A stretch of 64,000 nt of DNA, taken from NCBI GenBank assembly GCA_021324155.1, contig JAJPJQ010000049.1, forward strand, positions 124,001 through 188,000. Direction: 5' to 3'. The DNA comes from Pseudomonadota bacterium (GTDB taxonomy: Bacteria; Desulfobacterota; Binatia; UBA9968). Positions 1 through 64,000 of the stretch are shown piece by piece (position 1 is the first letter of the stretch; each line of letters opens with the position of its first letter). The position numbers were made by a program, and so were the translations under genes. The notes under the pieces are model-generated. The model was not told the DNA's origin and made no database searches. It worked only from the letters and a program-made list of their open reading frames with translations.

Positions 1-8
1 ACGCTAAA

Positions 9-320
9 GTGAAGACTGGAAAATTATTTCTTTCGGCTGCGATCCTGGCCGCCGGCCTCGCCGCCGGCGGCGCAGCGTTGGGCGCCGACGGCGTCGTCCT
101 GAGAGAGCCGTTGTCGCCGGGCTCCGATTACTGCCATTTGCAATTTCCCCCGATCCGCGAAAATACGCTGGGGACGGATAAACCGGTGCTCAAGGATCCG
201 GATTCGGGCGACCTCATCGATTTTTACGGCCCGTGCGACGAGAATCCCGTGGGGCCGAATCAGGTGAGATTGCAAAAGCAAGAAGCACAACGGCGACACG
301 ACATCGAGCGCGAGGATTAA
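9..320 (+). CDS. small secreted protein, unknown function (copy 1 of a tandem pair)
   Basis: A 103-residue protein with a GTG start and a clear N-terminal signal peptide: Lys near the start, an Ala/Leu/Gly-rich core and likely cleavage after LGA near residue 26. The mature part is short, polar and probably periplasmic. It has two cysteines, C42 in DYCHLQFP and C76 in GPCDENP, which could form a disulfide. The same two motifs recur in the next gene, so the pair arose by tandem duplication. I do not recognise the family. Only eight bases lie upstream in the window, so the ribosome-binding site cannot be judged. Confidence 0.7.
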   Translation: MKTGKLFLSAAILAAGLAAGGAALGADGVVLREPLSPGSDYCHLQFPPIRENTLGTDKPVLKDPDSGDLIDFYGPCDENPVGPNQVRLQKQEAQRRHDIERED

Positions 321-352
321 TGTCGCTCGATTCGCGAAAGTGAGGTTGAAGC

Positions 353-661
353 GTGAAGATCGGACAAGTATTTCTCTGCACCTATATTCTCGCCGACACC
401 TTGACGGCAGCCCGCGTTTCTTTGGGCGCGGACGGCGTCTTGTTGAGAGAGCGCTTGCCGGGCTCCAACTACTGCCGACTACAGTTTCCAGCGATCCGCG
501 AAGATACTCTCGCGACGGCGCATCCTGTGCTCAAGAGCCCGGATGCCGGCGACCTCATCGATTTTTACGGCCCGTGCGATGAGAACCCGCTCGGGCCGCG
601 CCAAGTGCTCTTGCAAAAGCAAGCCATACAGCGGCTCCGCCGTATGGAGCGCGGAAACTAA
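353..661 (+). CDS. small protein, paralogue of the preceding gene (copy 2)
   Basis: A 102-residue protein with a GTG start preceded by a gaggt-type ribosome-binding site. It aligns with the upstream gene along its whole length and keeps both cysteines (C41 in NYCRLQFP, C75 in GPCDENP) and the DLIDFYGPCDENP core. The N-terminal segment is much less hydrophobic than in copy 1, with Asp15 and Arg21 inside what should be the signal core, so its export is doubtful. The gap to copy 1 is 32 bases and the two are probably co-transcribed. Function is unknown. Confidence 0.6.
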   Translation: MKIGQVFLCTYILADTLTAARVSLGADGVLLRERLPGSNYCRLQFPAIREDTLATAHPVLKSPDAGDLIDFYGPCDENPLGPRQVLLQKQAIQRLRRMERGN

Positions 662-712
662 CAACCGCCGCTATTCGCTGTGGCGTCACCAGTTCTCGCA
701 AGTGAGGAGACG

Positions 713-1462
713 ATGGGAAAACTGGACAGCAAGGTCGCGCTCATCACGGGCGGCAACAGCGGCATCGGTCTGGCGACCGCGAAGCGGTTCGTCAGCGAAG
801 GCGCGTACGTCTTCATCACCGGACGACGCGAGTCCGAGCTCGCCGTCGCATCGAATGAAATCGGCCGCCACGTAACCGCGGTCCAAAGCGATGTGTCGAA
901 CCTCGGCGATCTCGACCGCCTCTTCGAGCAAATCAAAACAGAGAAAAGTCGCCTCGACATCGTCTTCGCCAACGCCGGCGTGGTGACGTACGCGGCGCTC
1001 GGCAGTATCACCGAGGAATATTACGACACGATGTTCGACATTAACGTCAAAGGGCTGCTCTTCACCGTCCAGAAGGCGCTGCCGCTGATGCCCGACGGCT
1101 CGTCCATCGTTCTGAACGCGTCGATCGTCGCGAGCAAGGGATTCGCGTCGAACAGCGTCTATAGCGCGACGAAGGCCGCCGTCCGCTCTTTCGCGCGGAC
1201 CTGGACGACCGATTTGAAGCAGCGTCGCATCCGCGTAAACGCCGTCAGCCCCGGCTCGATCGATACCCCGGGGCTTAAGGATCTGCTCGCGTCCGCCGAC
1301 GTCGGCCGCGAGCGCGCGAAAACGCTGGCGAGCACCGTTCCGATGGGAAGATTCGGGACGCCCGACGAAGTCGCGAAAGCGGTCGTCTTTCTAGCTTCCG
1401 ACGACAGCAGCTATATCAGCGGCGTGGAACTATTCGTTGACGGCGGCCTCGCGCAGATTTAG
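713..1462 (+). CDS. SDR family oxidoreductase
   Basis: A classical short-chain dehydrogenase/reductase of 250 residues, the usual length. The nucleotide-binding motif TGGNSGIG is at residues 12-19, NAG at 87-89, the catalytic Ser near S137 and YxxxK at Y150/K154. The Arg pair after the second strand (TGRRE, 37-40) suggests NADP(H), which is inference. The start at 713 is preferred over an in-frame GTG at 680 because gaggag lies four bases upstream and the SDR fold begins directly at MGKLDSKVALITGG. The substrate is unknown. It is the only metabolic oxidoreductase in this leading group of small genes. Confidence 0.93.
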   Translation: MGKLDSKVALITGGNSGIGLATAKRFVSEGAYVFITGRRESELAVASNEIGRHVTAVQSDVSNLGDLDRLFEQIKTEKSRLDIVFANAGVVTYAALGSITEEYYDTMFDINVKGLLFTVQKALPLMPDGSSIVLNASIVASKGFASNSVYSATKAAVRSFARTWTTDLKQRRIRVNAVSPGSIDTPGLKDLLASADVGRERAKTLASTVPMGRFGTPDEVAKAVVFLASDDSSYISGVELFVDGGLAQI

Positions 1463-1654
1463 GAAAGAACCGCCCAACCTGACCGCCGAAATCTCGGCAC
1501 TGACGAACCTTCGGCTCGTCTTAAACGCGGCTTCAGCGCGTCAAACCCGCCGCACCGCTCCAAGCTTCTCGATTCTTAACGCTTTTCTCATTTCATCGCA
1601 TCTTTCCCGTTCTGGCATTGCGATTGCCTAAGCATGCTATTGAGGACGAAGGAA

Positions 1655-2023
1655 ATGAAAACTTTAGTCGGGGCGTTTGGTTTGATGGGCGCTTTGTTAT
1701 TTTCACCGGTCGCGGCCGACGAGCTGACGAAGCAAGACCTGCTTCATAACGTTCGGCCGCCCGCTGAGAAGCTGTCGGTCGTCTGGGCGGCCCGAATCGT
1801 CGAAGACGACAAAGCCCTCGGCATCGTCACGATGTACGACGATCCAGCGACGAACCGGCCCGTCGATTACATGGAAATTTACGACACGACCGGCAATCTC
1901 CTGGCTTTCGCCTGGTTCGACCGGTTCGGCATCGAGCGCATCGCCGTCGACCGGAGCTTCGTGGAGCCGTCGCAGGAGCCCGTGGGAAGGTTTCTGATCT
2001 TCGCCGACGGGCAGGAGCTTTAG
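1655..2023 (+). CDS. small exported protein, unknown function
   Basis: A 122-residue protein with an N-terminal signal peptide (MKTLVGAFG followed by a hydrophobic core, likely cleavage after VAA near residue 21). The mature domain is acidic and rich in short beta-like stretches, with no cysteines or recognisable motif. The ATG at 1655 is preferred to the one at 1634 because gagga sits about eight bases upstream and the signal peptide then starts with Met-Lys. It is followed 20 bases later by another exported protein gene. I do not recognise the family. Confidence 0.65.
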   Translation: MKTLVGAFGLMGALLFSPVAADELTKQDLLHNVRPPAEKLSVVWAARIVEDDKALGIVTMYDDPATNRPVDYMEIYDTTGNLLAFAWFDRFGIERIAVDRSFVEPSQEPVGRFLIFADGQEL

Positions 2024-2043
2024 GGCTGGATGAGAGAATTGAA

Positions 2044-2379
2044 ATGAAGAAGATTTTTACAGCTCTGGCGTTTTTCGGTCTGTTATTGACAACGTCGGGG
2101 ATCGCTGGCGCGCAGTATTATGGCCCTTACCCCTATTATCCATATCCGCCATACCCGTACGCAGCGCCGTACGGCGATCCGAGCCAGTACGATCCGTATT
2201 ACGAGCTACACACGATGCACTATCAGCTCTATCTCGATCCGTACGGCTACGATTATCCGTATTGGAATGGAACGGTGGGCGTGGCGCCGTCGCCGGCGCC
2301 GCCCGTGCGTCCGGCGCCGCCGCGCGTGGTGGTAAGACCGCCTCCGGCAACGCGTCCGACGCCGCCGCCGGCGAAGTAG
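2044..2379 (+). CDS. exported Tyr/Pro-rich low-complexity protein
   Basis: A 111-residue protein with a good signal peptide (MKKIFTALAFFGLLL..., likely cleavage after AGA near residue 23). It is followed by a tract of YPY, YPP and DPY units between about residues 24 and 75, then a Pro/Arg/Val-rich tail. Such composition occurs in surface-exposed or envelope-associated proteins, and function cannot be assigned from sequence. The low complexity could reflect a flexible, adhesive or matrix role, which is speculative. It lies between another exported protein and the thioredoxin gene, with gaps of 20 and 35 bases. Confidence 0.6.
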   Translation: MKKIFTALAFFGLLLTTSGIAGAQYYGPYPYYPYPPYPYAAPYGDPSQYDPYYELHTMHYQLYLDPYGYDYPYWNGTVGVAPSPAPPVRPAPPRVVVRPPPATRPTPPPAK

Positions 2380-2414
2380 CTTGTAGCGTGCTGAGAAAGG
2401 AAAGGAGCGCTGAA

Positions 2415-2777
2415 ATGAGCAACAACGTGAGACCGGTCGACGAGCAAGAGTTCGAGCAGCAAGTCCTGCGCTCGGATTCGCCTGTGCTGGTCGACTTCTG
2501 GGCGCCGTGGTGCAGTCCATGTCTAAGGATGGCGCCCGTCTTCGACGCCGCCGCCGCGCGGCATGCCGGAGCGGCCGTGTTTTTCAAGGTCAACATCGAC
2601 GACAATCCGTCGCTTATCGGACGCCACGGCATTCAAAGCATACCGACTTTGATCCTCTTCAAGGGCGGTGTCGAAAAAGACCGATTGATCGGGACCGCAG
2701 ACCTCGAAGCGATCTCGGAAGTAATCGGCCGCCATGCGCCGGCGGAGGTTCGCCCAGAGGGCGAAGCAAGGTCGTAA
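2415..2777 (+). CDS. thioredoxin
   Basis: A thioredoxin-fold protein of 120 residues with no signal peptide, so a cytoplasmic thiol-disulfide reductant. The active site is WCSPC at residues 32-36, with Ser replacing the usual Gly of WCGPC. The cis-proline motif is SIPTLILF (P77), and the buried Asp is in LVDFWAPWC. The frame is open upstream to 2262, but that extension lies inside the preceding gene. The ATG at 2415 has ggag nine bases upstream and gives the normal thioredoxin N-terminus. Residues 105-120 form a short polar tail beyond the fold. Confidence 0.93.
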   Translation: MSNNVRPVDEQEFEQQVLRSDSPVLVDFWAPWCSPCLRMAPVFDAAAARHAGAAVFFKVNIDDNPSLIGRHGIQSIPTLILFKGGVEKDRLIGTADLEAISEVIGRHAPAEVRPEGEARS

Positions 2778-2808
2778 TCAAAGAAAAGCGACAAAATAGG
2801 AGCTCACG

Positions 2809-3189
2809 ATGAATGGCTGGGAACTTATATTTCTTCAAAGCCGCGCGAACGCCGGCTGGTACGACGAAGATGCTTTGCCGACGCACCTGTGGGCGTGGCC
2901 GAAGGAAACGTGGCTGAAAAAACGCCTCCGCGAGCTGCGCAGCGAGGAAAAGGAGCGCAACGGCTGGCCGATTCGCGGACATTCCACGGACGAGAACGGG
3001 GCGTCGGCCGCGCATGATGGCGCGAATCATTTCTCGCTCGTGCCGCTGCTTCTCGCCGAGAATCTTCCGGTAGAGGCTCGCGATGCGCTTCGCCAAGGCC
3101 GGCGGCGGGACGCGGCCGATTTGCTGAGAGATCGCTATGGACTCGAGTGCGCGGACGCCGACGCGCTCACGGATGTTGCCGCCTACTAG
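2809..3189 (+). CDS. small protein with an L7/L12-like C-terminal module
   Basis: A 126-residue soluble protein. Residues 1-60 are Trp-rich and charged and I do not recognise them. Residues 75-124 (FSLVPLLLAENLPVEARDAL onward) match the C-terminal 50 residues of the gene at 4013. The pattern is a hydrophobic strand, an Ala-rich helix, then a YGL(E/S)C...EA..L.D helix. It recalls the ribosomal L7/L12 C-terminal fold used as a protein-binding module, which is inference from pattern only. The Shine-Dalgarno site is aggagc before ATG. It is probably co-transcribed with its small neighbours. Confidence 0.65.
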   Translation: MNGWELIFLQSRANAGWYDEDALPTHLWAWPKETWLKKRLRELRSEEKERNGWPIRGHSTDENGASAAHDGANHFSLVPLLLAENLPVEARDALRQGRRRDAADLLRDRYGLECADADALTDVAAY

Positions 3190-3209
3190 CGGCACCGGAG
3201 GATGGTGCT

Positions 3210-3347
3210 ATGAAAATCATAAAAATGCTTTACGAGCTTTCAATGTTCACGACCGCCATACTGATCGCGCGGATCGGCACGGAGGGAATGGTCCCGGCCT
3301 TGACCGCTACGGTGATCGAGCGCGCGTTTCGTACGCGCCGGCGGTGA
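3210..3347 (+). CDS. very small protein with a short hydrophobic stretch
   Basis: A 45-residue open reading frame starting MKIIKMLYELSMFTTAILIA with an ideal Shine-Dalgarno sequence (ggagg, eight bases upstream of ATG). The gene sits between two better-supported genes on the same strand. Residues 9-35 are mostly hydrophobic, so it may be a small membrane peptide. There is no recognisable family. The main evidence is the ribosome-binding site and fit in the gene order; codon bias cannot be judged at this length. Confidence 0.4.
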   Translation: MKIIKMLYELSMFTTAILIARIGTEGMVPALTATVIERAFRTRRR

Positions 3348-3370
3348 AGCTCGTTATGGAGGCTACGCAA

Positions 3371-3514
3371 ATGATTGCCAACGTATATTCGGAAGTGCAG
3401 GCGCCCGTGCGGCTGCAGCATACGGACGATGAATTTTGTTGGTGCGACCCACTCGTCGAGGCCGACGATGACGGGGAGGAAACGGTTATTCATCGGGAAG
3501 TAATCTGGAATTAA
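3371..3514 (+). CDS. small conserved-looking protein with a CWCDP motif
   Basis: A 47-residue acidic protein starting MIANVYSEVQ, with ggagg eight bases before the ATG. It contains a compact FCWCDP motif followed by an acidic DDDGEE turn and the ending VIHREVIWN. The CxC pair and aromatic/acidic pattern look like a folded micro-domain, and I have an impression that similar small proteins occur in other soil bacteria. That impression cannot be checked here. An in-frame ATG at 3356 has no comparable ribosome-binding site. Function is unknown. Confidence 0.55.
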   Translation: MIANVYSEVQAPVRLQHTDDEFCWCDPLVEADDDGEETVIHREVIWN

Positions 3515-3520
3515 ACGATC

Positions 3521-3799
3521 GTGTTGAAAGTAACCGCCAGCATAACCGCCTCCGGCGCGATCCTGGATTTGGAGGGAAAGCTCGCCGGTCCATGGGTCGG
3601 CGAGCTTAAGGAATGTTGGCGCAGCGTCGCCGCCTCCGGCGTGCGTGTACGCGTCATGCTCTGCGCGGTCACATTCATCGACGAAGCCGGCAAGCGCCTG
3701 CTCGTGGAAATGCACCGGCAGGGCGCCGAGCTCATCGCCGAAGGCTGCATGAACACGGCGATCGTGGCGGAGATTGAAGAGGAAAAAGGAAAATTCTAA
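3521..3799 (+). CDS. STAS-domain protein (anti-sigma factor antagonist-like)
   Basis: A 92-residue single STAS domain with a GTG start: beta strands at LKVTASITASGAILDLEGKL, then VRVMLCAVTFIDEAGKRLLVEMH and a final helix. STAS proteins bind partner kinases or sigma regulators, and classical antagonists carry a phosphorylatable Ser in a DSxG-type loop. Here the loop reads IDEAGK, so the Ser position is Glu. The protein therefore cannot be switched by phosphorylation at that site and may mimic the charged state (inference). No kinase or sigma factor gene is nearby. Confidence 0.75.
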   Translation: MLKVTASITASGAILDLEGKLAGPWVGELKECWRSVAASGVRVRVMLCAVTFIDEAGKRLLVEMHRQGAELIAEGCMNTAIVAEIEEEKGKF

Positions 3800-3850
3800 A
3801 GCGCCCCCGCTCTTCTTAAGCGATGCCACTTATCCACAGGCAAAGAGAAG

Positions 3851-3880
3851 CCGACATTTCGGCATCTGCCGAAAAGTCGG
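3851..3880. repeat. 30-base imperfect palindrome (hairpin)
   Basis: Two 14-base arms (3851-3864 and 3867-3880) are complementary at 13 of 14 positions around a two-base centre. They lie about 50 bases after the STAS gene stop. There is no T-run on the plus strand, so it is not a textbook intrinsic terminator. It may still stop or protect the transcript of the small-gene cluster, or be a repetitive palindrome. The rest of 3800-4012 shows nothing recognisable. Confidence 0.5.
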
Positions 3881-4012
3881 CGATTATCCGCGGGCAGCGA
3901 TGATGACCAGATGCGTACCGCATTGAAATTCCAGGACTCTCCGCGTGGCATCCCGATTGCGTTCTCTTAAAGGCAACGCGGTTAAGGTTGTGATGGATGA
4001 AAGGAAGGCGCG

Positions 4013-4609
4013 ATGAGAGATTATTTCGATAGTTTCGAGGACAGAGCCTCCGCTGTATTCGAATCCGACCCGCTGGTCGTCGAGCGCTATCTCTCCACGG
4101 TCAAGAAAGACCTGCGGAGAGAGCCTGAACGGTTATTGATGCTGGCGGTGCTCGAAGATGGGATTCATTCGTATCAAAAACATGCTGGCGCGACTTACCC
4201 CATGGGGAAGAAGCTTTTTAAGGACGCCGAAGAATGGATCTTCGACAGCGAAGACGACGGCGCGTTTTCCTTCGAAGCCATCTGCGAGGCCTGGGGACTC
4301 AACGCCGCTTACTTACGGCTCGGGCTGCTTCACTGGCTCGAACGCAATCGCAGCAAACGGCCCCAGCTCCGCGTAGTAGCAAAAAATGATGCACCAGCGG
4401 CGCGTGCGCGCGCGGCGGGAGCGCGACTCTCGATGGTCCCGCTGCTCCTGGATGAGGATATTCCAGAGGCGGCGCGCCGGGCGCTGATCGATCACAAGCC
4501 GCGCGCAGCCGGCAAGGCGCTCATGAAAGCTTATAATCTAAGCTGCGACGAAGCGAAGCATCTGGTCGACGCCGATCCCTGCGTCAAGACGAGTCAGTCG
4601 CGCAATTAG
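4013..4609 (+). CDS. soluble protein with an L7/L12-like C-terminal module
   Basis: A 198-residue protein with aaaggaagg upstream of its ATG. Residues 1-115 are helical and acidic, with a central WIFDSEDDGAFSFEAICEAW stretch and a following LRLGLLHWLERN helix; I cannot name this domain. After a charged linker (116-137), residues 139-188 repeat the module of the gene at 2809, ending in YNLSCDEAKHLVD, which resembles the ribosomal L7/L12 C-terminal helix. Two nearby genes sharing one terminal module suggests a common partner. Function is unknown. Confidence 0.7.
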   Translation: MRDYFDSFEDRASAVFESDPLVVERYLSTVKKDLRREPERLLMLAVLEDGIHSYQKHAGATYPMGKKLFKDAEEWIFDSEDDGAFSFEAICEAWGLNAAYLRLGLLHWLERNRSKRPQLRVVAKNDAPAARARAAGARLSMVPLLLDEDIPEAARRALIDHKPRAAGKALMKAYNLSCDEAKHLVDADPCVKTSQSRN

Positions 4610-4727
4610 CCGAGCCGCGAGCGTGATCGGAGCGAACGCCGCGCGTGTCGCGATCGCGATCTGATTTGAGTTGATCGGCTTTGAGAACGGTTCGAGCCGG
4701 GTCCCTGGGCCGACCAAGTAAACCGTC

Positions 4728-5432
4728 ATGCACGTTGTTTCTGTCAATGTTGGACTTCCTCGCCTCGTCCTCCCTAAAGGCGCGGCAGTACCAACCGGAA
4801 TCTTCAAAGCGCCCGTCGCGGGCCGCGTGATGGTGCGAACGCTCAACCTCGACGGCGACCGGCAAGCGGACCTCTCGGTGCACGGCGGCGCGACGAAGGC
4901 CGTCTACGTCTACCCGGCCGAACATTACTTATACTGGAGAGGCGAATTACCGGGGAGCGATCTTTCCTGGGGCATGTTCGGTGAAAACTTCACGACCGCC
5001 GGACTCGCGGAATCCCACCTCGCGATCGGCGATAAGTTGCGCATCGGCTCCGCCGTCGTAATGGTGACGGAACCGCGGATGCCCTGCTACAAGCTCGGCA
5101 TTCGCTTCGGCCGACCCGACATCGTCAGGCGCTTTCTCGCGAGCGAGCGCACGGGCTTTTACCTCGCCGTACTGCAAGAGGGCGAAGTCGGCGCCGGCGA
5201 TGCGATCGAGGTGATCGAAAAGAGCCGTGACGCCGTAACGATTCGGGACATCACAAAACTTTACACCCACGACAAAGCCAACGTCGGCCTGCTTCGACGT
5301 GCGATCGAAGCCCATGCCCTCCCTGAAAGCTGGCGCGAATACTTTCGCGATCGTCTCACGAAAGCGTCGACGCGTTCGGGCCGACATGCAGTGAGGCTCA
5401 AGTCTGCGGCTGAGCCGATCAGTCGCGGATAG
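4728..5432 (+). CDS. MOSC domain-containing protein (YiiM-like)
   Basis: A 234-residue MOSC protein. The beta-strand domain covers about residues 1-165, with VHGGATKAVYVYPAEHY (51-67) and FGENFTT (84-90). The conserved cysteine C120 in EPRMPCYKLG is the residue expected to carry sulfur or contact the molybdenum cofactor. A C-terminal helical 3-alpha segment follows. Relatives of YiiM handle molybdopterin-dependent reduction of N-hydroxylated compounds. The 3' end overlaps the oppositely oriented 5419 gene by 14 bases. No molybdoenzyme lies adjacent, although two molybdenum hydroxylases occur further along. Confidence 0.9.
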   Translation: MHVVSVNVGLPRLVLPKGAAVPTGIFKAPVAGRVMVRTLNLDGDRQADLSVHGGATKAVYVYPAEHYLYWRGELPGSDLSWGMFGENFTTAGLAESHLAIGDKLRIGSAVVMVTEPRMPCYKLGIRFGRPDIVRRFLASERTGFYLAVLQEGEVGAGDAIEVIEKSRDAVTIRDITKLYTHDKANVGLLRRAIEAHALPESWREYFRDRLTKASTRSGRHAVRLKSAAEPISRG

Positions 5433-6546
5433 TTTGCAGGAACCAGTCGCGCGGGATTTCTCTGCCCAATCCGGCGCTGCGCGCGCGGTCGTAGATGAGC
5501 GAGCCGACGGTCACGAATTGAAGACCTTTCACGCTGTCTTCGCCGCCGACCTTGATGCCGCTGGAAGCCGAGATCTCCTCGTCGTTTAGACGGCCGGGAA
5601 CGCGGTCGTCGATCAGATCGGCGAGCGCCACCAACCGGCCGCGGAAATTTTTATTGCGGTTGCCGCCGCGGCCGCGCGCCGGCCCCATGGCGCGACTGAG
5701 CGCCTCGCGGCTGCCGGCTAGATAGGTCGGAAACCCCTGCGAGTCATCGATGCCGACGCCTTCGACGATCTGGCTCGCCATCCCGCCGCCGACGCAGATA
5801 TTGAGGTGCGCGTTTACGTCATCCGCGAACTCGCGCGACACCTGTGTCAGATGCATGCCTCTCTCGAGGTGCCGCGCGTAGATCGTCGGCTCCTTCGAAT
5901 TCGTGCACGTCGCGAGAATGTCGACGCCCCGCGCCGACTCCTCCGCACTCGCGCAGGGGATCACCTCGATCCCGAGCTGAGCCGACATTTCCTTCGCGTA
6001 GGCTTCGCGATGCTCTTTTGTCGGGCTGAAAACCTTCGCTTGCTTGATCGGCCGCACGCAGTGAAAGGCTGCGAGATGCGTCCGCGCCATGCCGCCGGAG
6101 CCGAACATACCGACGACCGCGGCATTCTCGCGCGCGAGGTATTTGGCGCCCAGCGCGTAGAGCGCGGCGACCAGCATGTGCTGCAGGTGGCCGTCGTTGA
6201 TCACGGCGAGCGGCTCGCCGTCTTCGGTGCTGAAGAGAAAGACAAAACCGCAATAAAGTCCCGGCTTAACGCAGTACTTGTCCTCGACGCGGACACCATG
6301 GCGGTCCGGCCAGGTCACGACGTCCGACTTCATGCGGATCGCGAAGCGCTGCAGGCTCTTGCTCGATCCTTCCATCGTGCCCCAGCGATGGAATTTATCC
6401 ACGCTGCGCGTCTCGGTGTAGACGTCGACGCGCGGCCTGCCCGCGAGCTCGCCGCGCGCCATTTCCCGATGGCCCTCTTCGATCACGCGCAGCGTATCCT
6501 CCATCGTGAGGACCTGCGCCACTTCTTCGTTGTTGATGAAAATCAT
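5419..6546 (-). CDS. ornithine cyclodeaminase/mu-crystallin family protein
   Basis: A 375-residue NAD(P)-binding protein of the ornithine cyclodeaminase/mu-crystallin superfamily. The N-terminal dimerisation region is followed by a Rossmann motif VVGMFGSGGMA at about residues 144-154 and a substrate-side Lys in RMKSDV (K73). It is about 50 residues longer than the paralogue at 25485. The extra sequence includes a Gly/Arg-rich ARGRGGNRNK loop near residue 290. The longer subfamily is sometimes annotated as a tyramine oxidase subunit B-like protein. The reaction is unknown; members perform NAD(P)-linked imine or amino-acid chemistry. It is the last gene of the long minus-strand block. Confidence 0.85.
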   Translation of the reverse strand: MIFINNEEVAQVLTMEDTLRVIEEGHREMARGELAGRPRVDVYTETRSVDKFHRWGTMEGSSKSLQRFAIRMKSDVVTWPDRHGVRVEDKYCVKPGLYCGFVFLFSTEDGEPLAVINDGHLQHMLVAALYALGAKYLARENAAVVGMFGSGGMARTHLAAFHCVRPIKQAKVFSPTKEHREAYAKEMSAQLGIEVIPCASAEESARGVDILATCTNSKEPTIYARHLERGMHLTQVSREFADDVNAHLNICVGGGMASQIVEGVGIDDSQGFPTYLAGSREALSRAMGPARGRGGNRNKNFRGRLVALADLIDDRVPGRLNDEEISASSGIKVGGEDSVKGLQFVTVGSLIYDRARSAGLGREIPRDWFLQTIRD

Positions 6547-6568
6547 TCAAGCCGCCAATATCTATCCG

Positions 6569-7267
6569 TCAGCGGCTCTTGAGCCACGCGACGATGTCCT
6601 CGATCAATGCCGCGCGGTCGCCGTTGTTCAGATGGTGATTGCCGCCCCGCACGCCGCGATGGGTCGCGGTCGCGCGCATCCTATTGTAGAGAAGCTCGCC
6701 GTGGGCGAACGGCACGGTCTCGTCGGCGGTGCCGTGGACGATCAGGACCGGCTTCTTGAGACTATCGACGAGCCCGATCGCGTCGGCGGCGCGGAAGTGC
6801 TTCTCCTGCAGCGGTCCGAAGCGGTCTTCCAAAATTTTTCTCGCGTTGCGGTTGTCTTGGAGAATGCTGGTAAGATCGGTGAACGCGGCGATCGCGACGG
6901 CGCCGGCGAAGATATCTTGCGTCGCCGCGGCGACGAGCGACATCGTGCCGCCGGTCGACTGCCCGGCGGCCCAGATTCTACGCACGTCCATCGCGTCGCG
7001 CATCGAATTCGCGCACGCCGCCATGTCCTCCGCCCAGCAGCTTAAGTCCGCGCGGCCGGTCGATTTGCCGTAGCCGCGTTGGCTCAAGCGCAGCGCGGAG
7101 TATCCCTCTTCGGCTAATCTTGCGAGCAGGTCGTCGTACTGGGCGCCGCCGCCCCAGCCGTGGCAAAAGACGACGCCTTCGCCTCGCCCTTTGCTTGGCT
7201 CCGGCGCCCAGACGAGGCAGTCGAGGCGTGCGTCGCCGCTCTCGACCTCGTAGTTTTTCGTCATCAC
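6569..7267 (-). CDS. alpha/beta hydrolase
   Basis: A 232-residue serine hydrolase. The oxyanion motif is HGWGG (36-40), the nucleophile elbow GQSTGG (S104), the acid D182 in HGTADETVP, and the His is in GGNHH (211-212), so the triad is complete. No signal peptide is present, which suggests a cytoplasmic esterase or peptidase-like enzyme acting on a small substrate. The frame starts with two adjacent ATG codons and an aggtg site just upstream. It lies 22 bases before the ornithine cyclodeaminase-like gene and 15 bases after the VOC gene, in operon-like spacing. Confidence 0.9.
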   Translation of the reverse strand: MMTKNYEVESGDARLDCLVWAPEPSKGRGEGVVFCHGWGGGAQYDDLLARLAEEGYSALRLSQRGYGKSTGRADLSCWAEDMAACANSMRDAMDVRRIWAAGQSTGGTMSLVAAATQDIFAGAVAIAAFTDLTSILQDNRNARKILEDRFGPLQEKHFRAADAIGLVDSLKKPVLIVHGTADETVPFAHGELLYNRMRATATHRGVRGGNHHLNNGDRAALIEDIVAWLKSR

Positions 7268-7282
7268 ACCTGCCGCTGAAAA

Positions 7283-7705
7283 TTATTTGAGCGGCGTGTG
7301 AATCTGCAGATAGTTGCCTTCGGGATCGAGGAAATAGACCGAACGGCCCGTGGGACGCACATGCTCCTCGTAGAGGATCTGGACCCCGGCCTTCTTGAGA
7401 TCGGCGACGGCGGTCGTGAAGTCCTCCTTTGCCAATTCGAGCGAGATGTGCGAGGTGCCGTCGTCGAAGGCGCCGCGGTCGATCGGTTTCGAGCGCTCGA
7501 AGAGCACGAGCTCGTCGCCGTTCTGCATGAACATGCGCGCGGTCATGGGATAGTGCCCCATCGCCTCCTTAAACAGGCTGCCGGTCTCCTCGTCTTCGGC
7601 GACCTTGGTGCACTGCATGCCGAGGACTTCGGTGTAGAACTTTTTCGCGCGGTCGAGATTATTGACCGGAAGCCCGAGATGGTGGACGCCTTTGATCTTG
7701 AACAT
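7283..7705 (-). CDS. VOC (glyoxalase/extradiol dioxygenase superfamily) protein
   Basis: A 140-residue single VOC domain made of two beta-alpha-beta-beta-beta modules. Candidate metal ligands are a His in VHHLGLPV (8 or 9), E70 in LVLFE and H86 in SHISLEL. The fourth position, normally Glu in a DPDGNxxE motif, reads DPEGNYLQI with Gln134. Metal coordination is therefore altered or completed differently. The superfamily includes lyases, isomerases, epimerases and ring-cleaving dioxygenases, so the reaction cannot be named. An aggaggcgg site precedes the ATG. Confidence 0.87.
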   Translation of the reverse strand: MFKIKGVHHLGLPVNNLDRAKKFYTEVLGMQCTKVAEDEETGSLFKEAMGHYPMTARMFMQNGDELVLFERSKPIDRGAFDDGTSHISLELAKEDFTTAVADLKKAGVQILYEEHVRPTGRSVYFLDPEGNYLQIHTPLK

Positions 7706-7765
7706 GTCCGCCTCCTTTATATTGCGAACGTATTATATGCGCGTCCGGCGGCGGCGTACAACGGG

Positions 7766-8860
7766 TCAGGAAATCCCGTAGAGCCGCGCCGGGTTCTTCC
7801 ACAGAATCTTATCCTTGATCTCCTCCGATACATCCGTCCGCTTGCGGAACTTCGTCACCGAGTGCGGGAAGTCGCAGTCGCCGTGCGGGTAGTCCGACGC
7901 GAAGACGATGCGGTCGGAGCCGAGAACGGCGACCGTGTGCGCCAGGCCTTCTTCGTCGGGTTCGCACGAGACGAAGCAGCTCTCGCTGCGCACGTATTCG
8001 CTCGGCTTCTTCGGCACGCCGTCGGGATGGTGCATCGACCGTGAATAGTGGTCGTCCATGCGCCACATCCAGTACGGCAGCCAAGCCGCGCCGATCTCGA
8101 GAAACACGAACTTGATGCGCGGATATTTTTGCATGACGCCACCCCCGATCAGCGTCATGATGCCGATCATGAGATTAAACGGCATGCCGACCATGTGGAT
8201 GTAGAAGTACGGGTCTTTGAATCGCTCCTGTCCCGGGCTGTCGAAGCAGCCGGTGATCCAGTGAACGCCGACGGCCGCGCCGAGCTCGTTCGCCTCGCGG
8301 AAGAACGGCTCGAAGAACGGATCGTCGAGGTTGCGGTTGCCGGCGATGCCGGGAATCACGACGCCGATCAGACCGAGCTCTTTGACGGCGCGGCGCAGTT
8401 CCTTCGCGGCGAGCGCCGGGTCCTGGAGCGGCACGGCCGCGATCGCGCGCACGCGGCCGTCGTAAAGGCGGCATTTCTCGCCGACATAGTTATTATACGC
8501 GCGGCACATCGCGGCCGTGAGCTCGACGTCGTCGAGCAGCGGCGCGAGCGCCATAATGTTGGGATAGACGACCTGGACGTCGATGCCCTCGGTATCGAGG
8601 TCTTTCAATCGTCCCTCGACGTCGTCGAGTCCCGGCGAGTTGATCGCCATATTGGGCTTCCCCTTTTTCCAGAGATAGCCGTTTGGCGTGCCGTGGCCGT
8701 AGTTCCCCACCGGCCGCGGTAAGAGTTTCCCCTCGACCATCCAGTAAAGCACCTTGTCCAACTGCACGACTTTCGGACCGCGGTCTTTATATTCTTTTTC
8801 CAGATACCGGTCGAAGAGATCGTTCGGCTCGTTCGCGTGTCCGTCTGCGTCGATAACCAT
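7766..8860 (-). CDS. amidohydrolase family metal-dependent hydrolase (tandem copy A)
   Basis: A 364-residue TIM-barrel amidohydrolase of the aminocarboxymuconate-semialdehyde decarboxylase (ACMSD)-like group, which covers decarboxylases and hydrolases of carboxylated aromatics. The first metal motif is IDADGH (3-8), Asp-x-His rather than His-x-His. Other likely ligands are H200 in GVHWITGC and D323 in ASDYPHGD, with a Glu in FVFLEIG (E255). It is closely similar to the adjacent 8882 gene; long blocks such as DSPGQERFKDPYFYIHMVGM are identical. The 21-base gap and high identity point to a recent tandem duplication. Confidence 0.92.
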   Translation of the reverse strand: MVIDADGHANEPNDLFDRYLEKEYKDRGPKVVQLDKVLYWMVEGKLLPRPVGNYGHGTPNGYLWKKGKPNMAINSPGLDDVEGRLKDLDTEGIDVQVVYPNIMALAPLLDDVELTAAMCRAYNNYVGEKCRLYDGRVRAIAAVPLQDPALAAKELRRAVKELGLIGVVIPGIAGNRNLDDPFFEPFFREANELGAAVGVHWITGCFDSPGQERFKDPYFYIHMVGMPFNLMIGIMTLIGGGVMQKYPRIKFVFLEIGAAWLPYWMWRMDDHYSRSMHHPDGVPKKPSEYVRSESCFVSCEPDEEGLAHTVAVLGSDRIVFASDYPHGDCDFPHSVTKFRKRTDVSEEIKDKILWKNPARLYGIS

Positions 8861-8881
8861 TTCAGCTCCTTTGCTGTTCGT

Positions 8882-9976
8882 TCACGAAATGTTGTATAGG
8901 CGCGCGGCGTTTTTCCAGAGGATATGCTCTTTGAGACTGTCCGAGAGATCGGTGCGCGCGCGCAGCTTGCGAACCGAGTTGGGGAAATCGCAGTCGCCGT
9001 GCGGATAGTCGGACGCGAAGATGATCTTGTCCTCGCCGATGATCGACGCGGTGTGCGCGAGACCTTCCTCGTCCGGCTCGCACGAGACGAAGCAGCTCTC
9101 GCCCTTCACGTACTCGCTCGGCGCCTTGGGCAGGTTCGAAAGCTTGTGCGAGCTGGTATCGTAGTGATCGTCCATGCGCCACATCCAGTACGGCAGCCAG
9201 GCGGAGCCGATCTCCAGAAAGACGAATTTGATGCGCGGATATTTCTCCATTACGCCGCCGCCGACCAGCGTCATGATGCCGATCATGAGATTGAACGGCA
9301 TCCCGACCATGTGAATATAAAAGTAGGGGTCTTTGAACCGCTCCTGTCCCGGGCTGTCGAAGCAACCGGTGATCCAGTGAACGCCGATGGCCGCGCCGAG
9401 CTCGTTCGCCTCGCGGAAGAACGGCTCGAAGAACGGATCATCGAGGTTGCGCGCCCCGACGACGCCGGGGACGACGGTGCCGACGCAGTCCAATTGCTTC
9501 AGCGCCCGCCGGAGCTCCTTCGCGGCTTCATGCGGATTTTGCAGCGCGATAGCCGCGATCGGCTTGACGCGGCCGTTGCTCGGTTTGCATTTCTCGGAGA
9601 CGTAATTGTTGTACGCGCGGCACATCGCCGCGGCGAGCTCGGCGTCGTCGAGCAGCGACGCCGTCGCCATGATGTTGGGATACGCGACCTGGATATCGAT
9701 GCCTTCGGTGTCGAGATCTTTCAGCCGCCCGGCGAGGTCGTCGAGCGATTGCCCCTCCGCCGCCATGCCGCGCTTCTTGAGATTCGTCCCGAAAAATCCG
9801 CTCGGGCTGCCGTGGCCCCAGTTGCCCACCGGTCGCGGCAGAAACTTGCCTTCGATCATCCAGCGCCGGCCGCCGGCGTCGACGACTTTCGGGCCGCGCG
9901 CCTGAAATTCCTTTTCCAGGTAGCGGTCGAACAAATCCGCGGGCTCGTTACAGTGTCCGTCTCCATCGATAACCAT
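8882..9976 (-). CDS. amidohydrolase family metal-dependent hydrolase (tandem copy B)
   Basis: A 364-residue paralogue of the downstream gene and exactly the same length. The first motif is IDGDGH and the barrel ends with the same SDYPHGDCDFP segment. Divergence is concentrated in residues 30-80 (the loop around GFFGTNLKKRG) and 130-170, which may shape substrate choice. It starts 16 bases after the solute-binding protein stop, so uptake and hydrolysis are probably co-expressed. The ACMSD-like assignment rests on fold and motif pattern; decarboxylase and hydrolase activities cannot be separated by eye. Confidence 0.92.
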   Translation of the reverse strand: MVIDGDGHCNEPADLFDRYLEKEFQARGPKVVDAGGRRWMIEGKFLPRPVGNWGHGSPSGFFGTNLKKRGMAAEGQSLDDLAGRLKDLDTEGIDIQVAYPNIMATASLLDDAELAAAMCRAYNNYVSEKCKPSNGRVKPIAAIALQNPHEAAKELRRALKQLDCVGTVVPGVVGARNLDDPFFEPFFREANELGAAIGVHWITGCFDSPGQERFKDPYFYIHMVGMPFNLMIGIMTLVGGGVMEKYPRIKFVFLEIGSAWLPYWMWRMDDHYDTSSHKLSNLPKAPSEYVKGESCFVSCEPDEEGLAHTASIIGEDKIIFASDYPHGDCDFPNSVRKLRARTDLSDSLKEHILWKNAARLYNIS

Positions 9977-9991
9977 TTTCGTACTCCTCGG

Positions 9992-10957
9992 CTATTTTTT
10001 CTCCGCCGCCATCTCCTTCTGCACCTCGGCCAGCAGCGATCGGTCGGCGATCTGCGTCAGCGGAATTTTTTTCTCGATCTTCGCGCGTGTCACCGCGTCG
10101 TCGAGCGCGGCTGTGAGGGCGGCGTCGGTCATGGCGCCGTTCGGGCTGTAGGCCGGGAAATAACTCTCGAACATGCCGGCCGCCAACGACTTGTCGTTGC
10201 GCGAATAGTTCGCCAGGATTTCGGTCGATTCGCTCTTGTTCTCCTGGATGAAGCGCAGCGCCTCGATCGTACCGCGGATCACGCGCTTCACCTGATCGCG
10301 CGACTGTTGAATCTTTTTGTCCGTCACGATCACCGCGTTCTGCGGCAGGCTGGTATAGTCCTTCGCCCAGGCGATCACGTGATAGCCTTTCTTCGCGCCC
10401 AACATGTTGAGCGGCGGCCCGGCGATGACGCCTTCGACGCGTCCCTGCTCGAGCGAGGTGAGCCGACCCATATCGTCGCCGCACGGCAGAATTTTCAGAT
10501 CCTGCCCGGGCGTGAGGCCGTTCTGCTTGGCGATGACGTCGGCGACGAGATGCGTCGTGCTGCCGAAGTAGCTGATGCAGATCACCTTGCCCTTCAGATC
10601 GGCGACCTTCTGGATGTTCGGCCTGGTCATGAGAAAGAAGACGAGCTTGTCCTGCGTCATCATGACGAGCTTCACCGGCACGCCCTGGACCGCCGCCGCG
10701 ATGCCCTGCGCCATGGTGACGGCGTAGTCGAGATCGCCGGTGCCGAGCGCGTTCATCGCGACCGCGAGCGAGATGCGGATGTGCTCGGACGCGATGCCGT
10801 GGCGCGTGAAGAAGCCCTTCTTCTCGGCGACCACCGTCGGCAAGAATCCCGGCGAGCTCGACGAGATGCCGATGCGGACTTTGTCCTCGGCGCGCGCGCC
10901 GGCAAAAATCGCGAGCACGAGCGCGAGCGCGGTGCTCGTGGTAAAAACTTTTTTCAT
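9992..10957 (-). CDS. ABC transporter solute-binding protein, NMT1/THI5-like
   Basis: A 321-residue exported protein with a signal peptide cleaved after ARA near residue 23. The body is of the NMT1/THI5/SsuA type: an opening strand RIGISSSSPGFLPTVVAEKKG, then the domain-closing motif VADLKGKVICISYFGS and a helix-rich second lobe. Such proteins normally deliver sulfonates, pyrimidine precursors or aromatic acids to an ABC permease. No permease or ATPase is encoded beside it. It sits between the amidohydrolase pair and a two-module VOC protein, so its ligand may be their substrate (inference). Confidence 0.9.
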   Translation of the reverse strand: MKKVFTTSTALALVLAIFAGARAEDKVRIGISSSSPGFLPTVVAEKKGFFTRHGIASEHIRISLAVAMNALGTGDLDYAVTMAQGIAAAVQGVPVKLVMMTQDKLVFFLMTRPNIQKVADLKGKVICISYFGSTTHLVADVIAKQNGLTPGQDLKILPCGDDMGRLTSLEQGRVEGVIAGPPLNMLGAKKGYHVIAWAKDYTSLPQNAVIVTDKKIQQSRDQVKRVIRGTIEALRFIQENKSESTEILANYSRNDKSLAAGMFESYFPAYSPNGAMTDAALTAALDDAVTRAKIEKKIPLTQIADRSLLAEVQKEMAAEKK

Positions 10958-10970
10958 CTATGCTCCTCTG

Positions 10971-11762
10971 CTACGCCACGTCGATCGGGACGCCGTCCGG
11001 GTCGGCCGTCTGGAACGCGCCGCCGTGGCATTTGGCCAAGAGCTTCAGGCGAATCTCGCCCTCGGCGCCGGCGGGCTTGGGCGACAGCGCCGGGTTTCGC
11101 CGCGCCAGCGCGGCCAGATCTTTTTTGAACGCTTCGAGGTCCTCGACCTTGAAGCCGATATGATCCATGTGGCGCGGCTCGATGCCGGCGCCGTCGTAGT
11201 CGCTGATATTCCACGGCATGACGACGAGCGTCACGCGCCCGTCGGTGAGATAGTGATTCGGATCGCCGGCGGGCTTCTCCGTCTCCTTCAACTCGTAGAC
11301 CTCGCGGTAGAACTTCGCCAGCCGCTCGGGATCGAGCGCGCGCAGCGCGAAGTGGCTGACCGTGCGCGGCTGCTTCCACTCGCCTTCGACGTAGATTTCC
11401 GCGCGGTTCGCCATCTGCTGCTGCGAAAGATCGAAGACGTAGCCCTCCGGATCGTGGGTGCTAATGCCGGCGAACGGGCGATTGGTCGGCCGGCGCACGA
11501 GCTTGACCGAAGGATATTTTTCGCGCAGGCGCGCGTCGATCTCGTCGACGCTTTCGACCTCGAAGCCGAAATGCTCGAGCCCGGCCTGCCTGCCGAGCTT
11601 TTGCGGGATGATGTTCATGCCGACGTAGCCGTCGCCGATCGCGACCGCGCTTTCCGGCCGCGGCGACTTGCCGCTCTTCATGCCGAACAGCGCCTCGTAG
11701 AAACGCGAGAGCAGGGTGTAATTATCGCTGATGATCGCGAGATGCTTGATTTGCGTCCGCAT
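10971..11762 (-). CDS. two-module VOC family protein (dioxygenase-like)
   Basis: A 263-residue protein with two VOC units, about residues 1-135 and 136-263, the size of extradiol ring-cleavage dioxygenases. Each module begins with the typical strand pattern: IKHLAIISDNYTLLSRFYEA in the first and VSHFALRALDPERLAKFYRE in the second. DPEGYVFDL and DPDGVPIDV close the modules, with Asp where Glu is usually a metal ligand. The open frame extends to 12065 inside the next gene, but the ATG at 11762 gives the correct fold start. It may be a dioxygenase, lyase or non-catalytic relative. Confidence 0.83.
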   Translation of the reverse strand: MRTQIKHLAIISDNYTLLSRFYEALFGMKSGKSPRPESAVAIGDGYVGMNIIPQKLGRQAGLEHFGFEVESVDEIDARLREKYPSVKLVRRPTNRPFAGISTHDPEGYVFDLSQQQMANRAEIYVEGEWKQPRTVSHFALRALDPERLAKFYREVYELKETEKPAGDPNHYLTDGRVTLVVMPWNISDYDGAGIEPRHMDHIGFKVEDLEAFKKDLAALARRNPALSPKPAGAEGEIRLKLLAKCHGGAFQTADPDGVPIDVA

Positions 11763-11770
11763 GCCCTCTC

Positions 11771-12757
11771 CTACTTGTGCGAATACATCTGATCGATCGC
11801 GCCGCTCTTTTCCAACTCGGCGAGCAGGCTGTTGTCGATGAAGTTTTCGGCCCTGCGCTGCGCCGCCTCCGGCATCTCCGCCGCCATCTGCGCGAGCGCG
11901 AACTTGACCGCGCGCTCGTCGCCGTAGGGAATCTTTTTGTACGCCGGCTGGTAAATCTCCCAGCTCTTCTTTAGCAGGTCGCGCTCGGTGATCTTTAAAT
12001 ACTTGCCGATGACCTTGAGCGCCAGGTCCTCGTCGGTCTTGAACGATTTGATGCCCTCGACCCAACTCTTGAGGAAATTTCTCGCCGCGTCGCGATTGGT
12101 CGCGATGAATCTCTTCGACGCGACCAGGCCGTTGACGGGATAATAGATCGGCAGTTTGCTCAGATCGATCACGACGTGAAAGCCCATCTTCTCGGCGAGC
12201 ACCTTCTTATCGCCGGAGAGCATCGCGCCGTCGATCGCGCCCGCCTGGAGCGCGGCGAGACGCGGCGCCTCACCGCCGGCTTGGAGGATCGTCACGTCCT
12301 TGTCGGGCTGGAGATGATTGAGCTTCAGCGCCTCGCGCAGCGCCATGTCCGTGAGCGAGCCGTAGCGGCTGACGCCGATTTTTTTGCCCTTGAGATCGGC
12401 GGGCGTGCGGATCGACGCTGGCGTCACCACCGTCTCGAGCAGTTGGTCGACGCCGCTCGCGATCAGCGTGAGATCGGCGCCTTTCACCCAGGCGCCGATC
12501 GCCGCCGGCGGCGCCATGTTGGCGACCTTCACGTCGCCGGAGACCATCGCCTGGATGATCACCGACCCGCCCGGCATGTAGAGCAGCTCGCTCGCGATTC
12601 CGTTTTTCTTGAAATAGCCGGCGTCCTGGGCGATCCAGAGCGGCCCCGCCGTCGGCGAGAGCGAGACGTATGGAATGCGCAGGGGCTGCGCATATACGGC
12701 TGCGGCAATAAAATAGCTCGCGATGAACGAGCCCAACACGCATGCGAGACGGCGCAT
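11771..12757 (-). CDS. ABC transporter solute-binding protein, NMT1/THI5-like
   Basis: A 328-residue exported binding protein with the signal peptide ending VYA near residue 23. The mature start reads LRIPYVSLSPTAGPLWIAQDAGY, followed by IRTPADLKGKKIGVSRYGS in the hinge region. The SPTAGPLWIAQ segment groups it with the 32878, 40109 and 51491 binding proteins more than with 9992. The C-terminus NSLLAELEKSGAIDQMY is also typical of that subgroup. It is flanked by two VOC genes with gaps of 8 and 13 bases, forming a binding-protein/VOC/amidohydrolase string. Confidence 0.9.
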   Translation of the reverse strand: MRRLACVLGSFIASYFIAAAVYAQPLRIPYVSLSPTAGPLWIAQDAGYFKKNGIASELLYMPGGSVIIQAMVSGDVKVANMAPPAAIGAWVKGADLTLIASGVDQLLETVVTPASIRTPADLKGKKIGVSRYGSLTDMALREALKLNHLQPDKDVTILQAGGEAPRLAALQAGAIDGAMLSGDKKVLAEKMGFHVVIDLSKLPIYYPVNGLVASKRFIATNRDAARNFLKSWVEGIKSFKTDEDLALKVIGKYLKITERDLLKKSWEIYQPAYKKIPYGDERAVKFALAQMAAEMPEAAQRRAENFIDNSLLAELEKSGAIDQMYSHK

Positions 12758-12770
12758 CGCCCTGCCCCTG

Positions 12771-13124
12771 CTACTTCGGCCAGCGGATATTGACCGCGAT
12801 GTCGACCCAGCGGCCGTCGGGGTCCTGCACTCGGTAGTCGGCGTCCTTGTCCGCCTTGGAGTCGATCACGACCGGAAAGCCGGAATCCTTCAAGCGCTGC
12901 TCGAACGATTCGATGTCGTCGGCCTCGAAGCCGATGTGATTGATGCCTTCGGGCTGGTCTTCGCGCTTGATCTCGATCAGCGCGACGTTGACGTCGCCGT
13001 CGGACATGTAAATTGCGCCGCCGCGGCCGCGCTTCGGCTCGAGGCCGAAGACTTTCTCGTAAAATTCCACCATCTTGGGACGGTTTCGCGTCATCACCGC
13101 GATGTGTCTGACTTTAGGCCGCAT
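12771..13124 (-). CDS. single-domain VOC family protein
   Basis: A 117-residue VOC protein, starting MRPKVRHIAVMTRNRPKM, with a strong aaaggaggc ribosome-binding site. Candidate ligands are H7 and the His of GINHIGFEADD; the closing motif is DPDGRWVDIAV with Asp replacing the usual Glu. The frame is open upstream to 13859 inside the amidohydrolase gene, but that extension is out-of-frame shadow. The 11-base gap to the upstream amidohydrolase suggests the two act in one pathway. The reaction is unknown. Confidence 0.85.
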   Translation of the reverse strand: MRPKVRHIAVMTRNRPKMVEFYEKVFGLEPKRGRGGAIYMSDGDVNVALIEIKREDQPEGINHIGFEADDIESFEQRLKDSGFPVVIDSKADKDADYRVQDPDGRWVDIAVNIRWPK

Positions 13125-13135
13125 GATCGCCTCCT

Positions 13136-14266
13136 TTACATTTCCAATCTGTACAGCTTGGCCGCGTTCTCCCACAGCATCTGCCGCCGCTCGTCCTCCG
13201 GCACGTGCTCTAGCGCCGGCGCGAGGCGCGCCCGGCTCTCGGGCCAGCAGGAAGTCGCCAGCGGGAACTGCGTCGACCAGAGAATATTTTTCGCGCCGAG
13301 ATAGCGCCGCACGCGCACGCTCTCGCGGTCGTACCAGCAGGTGAAATAACACTGGCGGGCGAAAAGCTCGGAGGGCTTCAGCGGATAGCCTTCGCCCGGC
13401 AGGCCGTCGGCGGCCGACTGATAATCGGCATATTCGATCTCGTACGCGCCCCAGCCGAGCGAGCTTTCCGCGAACACGACTTTCAGCTTGGAAAAGCGGT
13501 GCAGGATGCGCGAGAGAATAAAATTGGCGAACACGGCGATCGAGCTGACCGAGCGCGTGATGTCTCTGAACGCCGCCGCGGCGGCGGGCGGGAAGGATTC
13601 GCCCGGCGCCATCTGAATCTTTCTCGACGCGCCGGAGTGAAAGCAGAGCGGCACGCCGAGATCTTCGCACGCCGCCCAGATGGGATCGTACGCGCCGTCG
13701 TTGATGTGCGGCACCGCGCGCAGCTCCATCGGCGACGCCGGGTAGATCACGCCCTTGTGGCCTTTCGCGACCGCGCGGCGGATCTCCGCCACGGCGGCTT
13801 CCGCCGGCCAGAGCGGCACGATGCATTGCGGCACGAAGCGCGGGCTCACCGCCGCCCACTCTTCGACGAGCCAGTCGTTGTAGGCGCGGACGCAGTCGAG
13901 CTCGAGGTCGTAGTCGTCGATATGGGCGAAGGTCTCGCCCGCGAGGCCGGCGACGACGGGATAAAGCACGGAGTAATCGACGCCGTCGCGGTCCATCGCC
14001 TTCAGGCGCTCTTTCGGATCGTACGCGGCGGCCGGGACTTCGTCCCAGCGCCGCGTCGCGCGCGTGCGGTCGTCGAGCGCCGCGCCCGCGAGCGCGACAC
14101 CGGGAAGATCGACGCGCCGGCCATCGACGCTCCAGTACTGCGCGCCGCCGCTATCTTCGCGGAGCTGCGGGATGCGCTCGCCCCATTTCGCCTTCGACAG
14201 GCGCGACGTCCAGACTTGCGGATGCTCCTGCGCGTGATCGTCGGCGCTGATAAAGCCGTATTTCAT
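13136..14266 (-). CDS. amidohydrolase family metal-dependent hydrolase
   Basis: A 376-residue ACMSD-like barrel. The first motif is ISADDHAQEH (5-14), again Asp-x-His in place of His-x-His. Other conserved blocks are GVIYPASPMELRAVPHINDG, the strand-end VPLCFHSGASRK with a ligand His, and VVFAESSLGWGAYEIEYADYQ. The expected metal Asp region late in the barrel reads NILWSTQFPLATS, without the SDYPH Asp-His pair seen at 7766. The active site may therefore be incomplete or rearranged. It is adjacent to a second, only distantly similar amidohydrolase (14280). Confidence 0.88.
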   Translation of the reverse strand: MKYGFISADDHAQEHPQVWTSRLSKAKWGERIPQLREDSGGAQYWSVDGRRVDLPGVALAGAALDDRTRATRRWDEVPAAAYDPKERLKAMDRDGVDYSVLYPVVAGLAGETFAHIDDYDLELDCVRAYNDWLVEEWAAVSPRFVPQCIVPLWPAEAAVAEIRRAVAKGHKGVIYPASPMELRAVPHINDGAYDPIWAACEDLGVPLCFHSGASRKIQMAPGESFPPAAAAAFRDITRSVSSIAVFANFILSRILHRFSKLKVVFAESSLGWGAYEIEYADYQSAADGLPGEGYPLKPSELFARQCYFTCWYDRESVRVRRYLGAKNILWSTQFPLATSCWPESRARLAPALEHVPEDERRQMLWENAAKLYRLEM

Positions 14267-14279
14267 GTGACCTTCGATT

Positions 14280-15422
14280 CTAATTCAAGCCGTAAAGCCG
14301 CGCCGCGTTGCGGAACAAAACTTTCTCGCGGTCCGCCGGCGCGACGCCGGCGAGCGAGCGCTCGACCATCTTCCACGAATCGGGATAGGTCGAGGTGATG
14401 TGCGGGAAGTCGGATTCCCACATGATGTTATCGACGCCGATCAGCTCGCGCAGCTCGATGCCGACGGTCTCGAACCAGAAGTCGACGTAAATCTGCCGCC
14501 GGAACTGCTCGCTCGGCCGCGTCTTGATCCCTTCGGTCCACAGGCGGCGCCGCTCCCATTCGTAGTCGCACGCTTCGAGCACCGAGCTCACCCAGCCGAG
14601 GCCGGTCTCGGCGAACACCCATTTGAGGCGCGGAAATTTTTCCAGCACGCCGGAGAAGATGAGATAAGGAATCATCTGCGTCGCCGTGCAAAAATTTCTC
14701 AACGTCGAGACCGCGTGCGCCTGCTTGCGCGTGAACTCTTTCCACTGCGGCAGCGCGAGCTTGCCCGCGAGCCCCGCGGATGCGTGCAGATGGACGGCGA
14801 CGCCCATCTCCTCGCACGCACTCCAGAGCGGATGCCAGTAAGGATCGCTCAAGTTTTTCTGCCCTTTGACGGCGTGGCTCGGGTCGGCGAGCATGTTGAT
14901 GCCGCCGTGGCCGGCGGCGATGGCGCGCCGCGTCTCGGCCACGATCGTTTCGATCGGGCTCAGGAAGGGCGTGATCGCGAGCGGAATGAAGCGCCGGCTC
15001 GCGCGGCGGAACTCCGCCAGCGCGTCGTTGTAGGCGCGCACGCAGGCGAGCTCGAACGCCTCGCCGCCCTGATAATAAGTCCCGCCGGGGCCGTTAGGGA
15101 ACAGCACTTCGGCGTCGATGCGGTCGCGGTCGAGCGCGCGCGCCCGCGCCGCCGGATCGTAGACCTCGCGCGGCACCTCTTCCCATCTCTGCGGATAATA
15201 GCCGCGCTCCGGCATCGCGGTCGGGCAGTTGCACACGTTGCCGCTCTGGACCTCGCCGTCGACGATCCAGCGCTCGACGGGAAAAGCATATTTTTCCTCG
15301 CGCGTCTCGATAACGCGCGGGATGCGGTCGCCCCACTGCGCGCGCGACATGCGGTTCGTAAACGCGTCTTTATCGAGTTGTCCGTGGGAGTCGGAGCTGA
15401 TGAGGCCGTAGCGGAATTCCAT
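14280..15422 (-). CDS. amidohydrolase family metal-dependent hydrolase
   Basis: A 380-residue ACMSD-like enzyme. It opens MEFRYGLISSDSHGQLDKDA with the Asp-x-His motif at about residues 11-13, has VAVHLHASAG carrying two candidate His ligands, and ends with IMWESDFPHITSTYPDSW carrying the catalytic Asp and a His. Unlike its neighbour at 13136 the metal set looks intact. The frame remains open to 15761 inside the gamma-glutamyltransferase gene, but the ATG at 15422 matches the family N-terminus. The Cys-rich NVCNCPTAMPE loop near residue 62 is not seen in the other copies. Confidence 0.9.
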   Translation of the reverse strand: MEFRYGLISSDSHGQLDKDAFTNRMSRAQWGDRIPRVIETREEKYAFPVERWIVDGEVQSGNVCNCPTAMPERGYYPQRWEEVPREVYDPAARARALDRDRIDAEVLFPNGPGGTYYQGGEAFELACVRAYNDALAEFRRASRRFIPLAITPFLSPIETIVAETRRAIAAGHGGINMLADPSHAVKGQKNLSDPYWHPLWSACEEMGVAVHLHASAGLAGKLALPQWKEFTRKQAHAVSTLRNFCTATQMIPYLIFSGVLEKFPRLKWVFAETGLGWVSSVLEACDYEWERRRLWTEGIKTRPSEQFRRQIYVDFWFETVGIELRELIGVDNIMWESDFPHITSTYPDSWKMVERSLAGVAPADREKVLFRNAARLYGLN

Positions 15423-15439
15423 GTTATTTACCCCGAATG

Positions 15440-17014
15440 TTAAAATCCCAGCGCGCAGCCTTCCTTGCGCGGATCGCTGCCGCCTAAGAGCGCGCCGGTC
15501 GCCTGGTCGCGCGCGATCGCGTGCGCGCCCCCGAAGCTCTCGACCGTGCCGCCGACGACCTTGTGTCCTTTCGCTTCGAGCGCCGCGACCGTCTCGCGCG
15601 GAAAATCCGGCTCCAGCGCAACCTCGAGGCCGATGATGTGATTGAAGCGCGGCGCGTCGATCGCTGCCTGCGGCGTCATGCCGAACTCGATCATATTCAA
15701 CAATATCTGCGCCTGCACCTGCGGCTGCACGTGCCCGCCCTTGAGGCCGACGGCCGCCCACGGCGCGCCGTCTTTATAGACGAGCGACGGCGCGAGCGTG
15801 TGCAGCGGCCGCTTGTGCGGCGCGACGCAGTTCGCATGATTCTCCTCGAGCGAGAAGAGCTGGCCGCGGTTGTGCAGCGCGATGCCGGTGCCTTCGGCAA
15901 CTACGCCCGAGCCGAAGTTCGTAAACAGGCTCTGGATGAACGAGCACCAGTTCCCTTGCGGATCGACGACGGCGAGGTATTCGGTGTCGCCCATGACCGG
16001 AATCGCCGCCGCCTCGGCGCGCGCGCTCTCGCGCTCGATGGTTTCCCGCATCGCGGCAAGCCGACGCTCGGCGATCAGCGCCTGCCACGGCACGCGCATG
16101 AAGTCGCGATCGGCGACGTAGCGGTCGCGATCGGCGAAGGCGAGCTTTTTCGCTTCAATCAACAAATGAAGATAGTCGGCGCCGTTGTGCTCGAGCGCGC
16201 GGAGCTCGAACGGCTCGGCGAGCTTCAGCATTGTCAGCGCGACGATGCCCTGCGTCGCCGGCGGCAACTCGTAGATATCGTAGCCGCGGTAGTTCGCCGT
16301 CGCCGGCTCGATCCAATCGGCGCGGCAATCGGCGAAATCTCTCAGTGTTAGCGTGCCGCCGAGTGCGTCGGATGCACGCACGATCTTTTCCGCGATCTCG
16401 CCGCGATAAAAAGCGTCGGCGCCTTCGGCGGCGATCTTTTTCAGCGTGCGCGCGAGGTCGGGCTGGCGAAAGAGCTCGCCGGCTTTCGGCGCGCGGCCGT
16501 CCTTCAGATAGTTCGCCGCGGCCGCGGGATTCTTCGATAGCTTGCCCTCGGACTTCTGCCAATGGTCGGCGGTGAGCGCGCCGACGGGAAATCCTTCGTC
16601 GGCGCATTCGATCGCCGGCGCGAGCACGTCGGACAATTTCATCGTGCCGTGCGCCTTCAGCAGCGCGTCCCAGCCGGCCACCGCGCCTGGCACGGTGACC
16701 GAGTGGATGCCGGACTCCGGCATCTTCTCGAATCCCTTGCCGCGGTAAAATCCCGGCCTCGCGGCATAAGGCGAGCGGCCGCTCGCGTCGAGCGCCGCCG
16801 GCTTCGCGCCGCCCGCCATGCCGACGAGCGCGAACGCGTCGCCGCCGAGACCGATCGACATCGGCTCGACCACGCCGAGAACCGCGGCGGTTGCGATCGC
16901 CGCCTCGACGGCGTTGCCGCCGCGCCGAAGAATCTCCACGCCGGCGAGCGTCGCGCGCGGCTGGCTGCAGACGACCATGCCGCTTTTACCCATGACGGTG
17001 GCGCGTAATTTCAT
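15440..17014 (-). CDS. ggt: gamma-glutamyltransferase family protein
   Basis: A 524-residue N-terminal nucleophile hydrolase of the gamma-glutamyltranspeptidase family. RGGNAVEAAIATAAVLGVVE (31-50), EPMSIGLGGDAFAL and LDASGRSP (76-82) form the substrate-binding half. The autoprocessing Thr is T344 in MGDTEYLAVVD, aligned with the TTHxSVVD motif of classical enzymes, so self-cleavage into two subunits is expected. No signal peptide is visible, unlike periplasmic glutathione-degrading members, so a cytoplasmic role on gamma-glutamyl conjugates or other N-acyl substrates is likely. An alternative start is the Met eight codons in. Confidence 0.92.
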   Translation of the reverse strand: MKLRATVMGKSGMVVCSQPRATLAGVEILRRGGNAVEAAIATAAVLGVVEPMSIGLGGDAFALVGMAGGAKPAALDASGRSPYAARPGFYRGKGFEKMPESGIHSVTVPGAVAGWDALLKAHGTMKLSDVLAPAIECADEGFPVGALTADHWQKSEGKLSKNPAAAANYLKDGRAPKAGELFRQPDLARTLKKIAAEGADAFYRGEIAEKIVRASDALGGTLTLRDFADCRADWIEPATANYRGYDIYELPPATQGIVALTMLKLAEPFELRALEHNGADYLHLLIEAKKLAFADRDRYVADRDFMRVPWQALIAERRLAAMRETIERESARAEAAAIPVMGDTEYLAVVDPQGNWCSFIQSLFTNFGSGVVAEGTGIALHNRGQLFSLEENHANCVAPHKRPLHTLAPSLVYKDGAPWAAVGLKGGHVQPQVQAQILLNMIEFGMTPQAAIDAPRFNHIIGLEVALEPDFPRETVAALEAKGHKVVGGTVESFGGAHAIARDQATGALLGGSDPRKEGCALGF

Positions 17015-17030
17015 GCGATGAACGACCCGC

Positions 17031-18002
17031 TTATTTCTGGTACAGCTTTTCGATAAACTTTTCGCGGACGAGCCGGTCGACGATGGAATTATCGGCGAAC
17101 GTCTCCATCGGAATGTCTTTTTGGCCCATGGATTCGAGAATCGGCGTCGTAGCTTCGGGCGTGAGCCGCGGCACCTTTTCCAGGTAAACGATCGAATCCT
17201 GATAAATGTCTTCGATGAGCTTGGGATCTTTAAGCCGCGCGAATCGCGCGATCGCGCGCAGCGATGTCGGCTTGTCGCGGTGCATCGCGGCGACACCCTC
17301 GGCGTAGGCGCGCGTCATCGCTTCGACGGTGGCGGCATTGCGCTTCAGGTAGTCGCGCGACACGACGATGACGTCCATGGAATACTGGATGCCCATGTCT
17401 TCGAGCTTGAGCAGCAGCTTGGGCTTGGTCTGCGAATCGACGCGCAGCGTCGAGGTGACCGCGCCGGCGATCTGCTTGTGCTGGAACGCCGCGCTGACCT
17501 CCATGGTGCCGCCGAGCTGGCGAAGGCTGACGGCGTTCTCCAAGCCGTGTTTTTTAAGCAGGATGCGCGTCAAATTGTCGGTCACGGCGCCGAAACGCGT
17601 GACGCCCAGCACCTTACCGCGCAGATCTTCGAGCCTATTGATCTCCGGCTGCACAAACAGCCGGTGATACGGCCGATTGGCCGTGCTCATGACCGAGACG
17701 AGCTGCGCGCCGCGCAGCACGGCGGCGATCGTTGCGTTGGTCGCGGCGAGGCCGGCTTGGAGATCGCCGCCGAGGAGCGCCTGTATGACGACGGGACCCG
17801 ACGAGATATAAATCAGCTCGGCGTCGATGCCGTTGCGCTCGAACGCGCCGATCTCCTTCGCCATCCAGGAGCCGGCCGCCATGGCGCCGATCGTCGAATA
17901 GCCGAAGACCATCTTGGCGCGCTCGGCCGCCTGCGCGCCGGCAGCGAGAACCAGCGAGAAAAAAAGCGCCGCCAGCGAAACGCGCGCGTTTCGTTGCTTC
18001 AT
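17031..18002 (-). CDS. ABC transporter solute-binding protein, NMT1/THI5-like
   Basis: A 323-residue exported protein with the signal peptide cut near AQA (residue 25). The first strand is KMVFGYSTIGAMAAGSWMAKE and the hinge motif INRLEDLRGKVLGVTRFGAV. The C-terminus, FADNSIVDRLVREKFIEKLYQ, is of the same subgroup as 24076 and 11771. It lies 16 bases upstream of the gamma-glutamyltransferase start and 26 bases after a TPP decarboxylase pair, suggesting one transcript. Confidence 0.9.
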   Translation of the reverse strand: MKQRNARVSLAALFFSLVLAAGAQAAERAKMVFGYSTIGAMAAGSWMAKEIGAFERNGIDAELIYISSGPVVIQALLGGDLQAGLAATNATIAAVLRGAQLVSVMSTANRPYHRLFVQPEINRLEDLRGKVLGVTRFGAVTDNLTRILLKKHGLENAVSLRQLGGTMEVSAAFQHKQIAGAVTSTLRVDSQTKPKLLLKLEDMGIQYSMDVIVVSRDYLKRNAATVEAMTRAYAEGVAAMHRDKPTSLRAIARFARLKDPKLIEDIYQDSIVYLEKVPRLTPEATTPILESMGQKDIPMETFADNSIVDRLVREKFIEKLYQK

Positions 18003-18028
18003 AACCGTCCTTTCGGGCTTGCCCGCTA

Positions 18029-18658
18029 TCAGCCGAAATTTCCCAGGCCGCCGCCCAGGATCGCGACCCCTTCGGTGCGCTCGATATACTTCGCGAACTC
18101 GTACTTGTTCTGCCGCGGGTCGGGAATGCGGCGCGACTTCTCCGGCCGGTCATCGTCGAGCGCCGCGATTTTCGCCACGATCACGTGCGGGCCATTCGAC
18201 CCGAGCGCCGCTTTGACCTTCTGCTCGAAAGCCTCGGCGTCGTCGACCATGCAGGCGCTGTCGATGCCGCTCGCCTCGGCGACTTTGGCGAGGTTCATCT
18301 TGCCTCCCGTCGCCGTTCGCATCCCGGGCTCTTTTTTGTGGCTGCCGAGATAATTCCCGTTGTCGAAGACGATGATCGTAAGATTTTTCGCCGCCTCGTT
18401 GGCGACGGTGCCGAGCGAGCCTAGGTTCAGCAGCAGGTTGCCGTCGGCGTCGAGCGCGACGACTTTCCGCTTCGGCAGCGCCAGCGCGAGGCCGTGCGCG
18501 ACCGGCGTGCACATGCCGAGCGTTACATGAAACAGATTCGCTTCGCGCTCTTTGAGCTGTCCCCAGAACGCCGTCGTGTTGCCAATGCAGGCGACGACCA
18601 GCGTGTCGTCGGCGACGACGCCGGCTAATTTTTTCAATAATGCGTAGCGGCTTACCAT
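18029..18658 (-). CDS. TPP-dependent decarboxylase, cofactor-binding (beta) subunit, pair 1
   Basis: A 209-residue C-terminal half of a split thiamine diphosphate enzyme, similar to sulfopyruvate decarboxylase subunit beta (ComE) or phosphonopyruvate decarboxylase. The diphosphate/Mg motif is ALDADGNLLLNLGSLGTVAN running to IIVFDNGNYLGS, that is DG followed by FDN. The start at 18658 has ggaggagg upstream and overlaps the preceding alpha gene by seven bases, so translation is coupled. The longer frame to 18721 is alpha-gene shadow. The C-terminal IERTEGVAILGGG segment also occurs in pairs 2 and 3. The 2-oxo acid substrate is unknown. Confidence 0.88.
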   Translation of the reverse strand: MVSRYALLKKLAGVVADDTLVVACIGNTTAFWGQLKEREANLFHVTLGMCTPVAHGLALALPKRKVVALDADGNLLLNLGSLGTVANEAAKNLTIIVFDNGNYLGSHKKEPGMRTATGGKMNLAKVAEASGIDSACMVDDAEAFEQKVKAALGSNGPHVIVAKIAALDDDRPEKSRRIPDPRQNKYEFAKYIERTEGVAILGGGLGNFG

Positions 18659-19152
18659 AAGGCCTCCTCCGTGAACAAAACCGCAGCCGAGCGAAGCCAT
18701 GCGCGCGCGCTCTCGTGGCATTCCTTGATCGTGCGCACGACGTCTTCGCTGCGGCGCACGACGCGATAGGGCACGTCCATCGCCTTCAGCGCCGGCTCAG
18801 TGGTCTTCTGATACATGCCGAGCCAGCGCGGATCGCCCAAGTCGCCGCGGTAGGGAATCAAGATGAGCAGAGGGATCTCGTGCAGCAGATTGATGCGCGC
18901 GATGTGATAGGTCGCGACCAGCAGCCCCGAGGTCGCGATCACGAGCGCGGGCTTTTTGCCGCCGGCCCACGCCCCCATACAGATGCCCGCGGCCTCCGCC
19001 TCGTTCGCCGCGCCGACGTAGCGGATGCCGGATTCGCTCCGCTCCAGCATTTTGTAGACTTCGATGAACTGCGCGTCGGGAACGCCGACGGCGAAGTCGA
19101 CGCCGGCCTCCTTCATTCCCTGGACGATCAGTTTGGCTTTTTCTTCTTTCAT
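18652..19152 (-). CDS. TPP-dependent decarboxylase, pyrimidine-binding (alpha) subunit, pair 1
   Basis: A 166-residue PYR-domain subunit like ComD. The catalytic Glu that activates thiamine lies in YVGAANEAEAAGICMGAWAG. LVIATSGLLVATYHIARINL forms the usual core, and IPYRGDLGDPRWLGMYQKTT is the loop that positions the substrate; this loop is longer than in pairs 2 and 3. It would act only as a heteromer with the overlapping 18029 product. The alpha-beta order matches the other two pairs in the window. The gap to the upstream binding protein is 34 bases. Confidence 0.88.
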   Translation of the reverse strand: MKEEKAKLIVQGMKEAGVDFAVGVPDAQFIEVYKMLERSESGIRYVGAANEAEAAGICMGAWAGGKKPALVIATSGLLVATYHIARINLLHEIPLLILIPYRGDLGDPRWLGMYQKTTEPALKAMDVPYRVVRRSEDVVRTIKECHESARAWLRSAAVLFTEEALW

Positions 19153-19186
19153 CCCCGAGAGACCTCCTTTAAATCGCTGGTGTCGA

Positions 19187-20251
19187 TCAGCGGCCCGTCA
19201 GCTTATTGAAGAACGCGGCGAGGTCGCGGTTCTTGCGCCCCCAAGTGAACATCGAAACGACGTGCACGTTCGTGTCCGGCTCGACCGTCCACTTGACGTC
19301 CTTCCGCGGCGCCCAACGCCCCTGCTGGTTCACCATGATCTCGCTCGCCTCTTTCGACAGATGATAATCCTCGAACAGCGCCGCGGCGTAGGGATGCGGC
19401 GCGTGGGCGGCGATGCCGATGACCGAGGGCGTGCGCACGATCGTGGGATTGGGAAAAACGAAATTGATCGGCGCGCCCTCGGACTTCATCTTGACCGCGT
19501 TGTGCGCATAGCCGTCGATGATGACATCGTGCTCGCCGGCGGCAACGAGCTGCGTCATGAACGTATGCGACTGCCGCGCGAACGTGACTTCCTGCCTTTG
19601 CACGAGCTCCTGGAGAAAACTCTGCGCCTTCTTTTCGCCCCAGATGTCGATCAGCCCGGCGAGCAGGTCGTGCGCCTCGGCGTCCATCAGCAGGTTTTTC
19701 TTCCAGCGCGGCTTTAGAAGGTCCTCGTACTGCTTCGGCGCGTCCTGCGGCGTGACGCGCTTGTTGTTGTAGATCAACGTATAGCCGATGGCGTACACGC
19801 CCGGCCAGAGTCCCTCGTCATCAATGAAGCCCTTGCGCACGAACGGCACCATCGGGCTCTTGTAGCGCACGAGCATTTTGCGGTCGATCAATTCGAGCGC
19901 GTTGTTGCCGGTGAGGACCGCGACGTCGACGTTGTAGACGTTCGCCCGGTATTCGGTCGTCACCTTGTTGAGGACGCCGGGGCCGCCGAGGCTCAGGAAG
20001 CTCACCTTGACGCCGGGGTAGCGCTTGGTGAAGCCGTTGATGATGTCCTGCGTGTCGCGGTTATTGGTCGCGGTATAGAGCGTCAGCGCGCCTTCTTTCT
20101 TCGCGTTCTCGACGAGCACGCTCTCGCGCTCCGCTGCCGGCTTGCGGTTGAGCTGAGCCAAAGTCTCTTCGACGTCGGCGGCGGCGAATCGCGGCCACAG
20201 CAGCGCCATGCCGGCGAGAAAAAGTAAAAGATTGCGGTGCGAAAGGCTCAT
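19187..20251 (-). CDS. extracellular solute-binding protein, iron(III)/polyamine type
   Basis: A 354-residue binding protein of a different fold group (class II, ferric/spermidine-like) from the NMT1-type genes. The signal peptide ends FAAA near residue 25. The mature body has EGALTLYTATNNRDTQDIINGF, the cleft segment LIYNNKRVTPQDAPKQYEDL and a C-terminal GRWAPRKDVKW. The ligand may be a metal chelate or organic cation. The start at 20251 follows a ggggagga site; the longer frame uses a TTG at 20278 overlapping the next gene. No permease is encoded beside it. Confidence 0.9.
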   Translation of the reverse strand: MSLSHRNLLLFLAGMALLWPRFAAADVEETLAQLNRKPAAERESVLVENAKKEGALTLYTATNNRDTQDIINGFTKRYPGVKVSFLSLGGPGVLNKVTTEYRANVYNVDVAVLTGNNALELIDRKMLVRYKSPMVPFVRKGFIDDEGLWPGVYAIGYTLIYNNKRVTPQDAPKQYEDLLKPRWKKNLLMDAEAHDLLAGLIDIWGEKKAQSFLQELVQRQEVTFARQSHTFMTQLVAAGEHDVIIDGYAHNAVKMKSEGAPINFVFPNPTIVRTPSVIGIAAHAPHPYAAALFEDYHLSKEASEIMVNQQGRWAPRKDVKWTVEPDTNVHVVSMFTWGRKNRDLAAFFNKLTGR

Positions 20252-20274
20252 GGGGCGTCCTCCCCGTAGAACGG

Positions 20275-22485
20275 TCAAGATGATTTCTTAATCGCTCTCC
20301 ACACGCGCTCCGGCGTCAGCGGCAATTCCTTGATGCGCGCGCCGGTGCTCCAGGCAATGGCATTGGCGACGGCCGGCGCGACGGGGATGATGCCTCCTTC
20401 GCCCATGCCTTTGGCCCCGTACGGTCCGGGCCCATTGCCGTCCTCGATCAAAATCGCTTCGAACGTCGGCGGCAGATCCGTGAAATTGGGCACCTGGTAT
20501 TCGAGCATGCTGTCGTTGACGATCTGGCCGCCTTCGTACGTGACCGACTCGTAGAAGGTGTGGCCGATGCCCATCATGACGGAGCCCTCGTCCTGACCCT
20601 CGCACAACGGCCGGTTGAGCGCCTTTCCGACGTCGGCGCCGCTGATGTACTTATCGACGGAGATTTCTCCAGTTTCCCGGTCGACGCGCGCCTCGACGGC
20701 GCCGATGCCGACCTCCCAGAAGAGCGGATTGGACGGCTCCGGCGCCATACCGCTGTGCGCGTAGCCGGTGCCGATCAGCTCGCCGCCCTGCATGGCGAAA
20801 TGTTTGCGGATCATATCGGCGTAGGAAATGTCCCTGCCGCCGGCCTTCGCGCGGCCGTCGTTCAGCGTGATAGCTTCCGGCGGCGCCTCGAAATGCTCGG
20901 CCGCGAGCTCGACGAGCTGGAGGCGCGCGTCCTGCGCGGCGAGCATCACCGCCTTGCCCATGACGGTCGTCGAGCGGCTCGATCCCGTCGAGCGGTCGAA
21001 AGGCGTGAAATCGGTATCGATCGGCCGCACTGTGACGCGGTCGAGCGGCACGGAGAGCTCTTCGGCGACAATCTGGCTCATCACCGTCTTCGAACCCTGC
21101 CCCAGTTCCACGGTGCCGATGAGCAGCACGACGCTGCCGTCGGCGAGGACGTGGACGGTCGAGGTCGAGGCGAGCGGCGCACCGGGATCGGTGACGCCGA
21201 AGGCGATGCCGCGTCCGGCGCCGTCGCGCGTCGTGGCGCCGTCCCAGCCGATCGCCTTCGCGACAGCGTCGAGCCCTTTGAAAAGATCGGCGTCGATCGG
21301 GTTGCCTTTCGGCCTCAGCTCCTCGCCTTTGCGGAGAAGATTTTTTCGTCTCAGCTCCATCGGGTCCATGCCGAGCTTCAGCGCGATGATGTCGAGCTGC
21401 GACTCGGTGGCCCAAGCGGTCTGCGGGCCGCCGATCGAGCGGAAAGAAGCCGCCGAGACGGTATTCGTGTAGATGCAAGAAGAGGTGATTTTGAGGTTGG
21501 GAATCCGGTACGGACCGAGAATGCGGATGAGCGTGCGTCCGGTAACGGTCGGGCCGGTCTCGGCGACGGCGCCGGTGTTGAGATAGATCTCGGCCTCCTT
21601 CGCCGTCAGCGTGCCGTCCTTTTTGAAGCCCGTCTTTACCTTGCAGATGGCCGAATGGCGCCGGCAGGTCATCATCGCCTCGGCGACGCTGGTTTTCACG
21701 CGCACGGGCCGCCCGGCCTTGCGCGCCAGCGCGACCACGAGCGGCTCGATCTTACACCCTGACTTGCTGCCATAGGCGCCGCCGACGAATGGAACCAACA
21801 CGCGCACGCGCGAGAGCGGCAGCTGGAAGACGTCGGCGATCTCCTGGCGAACGCCGAACGGATGACTGTTCGAAGACCAGATCGTAATGCCGTCCTCATC
21901 CTCTTCGGCGATAGTCGTGTGCGGCTCCATCGAGTAGTGGTAGACCATGGGAAACTCGAAGGTGTCTTCCACGACGTCGTCGGCCTCGGCGAAGCCGGCC
22001 TTGACGTCGCCTTTGACTAGCGAATCCTGAAAGCAGATGTTCTTCGGCGCGAAGGCATGCAGCTGCGGCGCGCCGTCGGCCATCGCCTCCTGTACGGTCG
22101 TGACCGCCGGCAATTCCTCGTAATCGACTTTGATCGCGTCGATCGCCGCTTGGGCAGCGCGGATATCGATAGCGGCGACGGCGGCAACGGGCTCGCCGGC
22201 ATAGATCACCCGGTCGATCGCCATGATCGGCCGGTCCTTGCGCTTGCCCCGGCCGATATAGGGATCGATATAGTCGATGTCCTTGCCGATCAGCACCGCG
22301 ACCACACCCGGGAGGTTCTCCGCGGCGGAGATGTCGATGTTTTTGATCCGCGCATGGGCGTAGGGGCTGCGCAGGAACTTTCCCTCGACCATGCCCGGGA
22401 CGATCATATCGCCGGTATACTTCGCCCGGCCGGTTACCTTGTCGATGCCGTCGACGCGCGGAGCTGCCGTACCGATGATTTTCAT
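20275..22485 (-). CDS. xanthine dehydrogenase family molybdopterin-binding subunit
   Basis: A 736-residue large subunit of the xanthine oxidase/aldehyde oxidase family of molybdenum hydroxylases. The N-terminal aldehyde-oxidase a/b hammerhead opens MKIIGTAAPRVDGIDKVTGR. VGGAYGSKSG and the Gln-containing SFRSIGGPQTAWATESQLD contact the cofactor; most relatives read FRGFG there. The catalytic Glu is in GPYGAKGMGEGG near the C-terminus. Such enzymes hydroxylate N-heterocycles, aldehydes or acyl-CoA carbons. The usual FAD and [2Fe-2S] subunit genes are absent nearby. The downstream binding protein is 23 bases away. Confidence 0.94.
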   Translation of the reverse strand: MKIIGTAAPRVDGIDKVTGRAKYTGDMIVPGMVEGKFLRSPYAHARIKNIDISAAENLPGVVAVLIGKDIDYIDPYIGRGKRKDRPIMAIDRVIYAGEPVAAVAAIDIRAAQAAIDAIKVDYEELPAVTTVQEAMADGAPQLHAFAPKNICFQDSLVKGDVKAGFAEADDVVEDTFEFPMVYHYSMEPHTTIAEEDEDGITIWSSNSHPFGVRQEIADVFQLPLSRVRVLVPFVGGAYGSKSGCKIEPLVVALARKAGRPVRVKTSVAEAMMTCRRHSAICKVKTGFKKDGTLTAKEAEIYLNTGAVAETGPTVTGRTLIRILGPYRIPNLKITSSCIYTNTVSAASFRSIGGPQTAWATESQLDIIALKLGMDPMELRRKNLLRKGEELRPKGNPIDADLFKGLDAVAKAIGWDGATTRDGAGRGIAFGVTDPGAPLASTSTVHVLADGSVVLLIGTVELGQGSKTVMSQIVAEELSVPLDRVTVRPIDTDFTPFDRSTGSSRSTTVMGKAVMLAAQDARLQLVELAAEHFEAPPEAITLNDGRAKAGGRDISYADMIRKHFAMQGGELIGTGYAHSGMAPEPSNPLFWEVGIGAVEARVDRETGEISVDKYISGADVGKALNRPLCEGQDEGSVMMGIGHTFYESVTYEGGQIVNDSMLEYQVPNFTDLPPTFEAILIEDGNGPGPYGAKGMGEGGIIPVAPAVANAIAWSTGARIKELPLTPERVWRAIKKSS

Positions 22486-22671
22486 GAAGACTTTTCTAGG
22501 CCTTTATGGCTTTTCGTGCAACATCGACGAAATCGCACGGTTAACGCCGGCTCGCCGATTTCACTGAAGGCGCTGCGAGTTTCACGCCCAAGCGCAGCCA
22601 TAGAAGCCGCGCGGAACGGATAATGAGACGGTGCGGGAATGTGGAGTGTCTCGCCGGTCGGGCGGGACGGA

Positions 22672-22830
22672 TTAGAACACGACTTCCTGACTCTTCGGCT
22701 TGCCGCCGCAAATGCGGCACTTTCCCGGTATCAGCATGTCTTTGACGGTCCAGGTGTCGCCGCACTTCGGGCAATGGGTCCAGATGATCGGCGACGGGTC
22801 TTGCTGCTGTTCTTTTTGCTCTGTTGGCAT
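22672..22830 (-). CDS. small zinc-ribbon protein
   Basis: A 52-residue protein with two CxxC knuckles, C20/C23 in HCPKCG and C38/C41 in GKCRICGG, spaced as a zinc ribbon or rubredoxin-like metal site. The N-terminal ten residues are Gln/Glu-rich. The ATG at 22830 is preferred over one at 22875 because a purine-rich gaagggggaa site precedes it. It is isolated, with 186 bases to the Mo-hydroxylase gene and 132 bases to the next TPP gene. It could be a nucleic-acid-binding or redox mini-protein. Confidence 0.6.
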   Translation of the reverse strand: MPTEQKEQQQDPSPIIWTHCPKCGDTWTVKDMLIPGKCRICGGKPKSQEVVF

Positions 22831-22962
22831 TTCCCCCTTCTTCCTTCCACGTGTGCGCGCGGTTTCCATCGGCATTAAAAAGCAGTCTTAACCTAGTAGT
22901 GAAAGCCATAGTTGTCCAATATTGATTATCTATTTATTCATTAGTTTATTTAATACCTGGAT

Positions 22963-23562
22963 TCACCCCCGCCCGGCGAATATCGGCTTGCCCTCGGTGC
23001 GCTCCAAGTACCGGACGAATTTATATTTCGTCTCTAATAAATCGACATTGGAGCGCACGATCTTGCGGTGCACCAGGCTTTCCTCGATCTTGCAGACGAC
23101 GAAGCGGAGTCCGCTCTCCTTAAGCGCGCCCGTCGCCTCGCGCTTGAATTCTTCGAACTCTCGAATCAGCACGGAATGCTCGACGCCAGCGCCCTTGGCG
23201 ATGGCGGCGAGATCGGTCTTGCCGGCGGTCGCCGTCGGCCAGCTGATGCGCGTGCCGCTGTATTTCTGGTTGTCGAAGACGAAGACCGCGAGGTTCGGCG
23301 GATTGAGATTTGCGAGCGTCGGCAGATTGAAAAGCGAGAGCAGCAGGCTGCCGTCGGATTCGAAGACGAAGACCTTGCGGTGCGGCAGCGCGATCGCCAG
23401 CCCCATGCCGACGGCGAGCGCGTTGCCCATCGAGCCGAGCGTCAGATCGGCGTCTCGGTGCGAGAGATGGCCCCATTCGACGCGCTGACCGCTGAGCGAC
23501 GTCACGACCAGCTCGTCTTTCATCTGCGGCGCCAGCCATTCGAAACAGTCGTAGCGAATCAT
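22963..23562 (-). CDS. TPP-dependent decarboxylase, cofactor-binding (beta) subunit, pair 2
   Basis: A 199-residue beta subunit. The cofactor motif is VFESDGSLLLSLFNLPTLAN followed by VFVFDNQKYSG. An upstream SLSGQRVEWGHLSHRDADLT loop positions substrate. It is closely related to the 53762 subunit (shared SGQR(V/I)EW, NLPTLA, YLERTEGKPI) and more distantly to 18029. Its ATG overlaps the alpha-subunit stop by four bases (ATGA). It differs from the other two pairs in its Arg/Val-rich C-terminal SLVHRKIVRSNVDLL segment. Confidence 0.88.
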   Translation of the reverse strand: MIRYDCFEWLAPQMKDELVVTSLSGQRVEWGHLSHRDADLTLGSMGNALAVGMGLAIALPHRKVFVFESDGSLLLSLFNLPTLANLNPPNLAVFVFDNQKYSGTRISWPTATAGKTDLAAIAKGAGVEHSVLIREFEEFKREATGALKESGLRFVVCKIEESLVHRKIVRSNVDLLETKYKFVRYLERTEGKPIFAGRG

Positions 23563-24065
23563 ATGGTAAACTCCCCGGTGAAGAGCAGAGCCACCGGCTT
23601 CTTGAGCGCGTTCATCATCCGCACCGCGTCGGCGATCTTCGTCTCGAGACCGTCGCCGTCGCGAAGAATCTGGTATTCGATGCCCATCGATTCCAGCTGC
23701 GCGACCATCTTGATGCCGTATTCCACATAGAGAAACGTGTTCCGCTTGTCCGCCATGCTGCCGACGTAGCCGACAATCAGCAGCATCGGCACGCCGTAGC
23801 GCACGCCAACGGTGACGATGTTGTACGACGAAACCCAGATGCCGGGGCCTTCCATATAAGCGGCGCAGACCTTGCCGCCCAATGCGGCGCCGGCGGCGAT
23901 CGAGACGCCCTCGGCTTCGCTCGACACCGGCACGAGCTTGAAGAATTCGTCCTTTTCAATCAGCGGCAGCATCTCGCTCAAGCGCGTCTCGGGGACGAAC
24001 GTAATTAAATTGACCCCTGCCGCCTTGAGGCTGCCGACGATTTTTTCCGCCAGCGCAGCTTCCAT
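23559..24065 (-). CDS. TPP-dependent decarboxylase, pyrimidine-binding (alpha) subunit, pair 2
   Basis: A 168-residue PYR-domain subunit. The activating Glu lies in VPVSSEAEGVSIAAGAALGG, and ITFVPETRLSEMLPLIEKDE is the N-terminal substrate-side helix. The protein is near-identical in architecture to the 54361 subunit, so pairs 2 and 3 are recent relatives. The start at 24065 follows aaaggagca; the longer frame to 24236 reads into the binding-protein gene. The upstream solute-binding gene ends ten bases away, implying coordinated uptake and decarboxylation. Confidence 0.88.
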   Translation of the reverse strand: MEAALAEKIVGSLKAAGVNLITFVPETRLSEMLPLIEKDEFFKLVPVSSEAEGVSIAAGAALGGKVCAAYMEGPGIWVSSYNIVTVGVRYGVPMLLIVGYVGSMADKRNTFLYVEYGIKMVAQLESMGIEYQILRDGDGLETKIADAVRMMNALKKPVALLFTGEFTI

Positions 24066-24075
24066 GATTGCTCCT

Positions 24076-25062
24076 TTATTTGGGTTTCCAGCCCGACGCC
24101 TGCAACTCCTTGTAGATCTTTCGCGTGAGGCTGAAGTCGAAGACTTTTTTTGCCGGCGGCGACTCCTTGAGCTCGGTCCGCTCGACGATCTGATCGATCG
24201 ATTTTTTCTGCACCTCTTCGCTGACCGTGCCGTCACTGGTCGTGCCGGGCCGCGCGAGGTCGTAGAGCCTGTTGGCCGTTGCCGTGTCGACCTTCAACAC
24301 GCGCGCGTGAATCGCCACGCTGCCGGCGCGGTTATCGCGCAGGTAGAGCAGCCCCTTCAGCGTGGCGCGGGTGAATTTTTGGACAAAAGCCGGATCCGAC
24401 TCCATAAGCGAATCATTCAGCACGATGCTTCCCTGCACCTCGACGAAGTCGTCGCCCTTCGTGAACGAAAACAACTGACGAAAGCCCGACTCCTGCGCGA
24501 GCTGCGCCGCCTGCTCGTTGAGCACCGCGGCGTCCGTGGCGCCCGCTTTCAGCGCGAAATAGCGCGCCGGGCCGGGACCCGTCGCGAGGATCGCGACATC
24601 TCGGCCGCCGTCGAGATTGTATTTTTTGAGCAGGATGCGCAGCAGCGAATCGGGTCCGCTGCCGATGCTCGAGACACCGACCTTCTTGCCTTTCAGTTCC
24701 TCGATACTCTTGATCTCGGGCTTGGAATAAAGCCAGAACATTGGCCGCACGTAGGTGGTAAAGATAACGCGCAGCGGCGCGCCGCGAATGATCGGCAGCA
24801 GTCCCGCGCCGCCAGAGCTGGCAAACGGCACCGTGCCGCCGATCAACGCCTGGACGGCGGGGGCGCCGCGCATGACGACGAGATCGACGTTCAATCCCTC
24901 TTCCTTGTAGAATCCGGCTTCCTTGGCGATGATAAAGCTCCCCGAGGATATGCTGACCGTCGGGATTCCCACGGGAACGTAGCGCAGCTGCGTCTGCGCT
25001 GTGGCCGTGCCGGTCGCGAACCATAGACTGATAAGTACGAGATAGAAAAAAAATTTTCTCAC
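24076..25062 (-). CDS. ABC transporter solute-binding protein, NMT1/THI5-like
   Basis: A 328-residue exported protein (signal peptide MRKFFFYLVLISLWF..., cut after ATA near residue 22). The first lobe begins LRYVPVGIPTVSISSGSFII, and the hinge reads IKSIEELKGKKVGVSSIGSG. The C-terminus VFDFSLTRKIYKELQASGWK closely matches the tail that is cut off in the 29353 gene and the VFDFGIMREILKEM tail at 48943, defining a subgroup. It is immediately upstream of TPP pair 2. Confidence 0.9.
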   Translation of the reverse strand: MRKFFFYLVLISLWFATGTATAQTQLRYVPVGIPTVSISSGSFIIAKEAGFYKEEGLNVDLVVMRGAPAVQALIGGTVPFASSGGAGLLPIIRGAPLRVIFTTYVRPMFWLYSKPEIKSIEELKGKKVGVSSIGSGPDSLLRILLKKYNLDGGRDVAILATGPGPARYFALKAGATDAAVLNEQAAQLAQESGFRQLFSFTKGDDFVEVQGSIVLNDSLMESDPAFVQKFTRATLKGLLYLRDNRAGSVAIHARVLKVDTATANRLYDLARPGTTSDGTVSEEVQKKSIDQIVERTELKESPPAKKVFDFSLTRKIYKELQASGWKPK

Positions 25063-25089
25063 ACACGTCCTTTCGCGTCACGCCTTTGA

Positions 25090-25488
25090 TTAGGGTTTTA
25101 CTGCCTCGGCATCGACGGCCAATAGCCGCTCGGCGCCGTAGAGGCCCACTTCGACGGTCGTGCGCGCGGGCGGATCCACGGGAAAGAATTCCTTGTAGGC
25201 CTTGTCCATGGCGTCGAAATCTCCCATGTTGCGGAGATACACCGTCACTTTCACGACGTCCTTCAGCGAAGCGCCCGCGGCTTCCAGAATCGCGCCAATG
25301 TTTTTCAATGTTTGCCGCGTCTGCGCGCCGATGTCGGCGCCGACGATCTTGTGCGTATGCGGATCGAACGGGCCGGAGCCGGACACGTAGACCCGCCCGC
25401 CGGCGGCGATCGCCTGCGAGTAGTGGCCGCCAGGCGCCGGCGCGGCGGCCGTTTTAACAGCGTTTCGTTTTTCTTCGGCTTTGCTCAT
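25090..25488 (-). CDS. RidA family protein (enamine/imine deaminase)
   Basis: A 132-residue RidA/YjgF homologue that would hydrolyse reactive enamine or imine intermediates. The catalytic Arg is R110 in PPARTTVEV. RVYVSGSGPFDPHTHKIVG and the DVVKVTVYLRNMGDFDAM segment are typical. The usual late Glu of the active site is replaced by Asp in LLAVDAEAV. It overlaps the upstream ornithine-cyclodeaminase-like gene by four bases (ATGA), which fits a partner that releases imines. The frame is open to 25833 but the extension is shadow. Confidence 0.92.
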   Translation of the reverse strand: MSKAEEKRNAVKTAAAPAPGGHYSQAIAAGGRVYVSGSGPFDPHTHKIVGADIGAQTRQTLKNIGAILEAAGASLKDVVKVTVYLRNMGDFDAMDKAYKEFFPVDPPARTTVEVGLYGAERLLAVDAEAVKP

Positions 25489-26468
25489 AACGACAGCTCC
25501 GTTCCTTTTCCTTGCGCTTTGGCGCGCTCGTACACGACTTTGGCGGTGCAGACGTCCTCGATCGCGAGACCCTGCGACTTGAACAGCGTGATCTCGTCGG
25601 CGCCCTCGCGGCCGGCTTTTCTTCCGAGCACGACCTCGCCCAGCTCGCCGACAATGTGCTCCTTGCCGATGGCGCCGTCGGCCATCGGCATCAGCAGATC
25701 GCCCGCCTCGCGCAGCGCCGCTTCCATGGAATCGACGATGACGCGGGATCTTTTCACCGCGGCTTCGTCGAGCTCGCGCGCGTCGGTGGTGTGCGAGCCG
25801 ATGCCGTTGACATGCGCGCCGGGCGCGAGCCACTCGCCCTTGAGTATCGGCTGCTTCGACGACGACGCGGCGATCACGATATCGAGCCCGCGCACCGCTT
25901 TTTCCGCCGCGTCAACGGGGGCGACATCGACGCCGAGCCTCGAGGCCATCCGCTTCGCGAAATCTTCGCGATGCGCCGCTGTCGGGCTGTAGACTTTGAC
26001 CGATTTTATTTTCCGCACCGCGCAGACCGCTTCGAGCTGTGTGACGGCCTGAATGCCGGATCCCAGTATTCCGACCGAGGCGCTCTCTTTTCGCGCCATA
26101 TATTTGGTCGCGACGCCGCTCGCGGCGCCCGTGCGCACGGCGGTGATATAACCGCCTTCCATGATCGCGAGCAGCCTGCCGGTGCGGCAGTCGCTGTAGA
26201 GAATCGTCGCCTGGATCGTCGGCATGTCGAATTTGCTCGGGTTTTGCGGATACCCCGACACGAGCTTCATGCCGAGCGCGCCCATCGTCGCCAGATAAGC
26301 CGGCATGACGTTGATCACGCCCGGCGGGTCGGGGACGCGGATCGTCGGCCGCACCGGCATGTCCGCTTTGCCTTCGGCGAGGTCGCGAAACGCCTGCTCG
26401 ACCGCATCGATGGTGTCCCTCATCGTGAGCACCGACATGACTTCTTCGCGATTCAAGATAAGAGCCAA
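25485..26468 (-). CDS. ornithine cyclodeaminase family protein
   Basis: A 327-residue enzyme of the ornithine cyclodeaminase/mu-crystallin family at normal length. N-terminal MALILNREEVMSVLTMRDTI, catalytic-side Lys in ALGMKLVSGYP, and NAD(P) motif VGILGSGIQAVTQLEAV near residues 128-144. The family removes ammonia from amino acids or reduces cyclic imines. Translational coupling with RidA and a 16-base gap from the GlcG-like gene suggests handling of an amine-containing intermediate. The substrate is not predictable. Confidence 0.92.
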   Translation of the reverse strand: MALILNREEVMSVLTMRDTIDAVEQAFRDLAEGKADMPVRPTIRVPDPPGVINVMPAYLATMGALGMKLVSGYPQNPSKFDMPTIQATILYSDCRTGRLLAIMEGGYITAVRTGAASGVATKYMARKESASVGILGSGIQAVTQLEAVCAVRKIKSVKVYSPTAAHREDFAKRMASRLGVDVAPVDAAEKAVRGLDIVIAASSSKQPILKGEWLAPGAHVNGIGSHTTDARELDEAAVKRSRVIVDSMEAALREAGDLLMPMADGAIGKEHIVGELGEVVLGRKAGREGADEITLFKSQGLAIEDVCTAKVVYERAKAQGKGTELSL

Positions 26469-26484
26469 ATGAGCGCCTCCGAAT

Positions 26485-26907
26485 TTATTTTTTGCCGATT
26501 TCCGCGATCGCCTCGGTGACGCACTTGTGGTCGTTTTCCGGGGTCGAGCCCGAGACGCCGGCGCCGCCGACGAGCTTGCCGTCGATCAGGATCGGCACGC
26601 CGCCTGGGCCCGCCCAGAACTCGTCGGGATAGAGGCCCGACATGCCGACGATAAAGTAATTGCCGGGATAATTCGCGTAGCGCTCCATCGTCTGCTTCGT
26701 GTCGCGCTTGTACGCCACCGCCGTCTTCGCCTTGGCGATCGCGATCTTCTCGCCGAATCCGCCGCCCGCCTCGCCCATGCGCGCGTACGCCACGAGCTTT
26801 CCCATCTCGTCCACGACCGCGATGAACATCTCGAGTTTCATCTCGCGCGCCTTCTCTTTGATGCGGCCCACGCATTCTTCGGCGAGATCGAGCGTCATTC
26901 CAGCCAT
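26485..26907 (-). CDS. GlcG/HbpS family heme-binding-like protein (DUF336)
   Basis: A 140-residue alpha/beta protein of the GlcG/PduO-C/HbpS group, which binds heme, cobalamin or flavin-like ligands or acts as a catabolic accessory factor. It has AVVDEMGKLVAYARMGEAGG, the conserved KAKTAVAYKRDTKQTMERYA helix, and VPILIDGKLVGGAGVSGSTP followed by the ending DHKCVTEAIAEIGKK. These proteins commonly accompany glycolate, aromatic or diol catabolism genes. Here it lies two bases from the Mo-hydroxylase gene and upstream of the cyclodeaminase-like gene, suggesting one operon. Confidence 0.9.
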   Translation of the reverse strand: MAGMTLDLAEECVGRIKEKAREMKLEMFIAVVDEMGKLVAYARMGEAGGGFGEKIAIAKAKTAVAYKRDTKQTMERYANYPGNYFIVGMSGLYPDEFWAGPGGVPILIDGKLVGGAGVSGSTPENDHKCVTEAIAEIGKK

Positions 26908-26909
26908 GG

Positions 26910-29213
26910 TTATTCTCCTCGTTTGCCGGATTTTTCCGCCAGCGCGTTCCAGACGCGCTGGCTCGTAAGCGGCACGTGATACACACGCACCCCGGTTGCG
27001 TCGTAGACCGCGTTGCAGATCGCCGCGGCGGCGGCGAGCGTACCGCCCTCGCCGATGCCCTTGGCACCGAACGGTCCCGTGCCGCCGCCCTCTTCGACGA
27101 TGATCGAGTGAAACTTCCCCGGCAGATCGCGAAAGCGCGGCAGATGATAATCCATGACGGTCGGGTTGACGAGTTGGCCGGCGCTGTAGACAAGCTCTTC
27201 ATGCAGCGCGTGGCCGATCCCGAAGAGCACCGATCCTTCCTCCTGGCCGAGACAATGGCCGGGATTGATCATCTTGCCCGCGTCGGTGAGCGACACATAA
27301 TTCAGAAGCTTCACCGCGCCGGTTTCGTCGACCTCGACCTCCGCGGCGGCGAGGCCGTTCTCCCAAAACGTTGCGGGATAGCCGAGCGGGGCGTCGTCGC
27401 GGCGCTCGACCTTGTAGCGCCCGCGCCCCGTGATCTCGCCTTCGAGATCGCCGAAGTGGCGCCGCAGAATCTCCGCGAACGAAGCCTCTTTGCCGCCGCA
27501 TGACACGCGCCCGTCGGCGAGTTTCATTCGTTCCGCCGGCGCCTCGAAGAGTTCCGCGGCGAGCGCGAGCAGCTGCGCGCGCGCATCGCGCGCCGCCGCC
27601 TGGACCGCCTGGCCCATCACCGTGATCGCGCTGCTCGCGTGGGTGCCGCGGTCGAAAGGCGTGGAAGCGGAGTCGAGCGGCGCGACTTGGATCTTCGCCG
27701 GCGGCAGCGAAAGCTCCTCGGCGACGACCTGCATGAGCGCGGTGCGCACGCCCTGGCCCATCTCGACCGAACCGAGGAACAAAAGCCCGCTGCCGTCGAT
27801 GAGAATCTGCACCATCGCGTTCGCTTCTTTGTTGACGCCGCCGCCGTCCTTGACCGCGCAGGCGATGCCCTTGCCGCGCCGAACTCCCGGCTTTTGCAGC
27901 GGTGCAGATTTTTCTCCCCAGCCGATCGCGCCGGCGACGCTCTTCAATTCGGTTTTCAAATCGCAATCGATCGGAATATTGCCGGCCGTATAGAGGTCGC
28001 CCCTGTCGAGGAGATTCTTGAGCCTCAGCTCGACGGCATCGATACTGAGCGCGCGCGCGATCGTGTCGGCCTGCGATTCATAGGCGAACGAAACCTGCGG
28101 CCCGCCGAAGCCGCGGAACGCGCCGCCGGGAACTTTATTCGTGTAGACGCAGTAAGCGTCGGTCTTCACATGGGGAATCCGGTACGGACCGTGCGCGCGG
28201 TACCCGGCGCGCTCGGTGACGGTCGGGCCGGAATTGGCGTAGGCGCCGCCGTCGAAATACACCTCGCAGCGGCGCGCGACGAACGTGCCGTCGTTCTTGA
28301 CGCCCGTCGTGATCGTCACCTTCGCGCTCGGATCGGAGAGCGTCTTGAACGTCTCTTCCGCGGTCACGCGCAGCCGCACCGGCCGCTGCGCGAGGCGCGA
28401 CAGCGCGACCGTGAGCGCCTCGTACTTGACGCCGCTCTTGGCGCCGTAGCCGCCGCCCACGTAAGGCACGATCACGCGCACGCGGCTTTGCGGCAGCCCG
28501 AACATCCGCGCGATCTCCTGGCGCAGCGGAAACGGCGTCTGCGTCCCGCTCCAGACGGTAATCTCCTCGCCCCGGTCGTCGGCGACGGAGACGTGCGACT
28601 CCATCGGATAATGCTGCGCGCCGGCGAGATAATAGGTCTCGGTGAAGACGCGGTCGGATTCCTTCAAGCCGCGCTCGACGTCGCCGCGCTCGTAATGGAA
28701 ATGATAGAAGATGTTCGTCGCGTCGTGGCGCACGACGCTCGCGCCGTAGCCGTAGCGGGGATCCTTGCGCGCGGGATTCTCGTCATGGATCATCGCCGCG
28801 CCTTGCGCGAGCGCCGCGTCGACGTCCAGCAGCGCCGGCAGCTCTTCATACTCGACCTCGATCGCGGCGAGCGCTTGGTCGGCAATCCGTTCGTCGCTCG
28901 CCGCGACCGCGGCGACGACGTCGCCGATGTAGCGCACCTTGTCCAGCGCGACGATCGGCTGGTCCTTGATATAGGTACCGTAGAACGGCGCGCCGGACAT
29001 GAGGTTCTCGCGCGTGAGCACGGCGAAGACGCCCGGCAGCGCCTCGGCGCGGCGCGCGTCGATGCGGACCACCTTGGCGTGCGCGTAGGAGCTGCGCAGG
29101 ATTTTGCCGTGCGCCATGTTCGGGAGCTTCAAATCGCTCGCGTACACGGCGCGGCCCGTGACTTTTTCGCGGCCGTCGATGCGCGGCACGCTCTTTCCGA
29201 CCGCGACGCTCAC
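26910..29213 (-). CDS. xanthine dehydrogenase family molybdopterin-binding subunit
   Basis: A 767-residue large subunit related to the 20275 protein but clearly distinct. The hammerhead starts MSVAVGKSVPRIDGREKVTG. VPYVGGGYGAKSG and the canonical GAFRGFGGPQVSFAYESQAD contact the molybdenum cofactor. The catalytic Glu is in GPFGAKGIGEGG. It probably hydroxylates an N-heterocyclic or aromatic compound. As with the other copy, no FAD or iron-sulfur subunit gene is present within the neighbouring genes, so electron transfer partners must be encoded elsewhere or differ. Confidence 0.94.
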   Translation of the reverse strand: MSVAVGKSVPRIDGREKVTGRAVYASDLKLPNMAHGKILRSSYAHAKVVRIDARRAEALPGVFAVLTRENLMSGAPFYGTYIKDQPIVALDKVRYIGDVVAAVAASDERIADQALAAIEVEYEELPALLDVDAALAQGAAMIHDENPARKDPRYGYGASVVRHDATNIFYHFHYERGDVERGLKESDRVFTETYYLAGAQHYPMESHVSVADDRGEEITVWSGTQTPFPLRQEIARMFGLPQSRVRVIVPYVGGGYGAKSGVKYEALTVALSRLAQRPVRLRVTAEETFKTLSDPSAKVTITTGVKNDGTFVARRCEVYFDGGAYANSGPTVTERAGYRAHGPYRIPHVKTDAYCVYTNKVPGGAFRGFGGPQVSFAYESQADTIARALSIDAVELRLKNLLDRGDLYTAGNIPIDCDLKTELKSVAGAIGWGEKSAPLQKPGVRRGKGIACAVKDGGGVNKEANAMVQILIDGSGLLFLGSVEMGQGVRTALMQVVAEELSLPPAKIQVAPLDSASTPFDRGTHASSAITVMGQAVQAAARDARAQLLALAAELFEAPAERMKLADGRVSCGGKEASFAEILRRHFGDLEGEITGRGRYKVERRDDAPLGYPATFWENGLAAAEVEVDETGAVKLLNYVSLTDAGKMINPGHCLGQEEGSVLFGIGHALHEELVYSAGQLVNPTVMDYHLPRFRDLPGKFHSIIVEEGGGTGPFGAKGIGEGGTLAAAAAICNAVYDATGVRVYHVPLTSQRVWNALAEKSGKRGE

Positions 29214-29265
29214 ATCGTCGCTCCGCGCGGAAGCATGACCGGGTCCTCTGGAGTAAAACCGTTCA

Positions 29266-29352
29266 TCATCGGGGTTTGAGTTTCAATTCGCGCTGAGCCT
29301 CTTTGACGAGCGAGAAATCCGCGACTTCGGCGTTCGCGACGTCGCGGTCGAT
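29266..29352 (-). other. detached C-terminal tail of the adjacent solute-binding protein
   Basis: Beyond the TAG at 29353-29355 the same frame continues for 28 sense codons to a TGA at 29266-29268. It encodes IDRDVANAEVADFSLVKEAQ and a Lys/Leu-rich end. This matches the tails of the related proteins at 24076 and 48943 (VFDFSLTRKIYKEL, VFDFGIMREILKEM). It is therefore the original 3' end of the 29353 gene, separated by one nonsense codon. Confidence 0.8.
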
Positions 29353-30213
29353 CTAGAGCGCGCTCTTGGCGTCGTCGATGACGAGCCGCAGGCCTTTTTC
29401 GGGAATGGTTCCGTCCGGGCTCGAGCTTTTCCACGCCGCGTCGTAGTAATCCGCCGCGCTCTGCCGGTCGATGCGCGCCCAATCGCTGAGGATCTGGATG
29501 GTCTCGTCGCGCTGCTCGCGCATGAACCGGCTGCCGCGCATCAGCGCCTTCAGCACGCGCTTCGCCTCTGCCGGCTTCTCGGCGAACTTCTTATTCGTCG
29601 CGCCGAGGCCGGCGTAGGGAAACGTGAACAGCTCGTAGGAGCGCGCGATCAGCCGGAGGCCGCCACGCTCGGCGCGCGCCGCCGCCGCGGGATTGAGCAA
29701 CGCGGCGTCGACGAGGCCGTTCTGCAGCGCGGCGAGCCGGCCGGCGTCCCCGCCCGCGGCAACGAACTTCACGTCGCTCGGATTGAGGCCGAGATGCTGA
29801 ACCGTGAGCACCGCCGTCACGTAGGCGTTGGCGCCGAAGGAGCTCACGGCGATGCTTTTGCCCTTCAAGTTCTGCGGCGTCATGCCGGCTTTGCCGACCA
29901 GCGTGCCGGTCGGCGCGTCGACAAAGCTCGCGGCCACCTTGAACGGAAAGCCGCTGAGCGTCGCGCGCACCACCGAGCCGAACATCAAGGTATAATCGAT
30001 GTCGCCGTTCGCCAGCGCCGGAACCATGACGTTGCCGGCGATGCGGATGAGCTCGGGCTGCAATCCTTCCTGCTGAAAAAAACCTTTGCGCTCCGCCACC
30101 GCGCCGAAGAGAAACGACCCCTCGACGTTGGAAATAGAAAGCTTGACGGTCTCGGCGCGTGCGACTGCGGCGAGCGAGACGATGATCAGCGCGGCGGAAA
30201 AGAAGATTTTCAT
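29353..30213 (-). CDS. ABC transporter solute-binding protein, NMT1/THI5-like, interrupted by an amber codon
   Basis: A 286-residue exported binding protein (signal peptide cut after ARA near residue 20), beginning TVKLSISNVEGSFLFGAVAE with hinge MTPQNLKGKSIAVSSFGANA. It ends at a TAG just after DDAKSAL, about 28 residues short of its relatives, and the missing tail is encoded in frame beyond the stop. It may be a recent nonsense mutation, a sequencing error or a readthrough site. The truncated product keeps both lobes except the final helix, so it may still bind ligand. Confidence 0.8.
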   Translation of the reverse strand: MKIFFSAALIIVSLAAVARAETVKLSISNVEGSFLFGAVAERKGFFQQEGLQPELIRIAGNVMVPALANGDIDYTLMFGSVVRATLSGFPFKVAASFVDAPTGTLVGKAGMTPQNLKGKSIAVSSFGANAYVTAVLTVQHLGLNPSDVKFVAAGGDAGRLAALQNGLVDAALLNPAAAARAERGGLRLIARSYELFTFPYAGLGATNKKFAEKPAEAKRVLKALMRGSRFMREQRDETIQILSDWARIDRQSAADYYDAAWKSSSPDGTIPEKGLRLVIDDAKSAL

Positions 30214-30221
30214 CGTTGTCG

Positions 30222-31196
30222 TTATTTTTTGTACAGCGCGTCGATGAAACCGCTCTCGTCGAATTCCTTGAGATACTGCAGCTCGGTGAATTCCTCCGGC
30301 TTGGCCGTCGCCGCGCGCGGGTAGATCTTCACCAGGGAATCGAGCACGGCCTTGATGCCCGCGTTCGTCGGATATTGCTTGCGCGGCAGGATGTTCTCGG
30401 CCGTCGATATGTTGTAGCTCTTCTCCAAGAGCTCGCGCTCTTTCGTCTGCCGGAGATATTTCGCCAGCGTTCGGATTCCCGCCTCACGGTCGGTCTTGAG
30501 CATGTGCACGGCCTCGAGATGCGCCTTGATGAAGCGCCGCATAATATCGGGATTCTGCTTCGCGAACTTCCGCGTCGAGACGACGCTGTTGTACGGCAGC
30601 GGCATGGTAACGTCGGTGAGGATGGTAAAGCCTTCGCGCTCCGCGGCGAAGCTCGTCGGCGGGCTCAACAGCGTCGCCTGGATGCGCCCGGTGCGGAGCG
30701 CCGCGAGGCGCTCCGGCGTGCCGCCGACGACCATCAACGTCACGTCGTTGCGGCCGAGACCGAATTTCTGCAAGCCGTAAAGCGTCGCCGTAGTCGCCGA
30801 ACCTACGACGCTCGCGATGCCGACGACCGTGCCTTTGAGCTGCTCGGGAGATTTGATCTTCGGATTGACGATCAAGGAATAATCGGTCGCGATCTCGCCT
30901 GCCGCGACCATAACGGCGTCGGAGCCGGCGAGGTTGCTCGTGATCGCGGCGGTTCCACCCATGAACGCGATGTTCACCTCGTTGGCGACGACCGCCATCA
31001 CCGCGACGTTGCCGGTGACGCGGACGAGCTGGACGTCGAGACCGTTTTTGGCGTAAAGACCGCTCTCTTTGCCGATCCAGACGGGCAAAGCGCCGGGGCT
31101 ATCGGAGGAATAGCTGAGCTTTAGACTCTGCGCGTCTGCGGCTGCGGCGGTTGCTAAAAGAACACATGCGAGTGCGAAATACTTCAAAGCGATCAT
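30222..31196 (-). CDS. ABC transporter solute-binding protein, NMT1/THI5-like
   Basis: A 324-residue exported protein with signal peptide MIALKYFALACVLLATAAAADA. The first strand is SLKLSYSSDSPGALPVWIGK and the hinge IKSPEQLKGTVVGIASVVGS. Its C-terminus, LQYLKEFDESGFIDALYKK, resembles the 46179 protein (DDSGFIDQLY). The longer frame to 31349 overlaps the UbiD gene and lacks a signal peptide. It starts 14 bases downstream of the UbiD stop and is followed eight bases later by the interrupted binding-protein gene. Confidence 0.9.
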   Translation of the reverse strand: MIALKYFALACVLLATAAAADAQSLKLSYSSDSPGALPVWIGKESGLYAKNGLDVQLVRVTGNVAVMAVVANEVNIAFMGGTAAITSNLAGSDAVMVAAGEIATDYSLIVNPKIKSPEQLKGTVVGIASVVGSATTATLYGLQKFGLGRNDVTLMVVGGTPERLAALRTGRIQATLLSPPTSFAAEREGFTILTDVTMPLPYNSVVSTRKFAKQNPDIMRRFIKAHLEAVHMLKTDREAGIRTLAKYLRQTKERELLEKSYNISTAENILPRKQYPTNAGIKAVLDSLVKIYPRAATAKPEEFTELQYLKEFDESGFIDALYKK

Positions 31197-31209
31197 ATCG
31201 GATACACAT

Positions 31210-32871
31210 TTAACGCTTGCCGGACTTGTCCGGCCGCTTGAGGAATTCGTCCAGTTCTTTCGCGAGATATTTCTTTTTCTGCTCAACGAAATCGGTTCCT
31301 TTCGGCACGTTGAACCCGCGCGCGCGGCTATATTCGGCGTTGCGCTCATGCTCGCCGGCGACCGCGTTGTTCGCCTGTTGGACGAGCTCTTCGGACCAGA
31401 GGCCGAGCGAGTAGCCGTGCCACGGCGGCCGCGGCGTGAGCTTCGGCAGGCCGAGCTCGTCCCAGATTTTTCGCGCCGCTTCCATATATTCGCGCGCGGG
31501 CAGCGCGACCGGCGGAAAATCGGCCTTGAGCGTCGCGTCGATCAGCAGGGTCGAATCGGTCACGTCGTAATGCTCGCCGTCGGCGACGTAGCGGATCGGG
31601 TTCCACGGCAGCGGCCGGTTGGGCACGATGCGCATGTCGCGATGCGGCTGCGAGCGGTTGGCGATCGCCCAGAAGAGCGACATCGGATCGTGCGGATCGA
31701 TGTCGCGGTCGACCGCGACGATGATCTTGTGGATGATGCGCGAGGGCAGCAGCGCCTCCAGCGCTTTCCACTTCACTTCCGGCTTCGCCTTGTCCATCTG
31801 CACGACCGCCACCTGGCGATTGAGCAGGTCCTCGTAGAGCGCGACGCGCAGCACCGCCGGGCCGACGGTTTTCTGCAGATGCTTGAGCGCCAGCGTCTCG
31901 TACGCCGCCTGCTTTATCTTGCTCGACTCGCTCGGCGTCAGCTGGCTCAGCATCGAAACGTACACGGGATTTTTCCGGTGCGTAATCGCCGTCACCTCGA
32001 AGAGCGCGTTCAAATCGCCGGGATCGACATAGCCGTGCGCCTCGCCGAACGGGCCGTCGGGCTCGAGGTAATCGGTTCTAAATCGCCCTTCGATCACGAT
32101 GTCGGCCTCGGCCGGCACGTCGAGGTCGACGGTCTTGCACTTGACGACTTCGAGCGGCTCGCCGCCGAGCGCGCCGGCGAGCGCCACCTCGTCGACGCCG
32201 ACCGGCACCGGCTGCACGGCGGCATAGGTGATCGACGGCGGGCCGCCGACGACGATCGCGGCTTCGAGCGGCACGCCTTTCTTGTTGCATTTCTCCCAAT
32301 GCATGGCGCTGTGCTTGAGGCTGCCCCACATGACGCCGGTCTTCGTCGCGCCCTTCACCTGCGCGCGGTAAACGCCCATGTTGCGCACGCCGGTCTCGGG
32401 ATCTTTGGTGATCCAGCAGCCGGCGGTGAAATACGGCGCGTTGTCGAAGCCGGGCGTCGAGATCGGCACCGGCAGCTTGTAGAGGCCGCCGACGCGCGTG
32501 AGATCGTCGCCCTGGTAGACGACTTCCTGGACCGAGCCGCGGCCGGCGAGCGCCGGCGGCAGCGGCTTGTCGAGCGCGCGCGACCAGATCGCCTCGACCT
32601 CTTCCTCTTTGCAGTTGAGGCCGAGCGCGTAAATTTGCTGCGAGCCGGCGAGGCCGCCGATCAAGACCGGGATATCGTATTTCCTGCCTTTCGCGTCATG
32701 AATATTCTCGAAGAGAAAAGCGCGCCGTTGCTCTTCGTCGAGGCCGCGGAATTGCCAGCGGACGAGCGGATGCATCTCGGTGTCTTTGTTGATCGGCCGC
32801 GTGACGCGATAGAGAAGGCCGGCCCGCTCGAGGGCCGCAATGTATTCCTGAAGATTGCGATAGTAAGCCAT
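31210..32871 (-). CDS. UbiD family (prenylated-FMN-dependent) decarboxylase, Asp variant
   Basis: A 553-residue UbiD-type decarboxylase, longer than the other copies by a C-terminal extension. UbiD enzymes use prenylated FMN and an Arg-Glu-Glu network. R169 lies in MGVYRAQV, but the EGPFGE motif reads DGPFGE at 272-277, so the first Glu is Asp while the second, E277, is kept. The cofactor-binding PSSITYAA-type region and PLEVVKCKTVDLDVPAEAD are intact. The Asp may shift acid-base chemistry. It lies between two solute-binding protein genes, with gaps of six and 13 bases. Confidence 0.9.
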   Translation of the reverse strand: MAYYRNLQEYIAALERAGLLYRVTRPINKDTEMHPLVRWQFRGLDEEQRRAFLFENIHDAKGRKYDIPVLIGGLAGSQQIYALGLNCKEEEVEAIWSRALDKPLPPALAGRGSVQEVVYQGDDLTRVGGLYKLPVPISTPGFDNAPYFTAGCWITKDPETGVRNMGVYRAQVKGATKTGVMWGSLKHSAMHWEKCNKKGVPLEAAIVVGGPPSITYAAVQPVPVGVDEVALAGALGGEPLEVVKCKTVDLDVPAEADIVIEGRFRTDYLEPDGPFGEAHGYVDPGDLNALFEVTAITHRKNPVYVSMLSQLTPSESSKIKQAAYETLALKHLQKTVGPAVLRVALYEDLLNRQVAVVQMDKAKPEVKWKALEALLPSRIIHKIIVAVDRDIDPHDPMSLFWAIANRSQPHRDMRIVPNRPLPWNPIRYVADGEHYDVTDSTLLIDATLKADFPPVALPAREYMEAARKIWDELGLPKLTPRPPWHGYSLGLWSEELVQQANNAVAGEHERNAEYSRARGFNVPKGTDFVEQKKKYLAKELDEFLKRPDKSGKR

Positions 32872-32877
32872 AAAATT

Positions 32878-33867
32878 TTATGGGACGCGCTTGGCGTCCG
32901 CGTGGAAATATCCTTCCTGCTCGAGCTCGCGCACGAGGCTGTTGTCGATGAAGTCCGCAGGCTTGGCGCCGGCCGCCTCCTTGCCCAGCGACGCGAGGAT
33001 CTCTTCGAGGCCGGCGGGATTGACGTAGGGAATTCTTTCGAGATGTTTAACGCCGTAGATTTTGTAGACTTCCTCGAGAATCTCCGGATCCTCGATGCGC
33101 GCGTATTTCGCGAGCACTTTCAGCGCCGCGGCCTTGTCGCTGCGCACCTGGCGGATGCCTTCGACATACGCGCGCAGCGTGCGCAGCACGACGGCGCGAT
33201 TATTTTTGATGTACGAGCGCGTTGCGTTGAGCGGCGAGTTGACGAAATTGAGGCCCAGGTCGGAAACGTCGACCAGCTCCTTCAGGCCGAGCTTCAGTCC
33301 CTGAAGGTTGCTCGGCGGCGAGATGACGCCCGCGGCGACGACGCCGGTCTGCACGGCGCTCAAGAGCTGCGGCATGCCGCCGGTCTGAAAGACTTTCACG
33401 TCGCGGCCGCGCTGAAAATTCCATTTCTTGAGCAGCAGGGTCACGACATAATCCGTGCCGCCGCCGAGGCGCGTCACGCCGAGCGTCTTGCCGCGGAGAT
33501 CCTCCGGGCTTTTCACGTCGGGACGCGTCATGACCGAGTAGACGAGCGTATTGACGGTATTCGCGATCATGACCAGGTCGGCGCCGTGGAGCGCAGCCTG
33601 GACGATGCCGGGAGCCGAAGCCCGCGCAAGCTGCACCTCGCCGCCGAGCATGGCCTGCACGACGACCGAGCCGCCGCCGATATAGAGAAAGTCGACATCG
33701 AGCCCCTGACGCTTGAAGGATCCGCTTTCTTTCGCGATCCAGAGGGGCAGTTGAACGCCGCTGATCGCGCTGTAGGCGATGCGGATGCGCTCCGCGGCCG
33801 CGGAGCGCGCGCACAGGAGAGCGAGCGCCAGCGCCGCAAGAAGCAGTGAGGCGCTTTTTAAAGCCAT
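32878..33867 (-). CDS. ABC transporter solute-binding protein, NMT1/THI5-like
   Basis: A 329-residue exported protein; the signal peptide ends SAAA near residue 25. It starts RIRIAYSAISGVQLPLWIAK and carries YIGGGSVVVQAMLGGEVQLA, a pattern shared with 51491 and 40109 (IGGGS(V/L)(V/L)xQ). The hinge is VKSPEDLRGKTLGVTRLGGG. The close relatedness of these three, each next to a UbiD or Rieske gene, suggests ligands of similar type. It is between UbiD genes 31210 and 33916, with gaps of six and 48 bases. Confidence 0.91.
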   Translation of the reverse strand: MALKSASLLLAALALALLCARSAAAERIRIAYSAISGVQLPLWIAKESGSFKRQGLDVDFLYIGGGSVVVQAMLGGEVQLARASAPGIVQAALHGADLVMIANTVNTLVYSVMTRPDVKSPEDLRGKTLGVTRLGGGTDYVVTLLLKKWNFQRGRDVKVFQTGGMPQLLSAVQTGVVAAGVISPPSNLQGLKLGLKELVDVSDLGLNFVNSPLNATRSYIKNNRAVVLRTLRAYVEGIRQVRSDKAAALKVLAKYARIEDPEILEEVYKIYGVKHLERIPYVNPAGLEEILASLGKEAAGAKPADFIDNSLVRELEQEGYFHADAKRVP

Positions 33868-33915
33868 TTTAATTCGTCGATGAATTCTTCCTTTATCATG
33901 AACGCCGTTCGATGA

Positions 33916-35373
33916 TCAACGCGGGGGGAACGGCAGGATGTCGCTGTATTTTTTCACGACCTGATCGAACAGCTCGCGCCCGGTGCGCGAGACCTTTGGA
34001 AACTTCTCGCGCCAGGCGAACGGCCGCACGGCGTAAAAGATGGCGCGGCTGTTGCTGTGGTCGCGCGCCGCCCTTTTTTCCGGCGGCATCCGCGGATCGA
34101 GCGGCGTCGACCAGCAGCCTTCGATTGTCTCGATGTCGGTCGCCGGATCGACGCGCGTCATCATCGCCCAGAGCACTTCTTTCAAATTCGTCGGATCGAT
34201 GTCCTCGTCGACCACGACCACATAGCGGCCGTGGCGCGCGGCGGCCGAGCAGGCGATCACCGCGTGGGCGGCCTGGCGGGCATGGCCGGCATAGCGCTGC
34301 CGGATGGCGACGACATAGAGATAATTCGAGTGCGCGTACACGCCGACGACGTCCTGAATGCCCGCGCTCTCGAGCTGGTCCCACAACAGGCCGGCGCGGA
34401 GATTCAAATCGAAGCGCACCGCGCCCGGCCACAGCGGGGCCTCGTCGTCGAGGATCGGATCGTTGCGATGATAGATCGCTTTGACTTTCACCACCGGCTG
34501 CGGCTCGCCGGTGCCGACCGTGCCACCGGAATAATATCCCGTCCACTCGCCGAACGGCCCTTCGTCGCGCGCCTCTTCGCGCGGCGGCGGCACGAAGCCT
34601 TCGATGGCGATCTCCGCGTGCGCGGGAATCGGCAGCCCCGTGACCGGACCGCGAAAAACTTCCAGCGGCTTGCCGCGGAGCCCGCCGAGCACGTCGAGCT
34701 CGGAAGTCTGCCAGGGAAATTTCGTCATCGACGCCATGAACGTGAGCGGGTCCTGCCCGAAGGTCGCGACGATCGGACAGCTCTGGCCCTTTTCCCAGTA
34801 CTTCATGCAGATCTGGCGTCCCTGTTGCCCGGGGCTGATCCACAGGCCGAGCAGATCGGGCGCGTGCACCTGCATGCGGTAGGTGCCCATATTGACGTAG
34901 TGGCTGTCGGGATCGGAGTTGATGATGACGTCGCCGGTGCCGATGTAGCGTCCGCCGTCTGTCTCGTGACTCCTGAGGACGGGGAATTTCAGGATATTGA
35001 CGTCCTTTCCGGTCATGATGTTTTCCATGACTGGCGCGCGGCCGACCTCCATCGGCGGGAGCGGCTTGGCCGAGCGGATTTTTTTCGACGCGAGCCGCAC
35101 GAGCTCGAGCTTGCTTTTGTCGTAAGGCAGACCGAGCGCCAGCGCCACGCGCCGGAAATCGGCGTAAGGCAGACTCACGATGCGATAGCCGCGCGGGTAG
35201 TCTTTGATCTCATCGAATATCAACAGCGGCGGCTGCGCAATCAATTCCGCCGTCGCTTCGATCAGCGCGCCGATCTCGAGATTCCAATCGGCGCCGGTGA
35301 TCTCCTTCCAGGCGCTCATCTGCTTCGCCGCCGCGATGTACTGGCGCAAATCGTCGAATACCTGTGCTTCCAT
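33916..35373 (-). CDS. UbiD family (prenylated-FMN-dependent) decarboxylase
   Basis: A 485-residue UbiD-family enzyme with all three catalytic residues: R166 in MGTYRMQV and E271/E276 in DEGPFGEWTGYY. The N-terminal sequence (QYIAAAKQMSAWKEITGADW) matches the truncated gene at 63755, so those two are closest relatives. Family members decarboxylate or carboxylate unsaturated, aromatic or heteroaromatic acids reversibly. The gene is 20 bases downstream of an amidohydrolase. UbiX, which makes the prenyl-FMN cofactor, is not in the window. Confidence 0.93.
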   Translation of the reverse strand: MEAQVFDDLRQYIAAAKQMSAWKEITGADWNLEIGALIEATAELIAQPPLLIFDEIKDYPRGYRIVSLPYADFRRVALALGLPYDKSKLELVRLASKKIRSAKPLPPMEVGRAPVMENIMTGKDVNILKFPVLRSHETDGGRYIGTGDVIINSDPDSHYVNMGTYRMQVHAPDLLGLWISPGQQGRQICMKYWEKGQSCPIVATFGQDPLTFMASMTKFPWQTSELDVLGGLRGKPLEVFRGPVTGLPIPAHAEIAIEGFVPPPREEARDEGPFGEWTGYYSGGTVGTGEPQPVVKVKAIYHRNDPILDDEAPLWPGAVRFDLNLRAGLLWDQLESAGIQDVVGVYAHSNYLYVVAIRQRYAGHARQAAHAVIACSAAARHGRYVVVVDEDIDPTNLKEVLWAMMTRVDPATDIETIEGCWSTPLDPRMPPEKRAARDHSNSRAIFYAVRPFAWREKFPKVSRTGRELFDQVVKKYSDILPFPPR

Positions 35374-35393
35374 AAACTCTCCAGCGCCGGCGA

Positions 35394-36497
35394 TCAGAGA
35401 AGCGCGAGTTTGCCGCCCATGTACTTGAGCACGTTACCGGCGAGGATTTTCTGCTTGGTCTCCGCCGATATGCCGTCGAGCGACTGGACGCGCGCCGCCG
35501 TGTCGAGATGCCCGTCGTCGTGCGGGTAGTCCGAGCCGAAGAACAGACGGTCATCGCCGAGCTCTTCAATGACCCGAGCCAGGCGCTTGCCGTCGTCTTC
35601 CAGCAGCAAATCGTCGACCACGAAGTAAAAGCGGTCGAAATACTTATCGATCGGATTGGTGAGCATATCCTGCAAATATCCGATCTGTTCAACGTTCTCG
35701 GAGATGCGGTGCTTCAAATTGACGGCGAACTCGGCGCCCGCCTCCAGGAAGGCGAAGTTGAGCTCGGGAAATGAATCGAGCAGCCCGCCGAAAATGAGGT
35801 TGACGATGTTGGTGCAGTACTCGAAGGGCTGCGAGAGGATGCGGCGGCCGGCGGTGCCGTCGGAGCCGAGCACCGACAGGCGCTCCTTGCCGACGAACGG
35901 GCCGGCGAAGCTGCCTATATGGATGATGACGCCGCGCACGCCGAGGTCGCGCGCGTAGTCGTAAAGATTCCACCAGTGCGGATCGGCGAGGTCGATGCCG
36001 TTCCAGTTCGTCGGCATCAAAAACGTGAGCATGCCGAGATCCTTGACGCAGCGCTCGAGCTCCTTCATCGCCGCGCGCGTATCCTGAAGCGGCAGCTGCG
36101 GTGCGCCGGTGAACGTCTTGGGATACCGCTTCATGAACTTTTCGTAAATAAAATTATTCGACGCGCGGATGAAAGCCGAGCCCGGGTCGGGGTCGATGTA
36201 ATTGAACATTCCCACCGTCCCGGCGGAGACGAACTGATAGTCGATGCCGGCGTCCTTCACCTGCTGGTAGCGCACATCGGCGTCGTACTCCGCCGCGTGC
36301 CAGGCGGATTTGCCTTCGCGGTTTGAAACCTCGCGCTCGCCGGCAGTGAGCACGCTGATGATTTTATTGTTAAAAATACGGCGCACGTTGCCGCGCGAAT
36401 CGGTGAAAGAGCGCGGCCGTAAGTGCTCGTATTGCGGCGCGATAACATAGTCCTCGCGCCGCGGCCGCGAATGAGAATCCAAATCGATAACCATCAT
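35394..36497 (-). CDS. amidohydrolase family metal-dependent hydrolase
   Basis: A 367-residue ACMSD-like enzyme and the promoter-proximal gene of the minus-strand block. The first motif is VIDLDSHSRP (3-12), an Asp-x-His motif. FLMPTNWNGIDLADPHWW, GVIIHIGSFAG with a ligand His, NFAFLEAGAEFAVNLKHR and the late FFGSDYPHDDGH, with Asp and two His, are consistent with a functional mononuclear metal site. It is divergent from the LysR gene, whose product may control it and the downstream UbiD. The reaction could be decarboxylation of a carboxylated aromatic. Confidence 0.92.
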   Translation of the reverse strand: MMVIDLDSHSRPRREDYVIAPQYEHLRPRSFTDSRGNVRRIFNNKIISVLTAGEREVSNREGKSAWHAAEYDADVRYQQVKDAGIDYQFVSAGTVGMFNYIDPDPGSAFIRASNNFIYEKFMKRYPKTFTGAPQLPLQDTRAAMKELERCVKDLGMLTFLMPTNWNGIDLADPHWWNLYDYARDLGVRGVIIHIGSFAGPFVGKERLSVLGSDGTAGRRILSQPFEYCTNIVNLIFGGLLDSFPELNFAFLEAGAEFAVNLKHRISENVEQIGYLQDMLTNPIDKYFDRFYFVVDDLLLEDDGKRLARVIEELGDDRLFFGSDYPHDDGHLDTAARVQSLDGISAETKQKILAGNVLKYMGGKLALL

Positions 36498-36643
36498 GGT
36501 TCGTTGTGCCTCCGTTGGCTACTGTGCATATCCGGTGGTAAAAGAAACCGTTTACCGCTTGGCCGCGCGCTTGTCCAATATAGTTTTTCAATTTTCCTAT
36601 AAGGATCTTTAATACATTCGTCGATTATCTTATATTCTGGATT
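36498..36643. promoter_or_regulatory. divergent promoter region with a small palindrome
   Basis: This 146-base AT-richer gap separates the LysR gene from the divergent amidohydrolase operon, the standard layout for LysR control. The clearest symmetric site is TCCT-ATA-AGGA at 36595-36605, about 40 bases before the LysR ATG, and could be part of an operator. I see no clear Shine-Dalgarno site before that ATG. Operator assignment is inference. Confidence 0.45.
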
Positions 36644-37546
36644 ATGGACACGTACCGGTTACAAGTCTTTCTCGAGTGCGCGCGGCTGAAGAATTTCTCC
36701 CGCGCCGCCGAATCGCTGCACTTAAGCCAGCCGTCGGTCTCGCTCCATGTCCGCGGCCTCGAAGACTGGTGCGGCACGAGGCTCTTCGAGCGGCGCGGCC
36801 GGCGCGTCGAGCTGACGGAGGCCGGCGTGATGCTGAAAGAGCATGCGCAGCGCATCATCGCGAGCATCGACTCCGCGCGCCACGACGTCCACTCGGTGCT
36901 GGAGCTTGGACGCGGGCGCCTCGCGATCGGCGGCGCCGGACTGGCCGGGACCTATCTTCTGCCGAAGGCGCTCAGCATGTTCAAGACGATGTATCCCAAA
37001 CTCGACATTTATATGAACTACGGGCCGGCGACGAGCATCGAGCGGCTGCTGCAAGAGGACGCGATCGAGCTCGGCATGTTCAGCCGCAATCCGCGGGTTG
37101 ACGGCCTGTTGGCCGAGTCGTACGCCACCTCCGAGATGATCATCGCGGCGCCGCCGCGCCATCCGCTGGCGCGGCGGCGCCGGGTAAGCCTCGAAGAGCT
37201 CGCCGCGGAGCCGTTCGTCATGCGCGAGCCGGATTCGTCCGGCACCGACCTGGTGCGCAACTTTTTCAAGAAGCACGGGCTTGAAATAAAACTCGCGATG
37301 GAAGTGTCGGGCCATGAATCGATCAAGGTTGCGGTAGCCGAGGGACTCGGCATCACCGCGATCGGCCGGCGCTGGATCGAAAACGAAGTGGCGCTCCGAC
37401 AGATCGCGGTGCTCAAGGCGCCCGACTTCAATCTGGAGATCGATCACCGCATCGTGCAACGAGCGGCTCGGCCGCTCTCGCAGGCGGCGAAAGCCTTTTT
37501 CCAATTTCTTTGCGACCGCAGGCGCGAATTGCGCCGTTTGGTGTGA
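36644..37546 (+). CDS. LysR family transcriptional regulator
   Basis: A 300-residue LysR protein. The winged helix-turn-helix covers residues 1-60 (MDTYRLQVFLECARLKNFSR through LHLSQPSVSLHVRGLED), followed by the linker helix and a two-lobe effector domain with RLAIGGAGLAGTYLLPKALS and the hinge PSTRG-type region. The C-terminus is the CysB/CbbR-like ligand fold. It is divergent from the 31-kb minus-strand block and probably regulates its first genes and itself. The inducing ligand is unknown, but a pathway intermediate is usual. Confidence 0.93.
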   Translation: MDTYRLQVFLECARLKNFSRAAESLHLSQPSVSLHVRGLEDWCGTRLFERRGRRVELTEAGVMLKEHAQRIIASIDSARHDVHSVLELGRGRLAIGGAGLAGTYLLPKALSMFKTMYPKLDIYMNYGPATSIERLLQEDAIELGMFSRNPRVDGLLAESYATSEMIIAAPPRHPLARRRRVSLEELAAEPFVMREPDSSGTDLVRNFFKKHGLEIKLAMEVSGHESIKVAVAEGLGITAIGRRWIENEVALRQIAVLKAPDFNLEIDHRIVQRAARPLSQAAKAFFQFLCDRRRELRRLV

Positions 37547-37634
37547 TCGCGTTCGCCGGCTCCTTTGTTTTATGAGATCGTGAATTTGTTATGGTCCGAC
37601 CTCGAAATAAGCTCCCGAAAGGCGGCAAATCTCC

Positions 37635-37973
37635 ATGCAACGGCTTCTGACGATCGCCTGCGGCGACTATGACCGGACGCATCCTTTGATCGACGGCACG
37701 GTGACGTCCCTGTTCAAGGCGTTTCAGCGCGCGAAGGAAATCGTCTACCAGAAATTGAACGACGTCTCCGCGTACAAAATCAGCCTCGCATGGTTCCGCG
37801 AGCCGGTCGCGGACCAGGAAAACATCCTCGGCCCCGATCCGTGGGCCTACGGTCTCGCGAGAAATCGCCACATCGTCGAGACTTTAATGACCTATCCCCA
37901 CGAGCAGGGGCTCGTGGAGAGAACGCTGCCGGTCGAAGAGCTTTTCGCGGCGAATACGCTCAAGCTGGAGTAA
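37635..37973 (+). pseudogene. internally deleted 4,5-dihydroxyphthalate decarboxylase-like (binding-protein-fold) gene
   Basis: An intact 112-codon frame with a purine-rich aaaggcgg site upstream. It starts LLTIACGDYDRTHPLIDG, the typical N-terminus of the 4,5-dihydroxyphthalate decarboxylase-like family. After GTV it jumps directly to that family's C-terminal region: SLFKAFQRAKEIVYQKL, GPDPWAYGLARNRHIVETLM, HEQGLVERTLPVEELFA. Known full-length members are about 320-335 residues, so roughly 210 central residues, including the active cleft, are missing without loss of frame. It is probably non-functional, though a repurposed small protein is possible. Confidence 0.7.
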
Positions 37974-37975
37974 CC

Positions 37976-38821
37976 ATGACGAAGATCGTCGTCACCGGCG
38001 GCAGCGGCATGCTCGGCCGCGAAGTCATTCGCGAGCTGCTAGCGGACGGCTTCGAGGTCCTGAGCGTCGATCGCGCCGCGCCGAGGCAAGAAATATGCGC
38101 ATCGGCGATCGTCGATCTCACGCGCGCCGAAGAAGTCGCCGCCGCTTTTGGCGGCGCCGCCGGCGTAATCCATTTAGGCGCGTATCAAGCGCCCGGCATC
38201 GTTTCGGACCCGGAGACTTTCTCGAACAATGTCGCCGCGAGCTACAACGTGCTCCACGCCGCGGCGGCCAACGGCGTGCGCCGCGTCGTGCTCGCGTCCA
38301 GCACCGCGGCGTTTGGTTTTCTCTACGCGCGCAAACCGTTCGCCCCGGATTATCTGCCGCTGGACGAGAATCATCCGTGCCGGCCGCAAGACCCGTACGG
38401 TCTCTCCAAAGTCGTCGCCGAGGCGACGGCCGATGCCTTCGTCCGCGTTCACGACCTGGCGGTCTTCAGCCTGCGGTTTCCCGGCGTCAATTTCGAGCCG
38501 GACTTCCGCGGCTTCGCCGAGCGCTTCCAAGATCCCGGCGTCAAGCTCGGGCGCTTCTGGAGCTACATCGATTCGCGCGACGCCGCCGCCGCATGCCGCC
38601 TCGCGCTGGAAGCGCCGCCGCACGGGCACCAGGCGCTCATCGTCGCGGCGCCGACGAGCACCCTCGCCGAGCCGACCGACGAGCTCTTGCGCCGCTATTT
38701 TCCCGGCGTGAAAAAGGCGCGCGCGGACCTCCGCGGCAACTGGAGCGGCGTCGATTCCTCGCGCGCTCGCGAAATTCTCCGCTTCGAAGCGCAGCATGTC
38801 TGGGAAAAATATCTGCGCTAG
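37976..38821 (+). CDS. NAD-dependent epimerase/dehydratase family protein
   Basis: A 281-residue extended short-chain dehydrogenase. The Rossmann motif VVTGGSGMLGREVI (6-19) and the YGLSK active-site motif (Y and K in DPYGLSKVVAEA) are present, with LASSTAAFG giving the Ser. It would epimerise, dehydrate or reduce a nucleotide-sugar or other hydroxy-acid derivative. It begins two bases after the truncated gene's stop. A similar enzyme occurs at 41080, also with a PYGLSK motif. The frame is open from 37790 inside the preceding gene, but the ATG at 37976 is correct for the fold. Confidence 0.92.
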   Translation: MTKIVVTGGSGMLGREVIRELLADGFEVLSVDRAAPRQEICASAIVDLTRAEEVAAAFGGAAGVIHLGAYQAPGIVSDPETFSNNVAASYNVLHAAAANGVRRVVLASSTAAFGFLYARKPFAPDYLPLDENHPCRPQDPYGLSKVVAEATADAFVRVHDLAVFSLRFPGVNFEPDFRGFAERFQDPGVKLGRFWSYIDSRDAAAACRLALEAPPHGHQALIVAAPTSTLAEPTDELLRRYFPGVKKARADLRGNWSGVDSSRAREILRFEAQHVWEKYLR

Positions 38822-38872
38822 GCGCTGCAGCATCGTCAAGTAAAACTCGATCCGTCGCTAAATAGTTTGAAA

Positions 38873-38901
38873 TTGACATGATGTGCGCGCCTGCCTATTC
38901 T
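38873..38901 (+). promoter_or_regulatory. candidate sigma70-type promoter
   Basis: A perfect -35 hexamer TTGACA (38873-38878), a 17-base spacer and a weak -10 TATTCT (38896-38901; 4 of 6) precede the Rieske oxygenase gene. Transcription would begin about five bases before the ATG at 38913, giving a nearly leaderless message. The weak ribosome-binding site there fits that. Prediction only. Confidence 0.4.
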
Positions 38902-38912
38902 CATTGCAGGCA

Positions 38913-40112
38913 ATGGTAAGGCAGAAAGAAAAAATCACGCTCGCCGATCTCGCGCGCGTTGGCCGCGGCACACCCGCCGGCGAGTGGTTTCGCCGCTATT
39001 GGCTCGCGGTCGCGAGCGCCGACGACCTTAAGGATATTCCGCTCGCGCGCAAAGTTCTCGGCGAAGAACTCGTGTTATTCCGCGACGGCCGGGGCCAAGT
39101 CGGCCTGATCGGCCTTCATTGCCCTCACCGCGGCACCTCGCTCGAATACGGCGAAATCGAGCCGAACGGCATCCGCTGCCCGTATCACGGCTGGCTGTTC
39201 GATGTCTCCGGGCAATGTCTGGAACAGCCGGCGGAACCGGACGATCGCTTCGCGCGCAAGGTGAAACATCGCGGCTACCCGGTGCGCGAGCAGGGCGGAC
39301 TTTTCTTCGCCTATCTCGGACCCGACGCCGACGAACCGCCGCCGCTGCCGAAGTATTTCGCGCTCATCGATCAGGCGGGGCAGCGCTCGCTCGAACCGAC
39401 GCGCGCTTACGATTACAACTGGTTCAACTTCATCGAGAACGGCGCCGATCCGGTGCACTTCTCGATCCTCCATCGCAGCGACCCGAGCGACGGGACGTGG
39501 CGCAGCTGGTTTTTCGATTTCAAAAACATTCCCTACTTCGACGCGGTCGAGATGAGCTACGGCATGAAAGTCGTCTCGCGCAAGCCCGGCCCGACGCCGG
39601 ATACCGAGTACGTCGACGAGAAGAGCTTCGCGCTGCCGAGCATCCTGCAGATCGGCGACACGGAATTCACGCATTTCAAGCAGCCGCGCGACGCGCTTAA
39701 AGCAGGGTCGCACAACCGCCACTTTATGTTTCTCACGCCGAACGACGACGAGCATTTCACGCTTTTCACGGTCAATTACTATACGGGCCCGGACCGCGAA
39801 TTTTTTAAAAAGCTTGCGCCGTCGCGCGAGCTGACAGCGCGGGAGGAAAGAAAACCGTACGACGCGCGGCCCTTCGCGCCCTTTCGCGGCAGCGTCCGGC
39901 GCGAAGACATCGCGTGCCAGGCGACGCAGCCGCTCCTCGGCGCGCGCAAAGAACAGCTTGCAACCTCCGACAAGGGCGTCATCATGCTGCGCAAGCTGAT
40001 TCTCGAAGGCGTGCGCGCCGTCGCCGACGGGCGCGCACCGAAGGGCGCCGCGGAAGGCGGCGTGGTCGAGATCGATTCGTTTACCGGCATTCGCGCGAAG
40101 GGAAACTCGTGA
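38913..40112 (+). CDS. Rieske (2Fe-2S) aromatic ring-hydroxylating oxygenase
   Basis: A 399-residue Rieske-type oxygenase alpha-like subunit. The iron-sulfur cluster ligands are C70/H72 in LHCPHRG and C89/H92 in RCPYHGW. The mononuclear iron motif D-x2-H-x4-H is D179/H182/H187 in ADPVHFSILH. It probably hydroxylates or dealkylates an aromatic or heterocyclic substrate using a separate reductase not encoded here. The stop overlaps the next gene's GTG by four bases, so a solute-binding protein is translationally coupled. Similar to the 55804 copy; a GTG ten codons upstream is an alternative start. Confidence 0.93.
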   Translation: MVRQKEKITLADLARVGRGTPAGEWFRRYWLAVASADDLKDIPLARKVLGEELVLFRDGRGQVGLIGLHCPHRGTSLEYGEIEPNGIRCPYHGWLFDVSGQCLEQPAEPDDRFARKVKHRGYPVREQGGLFFAYLGPDADEPPPLPKYFALIDQAGQRSLEPTRAYDYNWFNFIENGADPVHFSILHRSDPSDGTWRSWFFDFKNIPYFDAVEMSYGMKVVSRKPGPTPDTEYVDEKSFALPSILQIGDTEFTHFKQPRDALKAGSHNRHFMFLTPNDDEHFTLFTVNYYTGPDREFFKKLAPSRELTAREERKPYDARPFAPFRGSVRREDIACQATQPLLGARKEQLATSDKGVIMLRKLILEGVRAVADGRAPKGAAEGGVVEIDSFTGIRAKGNS

Positions 40113-41074
40113 AGCGCGCGCTCTCGCCGGCGATTTTTCTTTTCTTTTTTCTTTGCGCGCCCGTTGCGGCCGCGCCGCTTCACGTCGCTTACAGCGCGAT
40201 CAGCGGCGCGATGGCGCCGCTCTGGGTCGCGCAGGACGGCGACTACTTCAAGCGCGAAGGACTGGAGACGCAGCTCCTTTATATCGGCGGCGGCTCGCTG
40301 CTCATCCAGTCGATGCTCGGCGGCGATGTCCAGTTCGCCTACGGCCCTTCCGTGCCCGTCGTGAACGCGTCGCTCCGCGGCGCCGATCTCGTGCTCATCG
40401 CCAACACCGGCAACGCGATGGTCTTCTCGATCATGTCGCGCCCGGAGCTCAGGAATCCCGCGGACTTGAAAGGCAAAAAGGTCGGCGTCACTCGCCTGGG
40501 CGGCTCGACCGATCTCGCGCTCGATTTCGCGCTGGAGCGCTGGGGCATAGCGCGGCGCGAGTTGACGGTCGTGCAGACCGGCGGCATGCCGGAGAGCCTC
40601 GCCGGCGTCGGCACCGGCGCGCTCGACGCCTCGGTGCTCTCGCCGCCGAGTAACTTTCGCGCCAAGAAAACAGGTCTCTACGAGCTCGCCGACGTCGGAC
40701 AGATGGGCATCGTCTTTCCCAACACGCCGATGTCGGCGCGGCGAAGCTACATCCGATCCAACCGCGATACCGCGCTCAGATTTCTCCGCGGCTTCAGCGC
40801 GGGAGTCCAGCGGCTCAGAAGCGACCGCGACTTCAGCATGAAGGTGCTGTCGCGCTATACGCGCGTGACCGATCCCGAGACCCTGGGCGAATTGTACCAG
40901 GTGTTCGGCGTCCGCCACACGGGCGATCCGGTTTCTTATGTCCGGCCCGAAGGCGTCGAGCGCATTTTGAAGACGATCGACGCGCGCGAGGCGCGCGACG
41001 CCAAGGCCTCCGACTTCATCGACAACACGCTGCTCAAGGAAATTGAGCAGAGCGGCTTTTTCCGCAAGCGCTAG
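40109..41074 (+). CDS. ABC transporter solute-binding protein, NMT1/THI5-like
   Basis: A 321-residue exported protein with a GTG start overlapping the Rieske gene stop (GTGA). The signal peptide is strongly hydrophobic (IFLFFFLCAPVAAA). The mature start PLHVAYSAISGAMAPLWVAQ and YIGGGSLLIQSMLGGDVQFA place it with 32878 and 51491. Hinge: LRNPADLKGKKVGVTRLGGS. The tail FIDNTLLKEIEQSGFFRKR matches that subgroup. Direct coupling to an oxygenase suggests the ligand is the oxygenase substrate, although no ABC permease is present. Confidence 0.91.
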   Translation: MKRALSPAIFLFFFLCAPVAAAPLHVAYSAISGAMAPLWVAQDGDYFKREGLETQLLYIGGGSLLIQSMLGGDVQFAYGPSVPVVNASLRGADLVLIANTGNAMVFSIMSRPELRNPADLKGKKVGVTRLGGSTDLALDFALERWGIARRELTVVQTGGMPESLAGVGTGALDASVLSPPSNFRAKKTGLYELADVGQMGIVFPNTPMSARRSYIRSNRDTALRFLRGFSAGVQRLRSDRDFSMKVLSRYTRVTDPETLGELYQVFGVRHTGDPVSYVRPEGVERILKTIDAREARDAKASDFIDNTLLKEIEQSGFFRKR

Positions 41075-41079
41075 CGCCG

Positions 41080-41976
41080 ATGAAAACGATCGTCACCGGC
41101 GGCGCCGGCCGGCTCGGCCGCTATGTCATTGAAAAACTGCGCGCGCACGGCATCGAGGTCGCCGCGGTGGACGTCGAGAAGCCGGCCGAAACGAAGTGCG
41201 AGTTTATCGCCGCGGATTTAACCGACGTCGGGAAGCTGAGAAAAATTTTCGCCGGCGCCGGAGCGGTCGTCCACCTCGCGCGCCGGCGCTTCGCTTACAC
41301 CGAGAGCGGCTACGACGCCGCGACCGGGACATGGAAAACGCCGGACGTGGCCGGCGACGCCGAGCGCTTCAATCACAACACGGCGATGATCTACAACGTT
41401 CTGGCGACGGCGGCGGAAGTGGGCGTAAAGAAAGCGGTCTGCGGCTCGAGTCTCGCAGTGTACGGCTTCTATTATCCTGCGGCCGCCGCCGCGCCGGAGT
41501 ATGTGCCGATCGACGAGAAACATCCGCGCCGCCCGCACGATCCCTACGGCTTATCCAAGCTCGTCGGCGAGCACATGTGCGACGCTTTCGTTCGGAAGAC
41601 GCCAATCCGTATCGCGAGTCTGCGCTTCTCGGGCATTTATGCCCCGGAGAACGCGCGCGTGCTCGCCGAGCGCAGGAAAAATCCCGTCATCCGCGGCGGC
41701 GGCGCGCTGTGGAGTTATGTCGACGTGCGCGACGCCGCGGCGGCGTGCTGCTGCGCGCTCGAAGCGGATTTTTCCGGCCACGAAGCTTTTAATATCTGCG
41801 CGCCGACGACGATCGTGGACGAGCCGACCGCCGAGCTCGTGCGCCGCTTTTTGCCGCAGGCGAAAAATATCGACGCACGCCTGGAAGGCAACGCTTCCGG
41901 CTACGCGACCGCAAAGGCGGAGCGCATGCTCGGCTTCAAGGCGCGCCATTTATTTCACGACGGCATTCTCGATTAA
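41080..41976 (+). CDS. NAD-dependent epimerase/dehydratase family protein
   Basis: A 298-residue extended SDR. The NAD-binding motif is VTGGAGRLGRYVIEKL (4-19). The catalytic Tyr/Lys are in DPYGLSKLVGEHM, with CGSSLAVYG supplying the Ser. Compared with 37976 it has a longer insert (RRFAYTESGYDAATGTWKT) between the two strands after the NAD region, so the substrate differs. The closing segment EGNASGYATAKAERMLGFKA is normal for the family. It starts six bases after the binding-protein stop. Confidence 0.92.
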   Translation: MKTIVTGGAGRLGRYVIEKLRAHGIEVAAVDVEKPAETKCEFIAADLTDVGKLRKIFAGAGAVVHLARRRFAYTESGYDAATGTWKTPDVAGDAERFNHNTAMIYNVLATAAEVGVKKAVCGSSLAVYGFYYPAAAAAPEYVPIDEKHPRRPHDPYGLSKLVGEHMCDAFVRKTPIRIASLRFSGIYAPENARVLAERRKNPVIRGGGALWSYVDVRDAAAACCCALEADFSGHEAFNICAPTTIVDEPTAELVRRFLPQAKNIDARLEGNASGYATAKAERMLGFKARHLFHDGILD

Positions 41977-41991
41977 AACACCGGAGGAAAA

Positions 41992-43077
41992 ATGCAACAG
42001 GAAAGAGCGTTCGAACCCAAACCCTACGAAGGCAAGACCTCGTTCGATCAGTTCCTCGACTGGGAAGAGCTGCCGGTGACGAAAAATTTCGTCGTCGGCG
42101 ATATCCGCAAGCTCGAAGTCGCCCCGTGGCGCCGCCGCGGCGGGCTCGCGCACTACATCATCCTCGGACATCCGAAGGAGCCGCCCAACTCGGCGGCGTA
42201 CGTCTGCGAGATCCCCCCGGGCCAGAGCCTCAAGCCGCAGAAGCAGATGTTCGAGGAGATGATCTACGTGCTCAAGGGCCGCGGCGCGACCACCGTGTGG
42301 CTCGAAGGCGGCAAGAAACAGACCTTCGAGTGGCAGGAGCGCTCGATGTTCTCGGTCCCGCTGAACGCCTGGCATCAGCACTTCAACGGCCAGGGCGGCG
42401 AGACCGTGCGCTACATCGGCTACACCAACATGCCGATGGTTTTCAACATCTACCACAACTACGATTTCGTCTTTAACAATTCGTATCAGTTCCTCGACCG
42501 CTACCACGGCGAGGAGGACTATTTCAGCGGCAAGGGCGTCGCGGTCGACGCGCGCCGCGTATGGGACACGAGCTTCATCGCCGATATCGAGAAGCTCAAC
42601 TTCCACGACTGGACCCGCAAAGGCCCGGGCGCGACCAACGTCGAGCTGGAGTTCTGCGACAACATCATCTCGGCGCACATCACGCGCTCGCCGGTGGGCG
42701 CGTACAAGAAGGCGCACCGCCACGGCCTCGGCGCCGACATCCTCGTGATCGAAGGCAAAGGCTACTCGCTCATGTGGCTCGAAGGTACGCCGCTGGAGCG
42801 CTACGACTGGGGCGAGTTCAGCATGTTCTCGCCGCCGCACATGTGGTTTCACCAGCATTTCAACACGGCGAAAGAGCCGCTCAAGATGCTCGCGTTCAAG
42901 CCGTTCGGACAGAAATATCAGGTCATGGACTACGACCGCCTCTTCGAGAGCACGAAAGGCGGCGGCCACCTGATCGAGCTCGAGGATGAAGACCCGAAAG
43001 TGCGCCAGATGTTCCAGGAAGAGCTCGTCAAAGAAGGCGTTCCGTTCAACATGCCGCCGGTGAAATACCGTCGCTAG
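41992..43077 (+). CDS. bicupin (two cupin domain) protein
   Basis: A 361-residue protein with two cupin units. The first contains EMIYVLKGRGATTVWLEGGK and PLNAWHQHFNGQG. The second contains VPVGAYKKAHRHGLGADILV and SPPHMWFHQHFNT. The His clusters (HQHFN, AHRHG) could form one or two metal sites. Cupins in this size class include gentisate-type dioxygenases, oxalate decarboxylases and isomerases. The closest relative in the window is the 62701 protein, also beside a Rieske gene. A gaggaaa-type site precedes the ATG. The reaction is unknown. Confidence 0.87.
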   Translation: MQQERAFEPKPYEGKTSFDQFLDWEELPVTKNFVVGDIRKLEVAPWRRRGGLAHYIILGHPKEPPNSAAYVCEIPPGQSLKPQKQMFEEMIYVLKGRGATTVWLEGGKKQTFEWQERSMFSVPLNAWHQHFNGQGGETVRYIGYTNMPMVFNIYHNYDFVFNNSYQFLDRYHGEEDYFSGKGVAVDARRVWDTSFIADIEKLNFHDWTRKGPGATNVELEFCDNIISAHITRSPVGAYKKAHRHGLGADILVIEGKGYSLMWLEGTPLERYDWGEFSMFSPPHMWFHQHFNTAKEPLKMLAFKPFGQKYQVMDYDRLFESTKGGGHLIELEDEDPKVRQMFQEELVKEGVPFNMPPVKYRR

Positions 43078-43130
43078 GAGAGAAATCGGAACATCGGGGC
43101 GGTCTCTTCTGAAACTCGATAAGACGCGGA

Positions 43131-43201
43131 GTGCTTCGACGGGCACGAACGGAAAATTCACAGACAGTAAAAATCCGTTCGCCCTGAGGTTGTCCAAGGG
43201 C
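43131..43201. repeat. imperfect palindromic intergenic repeat
   Basis: The segment 43131-43152 (gtgcttcgacgggcacgaac plus gg) is followed 22 bases later by an inverted partial match starting ccgttcgccctgagg at 43175. The inner seven bases, CGAACGG and CCGTTCG, pair exactly. Similar cttcgac...cgaacgg sequences are common dispersed hairpins in uncultured bacterial genomes. It precedes the 43220 gene and may be a structured RNA or a terminator for the cupin transcript. Confidence 0.4.
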
Positions 43202-43219
43202 TCCGAAAGAAAGGCATTC

Positions 43220-44191
43220 ATGCGCAAATTTTGTTTTCTATTTATGCTTGCCGCGCTGATCTTAAGCGCCGCGCGCGCCGACGCGCTCGAGCGCGTGATC
43301 TTGGGCTACAGCGGCGTCGGCTCGGGCGAAGAGGTGCATCATCTCGCGAAGCAGGTCGGACTTTTCAAGAAATACGGTCTCGACGTCGAGATCGTCTACA
43401 TCCCCGGCGGCTCGACGGTCGTGCAGGGCATGGTCTCCGGCGAGATCCAGTTCGGCCGCGGCTCGCCGAACGAGGTGGTGAGCGCCAACGTCGCCGGCTT
43501 TCATCTGAAGATGATCGCCGCGCTGATCAACAAATTCGTCTATAGCTTCGTGACCCCGCCGTCGATCACGAAGCCCGCGGACTTGAAGGGCAAGAATGTC
43601 GCGATCTCGCGCTTCGGCTCGGGCTCGGATTTCATCACGCGCATGGCGCTCAAGTCCTGGGGCCTCGACCCGGCGAAGGACGTGACGATTCTCCAGATCG
43701 GCAACTCGCCGGAGCGCCTGGCGGCGGTCGCCAGCGGCAAAGTGCACGGCTCGATCCTCTCGCTGTCGCAGACGCCGCGCGCGAAGAAGATGGGCCTGCG
43801 CGTGCTTGCCGATCTCTCGCAGGTCGATGCGGAATACCCGCAGGGCGTGCTATACGTCACTTCGACACTGATCGAGAAGCGGCCCGATCTCATCCGTAAT
43901 TTTATGAAGGCCTACGTCGAGGCGATCCGCGAGTTCAAGACGAACAAGCCGGCGGCGTACGCAGTGATCGAGAAGAGCAGCGGCCTGACAGACAAGGCCG
44001 ACATCGAGGAATACCACAACGTGCTCACGAGGAATTTTCTCCTCAATTACCCGATGCCGACCGTCGCCGGAATGAAGACGGTGCTCGACGATCTCGGCGG
44101 CAAGAACCCGAAGGTGCGCGAGCTCAAGCCCGAAGATCTCATCGACACTCGGTTCTTGAAGGAGATGAAGGATTCGGGGTTCGTGAAATAG
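43220..44191 (+). CDS. ABC transporter solute-binding protein, NMT1/THI5-like (tandem copy 1)
   Basis: A 323-residue exported protein (signal peptide MRKFCFLFMLAALILS..., cut near ADA, residue 22). The mature start is VILGYSGVGSGEEVHHLAKQ, a variant opening shared only with the next gene (SGSGSGEEVHLI). The hinge is SITKPADLKGKNVAISRFGS and the tail LIDTRFLKEMKDSGFV. The ATG at 43220 follows gaaagaaagg; the frame extends to 43190 without better signals. It is likely co-transcribed with 44203 and the asparaginase-family gene. Confidence 0.91.
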   Translation: MRKFCFLFMLAALILSAARADALERVILGYSGVGSGEEVHHLAKQVGLFKKYGLDVEIVYIPGGSTVVQGMVSGEIQFGRGSPNEVVSANVAGFHLKMIAALINKFVYSFVTPPSITKPADLKGKNVAISRFGSGSDFITRMALKSWGLDPAKDVTILQIGNSPERLAAVASGKVHGSILSLSQTPRAKKMGLRVLADLSQVDAEYPQGVLYVTSTLIEKRPDLIRNFMKAYVEAIREFKTNKPAAYAVIEKSSGLTDKADIEEYHNVLTRNFLLNYPMPTVAGMKTVLDDLGGKNPKVRELKPEDLIDTRFLKEMKDSGFVK

Positions 44192-44202
44192 AAGGATCGA
44201 TC

Positions 44203-45153
44203 GTGCGCAAAACCGCCGCGGCATTTTCGATAATATTTTTCCTGGCCTGCGCCGCCCCGGCGCCGGCCGAGAAGCTGCGGCTCGCCTACAGCGGATCCGG
44301 TTCCGGTGAGGAAGTGCACCTGATTGGACAACAGGCCGGAATTTTCAAAAAACACGGTCTCGATCTCGAGATTATCCGCATCGCCGGCGGCTCGACGATC
44401 GTGCAGGCGATCGTCGCGGGCGAGCTCCAGCTCGGCCGCGGCTCCGCCGTCGAGGTCGTCAACGCGCAGCTCGCGGGGTTTCCGCTAAAGATCCTCTCGG
44501 CGCTGATCAATAAATTCGTCTACAGCTTCATCACGCCCCCCGATATCGCGCGCCCCGAGGATCTCCGCGGCAAGGCGGTCGCGATCAGCCAGTTCGGCGA
44601 CGGCTCGGATTTCATCACGCGCATGGCGCTAAAGTCGTGGGGCCTCGAGCCGATGAAGGACGTGACGATCCTCCAGGTGGGCAATTCCACCGAGCGGCTC
44701 GCCGCGCTCTCCACGCGGAAGGTGCAGGGCGCGATCCTTTCGCTCGCGCTCGCGCCGCGCGCGAAGAAGCTCGGCCTGAAGGTGCTCGCGGATCTCTCGC
44801 AGATCGACGCCGAATACCCGCAGGGCGTGCTTTACGCGCCGCAGTCGATGATCGACAAGCGGCCCGAGGCGCTCGCGACTTTTATGCGCGCCTACATCGA
44901 GTCGATCCACTACTTCAAAACCAACCGGCAGGCGGCGTTCGATCAGATCGCCAAGTCGAGCGGCATCGCCGACCGCCAGGACATCGCCGAATACTACGAG
45001 ACGTTGACGAAAAACTTTCTCCAGGACATTCCCGCGCCGTCGCCCGCGGCGGTGCGCACGGTGTTGGACCAGCTCGCCGCGCGAAATCCGCGCGTGCGCG
45101 AGCTGAAGCCCGAGAACCTCGTCGACACGCGCTTTCTGCCGAAGAGCAAATAA
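44203..45153 (+). CDS. ABC transporter solute-binding protein, NMT1/THI5-like (tandem copy 2)
   Basis: A 316-residue exported protein with a GTG start, 11 bases after copy 1. Long stretches are identical or conservative with copy 1 (LINKFVYSF, FITRMALKSWGL, VLADLSQ.DAEYPQGVLY), so this is a tandem duplication with later divergence. The signal peptide ends APAPA near residue 22. Differences cluster in the first-lobe loops that line the cleft, which hints at altered ligand preference. It lies 32 bases upstream of the asparaginase-family gene. Confidence 0.91.
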   Translation: MRKTAAAFSIIFFLACAAPAPAEKLRLAYSGSGSGEEVHLIGQQAGIFKKHGLDLEIIRIAGGSTIVQAIVAGELQLGRGSAVEVVNAQLAGFPLKILSALINKFVYSFITPPDIARPEDLRGKAVAISQFGDGSDFITRMALKSWGLEPMKDVTILQVGNSTERLAALSTRKVQGAILSLALAPRAKKLGLKVLADLSQIDAEYPQGVLYAPQSMIDKRPEALATFMRAYIESIHYFKTNRQAAFDQIAKSSGIADRQDIAEYYETLTKNFLQDIPAPSPAAVRTVLDQLAARNPRVRELKPENLVDTRFLPKSK

Positions 45154-45185
45154 CGCGGCTTGCCGCCGCCTGAAAGGCATCGCGT

Positions 45186-46142
45186 ATGGCTCAACTTCCA
45201 TTGGTCAAAATCGTCGCGACCGGCGGCACGATCGCCAACACGCCGTCGGGGCGGCTCCATGCCGGCGAAGTCGCCGAGGTGATCCCGGACCTTAAAATTA
45301 CGGCGCGCATCGACATCGAAGAGGTCTGCCGCGTCGGCAGCTCCGACATCACGCCCGACCGCTGGCTGCTGATCGCGCGGCGCATCAACGAGCTCGCGAA
45401 CGACCCCGAGATCGCCGGCTTCGTCGTGACGCACGGGTCCAACACGCTGGAGGAGACCGCCTATTTTCTGCACCTGACGGTGAAGACGGAAAAGCCCGTC
45501 GCGCTCACCGCCGCGCAGCGGCAGTTCACGACCATCAGCTCCGACAGCCCGAAAAATTTTCTCGACGCGGTGCGCGTCGCGGCGAGCCCCGCCGCGCGCG
45601 GCATGGGCGTCATGACGGTCGTCAACGACGAGATCAACTGCGGGCGCGACGTCACCAAGCGCATGAGCTATCGCGTGCAGACCTACACGTCGCCCGATAT
45701 CGGCGCGCTCGGCTTCGTCGACCTCGGACGCGTCACGTTTTACCGCCGCCCGCTTCGACGCCACACAACCGGCTCCGAATTCGACGTCGGCGGCGTCGCG
45801 CAGCTGCCGCGTGTCGACATCCTTTATACCGCCGCCGGCAACGACGGCATCCTGATCGACGCGGCCGTCGAGCACGCGCGCTCCGAAGGCCTCGTGATCG
45901 CCGTTTCTCCGACCGGCGCTCCCGCTCCGGGCATGAAGGAAGCGCTGCACCGCGCCGCGGCGCGCATTCCGGTCGTGTACGCGAACCGTGGCGGCCACGA
46001 CCGTCTGAGGCGCATGCGCCCCGGCGAGCCGTTCATCGCCGGCGACAACTTGAACGCGCAGAAGGCGCGCATCCTGCTGATGCTCGCGCTTACGAAGACG
46101 CGCGACGCCGACGACATCCAGCGGATTTTCGACGAATACTGA
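45186..46142 (+). CDS. asparaginase/glutaminase family protein with altered active site
   Basis: A 318-residue type I/II asparaginase fold without a signal peptide. VATGGTIANTP (10-20) supplies the first catalytic Thr (T15). The second motif, normally HGTDTLEET, reads HGSNTLEET at 83-91: Thr is Ser85 and the catalytic Asp is Asn86. The Lys partner K158 in GRDVTKRM is present. The middle GAMRP segment is also changed to AAQRQ. Amidase activity may be weak or directed at another amide or lactam. Its position after two binding proteins suggests use of an imported nitrogen compound. Confidence 0.9.
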   Translation: MAQLPLVKIVATGGTIANTPSGRLHAGEVAEVIPDLKITARIDIEEVCRVGSSDITPDRWLLIARRINELANDPEIAGFVVTHGSNTLEETAYFLHLTVKTEKPVALTAAQRQFTTISSDSPKNFLDAVRVAASPAARGMGVMTVVNDEINCGRDVTKRMSYRVQTYTSPDIGALGFVDLGRVTFYRRPLRRHTTGSEFDVGGVAQLPRVDILYTAAGNDGILIDAAVEHARSEGLVIAVSPTGAPAPGMKEALHRAAARIPVVYANRGGHDRLRRMRPGEPFIAGDNLNAQKARILLMLALTKTRDADDIQRIFDEY

Positions 46143-46150
46143 TTCGGACA

Positions 46151-46170
46151 GGGCACGGCGCGCCGTGCCC
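46151..46170. terminator. perfect palindrome between convergent genes, likely bidirectional terminator
   Basis: A perfect 20-base palindrome (GGGCACGGCG followed by its reverse complement) lies between the convergent asparaginase-family gene and the 46179 binding-protein gene, then ttcttt on the plus strand. The GC-rich stem and the T-rich plus-strand flank fit a terminator. Its core, GGCACGGC/GCCGTGCC, recurs at 49920, 52482 and 52628, with a shorter CACGGC form at 50015. Confidence 0.55.
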
Positions 46171-46178
46171 TTCTTTGG

Positions 46179-47126
46179 TCAGCTCGCGTAGAGCTGATCG
46201 ATGAATCCGCTGTCGTCGATCTCGCGCAGATAGTGCAGGTCCCACGGCTCCATCGGCGAGATGTTGCCCATGTTGGGATCGTGCGCGGCGTCGAGCTCGA
46301 AGACGTTCTGAATCGCCGCGGGCAGCGGATAGGGCTTCGCGAGCAAGAGCTTCGCCCACTCGCGCTGCAGATGGACGAAATAGGCGCGGTCGTCGAGCGT
46401 GTACCGCTTGGAGAGATTCTTTTGCAGGATGTCCGCCACCGCGTCGGGCTCTGTCTTGAAGAAATGAATCGCGTCGATGATCGCCTTCAAGAATAGAATC
46501 ACCGTCTCGCGGTTCTCGCGGATGTAATCCGTCGTCGTGAGGATCGTCGTGTTGTGGATCACCGGCCGCTCCGGCAGCGGAATGATCTTGAGACCTTTCT
46601 TCTCGGCATAGAGATCGAACGGCATGTCGACCAGCGCGGCGGCGGCGTTGCCCGCGACCACGTCGTCGGCGTAGCGCGTCAGGTTGCCGCTCATGCTCTC
46701 GATCGCCTCGACCCGGATCTCCTCTTCCTTGAAGCCGAGCTGCCGCAGAATCGCCTTCAAATTTCCCGTGACGCACGGCGCCGTCGAATGGCAGACGATG
46801 CGTTTGCCGCGGAGCTCGTCGACGCTCTTGAGCTCCACCGGTCCGACGAGCCGGTCGTCCCAGCGATTCTGCGTCTGCGCGAGATACACGAGCCGCTTAT
46901 GTCCCTTGGCGCGCTCGCGATACGTCTCGTGGTGCAATCCCGAGACGAAATCGATCTCGCCGGCATAAATGAGCTTGGTTCGATGCTTCATCGTCGGCGC
47001 GCGCGAGCCGCCGACGATTTCAAGGTCGATCTCGAAGCCGTACTTCCTCGTCACCCCCGATTCCTTGAAAACCGTGAGCAGCGGCAGATGCGACGAATCG
47101 CTGGCGAGCAGCGCGAGTGAACGCAT
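46179..47126 (-). CDS. NMT1/THI5-like solute-binding protein without a signal peptide
   Basis: A 315-residue protein with the full binding-protein fold: N-terminal strand RSLALLASDSSHLPLLTVFK, first-lobe KSVDELRGKRIVCHSTAPCV, and tail EIDDSGFIDQLYAS. There is no hydrophobic signal peptide, yet the start is well supported by aaggag six bases upstream of ATG. A frameshift hiding a signal peptide is not visible. It may be cytoplasmic, acting as an enzyme or sensor (some THI5 relatives are biosynthetic enzymes). It is convergent with the asparaginase-family gene. Confidence 0.87.
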   Translation of the reverse strand: MRSLALLASDSSHLPLLTVFKESGVTRKYGFEIDLEIVGGSRAPTMKHRTKLIYAGEIDFVSGLHHETYRERAKGHKRLVYLAQTQNRWDDRLVGPVELKSVDELRGKRIVCHSTAPCVTGNLKAILRQLGFKEEEIRVEAIESMSGNLTRYADDVVAGNAAAALVDMPFDLYAEKKGLKIIPLPERPVIHNTTILTTTDYIRENRETVILFLKAIIDAIHFFKTEPDAVADILQKNLSKRYTLDDRAYFVHLQREWAKLLLAKPYPLPAAIQNVFELDAAHDPNMGNISPMEPWDLHYLREIDDSGFIDQLYAS

Positions 47127-47261
47127 GAAAACTCCTTCTTTCGTTGTCGGACGGAAAATTTGTATGTCAATTCGCGTGGGGAAGCAAATGCGGATGGCCG
47201 CCGCGCATCGCTTATGACCGCGCTTGCAAAGGCTACCGTCTATTTCGTATATTGCGTGGCC

Positions 47262-47972
47262 GTGGAGCGTTCACGCAGTCTGACCTCTAGGCTTTTTTGC
47301 GCGCTTCTTTGCGCGTGTGTCCTGAGCGCGTGCGCCGCTTCGTCGAACCAAAGCCCGCCGCCCGGCGCAGCCGTCGTCGAAGCGCCGGATTTCAACAAGC
47401 AAGGCGGCACGTGGACGTATCGGGTCGTTCACAACATGGCCTCGGGCGGATACCGATCAGATATGGACTATGGCGACATCGAGCTTCGAATCCGCAACGG
47501 CAATTACCAAAGAAGGCGAGTCGATGGCGATAAAAGACCCCTCGGCTCTGCCACTTGGCTTTACGCAGCCTTGCCGACACCCAAAATTATCGAAGATAAG
47601 GCACGCTATTTCAATTTTCCGTTATGGATAGGCAAAGAATGGGATGGAGCGCAATTCATAACTCACCGATGGCGCGATGCGCATAGCACGGTAACGGGGA
47701 TCGAAACCGTTGTTACGCCTGGCGGGACGTTCGAGGCCTATCGCATCGAGCGTAAAATGGTTACATTCGCGGGCATCCTCAATTACTATGGGACGGAAGT
47801 TTATTTCTATTCGCCGCAGACGCGCAGCATCGTCAAGTTCGATTTCAAGCTAGAGATGAAAGACCTCGTCGGCGATGCACAATACGGGCTGCAAGAGACC
47901 GCCTCGTTCGAATTGTTGAGTTATAAACCCGGACCGGAATCCTCTGAGGTTAAGAAAGCAAGCGCGCATTGA
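47262..47972 (+). CDS. lipoprotein, unknown function
   Basis: Up to 270 residues depending on start. From the GTG at 47262 it is a 236-residue lipoprotein with n-region ERSRSLTSR, a hydrophobic core and lipobox VLSAC near residue 22. The mature domain is beta-rich, with GGTWTYRVVHNMASGGY and YFYSPQTRSIVKFDFKLEM, and no recognised motif. Starts at 47214 (ATG) or 47160 (TTG) lack convincing ribosome-binding sites and would bury the signal. Codon use is less GC-skewed than in neighbours. Function is unknown. Confidence 0.6.
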   Translation: MERSRSLTSRLFCALLCACVLSACAASSNQSPPPGAAVVEAPDFNKQGGTWTYRVVHNMASGGYRSDMDYGDIELRIRNGNYQRRRVDGDKRPLGSATWLYAALPTPKIIEDKARYFNFPLWIGKEWDGAQFITHRWRDAHSTVTGIETVVTPGGTFEAYRIERKMVTFAGILNYYGTEVYFYSPQTRSIVKFDFKLEMKDLVGDAQYGLQETASFELLSYKPGPESSEVKKASAH

Positions 47973-47991
47973 AATGGGCGGGCCGCGAAGT

Positions 47992-48135
47992 CTATAGCGA
48001 TTTCCGGCGCATTTCCTTGAGCGACCCGTCTTCATCCGACTGCGGGGTCACGTAAGCGGTGCACGCGTTCAGCGCAAATATCGCGAGCGCGAGCCATAGA
48101 AAATGCGACTTCAATATTCGGATTGCTGTCTTCAT
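47992..48135 (-). CDS. small lipoprotein
   Basis: A 47-residue protein: Met-Lys start, hydrophobic segment HFLWLALAIFALNAC with a lipobox-like ending at Cys24 or Cys25, then a short acidic tail. A purine-rich aaaggggggc site precedes the ATG. Such tiny lipoproteins can be lysis-like or envelope-stress peptides; the role here is unknown. It is convergent with the larger lipoprotein at 47262. Confidence 0.5.
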   Translation of the reverse strand: MKTAIRILKSHFLWLALAIFALNACTAYVTPQSDEDGSLKEMRRKSL

Positions 48136-48149
48136 TACAGCGCCCCCCT

Positions 48150-48932
48150 TTAGCACTCGACGTTCGGCGAAAAAATCATCAGGCTCATCGGATCCGCAGG
48201 TCCGGCGTCCCGGAAGCAATCGTTCCCGGCGGCCAGGATTTTCGCGGCTGTGTTTCGGAGCACCGCGTGCGCGAGCTTTCCGAATTTCAGCTTCCGCAGC
48301 AGCCGGACGCGCAAATCTCTCACGTATCGATTGTAACTTTGAGAGGCCGCTTCGTCGGGATTATAAAAACCGTATTGTTTCTGCAGCGTGAACCCGGCCT
48401 CAGCGAACAGCTGGCGCAGCCTCTCGCGCGTCCGAAAGCGCTGGTAACCGCCGCCATCGCGCTCGGCGACCGGAGTAGCTTCCAAGATAACGAGGATGCC
48501 TTTGGCATCGATCTTTCGGCGAAAGAGATTCAGAGTATCGCGGCATTCGCCATCGTCGAGAATATGACCGAGGACCGTAACGGACAGGATGAGATCGATG
48601 GACCCGTCCTCGACCGCGAGATTCTTCACGCTCTCGCCGTGGCGAAATTCGATATTAACGATGCCGCCGAACTTTAATCGCGCGTGGGCGGTGACGACCG
48701 GGGAAATATCGAAGGCGAATACTTTCGTGAAATATTTGGCGAGCAAGCGGCTGAAGTCGCCGGATCCGGCGCCGAAATCCAACGCAATCTCGCGTCCGAC
48801 GGTCGCGGAGGCGACGACGCGCTCAATCGCCGCGAGCCGGGCGGCCTGGTCGAAAGCATAGATCACCGGATCGGCCCAGCCGGTATGACCGAACCTCGCG
48901 GCGCGGTCATCCCAGTACTTCGCGTCGGCCAT
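48150..48932 (-). CDS. class I SAM-dependent methyltransferase
   Basis: A 260-residue methyltransferase. The SAM-binding motif I is EIALDFGAGSGDFSRLL (about 48-64). The acidic residue after strand 2 is in VFAFDISPVV, motif III-like LILSVTVLGHILDDGE gives the substrate-side strand, and ILVILEATPVAERDG closes the fold. It resembles enzymes that methylate small molecules, but the acceptor is unknown. The N-terminus MADAKYWDDRAARFGHTGW is typical of this group. It is 15 bases upstream of the small lipoprotein gene. Confidence 0.9.
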   Translation of the reverse strand: MADAKYWDDRAARFGHTGWADPVIYAFDQAARLAAIERVVASATVGREIALDFGAGSGDFSRLLAKYFTKVFAFDISPVVTAHARLKFGGIVNIEFRHGESVKNLAVEDGSIDLILSVTVLGHILDDGECRDTLNLFRRKIDAKGILVILEATPVAERDGGGYQRFRTRERLRQLFAEAGFTLQKQYGFYNPDEAASQSYNRYVRDLRVRLLRKLKFGKLAHAVLRNTAAKILAAGNDCFRDAGPADPMSLMIFSPNVEC

Positions 48933-48942
48933 ACGCCGTCTC

Positions 48943-49905
48943 TCACTCGACCTTCTTGCCCATCTCTTTTAAAATCTCCCGCATAATGCCGAAATCGAAA
49001 ACGTCGTCGACGCCGACCTTCTTCTTCGTCTCGACGTTCCAGCGCGTGCTCTCCAGAACCTTTTCGAGCGTCGCGCGCGGGACGATTAAATTCCGGCTGT
49101 AGTTCTTGCCGTTCGCCTTGTACGCCTCCTCGGCGGCGGCGGGCGTCGATCGCCCCCAGGCGGCGAGGTCTTTGATCGCGCCCTTGGGATTGTCGAGAAT
49201 GAACTGGTTTGCGCGGTAGAGCGCGCGGAGGACTTTCTTCACCTCGTCGCGCTCGTTCTTCAATTTATTTTCGTGGAGGCCGACGCCGTTCACCGGAAAC
49301 GGAAACAGCGTGCCGACTTCGAGCAGCCGCTTGAATCCCATCTTCTCGGCGATCGCGTCGCCCGGCGGCGTGACGAGCGCCGCCTGCACGACCCCGGACT
49401 GGAGCTGCGCGAGGCGGCCGGAGCTCGAGCCGGCGGCGGTGAAGCCGATATCGCTCTTGGGATCGAGGCCGTAGTGCGCGGCGGTCAGCCGCGCGAGGAT
49501 GTCGGTGAGCGAGCCGTAGGAGCTGATCGCGGCCTTCTTGCCCTTGAGATCGGTGAACTTCTGAATCGATTTGTCGACGACGAAGACGTGGTTCGGCCGC
49601 TCGATCAGGATCGCCGCGACCTTCATCGGCAGCCCGCGCAGGTTGCCGGTCACGATGGATTGCAAAATAAGATTATAATCGATGTTGCCCGCCGCGAGCG
49701 CGGCGATCGAGACGTTGGCCGTGATCTGCACGAGCTCGACGTCGAGGCCTTCGTCTTTGAAATAGCCTTGTGATTGCGCCACGCCGCCCGAGAGAAACGA
49801 CATGTCGGGATTGGAGATCGCGATGTAGATTTTCTTCGCGTGCGCATTGGGCGTGAGAGCGAAAAGAAGGAGGATGAGAACCGCTGCGCGTCGAACAATA
49901 TTCAT
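48943..49905 (-). CDS. ABC transporter solute-binding protein, NMT1/THI5-like
   Basis: A 320-residue exported protein with a signal peptide ending NAHA near residue 23. It begins KIYIAISNPDMSFLSGGVAQ and has hinge IQKFTDLKGKKAAISSYGS. The tail VFDFGIMREILKEMGKKVE matches the subgroup of 24076 and the interrupted 29353 gene. It lies ten bases upstream of the methyltransferase gene and 135 bases downstream of UbiD 50041 across a repeat-containing gap. Confidence 0.9.
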   Translation of the reverse strand: MNIVRRAAVLILLLFALTPNAHAKKIYIAISNPDMSFLSGGVAQSQGYFKDEGLDVELVQITANVSIAALAAGNIDYNLILQSIVTGNLRGLPMKVAAILIERPNHVFVVDKSIQKFTDLKGKKAAISSYGSLTDILARLTAAHYGLDPKSDIGFTAAGSSSGRLAQLQSGVVQAALVTPPGDAIAEKMGFKRLLEVGTLFPFPVNGVGLHENKLKNERDEVKKVLRALYRANQFILDNPKGAIKDLAAWGRSTPAAAEEAYKANGKNYSRNLIVPRATLEKVLESTRWNVETKKKVGVDDVFDFGIMREILKEMGKKVE

Positions 49906-49919
49906 TCAATTACCTCGGA

Positions 49920-49937
49920 GGCACGGCAAGCCGTGCC
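49920..49937. repeat. palindromic GGCACGGC repeat
   Basis: GGCACGGC-AA-GCCGTGCC, two perfect 8-base arms around AA, in the gap between the 48943 gene and UbiD 50041. It is the same family as the palindromes at 46151, 52482 and 52628. A second, shorter copy, CACGGC-GT-GCCGTG, lies at 50015-50028 in the same gap. Confidence 0.5.
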
Positions 49938-50014
49938 CCTACATCGGAATTTGTGAGATTCGTTATCATCCTTAGCGACGGCTCCGGGTGGAAGAATTAG
50001 CCTCTTATGTACGA

Positions 50015-50028
50015 CACGGCGTGCCGTG
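50015..50028. repeat. short palindromic GGCACGGC-family repeat
   Basis: CACGGC-GT-GCCGTG with two perfect six-base arms, just after the UbiD stop on the minus strand. It could act as a terminator for the UbiD gene, although no T-run follows on that strand. Confidence 0.4.
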
Positions 50029-50040
50029 CCCTTCTTAATC

Positions 50041-51480
50041 TTACGACAGCACCTTCTTGCCCCATTTCTCCTTCACCTTCTTGGCCAAATCCTCCGGCAC
50101 CTTGACCGACGGCGGGAAGTCCTTGATCCAATCGTACGGCCGGCAGGCGTCGATGATGGCGCGCGAGTTGAAGCTCGCCGCCTTGTCCTTGCGGCTCTTG
50201 GGCAGAATCGGATCGAGCGGGCTGCTGAGACAGCGGCGCAGGATCTCGATGTCCTCGATCGGGTCGCAGCGCGTCGTCATCGCCCAGAGCACGTCCTTCA
50301 TATCGCTCGGGTCGATGTCCTCGTCGACGACGATCGTGAAGCGGCCGAGATACGCCGCCGCGTGCACCTGCGAGGCGAGCACGCCCGCCTGACGCGCGTG
50401 GCCGGGGTAGCGCTGCTTGATCGACACGACCGTCCAGAGACGCGTGTTCCCCTCCGGCGGGCACCAGACACCTTGAATGTCGGGCACGCCCGCGCGCTCC
50501 AATTCCTCCCAGATCATCGCCGAGCGCCAGAAACTTTTGTAGAACGTCGCCTCCGTCGGCGGCCGGCTCGGCGGCGCTCCGGTCATGATCGGGTCGTTGC
50601 GATGATAGATGCGCCGGATCTTGATGACCGGCTCCGTCCGCGACGAGCTCGCGTAATATCCTGTCCATTCGCCGAACGGCCCCTCTTCGCGGCGCTCGTT
50701 CGGCAGACATTCGCCCTCGATGATCATCTCGGCGCTCGCGGGCACGGGCAGGCCGCTGCGCTCCAGGCGCACGACGTCGATCGGCGCGCGGCGTATGCCG
50801 CCGGCGAAATCGTATTCGGAAAGTCCGTACGGCACCTCGAACGCCGAAGCCATGAAGATCAGCGGGTCGTAGCCGATCGCAACCGCGACCGGGAACGGCC
50901 GGTTCTCGGCGAAGAACTTCTCCATCTGGATGCGGCCGTGGCGCCCAGGCGACATGTAGAGGCCGAGATTTTTCCCGTCCTGAATCATGATGCGATACGT
51001 GCCGATATTGACCCAGCCCTCCTGCGGGTCCTGCGTGATCGTCAGGTGCGCGGTGCCGATGTAGCGGCCGCCGTCGCCTACGTTATAGCGCGGCGTCGGA
51101 AACGCGAGCACGTCGAGGTCCTTCTCATCGAGCACGTTCTCCATGAACGGCGCGTCTTTGACCGCGTGCGGCGGAATCGGCTGCATGTCCTTGATGCGCT
51201 GCCGCCACGCGCGCACGAAATCCATCGGCGGGAGATCGACCGGCATGTCGGTCGTGAGCGCGACGCGCTTCATCGAATTCAGCAGGCCGACCGCGAGGCG
51301 GCGGCCTTTCGGGTAATCTTTGATTTCGTCGAAGACGATGCACGGCGGGACTTTCGATTCCTTGCGCGCCATCTCGGTGATCGCGCCGATCTCGAGATCC
51401 CAGTCGGCGCCCTCGACGGTTTTCAATTCGCCGAAGCCGTCGACCTGCTTGAGCCAGTCGCGTAAATCCGTGTAAGCCAT
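50041..51480 (-). CDS. UbiD family (prenylated-FMN-dependent) decarboxylase
   Basis: A 479-residue UbiD-type enzyme with an intact catalytic set: R163 in IGTYRIMI and E266/E271 in EEGPFGEWTGYY. It has the same N-terminal pattern (YTDLRDWLKQVDGFGELKTV) as 33916 but is clearly divergent. The gene is ten bases downstream of a binding-protein gene of the SAISGxMxPLW subgroup, repeating the binding-protein/UbiD pairing seen at 32878/33916. The substrate is unknown. An aggagaac site precedes the ATG. Confidence 0.93.
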   Translation of the reverse strand: MAYTDLRDWLKQVDGFGELKTVEGADWDLEIGAITEMARKESKVPPCIVFDEIKDYPKGRRLAVGLLNSMKRVALTTDMPVDLPPMDFVRAWRQRIKDMQPIPPHAVKDAPFMENVLDEKDLDVLAFPTPRYNVGDGGRYIGTAHLTITQDPQEGWVNIGTYRIMIQDGKNLGLYMSPGRHGRIQMEKFFAENRPFPVAVAIGYDPLIFMASAFEVPYGLSEYDFAGGIRRAPIDVVRLERSGLPVPASAEMIIEGECLPNERREEGPFGEWTGYYASSSRTEPVIKIRRIYHRNDPIMTGAPPSRPPTEATFYKSFWRSAMIWEELERAGVPDIQGVWCPPEGNTRLWTVVSIKQRYPGHARQAGVLASQVHAAAYLGRFTIVVDEDIDPSDMKDVLWAMTTRCDPIEDIEILRRCLSSPLDPILPKSRKDKAASFNSRAIIDACRPYDWIKDFPPSVKVPEDLAKKVKEKWGKKVLS

Positions 51481-51490
51481 TTCGTTCTCC

Positions 51491-52462
51491 TTAACGCGCT
51501 TTCTGAAAAATTCCGTCGCGCTCGAGCTCGGCGATGAGGCTGTTGTCGATGAAGTCGCCGGCCTTGGCGTTGGCGCCCTTCATCTCCGAGCGCAACACCT
51601 CTTCGACCGCCTCGGGCTTGACCGTGGGAATCGATTCCAGATGCTTGACGCCGTAGATGCGGTAGAGCTCGGCGAGAATCTCGGGGTCCTGGACTTTGGT
51701 GTATTTCGCAAAGAGCTTCATCGCGCCGTCGCGGTCGCCCTTGATCCGCTGGATGCCTTCGATATAGCCGCGGAGAAAGCGCAGCGCCACCCCGCGGTTC
51801 TTGTCGAGAAAGCTTTGCGTCGTCGCGACCGGCGAGTTGGGATAGAGCAGCGGCAGGTCGGCGAAGTCGATCATTTCTTTCAAACCCATTTTCGCCGCCG
51901 CGAGATTCGTCGGCGGCGAGATCACGCCGGCGTCGACGCTGCCGGCGGTGATCGCGCCGAGTAGCTGCGGCATACCGCCGGTCTGGAGCACGGCGACGTC
52001 GGCGCCGCGCTTTAAATTAAATTTCTTGAGCGCGAGGTCGAGCGCGAAATCCGTCGACCCGCCGAGGCGCGTGACGCCGATCTTTCGCCCTTTTAAGTCG
52101 GCGGGCGATTTGATCTCGGGCTTCACCATCAGCGTGAAGACGAGTCGGTTGATCGTGTTCGCGATCATCTTGAGATCGGCGCCGCGCATCGACGCCTGCA
52201 TCACCGCGCTCGCGCCGAGGCGCACGAACTGGACGTCGCCGCCGAGCAGCGCCTGCGTCACGACCGAGCCGCCGCCGATGTAGAGAAGCTGCACGTCGAG
52301 GCCGTGGCGCTTAAAGAGCCCGAAGTCGCTCGCCGCCCAGAGCGGCCCCATCGCGCCGCTGATCGAGCTGTACGCGACGCGGATCGGCTCGGCGTCCGCG
52401 CGCGCGGGAAAGAATACGGCGAGGAGGAGGACCACCGCGAAGATACGGAAAAAGAATTTCAT
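51491..52462 (-). CDS. ABC transporter solute-binding protein, NMT1/THI5-like
   Basis: A 323-residue exported protein (signal peptide MKFFFRIFAVVLLLAVFF..., ending ADA near residue 24). Mature start PIRVAYSSISGAMGPLWAAS and YIGGGSVVTQALLGGDVQFV place it with 40109 and 32878. Hinge: IKSPADLKGRKIGVTRLGGS. The tail FIDNSLIAELERDGIFQKA is typical of that subgroup. It is ten bases upstream of UbiD 50041 and preceded by a repeat-filled gap. Confidence 0.91.
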   Translation of the reverse strand: MKFFFRIFAVVLLLAVFFPARADAEPIRVAYSSISGAMGPLWAASDFGLFKRHGLDVQLLYIGGGSVVTQALLGGDVQFVRLGASAVMQASMRGADLKMIANTINRLVFTLMVKPEIKSPADLKGRKIGVTRLGGSTDFALDLALKKFNLKRGADVAVLQTGGMPQLLGAITAGSVDAGVISPPTNLAAAKMGLKEMIDFADLPLLYPNSPVATTQSFLDKNRGVALRFLRGYIEGIQRIKGDRDGAMKLFAKYTKVQDPEILAELYRIYGVKHLESIPTVKPEAVEEVLRSEMKGANAKAGDFIDNSLIAELERDGIFQKAR

Positions 52463-52481
52463 CGAAGAAATATTAATCAGA

Positions 52482-52711
52482 GGGCACGGCCCGCCGTGCC
52501 CCTACATAAAACAGCATCATGCGGCTGCTTGTCATCCTGAAGCAAGGCTGAAGAATGTCTCCGGAGAGATGCTTCGCTGCGCTCAGTATGACAGTCGCGA
52601 ACGTTCGGCATTGAGATTTCGTCCGTAGGGCACGGCGTGCCGTACCCGCCTTATGTCCCGCATGCAAACATGCGGGAATGACGGTCGGGCACCCCGCAGT
52701 GCCCGACCGTC
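52482..52711. repeat. cluster of palindromic repeats in a 247-base gap
   Basis: Four hairpins lie between the 51491 gene and the TctC gene. 52482-52501 is GGGCACGGC-CC-GCCGTGCCC with perfect 9-base arms. 52628-52647 is a near-perfect relative. 52657-52676 has perfect 8-base CCCGCATG arms around CAAA. 52680-52711 has perfect 13-base arms (GACGGTCGGGCAC and complement) ending at the TctC stop and may be its terminator. In between, 52531-52593 contains a gtcatcctgaa...cagtatgaca imperfect palindrome of a type common in uncultured genomes. Confidence 0.55.
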
Positions 52712-53744
52712 ACTTCTTCGGCGCCAGGATCGCCTTCAGCTTCGCGCTGGTGCCCGGATCGATGTCGTACAAGCTGGCGAAGGTCTTGGCAATGGTTGGG
52801 CCGTCGATCGGGTCGATATCGAGATCGGATTTTTTCGCCTCGACGAGGAGATCGGGATCCTTGAGCGTCTGGATGAACGCGTTCTGCAGCTGCTTCACGC
52901 GCTCGGCCGGCACGCCCGGCGGCAGCGAGTACGGGAACTGCGCGACGTGCGCGTTATCGGCGATTTTAAGCAGCAGCTTGGCCTCGTCGGTCTTGGCGTA
53001 TTTGATCGCGAGCGGGACGTTTTTCAATTCGGGATTTTGCTTCAACGTAACGAGCAGCACAGAGTGTATTTTCCCGCTCTCGAACGCGGGGCGCCAGACG
53101 GTTTTTACCGTCTGCCACGAGCCGCAGTAGCCGTCCACCTCGCCCGATTCGACGGCGAGCCGCGCGTCGGCGCCTCCCTTGTAACCTTCGACTACCTGAA
53201 GGGGCAGATTGAGCGCTTCCTTGAGAAGCTTCGGCACGTCCGAGGTGCTGGTGCCGGGGCCGATCGATGCGATCTTCATCGGGCGCTTCGCCGCGAACCA
53301 GTCGTCGGCCGTTTTCACGCCGCTCTGCGCGTTGAAGGTGCAGAGCGTGTCGTATGGACTCGGCACGCCCAGGTAGCTGAACTTGCGTCCGTCGAACTTC
53401 ACCGCCTCGTTGCCCATGATCTGCTGGAGGATCAGCGGCGCGGCCCATGCGCCGATCGTCAGACCGTCGGGCTTCGCCTGATTGTAGAGAAAATTCGCGG
53501 CGATAATGCCGCCGGCGCCGGTCATGTTTTCGACGATGATCGTCGGGTTGCCGGCGAGGTGCTTGCTCATATGGCGGCCGATCATACGGCTGTAGAGATC
53601 GAACGAGCCGCCGGCGGAGTAGCCGACGACGATGCGCAGCGTTTTGTCCTTGTAGAAGTCCTGCGCGCCGGCCGGCGCGGCAAAAAGGATCACAAGCCAC
53701 AATCCTGCAAATAAGATTTGAAGTGTCGAGCTTCTCAACCGCAT
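52710..53744 (-). CDS. tripartite tricarboxylate transporter (TctC/Bug) solute-binding protein
   Basis: A 344-residue Bug-type periplasmic receptor: signal peptide to AGA near residue 27, then TLRIVVGYSAGGSFDLYSRM, GNPTIIVENMTGAGGIIAAN and DGLTIGAWAAPLILQQIMGN. These form the usual TctC ligand cleft for carboxylates. Partner TctA/TctB membrane genes are absent in the window, as is common for Bug proteins, which outnumber their transporters in some bacteria. It lies 17 bases after TPP pair 3, whose substrate may be a carboxylic acid it binds. Confidence 0.92.
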   Translation of the reverse strand: MRLRSSTLQILFAGLWLVILFAAPAGAQDFYKDKTLRIVVGYSAGGSFDLYSRMIGRHMSKHLAGNPTIIVENMTGAGGIIAANFLYNQAKPDGLTIGAWAAPLILQQIMGNEAVKFDGRKFSYLGVPSPYDTLCTFNAQSGVKTADDWFAAKRPMKIASIGPGTSTSDVPKLLKEALNLPLQVVEGYKGGADARLAVESGEVDGYCGSWQTVKTVWRPAFESGKIHSVLLVTLKQNPELKNVPLAIKYAKTDEAKLLLKIADNAHVAQFPYSLPPGVPAERVKQLQNAFIQTLKDPDLLVEAKKSDLDIDPIDGPTIAKTFASLYDIDPGTSAKLKAILAPKK

Positions 53745-53761
53745 GCGACCTCCTTGGCCAA

Positions 53762-54364
53762 TTAGCCGCGTCCGACGAATGTTATCGGCTTTCCTTCCGT
53801 GCGCTCGAGATATCTGACGAACTTGTATTTGTTTTCCGCAAGATCGATTGTCGGCCGCGGAATCTCGCGGTGCAGCAGACTCTCTTCCACCTTGCAGACG
53901 ACGAAGCGCAAACCTTTCTTGTTGAGCCAGGCGACGCCGTCCTTTTTAAACGCGCGGGCGCTGCGGATCGTCATCGCGTTGCGGATACCGGCGGCTTTCG
54001 CGAGCGCTTCGAGATTCGCGCGCCCGCCGGTCGCCGTCGGCTCGCTGATGCGGCTGCCGCTGTAGACGCCGTTGTCGAAAACATAGACGGCGAGATCGGC
54101 CGGATTCAGGCGCGCGAGCGTCGGCAGATTGAAGAGCGAGAGAAGCACGCTGCCGTCGGACTCCAGAACGACCACTTTGCGGTGCGGCAGCGCGAGCGAG
54201 AGCCCTGCGCCGACGCCCAGCGCGCAGCCCATCTGGCCGAGGAGCAGGTTGCCGTCGTGCTCCGAGAAATGGCTCCATTCGATGCGCTGCCCGCTCTGCG
54301 ACGTCACGACCAGGTGATCGGTCATGAGCGGCGCGAGCATCTTCAGGCATTCGCCGCGCGTCAT
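53762..54364 (-). CDS. TPP-dependent decarboxylase, cofactor-binding (beta) subunit, pair 3
   Basis: A 200-residue beta subunit with cofactor motif VLESDGSVLLSLFNLPTLAR and VYVFDNGVYSGSR, closest to pair 2 (22963). The SQSGQRIEWSHFSEHDGNLL loop and the ending FVRYLERTEGKPITFVGRG are shared with pair 2. Its start overlaps the alpha subunit by four bases (ATGA). The longer frame to 54664 reads into alpha and is shadow. Confidence 0.88.
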   Translation of the reverse strand: MTRGECLKMLAPLMTDHLVVTSQSGQRIEWSHFSEHDGNLLLGQMGCALGVGAGLSLALPHRKVVVLESDGSVLLSLFNLPTLARLNPADLAVYVFDNGVYSGSRISEPTATGGRANLEALAKAAGIRNAMTIRSARAFKKDGVAWLNKKGLRFVVCKVEESLLHREIPRPTIDLAENKYKFVRYLERTEGKPITFVGRG

Positions 54365-54867
54365 AGCGAGAAGTCCCCCGCGAACAGCAGCGCCGACGGC
54401 CCGCGCAGCGCGTTGGCGGCGCGCACGGCGTTCTTGATCTTCGTCTCCAGACCGTCGCCATTCTCGATCACTGCGTGGGGAATCGCGAGCGCCTCGAGCA
54501 CCGGACGAGCGTAGGCGCCGATCGTCGAATAAAGAAAGCTGTTCCGCTGGTCCTGGAAGCCGCCGAGAAATCCGACGACGAGCAGCAGCGGCACGCCGAG
54601 CTGCTTCCCGACGGTGACGAGCGAATAGCACGAAACGTAGATGCCGGTGCTCTCGATGTAGCACGCCGCCTGCTTGCCGCCGAGCGTCGCGCCGGCCGCG
54701 ATCGTCACCGCCTCCTGCTCGCTGGAGACGGGCGCGAGCTGGAAGGATGAATCGCTTCGCATCAGCGGCAATATCTGGCTGAGGCGCGTCTCGGGTAGGT
54801 AGCTCACGAAATTGACGCCTGCGTCGCTCAAGCCCGCGACGAGCCGCTTGGCGAGTTCCGCTTCCAT
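54361..54867 (-). CDS. TPP-dependent decarboxylase, pyrimidine-binding (alpha) subunit, pair 3
   Basis: A 168-residue alpha subunit of the same length as pair 2 alpha. The activating Glu lies in PVSSEQEAVTIAAGATLGG, and VSYLPETRLSQILPLMRSDS is the corresponding substrate-side helix. The changes EA/EQ and EG/EA near the Glu distinguish it from pair 2. It is 30 bases downstream of the DapA-family lyase gene, suggesting a lyase-decarboxylase sequence in the pathway (inference). Confidence 0.88.
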   Translation of the reverse strand: MEAELAKRLVAGLSDAGVNFVSYLPETRLSQILPLMRSDSSFQLAPVSSEQEAVTIAAGATLGGKQAACYIESTGIYVSCYSLVTVGKQLGVPLLLVVGFLGGFQDQRNSFLYSTIGAYARPVLEALAIPHAVIENGDGLETKIKNAVRAANALRGPSALLFAGDFSL

Positions 54868-54897
54868 GTTAACGTGCCGCCGACAGCGTTGCCCTGT

Positions 54898-55794
54898 TTA
54901 CGCCTCGGGCAGCACGCCCGCTTCTTTGAGCTCTTTAAACAACTGGTCGCGCGCCTCTTTGGGCATCGGCTGCGTCTCCCATTTCGGAAAGCGCTTGACG
55001 GCGAATCCGCGCATGCGAAACACTTCGCCGAGCGCGGTGCGCCCATACTTGCGCAGCGCCGCGGCGACGAGCCGCGCCGCCGTGTTGACGCGCTGCTGCA
55101 GACCGATCGCCTGCTCGAATCTTTTTTCATCGAGCGCGCGCCAGAGGCTCACGGATAATTCCGGCAGGAAGCTCGTCGGCGGATTGATCATGCCGGCGAC
55201 GCCGAACGGCACGAGGCCGAAAAGATCGGCGTTGCCGGTAAAGACCGAGACGTCGGACGGAAAGAGCCGCACGTATTCGAGCAGCGCGCCCGCCCCGTAG
55301 GCGACCTTGATGCCGCGAATCGTCGGGATCTGCTCCTTCATCCGCTTGGCGAACTCCGGCGGCACGGAGATGCCGGAGTACTTCGGGTTCTCATAGATAT
55401 AGATCGGCAGGCTGACGGCCTGCGCGACCTGTTTGTAGTGGGCAATGATCTCGTACTCGCTGTGATCGGAATAATAGTACGGCGGCACAACGCCGACGGC
55501 GGAGGCGCCCTTCTCGGCCGCGTGGCGCGCAAGCTCGGCCGTGCTCTCGCCGTCGGCCGTGCCGACGTGAACGATGACGGGGAGCCGCCCGCGCGCTTCG
55601 CTGAGCGCGACTTCCGCCGCGCGCTTACGCTCCGGCAGCGACATCGCCGGCCCTTGGCCGGATGAGCCGAGCACGAATAATCCCTGCACCGCCGTCTTGA
55701 CGTAGAAATCGACGAGTTGGCGCATCACGCCCTCGTCGACTCGTTGTTTTTCGTCGAACGGTGTGATGAGCGGGATCAGGACGCCTTTGACCAT
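54898..55794 (-). CDS. DapA family lyase/aldolase (dihydrodipicolinate synthase-like)
   Basis: A 298-residue TIM-barrel class I aldolase or dehydratase. The Schiff-base Lys is K163 in RGIKVAYG and the proton-relay Tyr is Y134 in IYIYENPKYSG. The GTTGE-type substrate motif is GSSGQ (43-47), so the enzyme probably does not act on the usual dihydrodipicolinate substrates but on a related 2-oxo acid. The barrel is complete and of normal length. It precedes TPP pair 3 and follows a Rieske gene by nine bases, indicating a shared catabolic role. Confidence 0.92.
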   Translation of the reverse strand: MVKGVLIPLITPFDEKQRVDEGVMRQLVDFYVKTAVQGLFVLGSSGQGPAMSLPERKRAAEVALSEARGRLPVIVHVGTADGESTAELARHAAEKGASAVGVVPPYYYSDHSEYEIIAHYKQVAQAVSLPIYIYENPKYSGISVPPEFAKRMKEQIPTIRGIKVAYGAGALLEYVRLFPSDVSVFTGNADLFGLVPFGVAGMINPPTSFLPELSVSLWRALDEKRFEQAIGLQQRVNTAARLVAAALRKYGRTALGEVFRMRGFAVKRFPKWETQPMPKEARDQLFKELKEAGVLPEA

Positions 55795-55803
55795 ACGATC
55801 CTC

Positions 55804-57027
55804 CTATCGCGCCTTGCGCACGCCGGTGAACGAATCGAAATAAACGACCTCCGACGCTTTTTCTTGCGGCACCACGCCTTTGGGCCGTTCGCCCTTCTGC
55901 GCCGCGGCGATCGCCTCGCGAACGATGCGGCGAAACATGATGACGCCCTTGTCGGAAGTCGCGAGGCGCTCCTCGCGCTCGCCGAGAAGCCCCTGCGTCG
56001 ACTGGCTCATGATGTCTTCCTGGCGCACGTTGCCTTTGAAGGGCATGTACTTCCGGCTGTCGTAGGCTTTGACTTCCTGCTTCGGCACCTCGGCCGCGCG
56101 CATCGCCTTCAGCTTCTCGAAAAATTGCGGGTCGGAGCCGGTGTAGTAGTTCACCGTGTAGATCGTGAAGTGCTCGTCGTCGTTGGGGGTGAGGAACAGC
56201 ACGTGCTCGCACTGCGAGCCTTCGGTCATAAGCTTCACCGCGTCAACCTTCGCGTGAACGAATTCCGTATCGCCGACTTGAATGATGCTCGGCAGCGCGA
56301 GACTCATCGTATCGACGAACTCCGTCCCGGGCGTGGGGCCGGGCTTGGTCATGACGCCCTTCATTCCGTAGTCGGTCTCGACGAATTGGAAATCCGGCAT
56401 ATCGGTGTAGCTGAAGAACTGATCGCCCCACGCCTGCTCGCCATAGCCCGTATGGCGGTGGAGAATGCAGATGTGACACGGATCGGCGGAGTTCTCGAAG
56501 AAGTTGAACCAATTGTAGTCGTTGGTGCGCACCGGCTCGATCTGCCGCATGCCGCCGCGGTCGACGAGGCACGAGTAGCGCGGCAGCGGCGGCGCCGGCT
56601 GCGGGCCCAGATAGGCGAAGATGAGGCCGCCAAGCTCCTGTACCGGATACGAGAGGTGCTTCACTTTTTGGCAGAAAATGCTGTCCTTCGGCTCGGCCGG
56701 CTGCTCGAGGCATTGGCCGCTCACGTCGAAGAGCCAGCCGTGGTACGGGCAGCGAATGCCGCGGTCTTCGATATCGCCGTATTCGAGCGACGTGCCGCGG
56801 TGCGGGCAGTGAAGACCGACGAGACCGAGACGGCCGTTCAGATCGCGGAACAATACGAGCTCTTCGCCCAAAACTTTAACGGCCTTCGGAATATCGTAGA
56901 GCTCTTCCGCCGCGCTGACGACGAACCAATATTTTCTCAGCCATTCGCCGGCCGGCGTGCCGGGGCCGACGCGCGGAATGTCCGCGAGCGAAACCTGTTT
57001 TAATTTTCTCGCGCTGCTTGTCTTCAT
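55804..57027 (-). CDS. Rieske (2Fe-2S) aromatic ring-hydroxylating oxygenase
   Basis: A 407-residue Rieske oxygenase. Cluster ligands C74/H76 in LHCPHRG and C93/H96 in RCPYHGW; mononuclear iron D182/H185/H190 in ADPCHICILH. The N-terminal LADIPRVGPGTPAGEWLRKY and the long EEREERLATSDKGVIMFRRI region are close to the 38913 copy. The unusual Cys pair in the DPCHICILH iron motif is not seen in the other two. Reductase and ferredoxin genes are absent. It lies between UbiD 57044 (16-base gap) and the DapA-family gene. Confidence 0.93.
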   Translation of the reverse strand: MKTSSARKLKQVSLADIPRVGPGTPAGEWLRKYWFVVSAAEELYDIPKAVKVLGEELVLFRDLNGRLGLVGLHCPHRGTSLEYGDIEDRGIRCPYHGWLFDVSGQCLEQPAEPKDSIFCQKVKHLSYPVQELGGLIFAYLGPQPAPPLPRYSCLVDRGGMRQIEPVRTNDYNWFNFFENSADPCHICILHRHTGYGEQAWGDQFFSYTDMPDFQFVETDYGMKGVMTKPGPTPGTEFVDTMSLALPSIIQVGDTEFVHAKVDAVKLMTEGSQCEHVLFLTPNDDEHFTIYTVNYYTGSDPQFFEKLKAMRAAEVPKQEVKAYDSRKYMPFKGNVRQEDIMSQSTQGLLGEREERLATSDKGVIMFRRIVREAIAAAQKGERPKGVVPQEKASEVVYFDSFTGVRKAR

Positions 57028-57043
57028 GAATCGATCTTCGCAA

Positions 57044-58420
57044 TCAGCTAAGGCCGTATTCTTTCCAGCGCCTGAGCACCTCCGCGCGCATCTCCTCGGT
57101 CGGCTCGGCGACCTGGCCGCGAAATCCTTCCTTGATCGTGCAGTCGGCCATCATTTTCGACGTGACGCCGTCTTTGGTGGCGGAAGGCTCGAGGCTGCTC
57201 GTGATCGAGCGCGGGATCACGAACATGTCCGTCGCCGGCTGAAAGCGCGTCGTCATGGCCCAGAGAATCTCGTTCGGATCGTAGACGTTCACGTCCTCGT
57301 CGACGACGATGACGTGCTTCCACTTGCCGCTGCGCGTGTACAGCGACGATGCAAGGAGATTATTCATCAGGCCGGGGCGGATCAGGCGCTTTTCCACCTG
57401 GAGCACAAGCACGATCGAGACGCCCCACGGCGGCGCGTAGGCTTTTTTCAAGACCGGATACGCCGGCTTGAGCTCCTGATAGGCGGCGACGCCGTAGGTG
57501 AGCGCGTCGATATACAAATGCTCGTGCGGCGGCTTGCCGAGCCAGATATTGTGATAAATCGGATTTTTCCGGTGCGTGATCGCCTTGATCGTCATGACGC
57601 GCTCGTTCGGCACCATCTGCGTCGTGTAGCCGCAGAACTCGCCGAACGGCCCCTCGTTGCCGGTCTTCGCCGGGATCGTCATCTCGCCTTCGAGAACGAT
57701 CTCGGCGAGCGCCGGCACTTCGATATCGACGGTGCGGCACTTGACCACCTCCACGGCTTCGCCGACGAGGCCGCCGGCGATCGCGAGCTCGTACACGCCG
57801 ATGCGCGGCTCGAACTGGGAGGCGACGTAGACGGCCGGCGGCACGCCGATGCAAACCGCGACCTCAAACGTTTTCTGGCCGCGCTTTTCCGCGTTGCGGA
57901 ACATGTCGTGGCCGTCGTGCCCGGGAGTGAGGCGGAGGTTCACCTCGTTCTTGTTGTTGAACATCATCCGATAGATCCCCATGTTCATGCCGTACTCGGG
58001 ATCTTTGATGATGACGTGGCCGGCGGTGATGTACGCGGCGCCGTCGCCGGGATTGTTCGTGCAGATCGGGAGCTTGGTCAGGTCGACCTCGGTCCCTTCC
58101 ATCACGACCTCCTGGCACGCGCCTTTGGACACGAGGCGCGGCGCGATCGCGTTGTCGGCGCGCTTCACCGTCTCTTCGAAAACGTTCTCCGGCGTCAAGC
58201 CGAGGGCCATCGCGACGCGCTTTTCGCCGAACAGCAGTTGTCCGACGACCGGAATTTTCGAGCCTTTGACGTTCTCGAACAGCACCGCCGGGCTGCCGGG
58301 GCGCTCGTTCAAAATTTTGCAGATCGCTCCGAGCTCGTGCTTCGGATCGACCGGCGCGCTTATTTGCTTGAGCTCGCCCTCGCGCTCGAGGACGTCTAAA
58401 AACTGACGCAAATCCATCAT
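57044..58420 (-). CDS. UbiD family (prenylated-FMN-dependent) decarboxylase
   Basis: A 458-residue UbiD-type enzyme with an intact catalytic set: R151 in MGIYRMMF and E256/E261 in NEGPFGEFCGY. The N-terminus MDLRQFLDVLEREGELKQIS is typical of the classical UbiD group and differs from the 33916/50041/63755 set, so this copy may act on a different acid. Two adjacent ATG codons (58420 and 58417) are possible starts. It is the first gene of its minus-strand operon, divergent from the LysR gene at 58515, whose product probably controls it. Confidence 0.93.
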   Translation of the reverse strand: MMDLRQFLDVLEREGELKQISAPVDPKHELGAICKILNERPGSPAVLFENVKGSKIPVVGQLLFGEKRVAMALGLTPENVFEETVKRADNAIAPRLVSKGACQEVVMEGTEVDLTKLPICTNNPGDGAAYITAGHVIIKDPEYGMNMGIYRMMFNNKNEVNLRLTPGHDGHDMFRNAEKRGQKTFEVAVCIGVPPAVYVASQFEPRIGVYELAIAGGLVGEAVEVVKCRTVDIEVPALAEIVLEGEMTIPAKTGNEGPFGEFCGYTTQMVPNERVMTIKAITHRKNPIYHNIWLGKPPHEHLYIDALTYGVAAYQELKPAYPVLKKAYAPPWGVSIVLVLQVEKRLIRPGLMNNLLASSLYTRSGKWKHVIVVDEDVNVYDPNEILWAMTTRFQPATDMFVIPRSITSSLEPSATKDGVTSKMMADCTIKEGFRGQVAEPTEEMRAEVLRRWKEYGLS

Positions 58421-58463
58421 AGAAAAATCATCCGTGGGCTAACCCCAGCACCATAGGCCGAAC

Positions 58464-58478
58464 TTGAAATCGTGTCAA
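58464..58478. promoter_or_regulatory. candidate LysR operator (T-N11-A)
   Basis: TTGA-AATCGTG-TCAA is a 15-base inverted repeat that contains a T-N11-A LysR consensus, centred about 43 bases before the LysR ATG at 58515 and 50 bases before the divergent UbiD ATG. A second ctcaag/cttgaac pair follows. The location in a divergent LysR/target gap supports an operator, but nothing more than symmetry is seen. Confidence 0.45.
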
Positions 58479-58514
58479 TCTTGAACTATTTAACCGTAGC
58501 TCAAGTTTTTCTTT

Positions 58515-59390
58515 ATGGAATTGCGCCAACTGAAAAGCGTGTGTCTGATCGCGCAATACGGCACGGTTAAGGAGGCCGCGAAGCGATCGTTTCTTACCTC
58601 GTCGGCGGTGTCGCTTCAGATCAAGATGCTCGAGCGCGAGCTCGGCATCAAGGTCTTCGAGCGGGCGGGAAAAAGGCTGGCGTTGACGGCGAAAGGCGAG
58701 ACGCTTTACCAGGACGCGCAGAAGATCCTCGACTCGGTCCGCGACGCAGTCGAGCGGACGGTCGCCGATACGGGAGAATTCTCGGGGAAGATCTCGCTGA
58801 TCGCGCCCGCATGTCTCAGAAATTTTTACCTGCCGGCGATCGCGCGCTTTCGCGCCGCCTACCCGTCGATCCGGCTCACGATCCTCGCGCGCAGCCACCG
58901 CGACGCGCCGTCGACGGTCTATTCGGGAGAAGCGGACCTCGCGATGGGCATTTTCGAGCAGCTTCTGCCCGACCTCGAGAAGCTGCCGCTCGTCGCCCCG
59001 AAGCTCCGAGTGATCGTCATGCACAACCACCCGCTGGCGTTTAAGCGGCGCCTCTCGATGCGGGAGCTGGCCGAGCATCCGCTCGTGCTGCTGCAGCCGT
59101 CGATGACGACGCGCAAGGTGATCGACGGCGCGTTCCGGAAAGAGCGCTTAACGCTCAGGATCGGGATGGAGGCCGCAACCTGCGGCGAGATCAAGCGTTA
59201 TGTGGCGAATCAGATCGGCGTCGGCGTCATCCACAACATCTGCATCGATCCGGAGGATACGAGCCGCTTCCGCTCGCTAAGCGTCGAGCGGATGTTTCCG
59301 CATCCCGAGGCGCAACTGATCTTTCATCGCGCGAAGAAATTCTCCGCGGGAGAAAAAAAGCTGATCGAGTTTCTGCAAACCGTGTCCTAG
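58515..59390 (+). CDS. LysR family transcriptional regulator
   Basis: A 291-residue LysR protein. The DNA-binding domain is residues 1-60 (MELRQLKSVCLIAQYGTVKE, then SSAVSLQIKMLERELGIKVF), with the effector domain from about 90 (GKISLIAPACLRNFYLPAIA). It is distinct from the 36644 regulator. Divergence from UbiD 57044 suggests it senses a UbiD-pathway intermediate. The stop lies inside a repeat that continues into the 59391 palindrome. The downstream gene is convergent. Confidence 0.92.
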   Translation: MELRQLKSVCLIAQYGTVKEAAKRSFLTSSAVSLQIKMLERELGIKVFERAGKRLALTAKGETLYQDAQKILDSVRDAVERTVADTGEFSGKISLIAPACLRNFYLPAIARFRAAYPSIRLTILARSHRDAPSTVYSGEADLAMGIFEQLLPDLEKLPLVAPKLRVIVMHNHPLAFKRRLSMRELAEHPLVLLQPSMTTRKVIDGAFRKERLTLRIGMEAATCGEIKRYVANQIGVGVIHNICIDPEDTSRFRSLSVERMFPHPEAQLIFHRAKKFSAGEKKLIEFLQTVS

Positions 59391-59412
59391 AACCGTGTCC
59401 TAGGACACGGTT
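59391..59412. terminator. 22-base perfect palindrome, likely terminator between convergent genes
   Basis: AACCGTGTCCT followed by its exact complement, 59391-59412, lies directly after the LysR stop. The 13 bases before it (59378-59390) are a direct copy of the first half, so the last codons of LysR include a duplicated AACCGTGTCCTAG. Two mutually exclusive hairpins can therefore form. It sits between the convergent LysR and 59422 genes. No long T-run follows. Confidence 0.5.
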
Positions 59413-59421
59413 TGCCGGTCT

Positions 59422-59895
59422 TTAAAACAGGAAGCCCCAGGCAACGATCGCGAGCGCCGTCCCTGCGAGCGCGCCCCAGCTCACGGCGTTCTTCCACAGG
59501 ATCGCCATGTGCCGGCGGTGTTTCAGAGCCTCGAAGGGAATCAGCTTCGCCATTCCCCAGCGCGCGATCATGTAGCGTTCGCCGCTGTCGATGCCGACCG
59601 CTATCGGATCTTTTTCGACATCGTGCGCCCGCCACACTTCGATCTTATCGAAGCGCTCGCTGGCGCGGTAAATCTCTCTCGCGATCGTGTAGGGAATGCC
59701 GCCGCTGGTAGCCGGAGAAAACATGTGCACCAGGTTGTGCACGGCCGAGCGGTCGAGCGCGTGCGATCTCACCGGCAGAAAATATTTCCAAACTTCCCAC
59801 TCCTCGGCGGATATCTTCGGATAAAGCTCGGCGGTCGCTTCACCGGCCTCGGCCGGAAACGCGCCCTTTTTCAATACATAACTCTCGGAGTACAT
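59422..59895 (-). CDS. unknown protein with C-terminal membrane anchor
   Basis: A 157-residue protein. Residues 1-135 are soluble and mixed alpha/beta, with PKISAEEWEVWKYFLPVRSH and GIDSGERYMIARWGMAKLIP. The last 18-20 residues (SWGALAGTALAIVAWGFLF) form a single hydrophobic anchor, so the bulk is probably cytoplasmic and tail-anchored. The ATG at 59895 follows aaaggagagc; the longer frame to 59982 is not supported. I do not recognise the family. Confidence 0.6.
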   Translation of the reverse strand: MYSESYVLKKGAFPAEAGEATAELYPKISAEEWEVWKYFLPVRSHALDRSAVHNLVHMFSPATSGGIPYTIAREIYRASERFDKIEVWRAHDVEKDPIAVGIDSGERYMIARWGMAKLIPFEALKHRRHMAILWKNAVSWGALAGTALAIVAWGFLF

Positions 59896-60038
59896 CGCGC
59901 TCTCCTTTCGGATGTTTTCTTGGCTAACTATTTTTGAATAGCGCGATGGTTTAAAACGCCAAGGGTGCCCGCCTCGGGTCATTCCCTGCTTTGGACCAAT
60001 AAAATTACCGGAGGAAGGGATCAGGACTGTGGATAAAT

Positions 60039-61382
60039 CTAGCCGGCGGACATCGCGTCGAAGATGGCGCCGCCGAGCGTGGGGAAAACGTAATGCGCGG
60101 ACGCGAGAGTCGAGCGCGTGACGCCGCCGAGAATCGCCGTCGAAGCGATCTGGATGATATCCTCGGCCTCGGCGCCGATCACGTGTACGCCGAGCAAGCG
60201 GTCGCTTTTCTCGTCGTAGATAATCTTGACGAGGCCTTCGGCCTCCTCGCGCACGCCGGCGGCGGGATTGGAGCTGAACGGCATCCTACCCGCTTTGACG
60301 GCGGCGCCCGTCGCGCGCGCCTGCTTTTCCGTGAGTCCCACCTGGCCGATCGCCGGGATGGTGAAAACCGCGGTTGGAAAAACCGTGAAATCGACTTTGC
60401 GGTGATTGCCCTTCACGGCGTTTTCTGCCGCCAGCACGCCTTCGTACCACGCGACCGGCGTATGCTGGTGCTGCCCCGCCGCGTCGCCGGCGGCGTAGAC
60501 GTTGCCATTGCTGACCGACTGCAGATGTTCGTTAACCTTCACGGCGCTGCGGTCGAGCTCGATGTCGGCTTTTTGCGGTTCGAGCGCCGGCGCATTCGAC
60601 GGCCGGCCGGTCGCAAGCAGCACCTGATCGGCGGCAAAACGCTGAGACCGGCCGGCTACTTCGGCTTCGACGCTTTTATCGTCGCCGATTCGCTTCACTT
60701 TGGCGTCGGTCACGATTTCTATCCCCGCCGCCTTGGCGATTTCGAGGAGCGATTTGCGGATATCGTCGTCGAGCGCGGGCGCGATCTCGGAACCCGCCTG
60801 AAGAATAGTCACTTTGCTGCCGGCGCGCGCGAGCGCAAAGCCGAATTCCAGGCCGATGAAACCGCCGCCGATGACGACGAGCTGCTTCGGCTGCTGCTTT
60901 AAATGGATCAGCTCATCGCTCGTGATCCCGCGCTCGGCGCCGGGGATTCCGGGCCGCGAGGGCTTCGAGCCGGTGGCGATAACGAATTTGTTGCCCGAGA
61001 GTTTTTTGCCGTCGACGGCGATTTCCTGCGGACCGGTGAACTTGGCTTCGCCGCGGATCACCGATATGCCCAATTTTTCGAGGCCGCGCTCTTTTCCCTC
61101 CGACCAACTGGCGACGAGGCGGTCCTTGCGCTCGATGACTGCGGCCCAGTCGAAAGCGATATGCTCGGTTCCCTTGAGACCCAACCGGCCGGCGTTGCGC
61201 GCGCGCCAGTAAAGCTCGACGGTGCTCACGAGCACCTTTTTGGGGATTCAACCGCGGGCGAGGCAGGTGCCGGCGAAGCTCTCCTCTTCGACAATCGCCG
61301 TGCGGGTGCCCAGCTTCACTGCGGCTTTGGCGGCGTTAGTGCCCGCGGTGCCGCCGCCGATAACGATTAGATCGTAATCCAT
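60039..61382 (-). CDS. candidate selenoprotein: FAD/NAD(P)-dependent disulfide oxidoreductase with Cys-x4-UGA active site
   Basis: A 447-codon pyridine nucleotide-disulfide oxidoreductase (dihydrolipoamide dehydrogenase/mercuric reductase type), if an in-frame TGA is read through. MDYDLIVIGGGTAGTNAAKA (1-20) binds FAD, VVIGGGFIGLEFGFALARAG binds NAD(P), and VYAAGDAAG is the second FAD motif. The active site, normally GTCxxxGCxPxK, reads AGTCLARG-TGA-IPKK: C40, then TGA at codon 45 in the position of the second redox Cys. The SECIS-like hairpin at 61221 supports selenocysteine. The C-terminal HPTxxE dyad reads FPTLGG, so catalysis differs from GR. Annotation from 61235 would lose the active site. 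Confidence 0.72.
61221..61236 (-). promoter_or_regulatory. SECIS-like stem-loop after the in-frame UGA
   Basis: In the sense direction GGTGCT-CGTG-AGCACC forms a perfect six-base stem with a CGUG apical loop. The 11 bases 61237-61247 separate it from the UGA (61248-61250). Established work on the E. coli fdhF element places the upper stem-loop 11 nucleotides after UGA and needs a G early in the apical loop. This hairpin meets both, though the bulged U of fdhF is not seen. Confidence 0.55.
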
Positions 61383-61403
61383 GAACCTGCTTTAACGCCG
61401 ACG

Positions 61404-62576
61404 TCACGCGTGTCTAGGGATGTGATACGTAACGGAGCCGGCCTTCTCGGCGCGGAGCGAGGCTTCGAGCGCGGTGTCGATGATCGGATGATCGGGGTCG
61501 CGCATGACGTTCAGCGGATCCTCGCCGCGGCGGACTTTTTCGATCTCGTTGCGGAGCATGTCGCGCAGCATGACGACGCCGTGATCGGAAGTCGCTAGGC
61601 GCTCGCGCGCGCGGTTGGCGATCGGGCCCTGCGTCTCCCACGCCATGAAATCCTGCCCATCGACCTCTGTCATAGTATACCTGGCGACGGGATGAGCCCC
61701 GTTCGCCGGCACCTTGAACGGTTTCCGGTAGTCGACCGGCACCGCGTCGCCGTTCGTGGGCTTGGGGCCCTCGCTGAACGGAACGAAGTGGAGATAAACC
61801 ACCCAGGTGTGCTCGTCATCGATCGGCACGCGGATCTGTGTGCGGTTCGCCTGGCGCAGCAGATTGGGGAAGATGATGGGATGCTCCTCCATCGTCCCAT
61901 CGGTAAAACAGCGCCGCTTCATGATGCCGTAGGGCACCTGGTAAAACTCATACTTTTCCAGGTCGTCGATCGTGCCGCGCGTCGTGCCGCGCACGGTGAA
62001 GCCGTTCGTCACGAGCTCCTGATGCAGAATATGCAGGTGCGTCGTGTCGACCGAATTCTCCATCGCCTGAAGCCAGTTGCAGTCTAGCGTCGGCAGCGCG
62101 CGAATCCAATGCCAGCCGTCGGTCCGCGCCCAGACATCGTATTTCGAGATCACCGGCGCGGGCTGCGGGCCCATATAGGCCCAATAAAGCCCGGCGAACT
62201 CCTGCGCCGGATAGGCTTTCTGTTTAACGGTTAAATGGAAGTTGCTGCCCTTCGGCTCCGCCGGACATTCGAGACAATTGCCTTTCGTGTCGTAGAGCCA
62301 GCCGTGATAGCAGCAGGAAATACCGCGCTCCTCGACGCGGCCATAAGAAAGCGACGCCCCGCGATGCGAGCAGCGGTCCTCCAAAAGACCGACGCGTCCC
62401 TGCTTGTCCTTAAACAGGACCAAATCTTCGCCGAGGATGCGCACGAACTTGACCGGCTTCTCCTCGGTAATATCCGAGGCGATCGCGATCGGATGCCAGT
62501 ACCGGCGCAGCAGCTCGCCCGCGGGCGTCCCGGGTCCGACGCGCGTAAACATCTCGTTTTCTTCAGCTGTCAGCAT
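61404..62576 (-). CDS. Rieske (2Fe-2S) aromatic ring-hydroxylating oxygenase
   Basis: A 390-residue Rieske oxygenase of a different branch from the other two. Cluster ligands C69/H71 in DRCSHRG and C88/H91 in SCCYHGW, with an extra Cys before the second ligand pair. Mononuclear iron D177/H180/H185 in VDTTHLHILH. Late sequence AWETQGPIANRARERLATSD is typical of phthalate-type oxygenases. The start at 62576 follows ggaggtgat; the longer frame to 62753 lies in the divergent promoter. It is 21 bases upstream of the candidate selenoprotein start, so the two may be co-transcribed and the flavoprotein could be a redox partner (speculative). Confidence 0.92.
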   Translation of the reverse strand: MLTAEENEMFTRVGPGTPAGELLRRYWHPIAIASDITEEKPVKFVRILGEDLVLFKDKQGRVGLLEDRCSHRGASLSYGRVEERGISCCYHGWLYDTKGNCLECPAEPKGSNFHLTVKQKAYPAQEFAGLYWAYMGPQPAPVISKYDVWARTDGWHWIRALPTLDCNWLQAMENSVDTTHLHILHQELVTNGFTVRGTTRGTIDDLEKYEFYQVPYGIMKRRCFTDGTMEEHPIIFPNLLRQANRTQIRVPIDDEHTWVVYLHFVPFSEGPKPTNGDAVPVDYRKPFKVPANGAHPVARYTMTEVDGQDFMAWETQGPIANRARERLATSDHGVVMLRDMLRNEIEKVRRGEDPLNVMRDPDHPIIDTALEASLRAEKAGSVTYHIPRHA

Positions 62577-62700
62577 GGGATCACCTCCGCCGCGATCCGT
62601 ATGTATAGCTTGACATCGCGGCGAATAAAAGAGCCGCCGGGCGCGGGAACTTTCTGACGCGAGAAGACTGTGATACAGAGCGACGTGGAGGTTTTTTCGC
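62577..62700. promoter_or_regulatory. divergent promoter region between a Rieske and a bicupin gene
   Basis: This 124-base gap separates oppositely transcribed genes. A TATACA element on the minus strand and a TTGACA at 62610-62615 on the plus strand are the only promoter-like sequences; neither has a well-placed partner. A gtggagg ribosome-binding site precedes the bicupin ATG. Confidence 0.35.
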
Positions 62701-63741
62701 ATGAAGCTACCGCATCGCGACCGCATCGACCTGGGTCCGTCGCCGTACGACACTTTCCTCGAGCGCGAGGCGATTCCCGTCGTGAAAGGCTATTTCGTCG
62801 AAGATTTGAAGGATCTCGAAGTGAAGCCGTGGAAGCGTATGGGCGCCCTCGGCTGCTACCTCAACATGGGCGGCCAGCAGGAAACCGACGCGTATGTCTG
62901 CGAGATACCCGCGGGCAGCCAGACGCTGCCGCAGCGGCATCTCTACGAAACGCTGATTTACATCGTCGCGGGCCGCGGCGCAACAACGGTGTGGCACGAT
63001 GAAAAGCGGAAGCGGACGTTCGAGTGGGGCGCCGGCGCGATCTTCGCCATCCCGCTCAACGTCTCGTATCAGCATTTCAACGTGTCGAACGAGCCGGTCA
63101 AATTTCTCGCCGGCACCAACCTGCCGCATTTACTGAATCTGTTTCACAACGAGGATTTCATTTTCCGCAATCCGTTCGAGTTCAGCGACCGCTTCGACAA
63201 CGATCCGGATTTCTTTCGCAAGAACGAGCGCCTCACGACAAGGAGCTGGGAGACGAACCTGGTTCCCGACGTGAATACATTCCCGCTCGATGAATATCCG
63301 ATGAAAGGCAAGGGCGTGAAGATCATGCGCTTCGGCATCGCCGGAACGGTCTACGGCTGCCATATCCAGGAATTTCCGACCGGCAGCCGCAGCCTCTTCC
63401 ACCGCCACGGGCCCGGCGCGATCGTCTGCGTCACGCAGGGAACGGGCTATGCGATGGTCTGGCGCGAGGAGGACAAAGAGCGCACGCGCTTCGAGATCCG
63501 GCCCGGCTCGATCTACTCGCCGGGCGACCTCATGTATCACGGCCACTTCAACACCGGGCCGACGCCGATGCGCCACTTCGCCATGCGCGGCCGGAGCCCG
63601 AAGTACAGCCAGGACCGCTATCGCCCCACGCTCCATGACATGCTGCCGCTCGACATGGAGCCGCCGGAAGTCCACAAAGAATATCTCGCGGAGATCGCGC
63701 GCAACGGCATCAAGGAAGCGGTCTCCATCGTCCAGGAATAA
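62701..63741 (+). CDS. bicupin (two cupin domain) protein
   Basis: A 346-residue two-cupin protein related to 41992. First cupin: ETLIYIVAGRGATTVWHDEK with PLNVSYQHFNVSN. Second: PTGSRSLFHRHGPGAIVCVT with YHGHFNTGPTPMRHFAMRG. The His groups QHF, HRH and GHF are candidate metal ligands. Compared with 41992 the first cupin has Ser-Tyr-Gln-His in place of Trp-His-Gln-His, so the first metal site may be weaker. Gentisate-dioxygenase-like ring cleavage or isomerisation is possible but unproven. A UbiD gene follows 13 bases later. Confidence 0.86.
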   Translation: MKLPHRDRIDLGPSPYDTFLEREAIPVVKGYFVEDLKDLEVKPWKRMGALGCYLNMGGQQETDAYVCEIPAGSQTLPQRHLYETLIYIVAGRGATTVWHDEKRKRTFEWGAGAIFAIPLNVSYQHFNVSNEPVKFLAGTNLPHLLNLFHNEDFIFRNPFEFSDRFDNDPDFFRKNERLTTRSWETNLVPDVNTFPLDEYPMKGKGVKIMRFGIAGTVYGCHIQEFPTGSRSLFHRHGPGAIVCVTQGTGYAMVWREEDKERTRFEIRPGSIYSPGDLMYHGHFNTGPTPMRHFAMRGRSPKYSQDRYRPTLHDMLPLDMEPPEVHKEYLAEIARNGIKEAVSIVQE

Positions 63742-63754
63742 TTAAGGAGAAAAA

Positions 63755-64000
63755 ATGGAACAGCTCGCATACCACGATCTCAGATCTTTCGTCGAAGCGG
63801 CGAAAAAAGTCAGCGATTGGAAACAGATCGACGGCGCCGACTGGGACGGCGAGATCGGCGCGCTCGTCGAATCGACCGCCGAGCTCGTACCGCAGCCGCC
63901 GATGCTCATCTTCGACAAAATCAAAGGCTATCCGGCCGGCCACCGAGTGCTCAGCCTGCCGTACGCCGCCTACAAGCGCGTCGCGCTCTCGTTCGGCCTC
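63755..64000 (+). CDS. UbiD family decarboxylase, N-terminal part (cut by window edge)
   Basis: The first 82 codons of a UbiD-family gene running off the window end, with taaggagaa before the ATG. The sequence AAKKVSDWKQIDGADWDGEI and MLIFDKIKGYPAGHRVLSLP aligns with the N-terminus of 33916 (AAKQMSAWKEITGADWNLEI, LLIFDEIKDYPRGYRIVSLP). The catalytic Arg and Glu residues lie beyond the edge, so activity cannot be judged. It forms an operon with the bicupin. Confidence 0.85.
   Translation, partial: MEQLAYHDLRSFVEAAKKVSDWKQIDGADWDGEIGALVESTAELVPQPPMLIFDKIKGYPAGHRVLSLPYAAYKRVALSFGL

Follow-up and report, generated by a model that had tools for sequence, protein, structure and literature searches.

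The analysed stretch of DNA, 64,000 nucleotides long and hereafter called the window, carries on its minus strand a gene for a putative FAD/NAD(P) disulfide oxidoreductase selenoprotein. The gene and its features are:

60039-61382, minus strand: selenoprotein gene, FAD/NAD(P) disulfide oxidoreductase, 447 codons including one UGA (Sec45, inferred)
61341-61358, minus strand: GGGTAG, FAD dinucleotide-binding motif, residues 9-14 (G9, G11 and G14 invariant in the alignment)
61263-61265, minus strand: TGC, Cys40, first cysteine of the redox pair
61248-61250, minus strand: in-frame UGA (TGA), codon 45, at the position of the second redox cysteine (by homology the one next to the flavin)
61221-61236, minus strand: SECIS-like hairpin GGUGCU-CGUG-AGCACC, starting 11 nt downstream of the UGA and within the coding sequence
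61233-61235, minus strand: GTG start of the conventional ORF, inside the hairpin
60084-60086, minus strand: Phe433, in the place taken by the catalytic His in GR/LPD and by the essential Tyr437 in GbsMerA
60041-60039, minus strand: TAG stop of the gene

As the sequence-only reading had described, nothing interrupts the frame between the ATG at 61382 and its terminator at 60039 except the TGA at 61250-61248, and the redox motif reads GTC-LARG-U-IPKK, in which U is Sec45. That reading had placed the UGA exactly at the second cysteine of a Cys-x4-Cys pair; this is borne out by the codon-45 column, which is Cys in all 29 Cys-type homologues and is among the 22 invariant columns of a 32-sequence alignment, so that the requirement of a bacterial selenoprotein for an in-frame UGA at a conserved Cys is satisfied. 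Its argument that such a placement exceeds chance is supported by the invariant Cys column and by the same codon in six genomes of one family. A mechanical ORF search returned the conventional ORF at 60039-61235 (GTG start, 398 aa, without the active site), as had been foreseen for gene callers. GGGTAG lies 5' of the UGA and would therefore be missing from a product started at this GTG.

We identified the gene in five further genomes from four other genera among the 25 same-family genomes examined, the window's included. Orthologues in G010, G019, G008, and G006 are full length and 65-70% identical, while that in G014 is a contig fragment; two orthologous loci (L009, L010) are contigs of public groundwater 'Deltaproteobacteria' MAGs. 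Each orthologue has exactly one in-frame stop, a TGA at the same codon (six genomes, five genera). Sister genomes with the gene thus show UGA and not Cys in the homologue column that the sequence-only reading had wished to see aligned, and the other disabling mutations that would have refuted it were sought in these copies without any further stop or frameshift being found. A Cys form of the window clade was looked for and not found. In most orthologue pairs dS reaches ~1 or more. Upstream of the UGA, dN/dS is about 0.08-0.21 (unsaturated pairs only, as some pre-UGA dS values are saturated); downstream it is about 0.07-0.21. Since purifying selection acts on both sides, the 44 pre-UGA codons are coding and joined to the remainder, and the selection values together with the UGA in six genomes argue against a recent nonsense mutation, gene decay, or an error in a single genome. 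That the orthologues keep the UGA and show coding selection 3' of it satisfies another criterion for a bacterial selenoprotein. The tight DNA pattern GTCxxxGUxPxK was also scanned over 395 genomes of the phylum and 148 of the class; three further matches (G430, G315, G014:C461) were rejected as chance, their frames being full of stops. A search of viral contigs gave no match.

The read-through protein matches Pyr_redox_2 (PF07992, 5e-61) and Pyr_redox_dim (PF02852, 9e-28) of Pfam over its full length and so meets the domain criterion of class I flavoprotein disulfide reductases, but not their Cys-x4-Cys criterion, having the variant Cys-x4-Sec. Its AlphaFold2 model has a mean pLDDT of 94.5 and a TM of ~0.9 to LPD, MerA, and GR structures. 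Identity as LPD, GR, or MerA was ruled out, the protein being under every curated cut-off: 369.8 vs 408.8 for LPD (TIGR01350), 324 vs 480 for GR, and 339.5 vs 454.5 for MerA (TIGR02053). The earlier label 'lipoamide dehydrogenase/MerA-like' therefore holds at the level of the superfamily and fails as a family assignment. FPTLGG replaces the HPTxxE motif (His-Glu dyad), so the LPD/GR criterion is not met, and neither is that of the GbsMerA type, whose Tyr437 and Asp47 are replaced by Phe433 and Ile46. The match to TIGR03385 covers residues 133-428 only (97 bits vs a cut-off of 579), and the UGxP motif of the selenoprotein CoA-disulfide reductase is not present, the window motif being UIPKK. Cys40 is the sole cysteine in the window protein and in the four other full-length orthologues, and all five lack a MerA-type C-terminal Cys pair or other relay. 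In the window protein, Cys40 and Sec45 are thus the sole redox-active chalcogens.

Two other proteins have UGA at the same second redox cysteine. One, from the same order (G025:C570), reads GTCPLRG-U-DPKK; its closest PDB entry is GbsMerA (5e-131), it is 54-55% identical to plasmid-borne Cys enzymes, one encoded next to merT and merP, and its gene neighbours in a mer/ars-like cluster (L125 = G025:C570:1-4453) are MerT-like (below cut-off), a CopZ-like metallochaperone, YHS, and arsenate reductase-like. The G025 genome contains selA and tRNA-Sec. This GbsMerA-type enzyme is a candidate Sec mercuric reductase. The other is a flavoprotein of the window's own genome (G000:C46:2915-4318, L119), which reads GACVNYG-U-TPTK, retains HPTxxE, and has its nearest Cys relatives, 46-47% identical, in the same family. 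It represents a second, separate Cys-to-Sec change that is only probable, because the UGA form was seen in one genome only and the hairpin is not significant. In a maximum-likelihood tree with Sec treated as a gap, no fewer than three Cys/Sec changes are required; grouping all Sec proteins in one clade was rejected (AU p 3e-7), as was a Sec clade of the window clade and G025 (p 6e-54).

DNA of G025 and of the window clade has CCCAAAAAGGTGCTGGT after the UGA in common, with single-base differences in some members. The stretches L125:2256-2285 and window 61221-61250 are near-identical, though the tree separates their Sec residues. Constraint on the hairpin (SelB binding) or local gene exchange could explain the common CCCAAAAAGGTGCTGGT; the two are unresolved.

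Near the window gene, at 55804-58420 and 61404-62753, lie genes for two Rieske oxygenase-type proteins and a UbiD-family decarboxylase, with a cupin protein at 62701-63741, an aromatic catabolism-like setting. Most orthologous loci instead have a glycogen-debranching-like and/or a nucleotide-transporter-like gene (names read from the sequence, not scanned). Because the neighbouring genes differ between genomes, the context gives no clue to the substrate.

Among the alternatives, a selenoprotein acting specifically as a mercuric reductase deserves the most consideration, although we regard it as unlikely. The best PDB sequence match of the window protein is a mercuric reductase (5x1y, 1e-76), and in the tree the window clade has the GbsMerA-type enzymes as its sister group (97/95). 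The G025 Sec protein also speaks for this function, through its 54-55% identity to GbsMerA-type Cys enzymes, one adjoining merT/merP on a plasmid, and through its MerT-like, CopZ, YHS, and ArsC neighbours. The window protein itself fits this function poorly: its score of 339.5 is under the MerA cut-off of about 454, it has no C-terminal Cys pair and no cysteine other than Cys40, no mer-like genes are found near its gene, and it has Ile where GbsMerA has Asp47 and Phe where GbsMerA needs Tyr437, the Y437F exchange having abolished GbsMerA activity (PMC10587081). The broader reading as a selenoprotein whose substrate is not known remains preferred; the best-fitting candidates are a small disulfide, an oxidised sulfur or selenium compound, and a soft metal ion.

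Bacterial SECIS elements are stem-loops directly downstream of the UGA that carry a G in a small apical loop (PMC1088965). Hairpins of the window clade have a 6-bp stem and a 4-nt loop (CGUG, GGUG, or GGUA), and the G in their apical loop meets the SECIS criterion. The hairpin is the consensus fold across the window gene and its orthologues, while for G010 alone the single-sequence fold favours another pairing. All six stem pairs can form in 7/7 Sec sequences, the distant G025 included; two of them are U-G rather than U-A where the protein has VLVGA in place of VLVST, and no double compensatory change occurs in the stem among these seven, so covariation alone is weak support. The folding z-score of the window hairpin is also modest (-1.69). 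More weight is carried by a synonymous freeze and by the Cys-homologue control: codons 47-54 rank at the top of 388 windows for identical synonymous codons (0.825 vs 0.461 overall; permutation p 5e-5), and six pairs at the same place can form in none of 103 distinct Cys homologues.

These observations bear on the possibility that translation stops at the UGA and restarts at GTG 61235, so that the product would have 398 residues and no redox pair and the upstream 44 codons would be a remnant or leader. Mechanical ORF calling yields exactly this 398-aa ORF and the orthologues have kept the GTG, but the GTG lies within a hairpin that is conserved only in UGA forms. Purifying selection, moreover, acts alike on the remainder and on the upstream codons, which supply the FAD-binding GxGxxG and Cys40, and from what is established about the fold, binding of FAD would hardly be possible for a protein that lacks the first beta-strand and the dinucleotide loop. 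We consider restart very improbable and retain read-through at UGA 45.

The sequence-only reading had proposed a search of the rest of the genome for selA, selB, selC, and selD, and all four were found in the window's genome (4.8 Mb, 98% complete), which fulfils the machinery criterion for a bacterial selenoprotein. selA, selB, and selD are clustered on one contig (G000, C16:68287-72650) with scores exceeding curated cut-offs. The tRNA-Sec (74.8 bits; also called as tRNA-SeC by ARAGORN) is 91 nt long with a UCA anticodon and lies near a contig end (C16:257-347). SelD itself has a single in-frame UGA (TRHVAAAG-U-AAKLGP) and is thus an independent, known selenoprotein of this genome. Of the five other gene-carrying genomes, every one has selA and four have selB and selD as well; the exception is G006, whose selA runs into the contig end, so that the other two genes are not expected there. 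A tRNA-Sec above cut-off was found in G008, G014, and G019 and not in G006 and G010, gene carriers with fragmented assemblies. Genome-wide reassignment of UGA to Cys or Trp, or its read-through by an ordinary tRNA, would agree with the Cys that homologues have at the replaced residue. Against it, 27 of the 73 window frames of >=300 codons end in TGA (a crude count, spurious frames included), the UCA-anticodon tRNA that was found is the 91-nt tRNA-Sec, and SelA/SelB/SelD are intact, which leaves this explanation exceedingly improbable. A pseudogene or sequencing error, for which nothing was found except the stop codon itself, can be practically dismissed, given that six independent assemblies have the same UGA and lack any further stop or frameshift, with dN/dS of about 0.1-0.2 and, for most comparisons, dS of at least ~1.

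We are thus highly confident that the gene encodes a real selenoprotein, a GR/LPD/MerA homologue with UGA 45 decoded as Sec. The claim rests on the level of sequence, conservation, and machinery, and decoding is inferred without peptide, read, or selenium-labelling data. The Sec machinery, the UGA conserved in sisters, and the conserved SECIS-like hairpin uphold the initial selenoprotein interpretation. In the mechanism that we propose, the SelA/SelB/SelD/tRNA-Sec system would insert Sec at UGA 45, aided by the hairpin 11 nt downstream. By homology, NAD(P)H would reduce the FAD, and the FAD would reduce a Cys40-Sec45 selenenylsulfide. Members of the GR/LPD/MerA superfamily have the second Cys in contact with the flavin and use the first for exchange with the substrate; Sec45 is inferred to take the flavin-contacting position and Cys40 to exchange with the substrate. 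As the protein has no other Cys, electrons must leave via the Cys40-Sec45 pair. It is a speculative inference that the more acidic and nucleophilic Sec may make up for Phe in place of His/Tyr.

Taken further, at least three separate entries of Sec into the class I primary redox disulfide may have occurred within one order, with the selenenylsulfide of the window clade replacing the lost acid-base role of His/Tyr; we hold this tentatively, as a proposition that falls slightly short of an even balance. If true, it would be a distinct catalytic solution within a textbook enzyme class, in a lineage for which no Cys-type member was seen. Redox biology uses flavoprotein disulfide reductases as model enzymes and regards their Cys-x4-Cys pair as invariable. 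With a natural Cys-x4-Sec at the flavin, the effect of selenium on redox potential, charge-transfer complex, and overoxidation resistance can be tested directly, for the G025 type with natural Cys relatives of 54-55% identity for comparison. The prokaryotic selenoproteome gains a family whose members gene callers start after the UGA, and 'truncated' superfamily members in Sec-using genomes deserve re-examination.

That a Cys-Sec pair would be unusual for this enzyme class, as first suspected, agrees with the inventory of 119 selenoprotein families of May 2026, whose whole table has no Cys-x4-Sec flavoprotein disulfide reductase (PMC13188914). A search by term found no Cys-x4-Sec class I enzyme in an 87-family review (PMC9312934). 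The window gene thus represents a genuine, conserved selenoprotein of a kind missing from the published inventory, as judged from open-licence literature; an unindexed or unnamed report is not excluded. The two reviews (PMC9312934, PMC13188914) include three types to be compared: CoA-disulfide reductases of the TIGR03385 type with the motif UGxP, sulfide quinone reductases of the NF049943 type with HxxU, and NF041115, a 'putative mercuric reductase' with UxxU. The TIGR03385 selenoprotein CoA-disulfide reductase/NADH oxidase is likewise an oxidoreductase that uses FAD and has Sec in place of a catalytic Cys, but differs from the window protein in family and motif. NF041115 is a metal-binding domain of 74 positions that resembles it in name only, and membership was rejected, as there is no match anywhere in the window's genome. 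GbsMerA (8k40/8k41; PMC10587081), a GR-like mercuric reductase ~33% identical to the window protein, shares with it fold, length, and the motif GTCxxRG[C/U]xPKK, and both are without the C-terminal Cys pair and the His-Glu dyad, but the pair is Cys41-Cys46 there and Cys40-Sec45 here. LPD (TIGR01350), GR, and MerA (TIGR02053) share the domain order, the Cys-x4-[Cys/Sec] pair, and the predicted fold, whereas the window protein lacks HPTxxE and has Sec at the second position. Animal Sec thioredoxin reductases belong to the same flavoenzyme superfamily and have their Sec in a C-terminal tail, added to an intact Cys-x4-Cys pair, whereas the Sec of the window protein is half of the primary pair.
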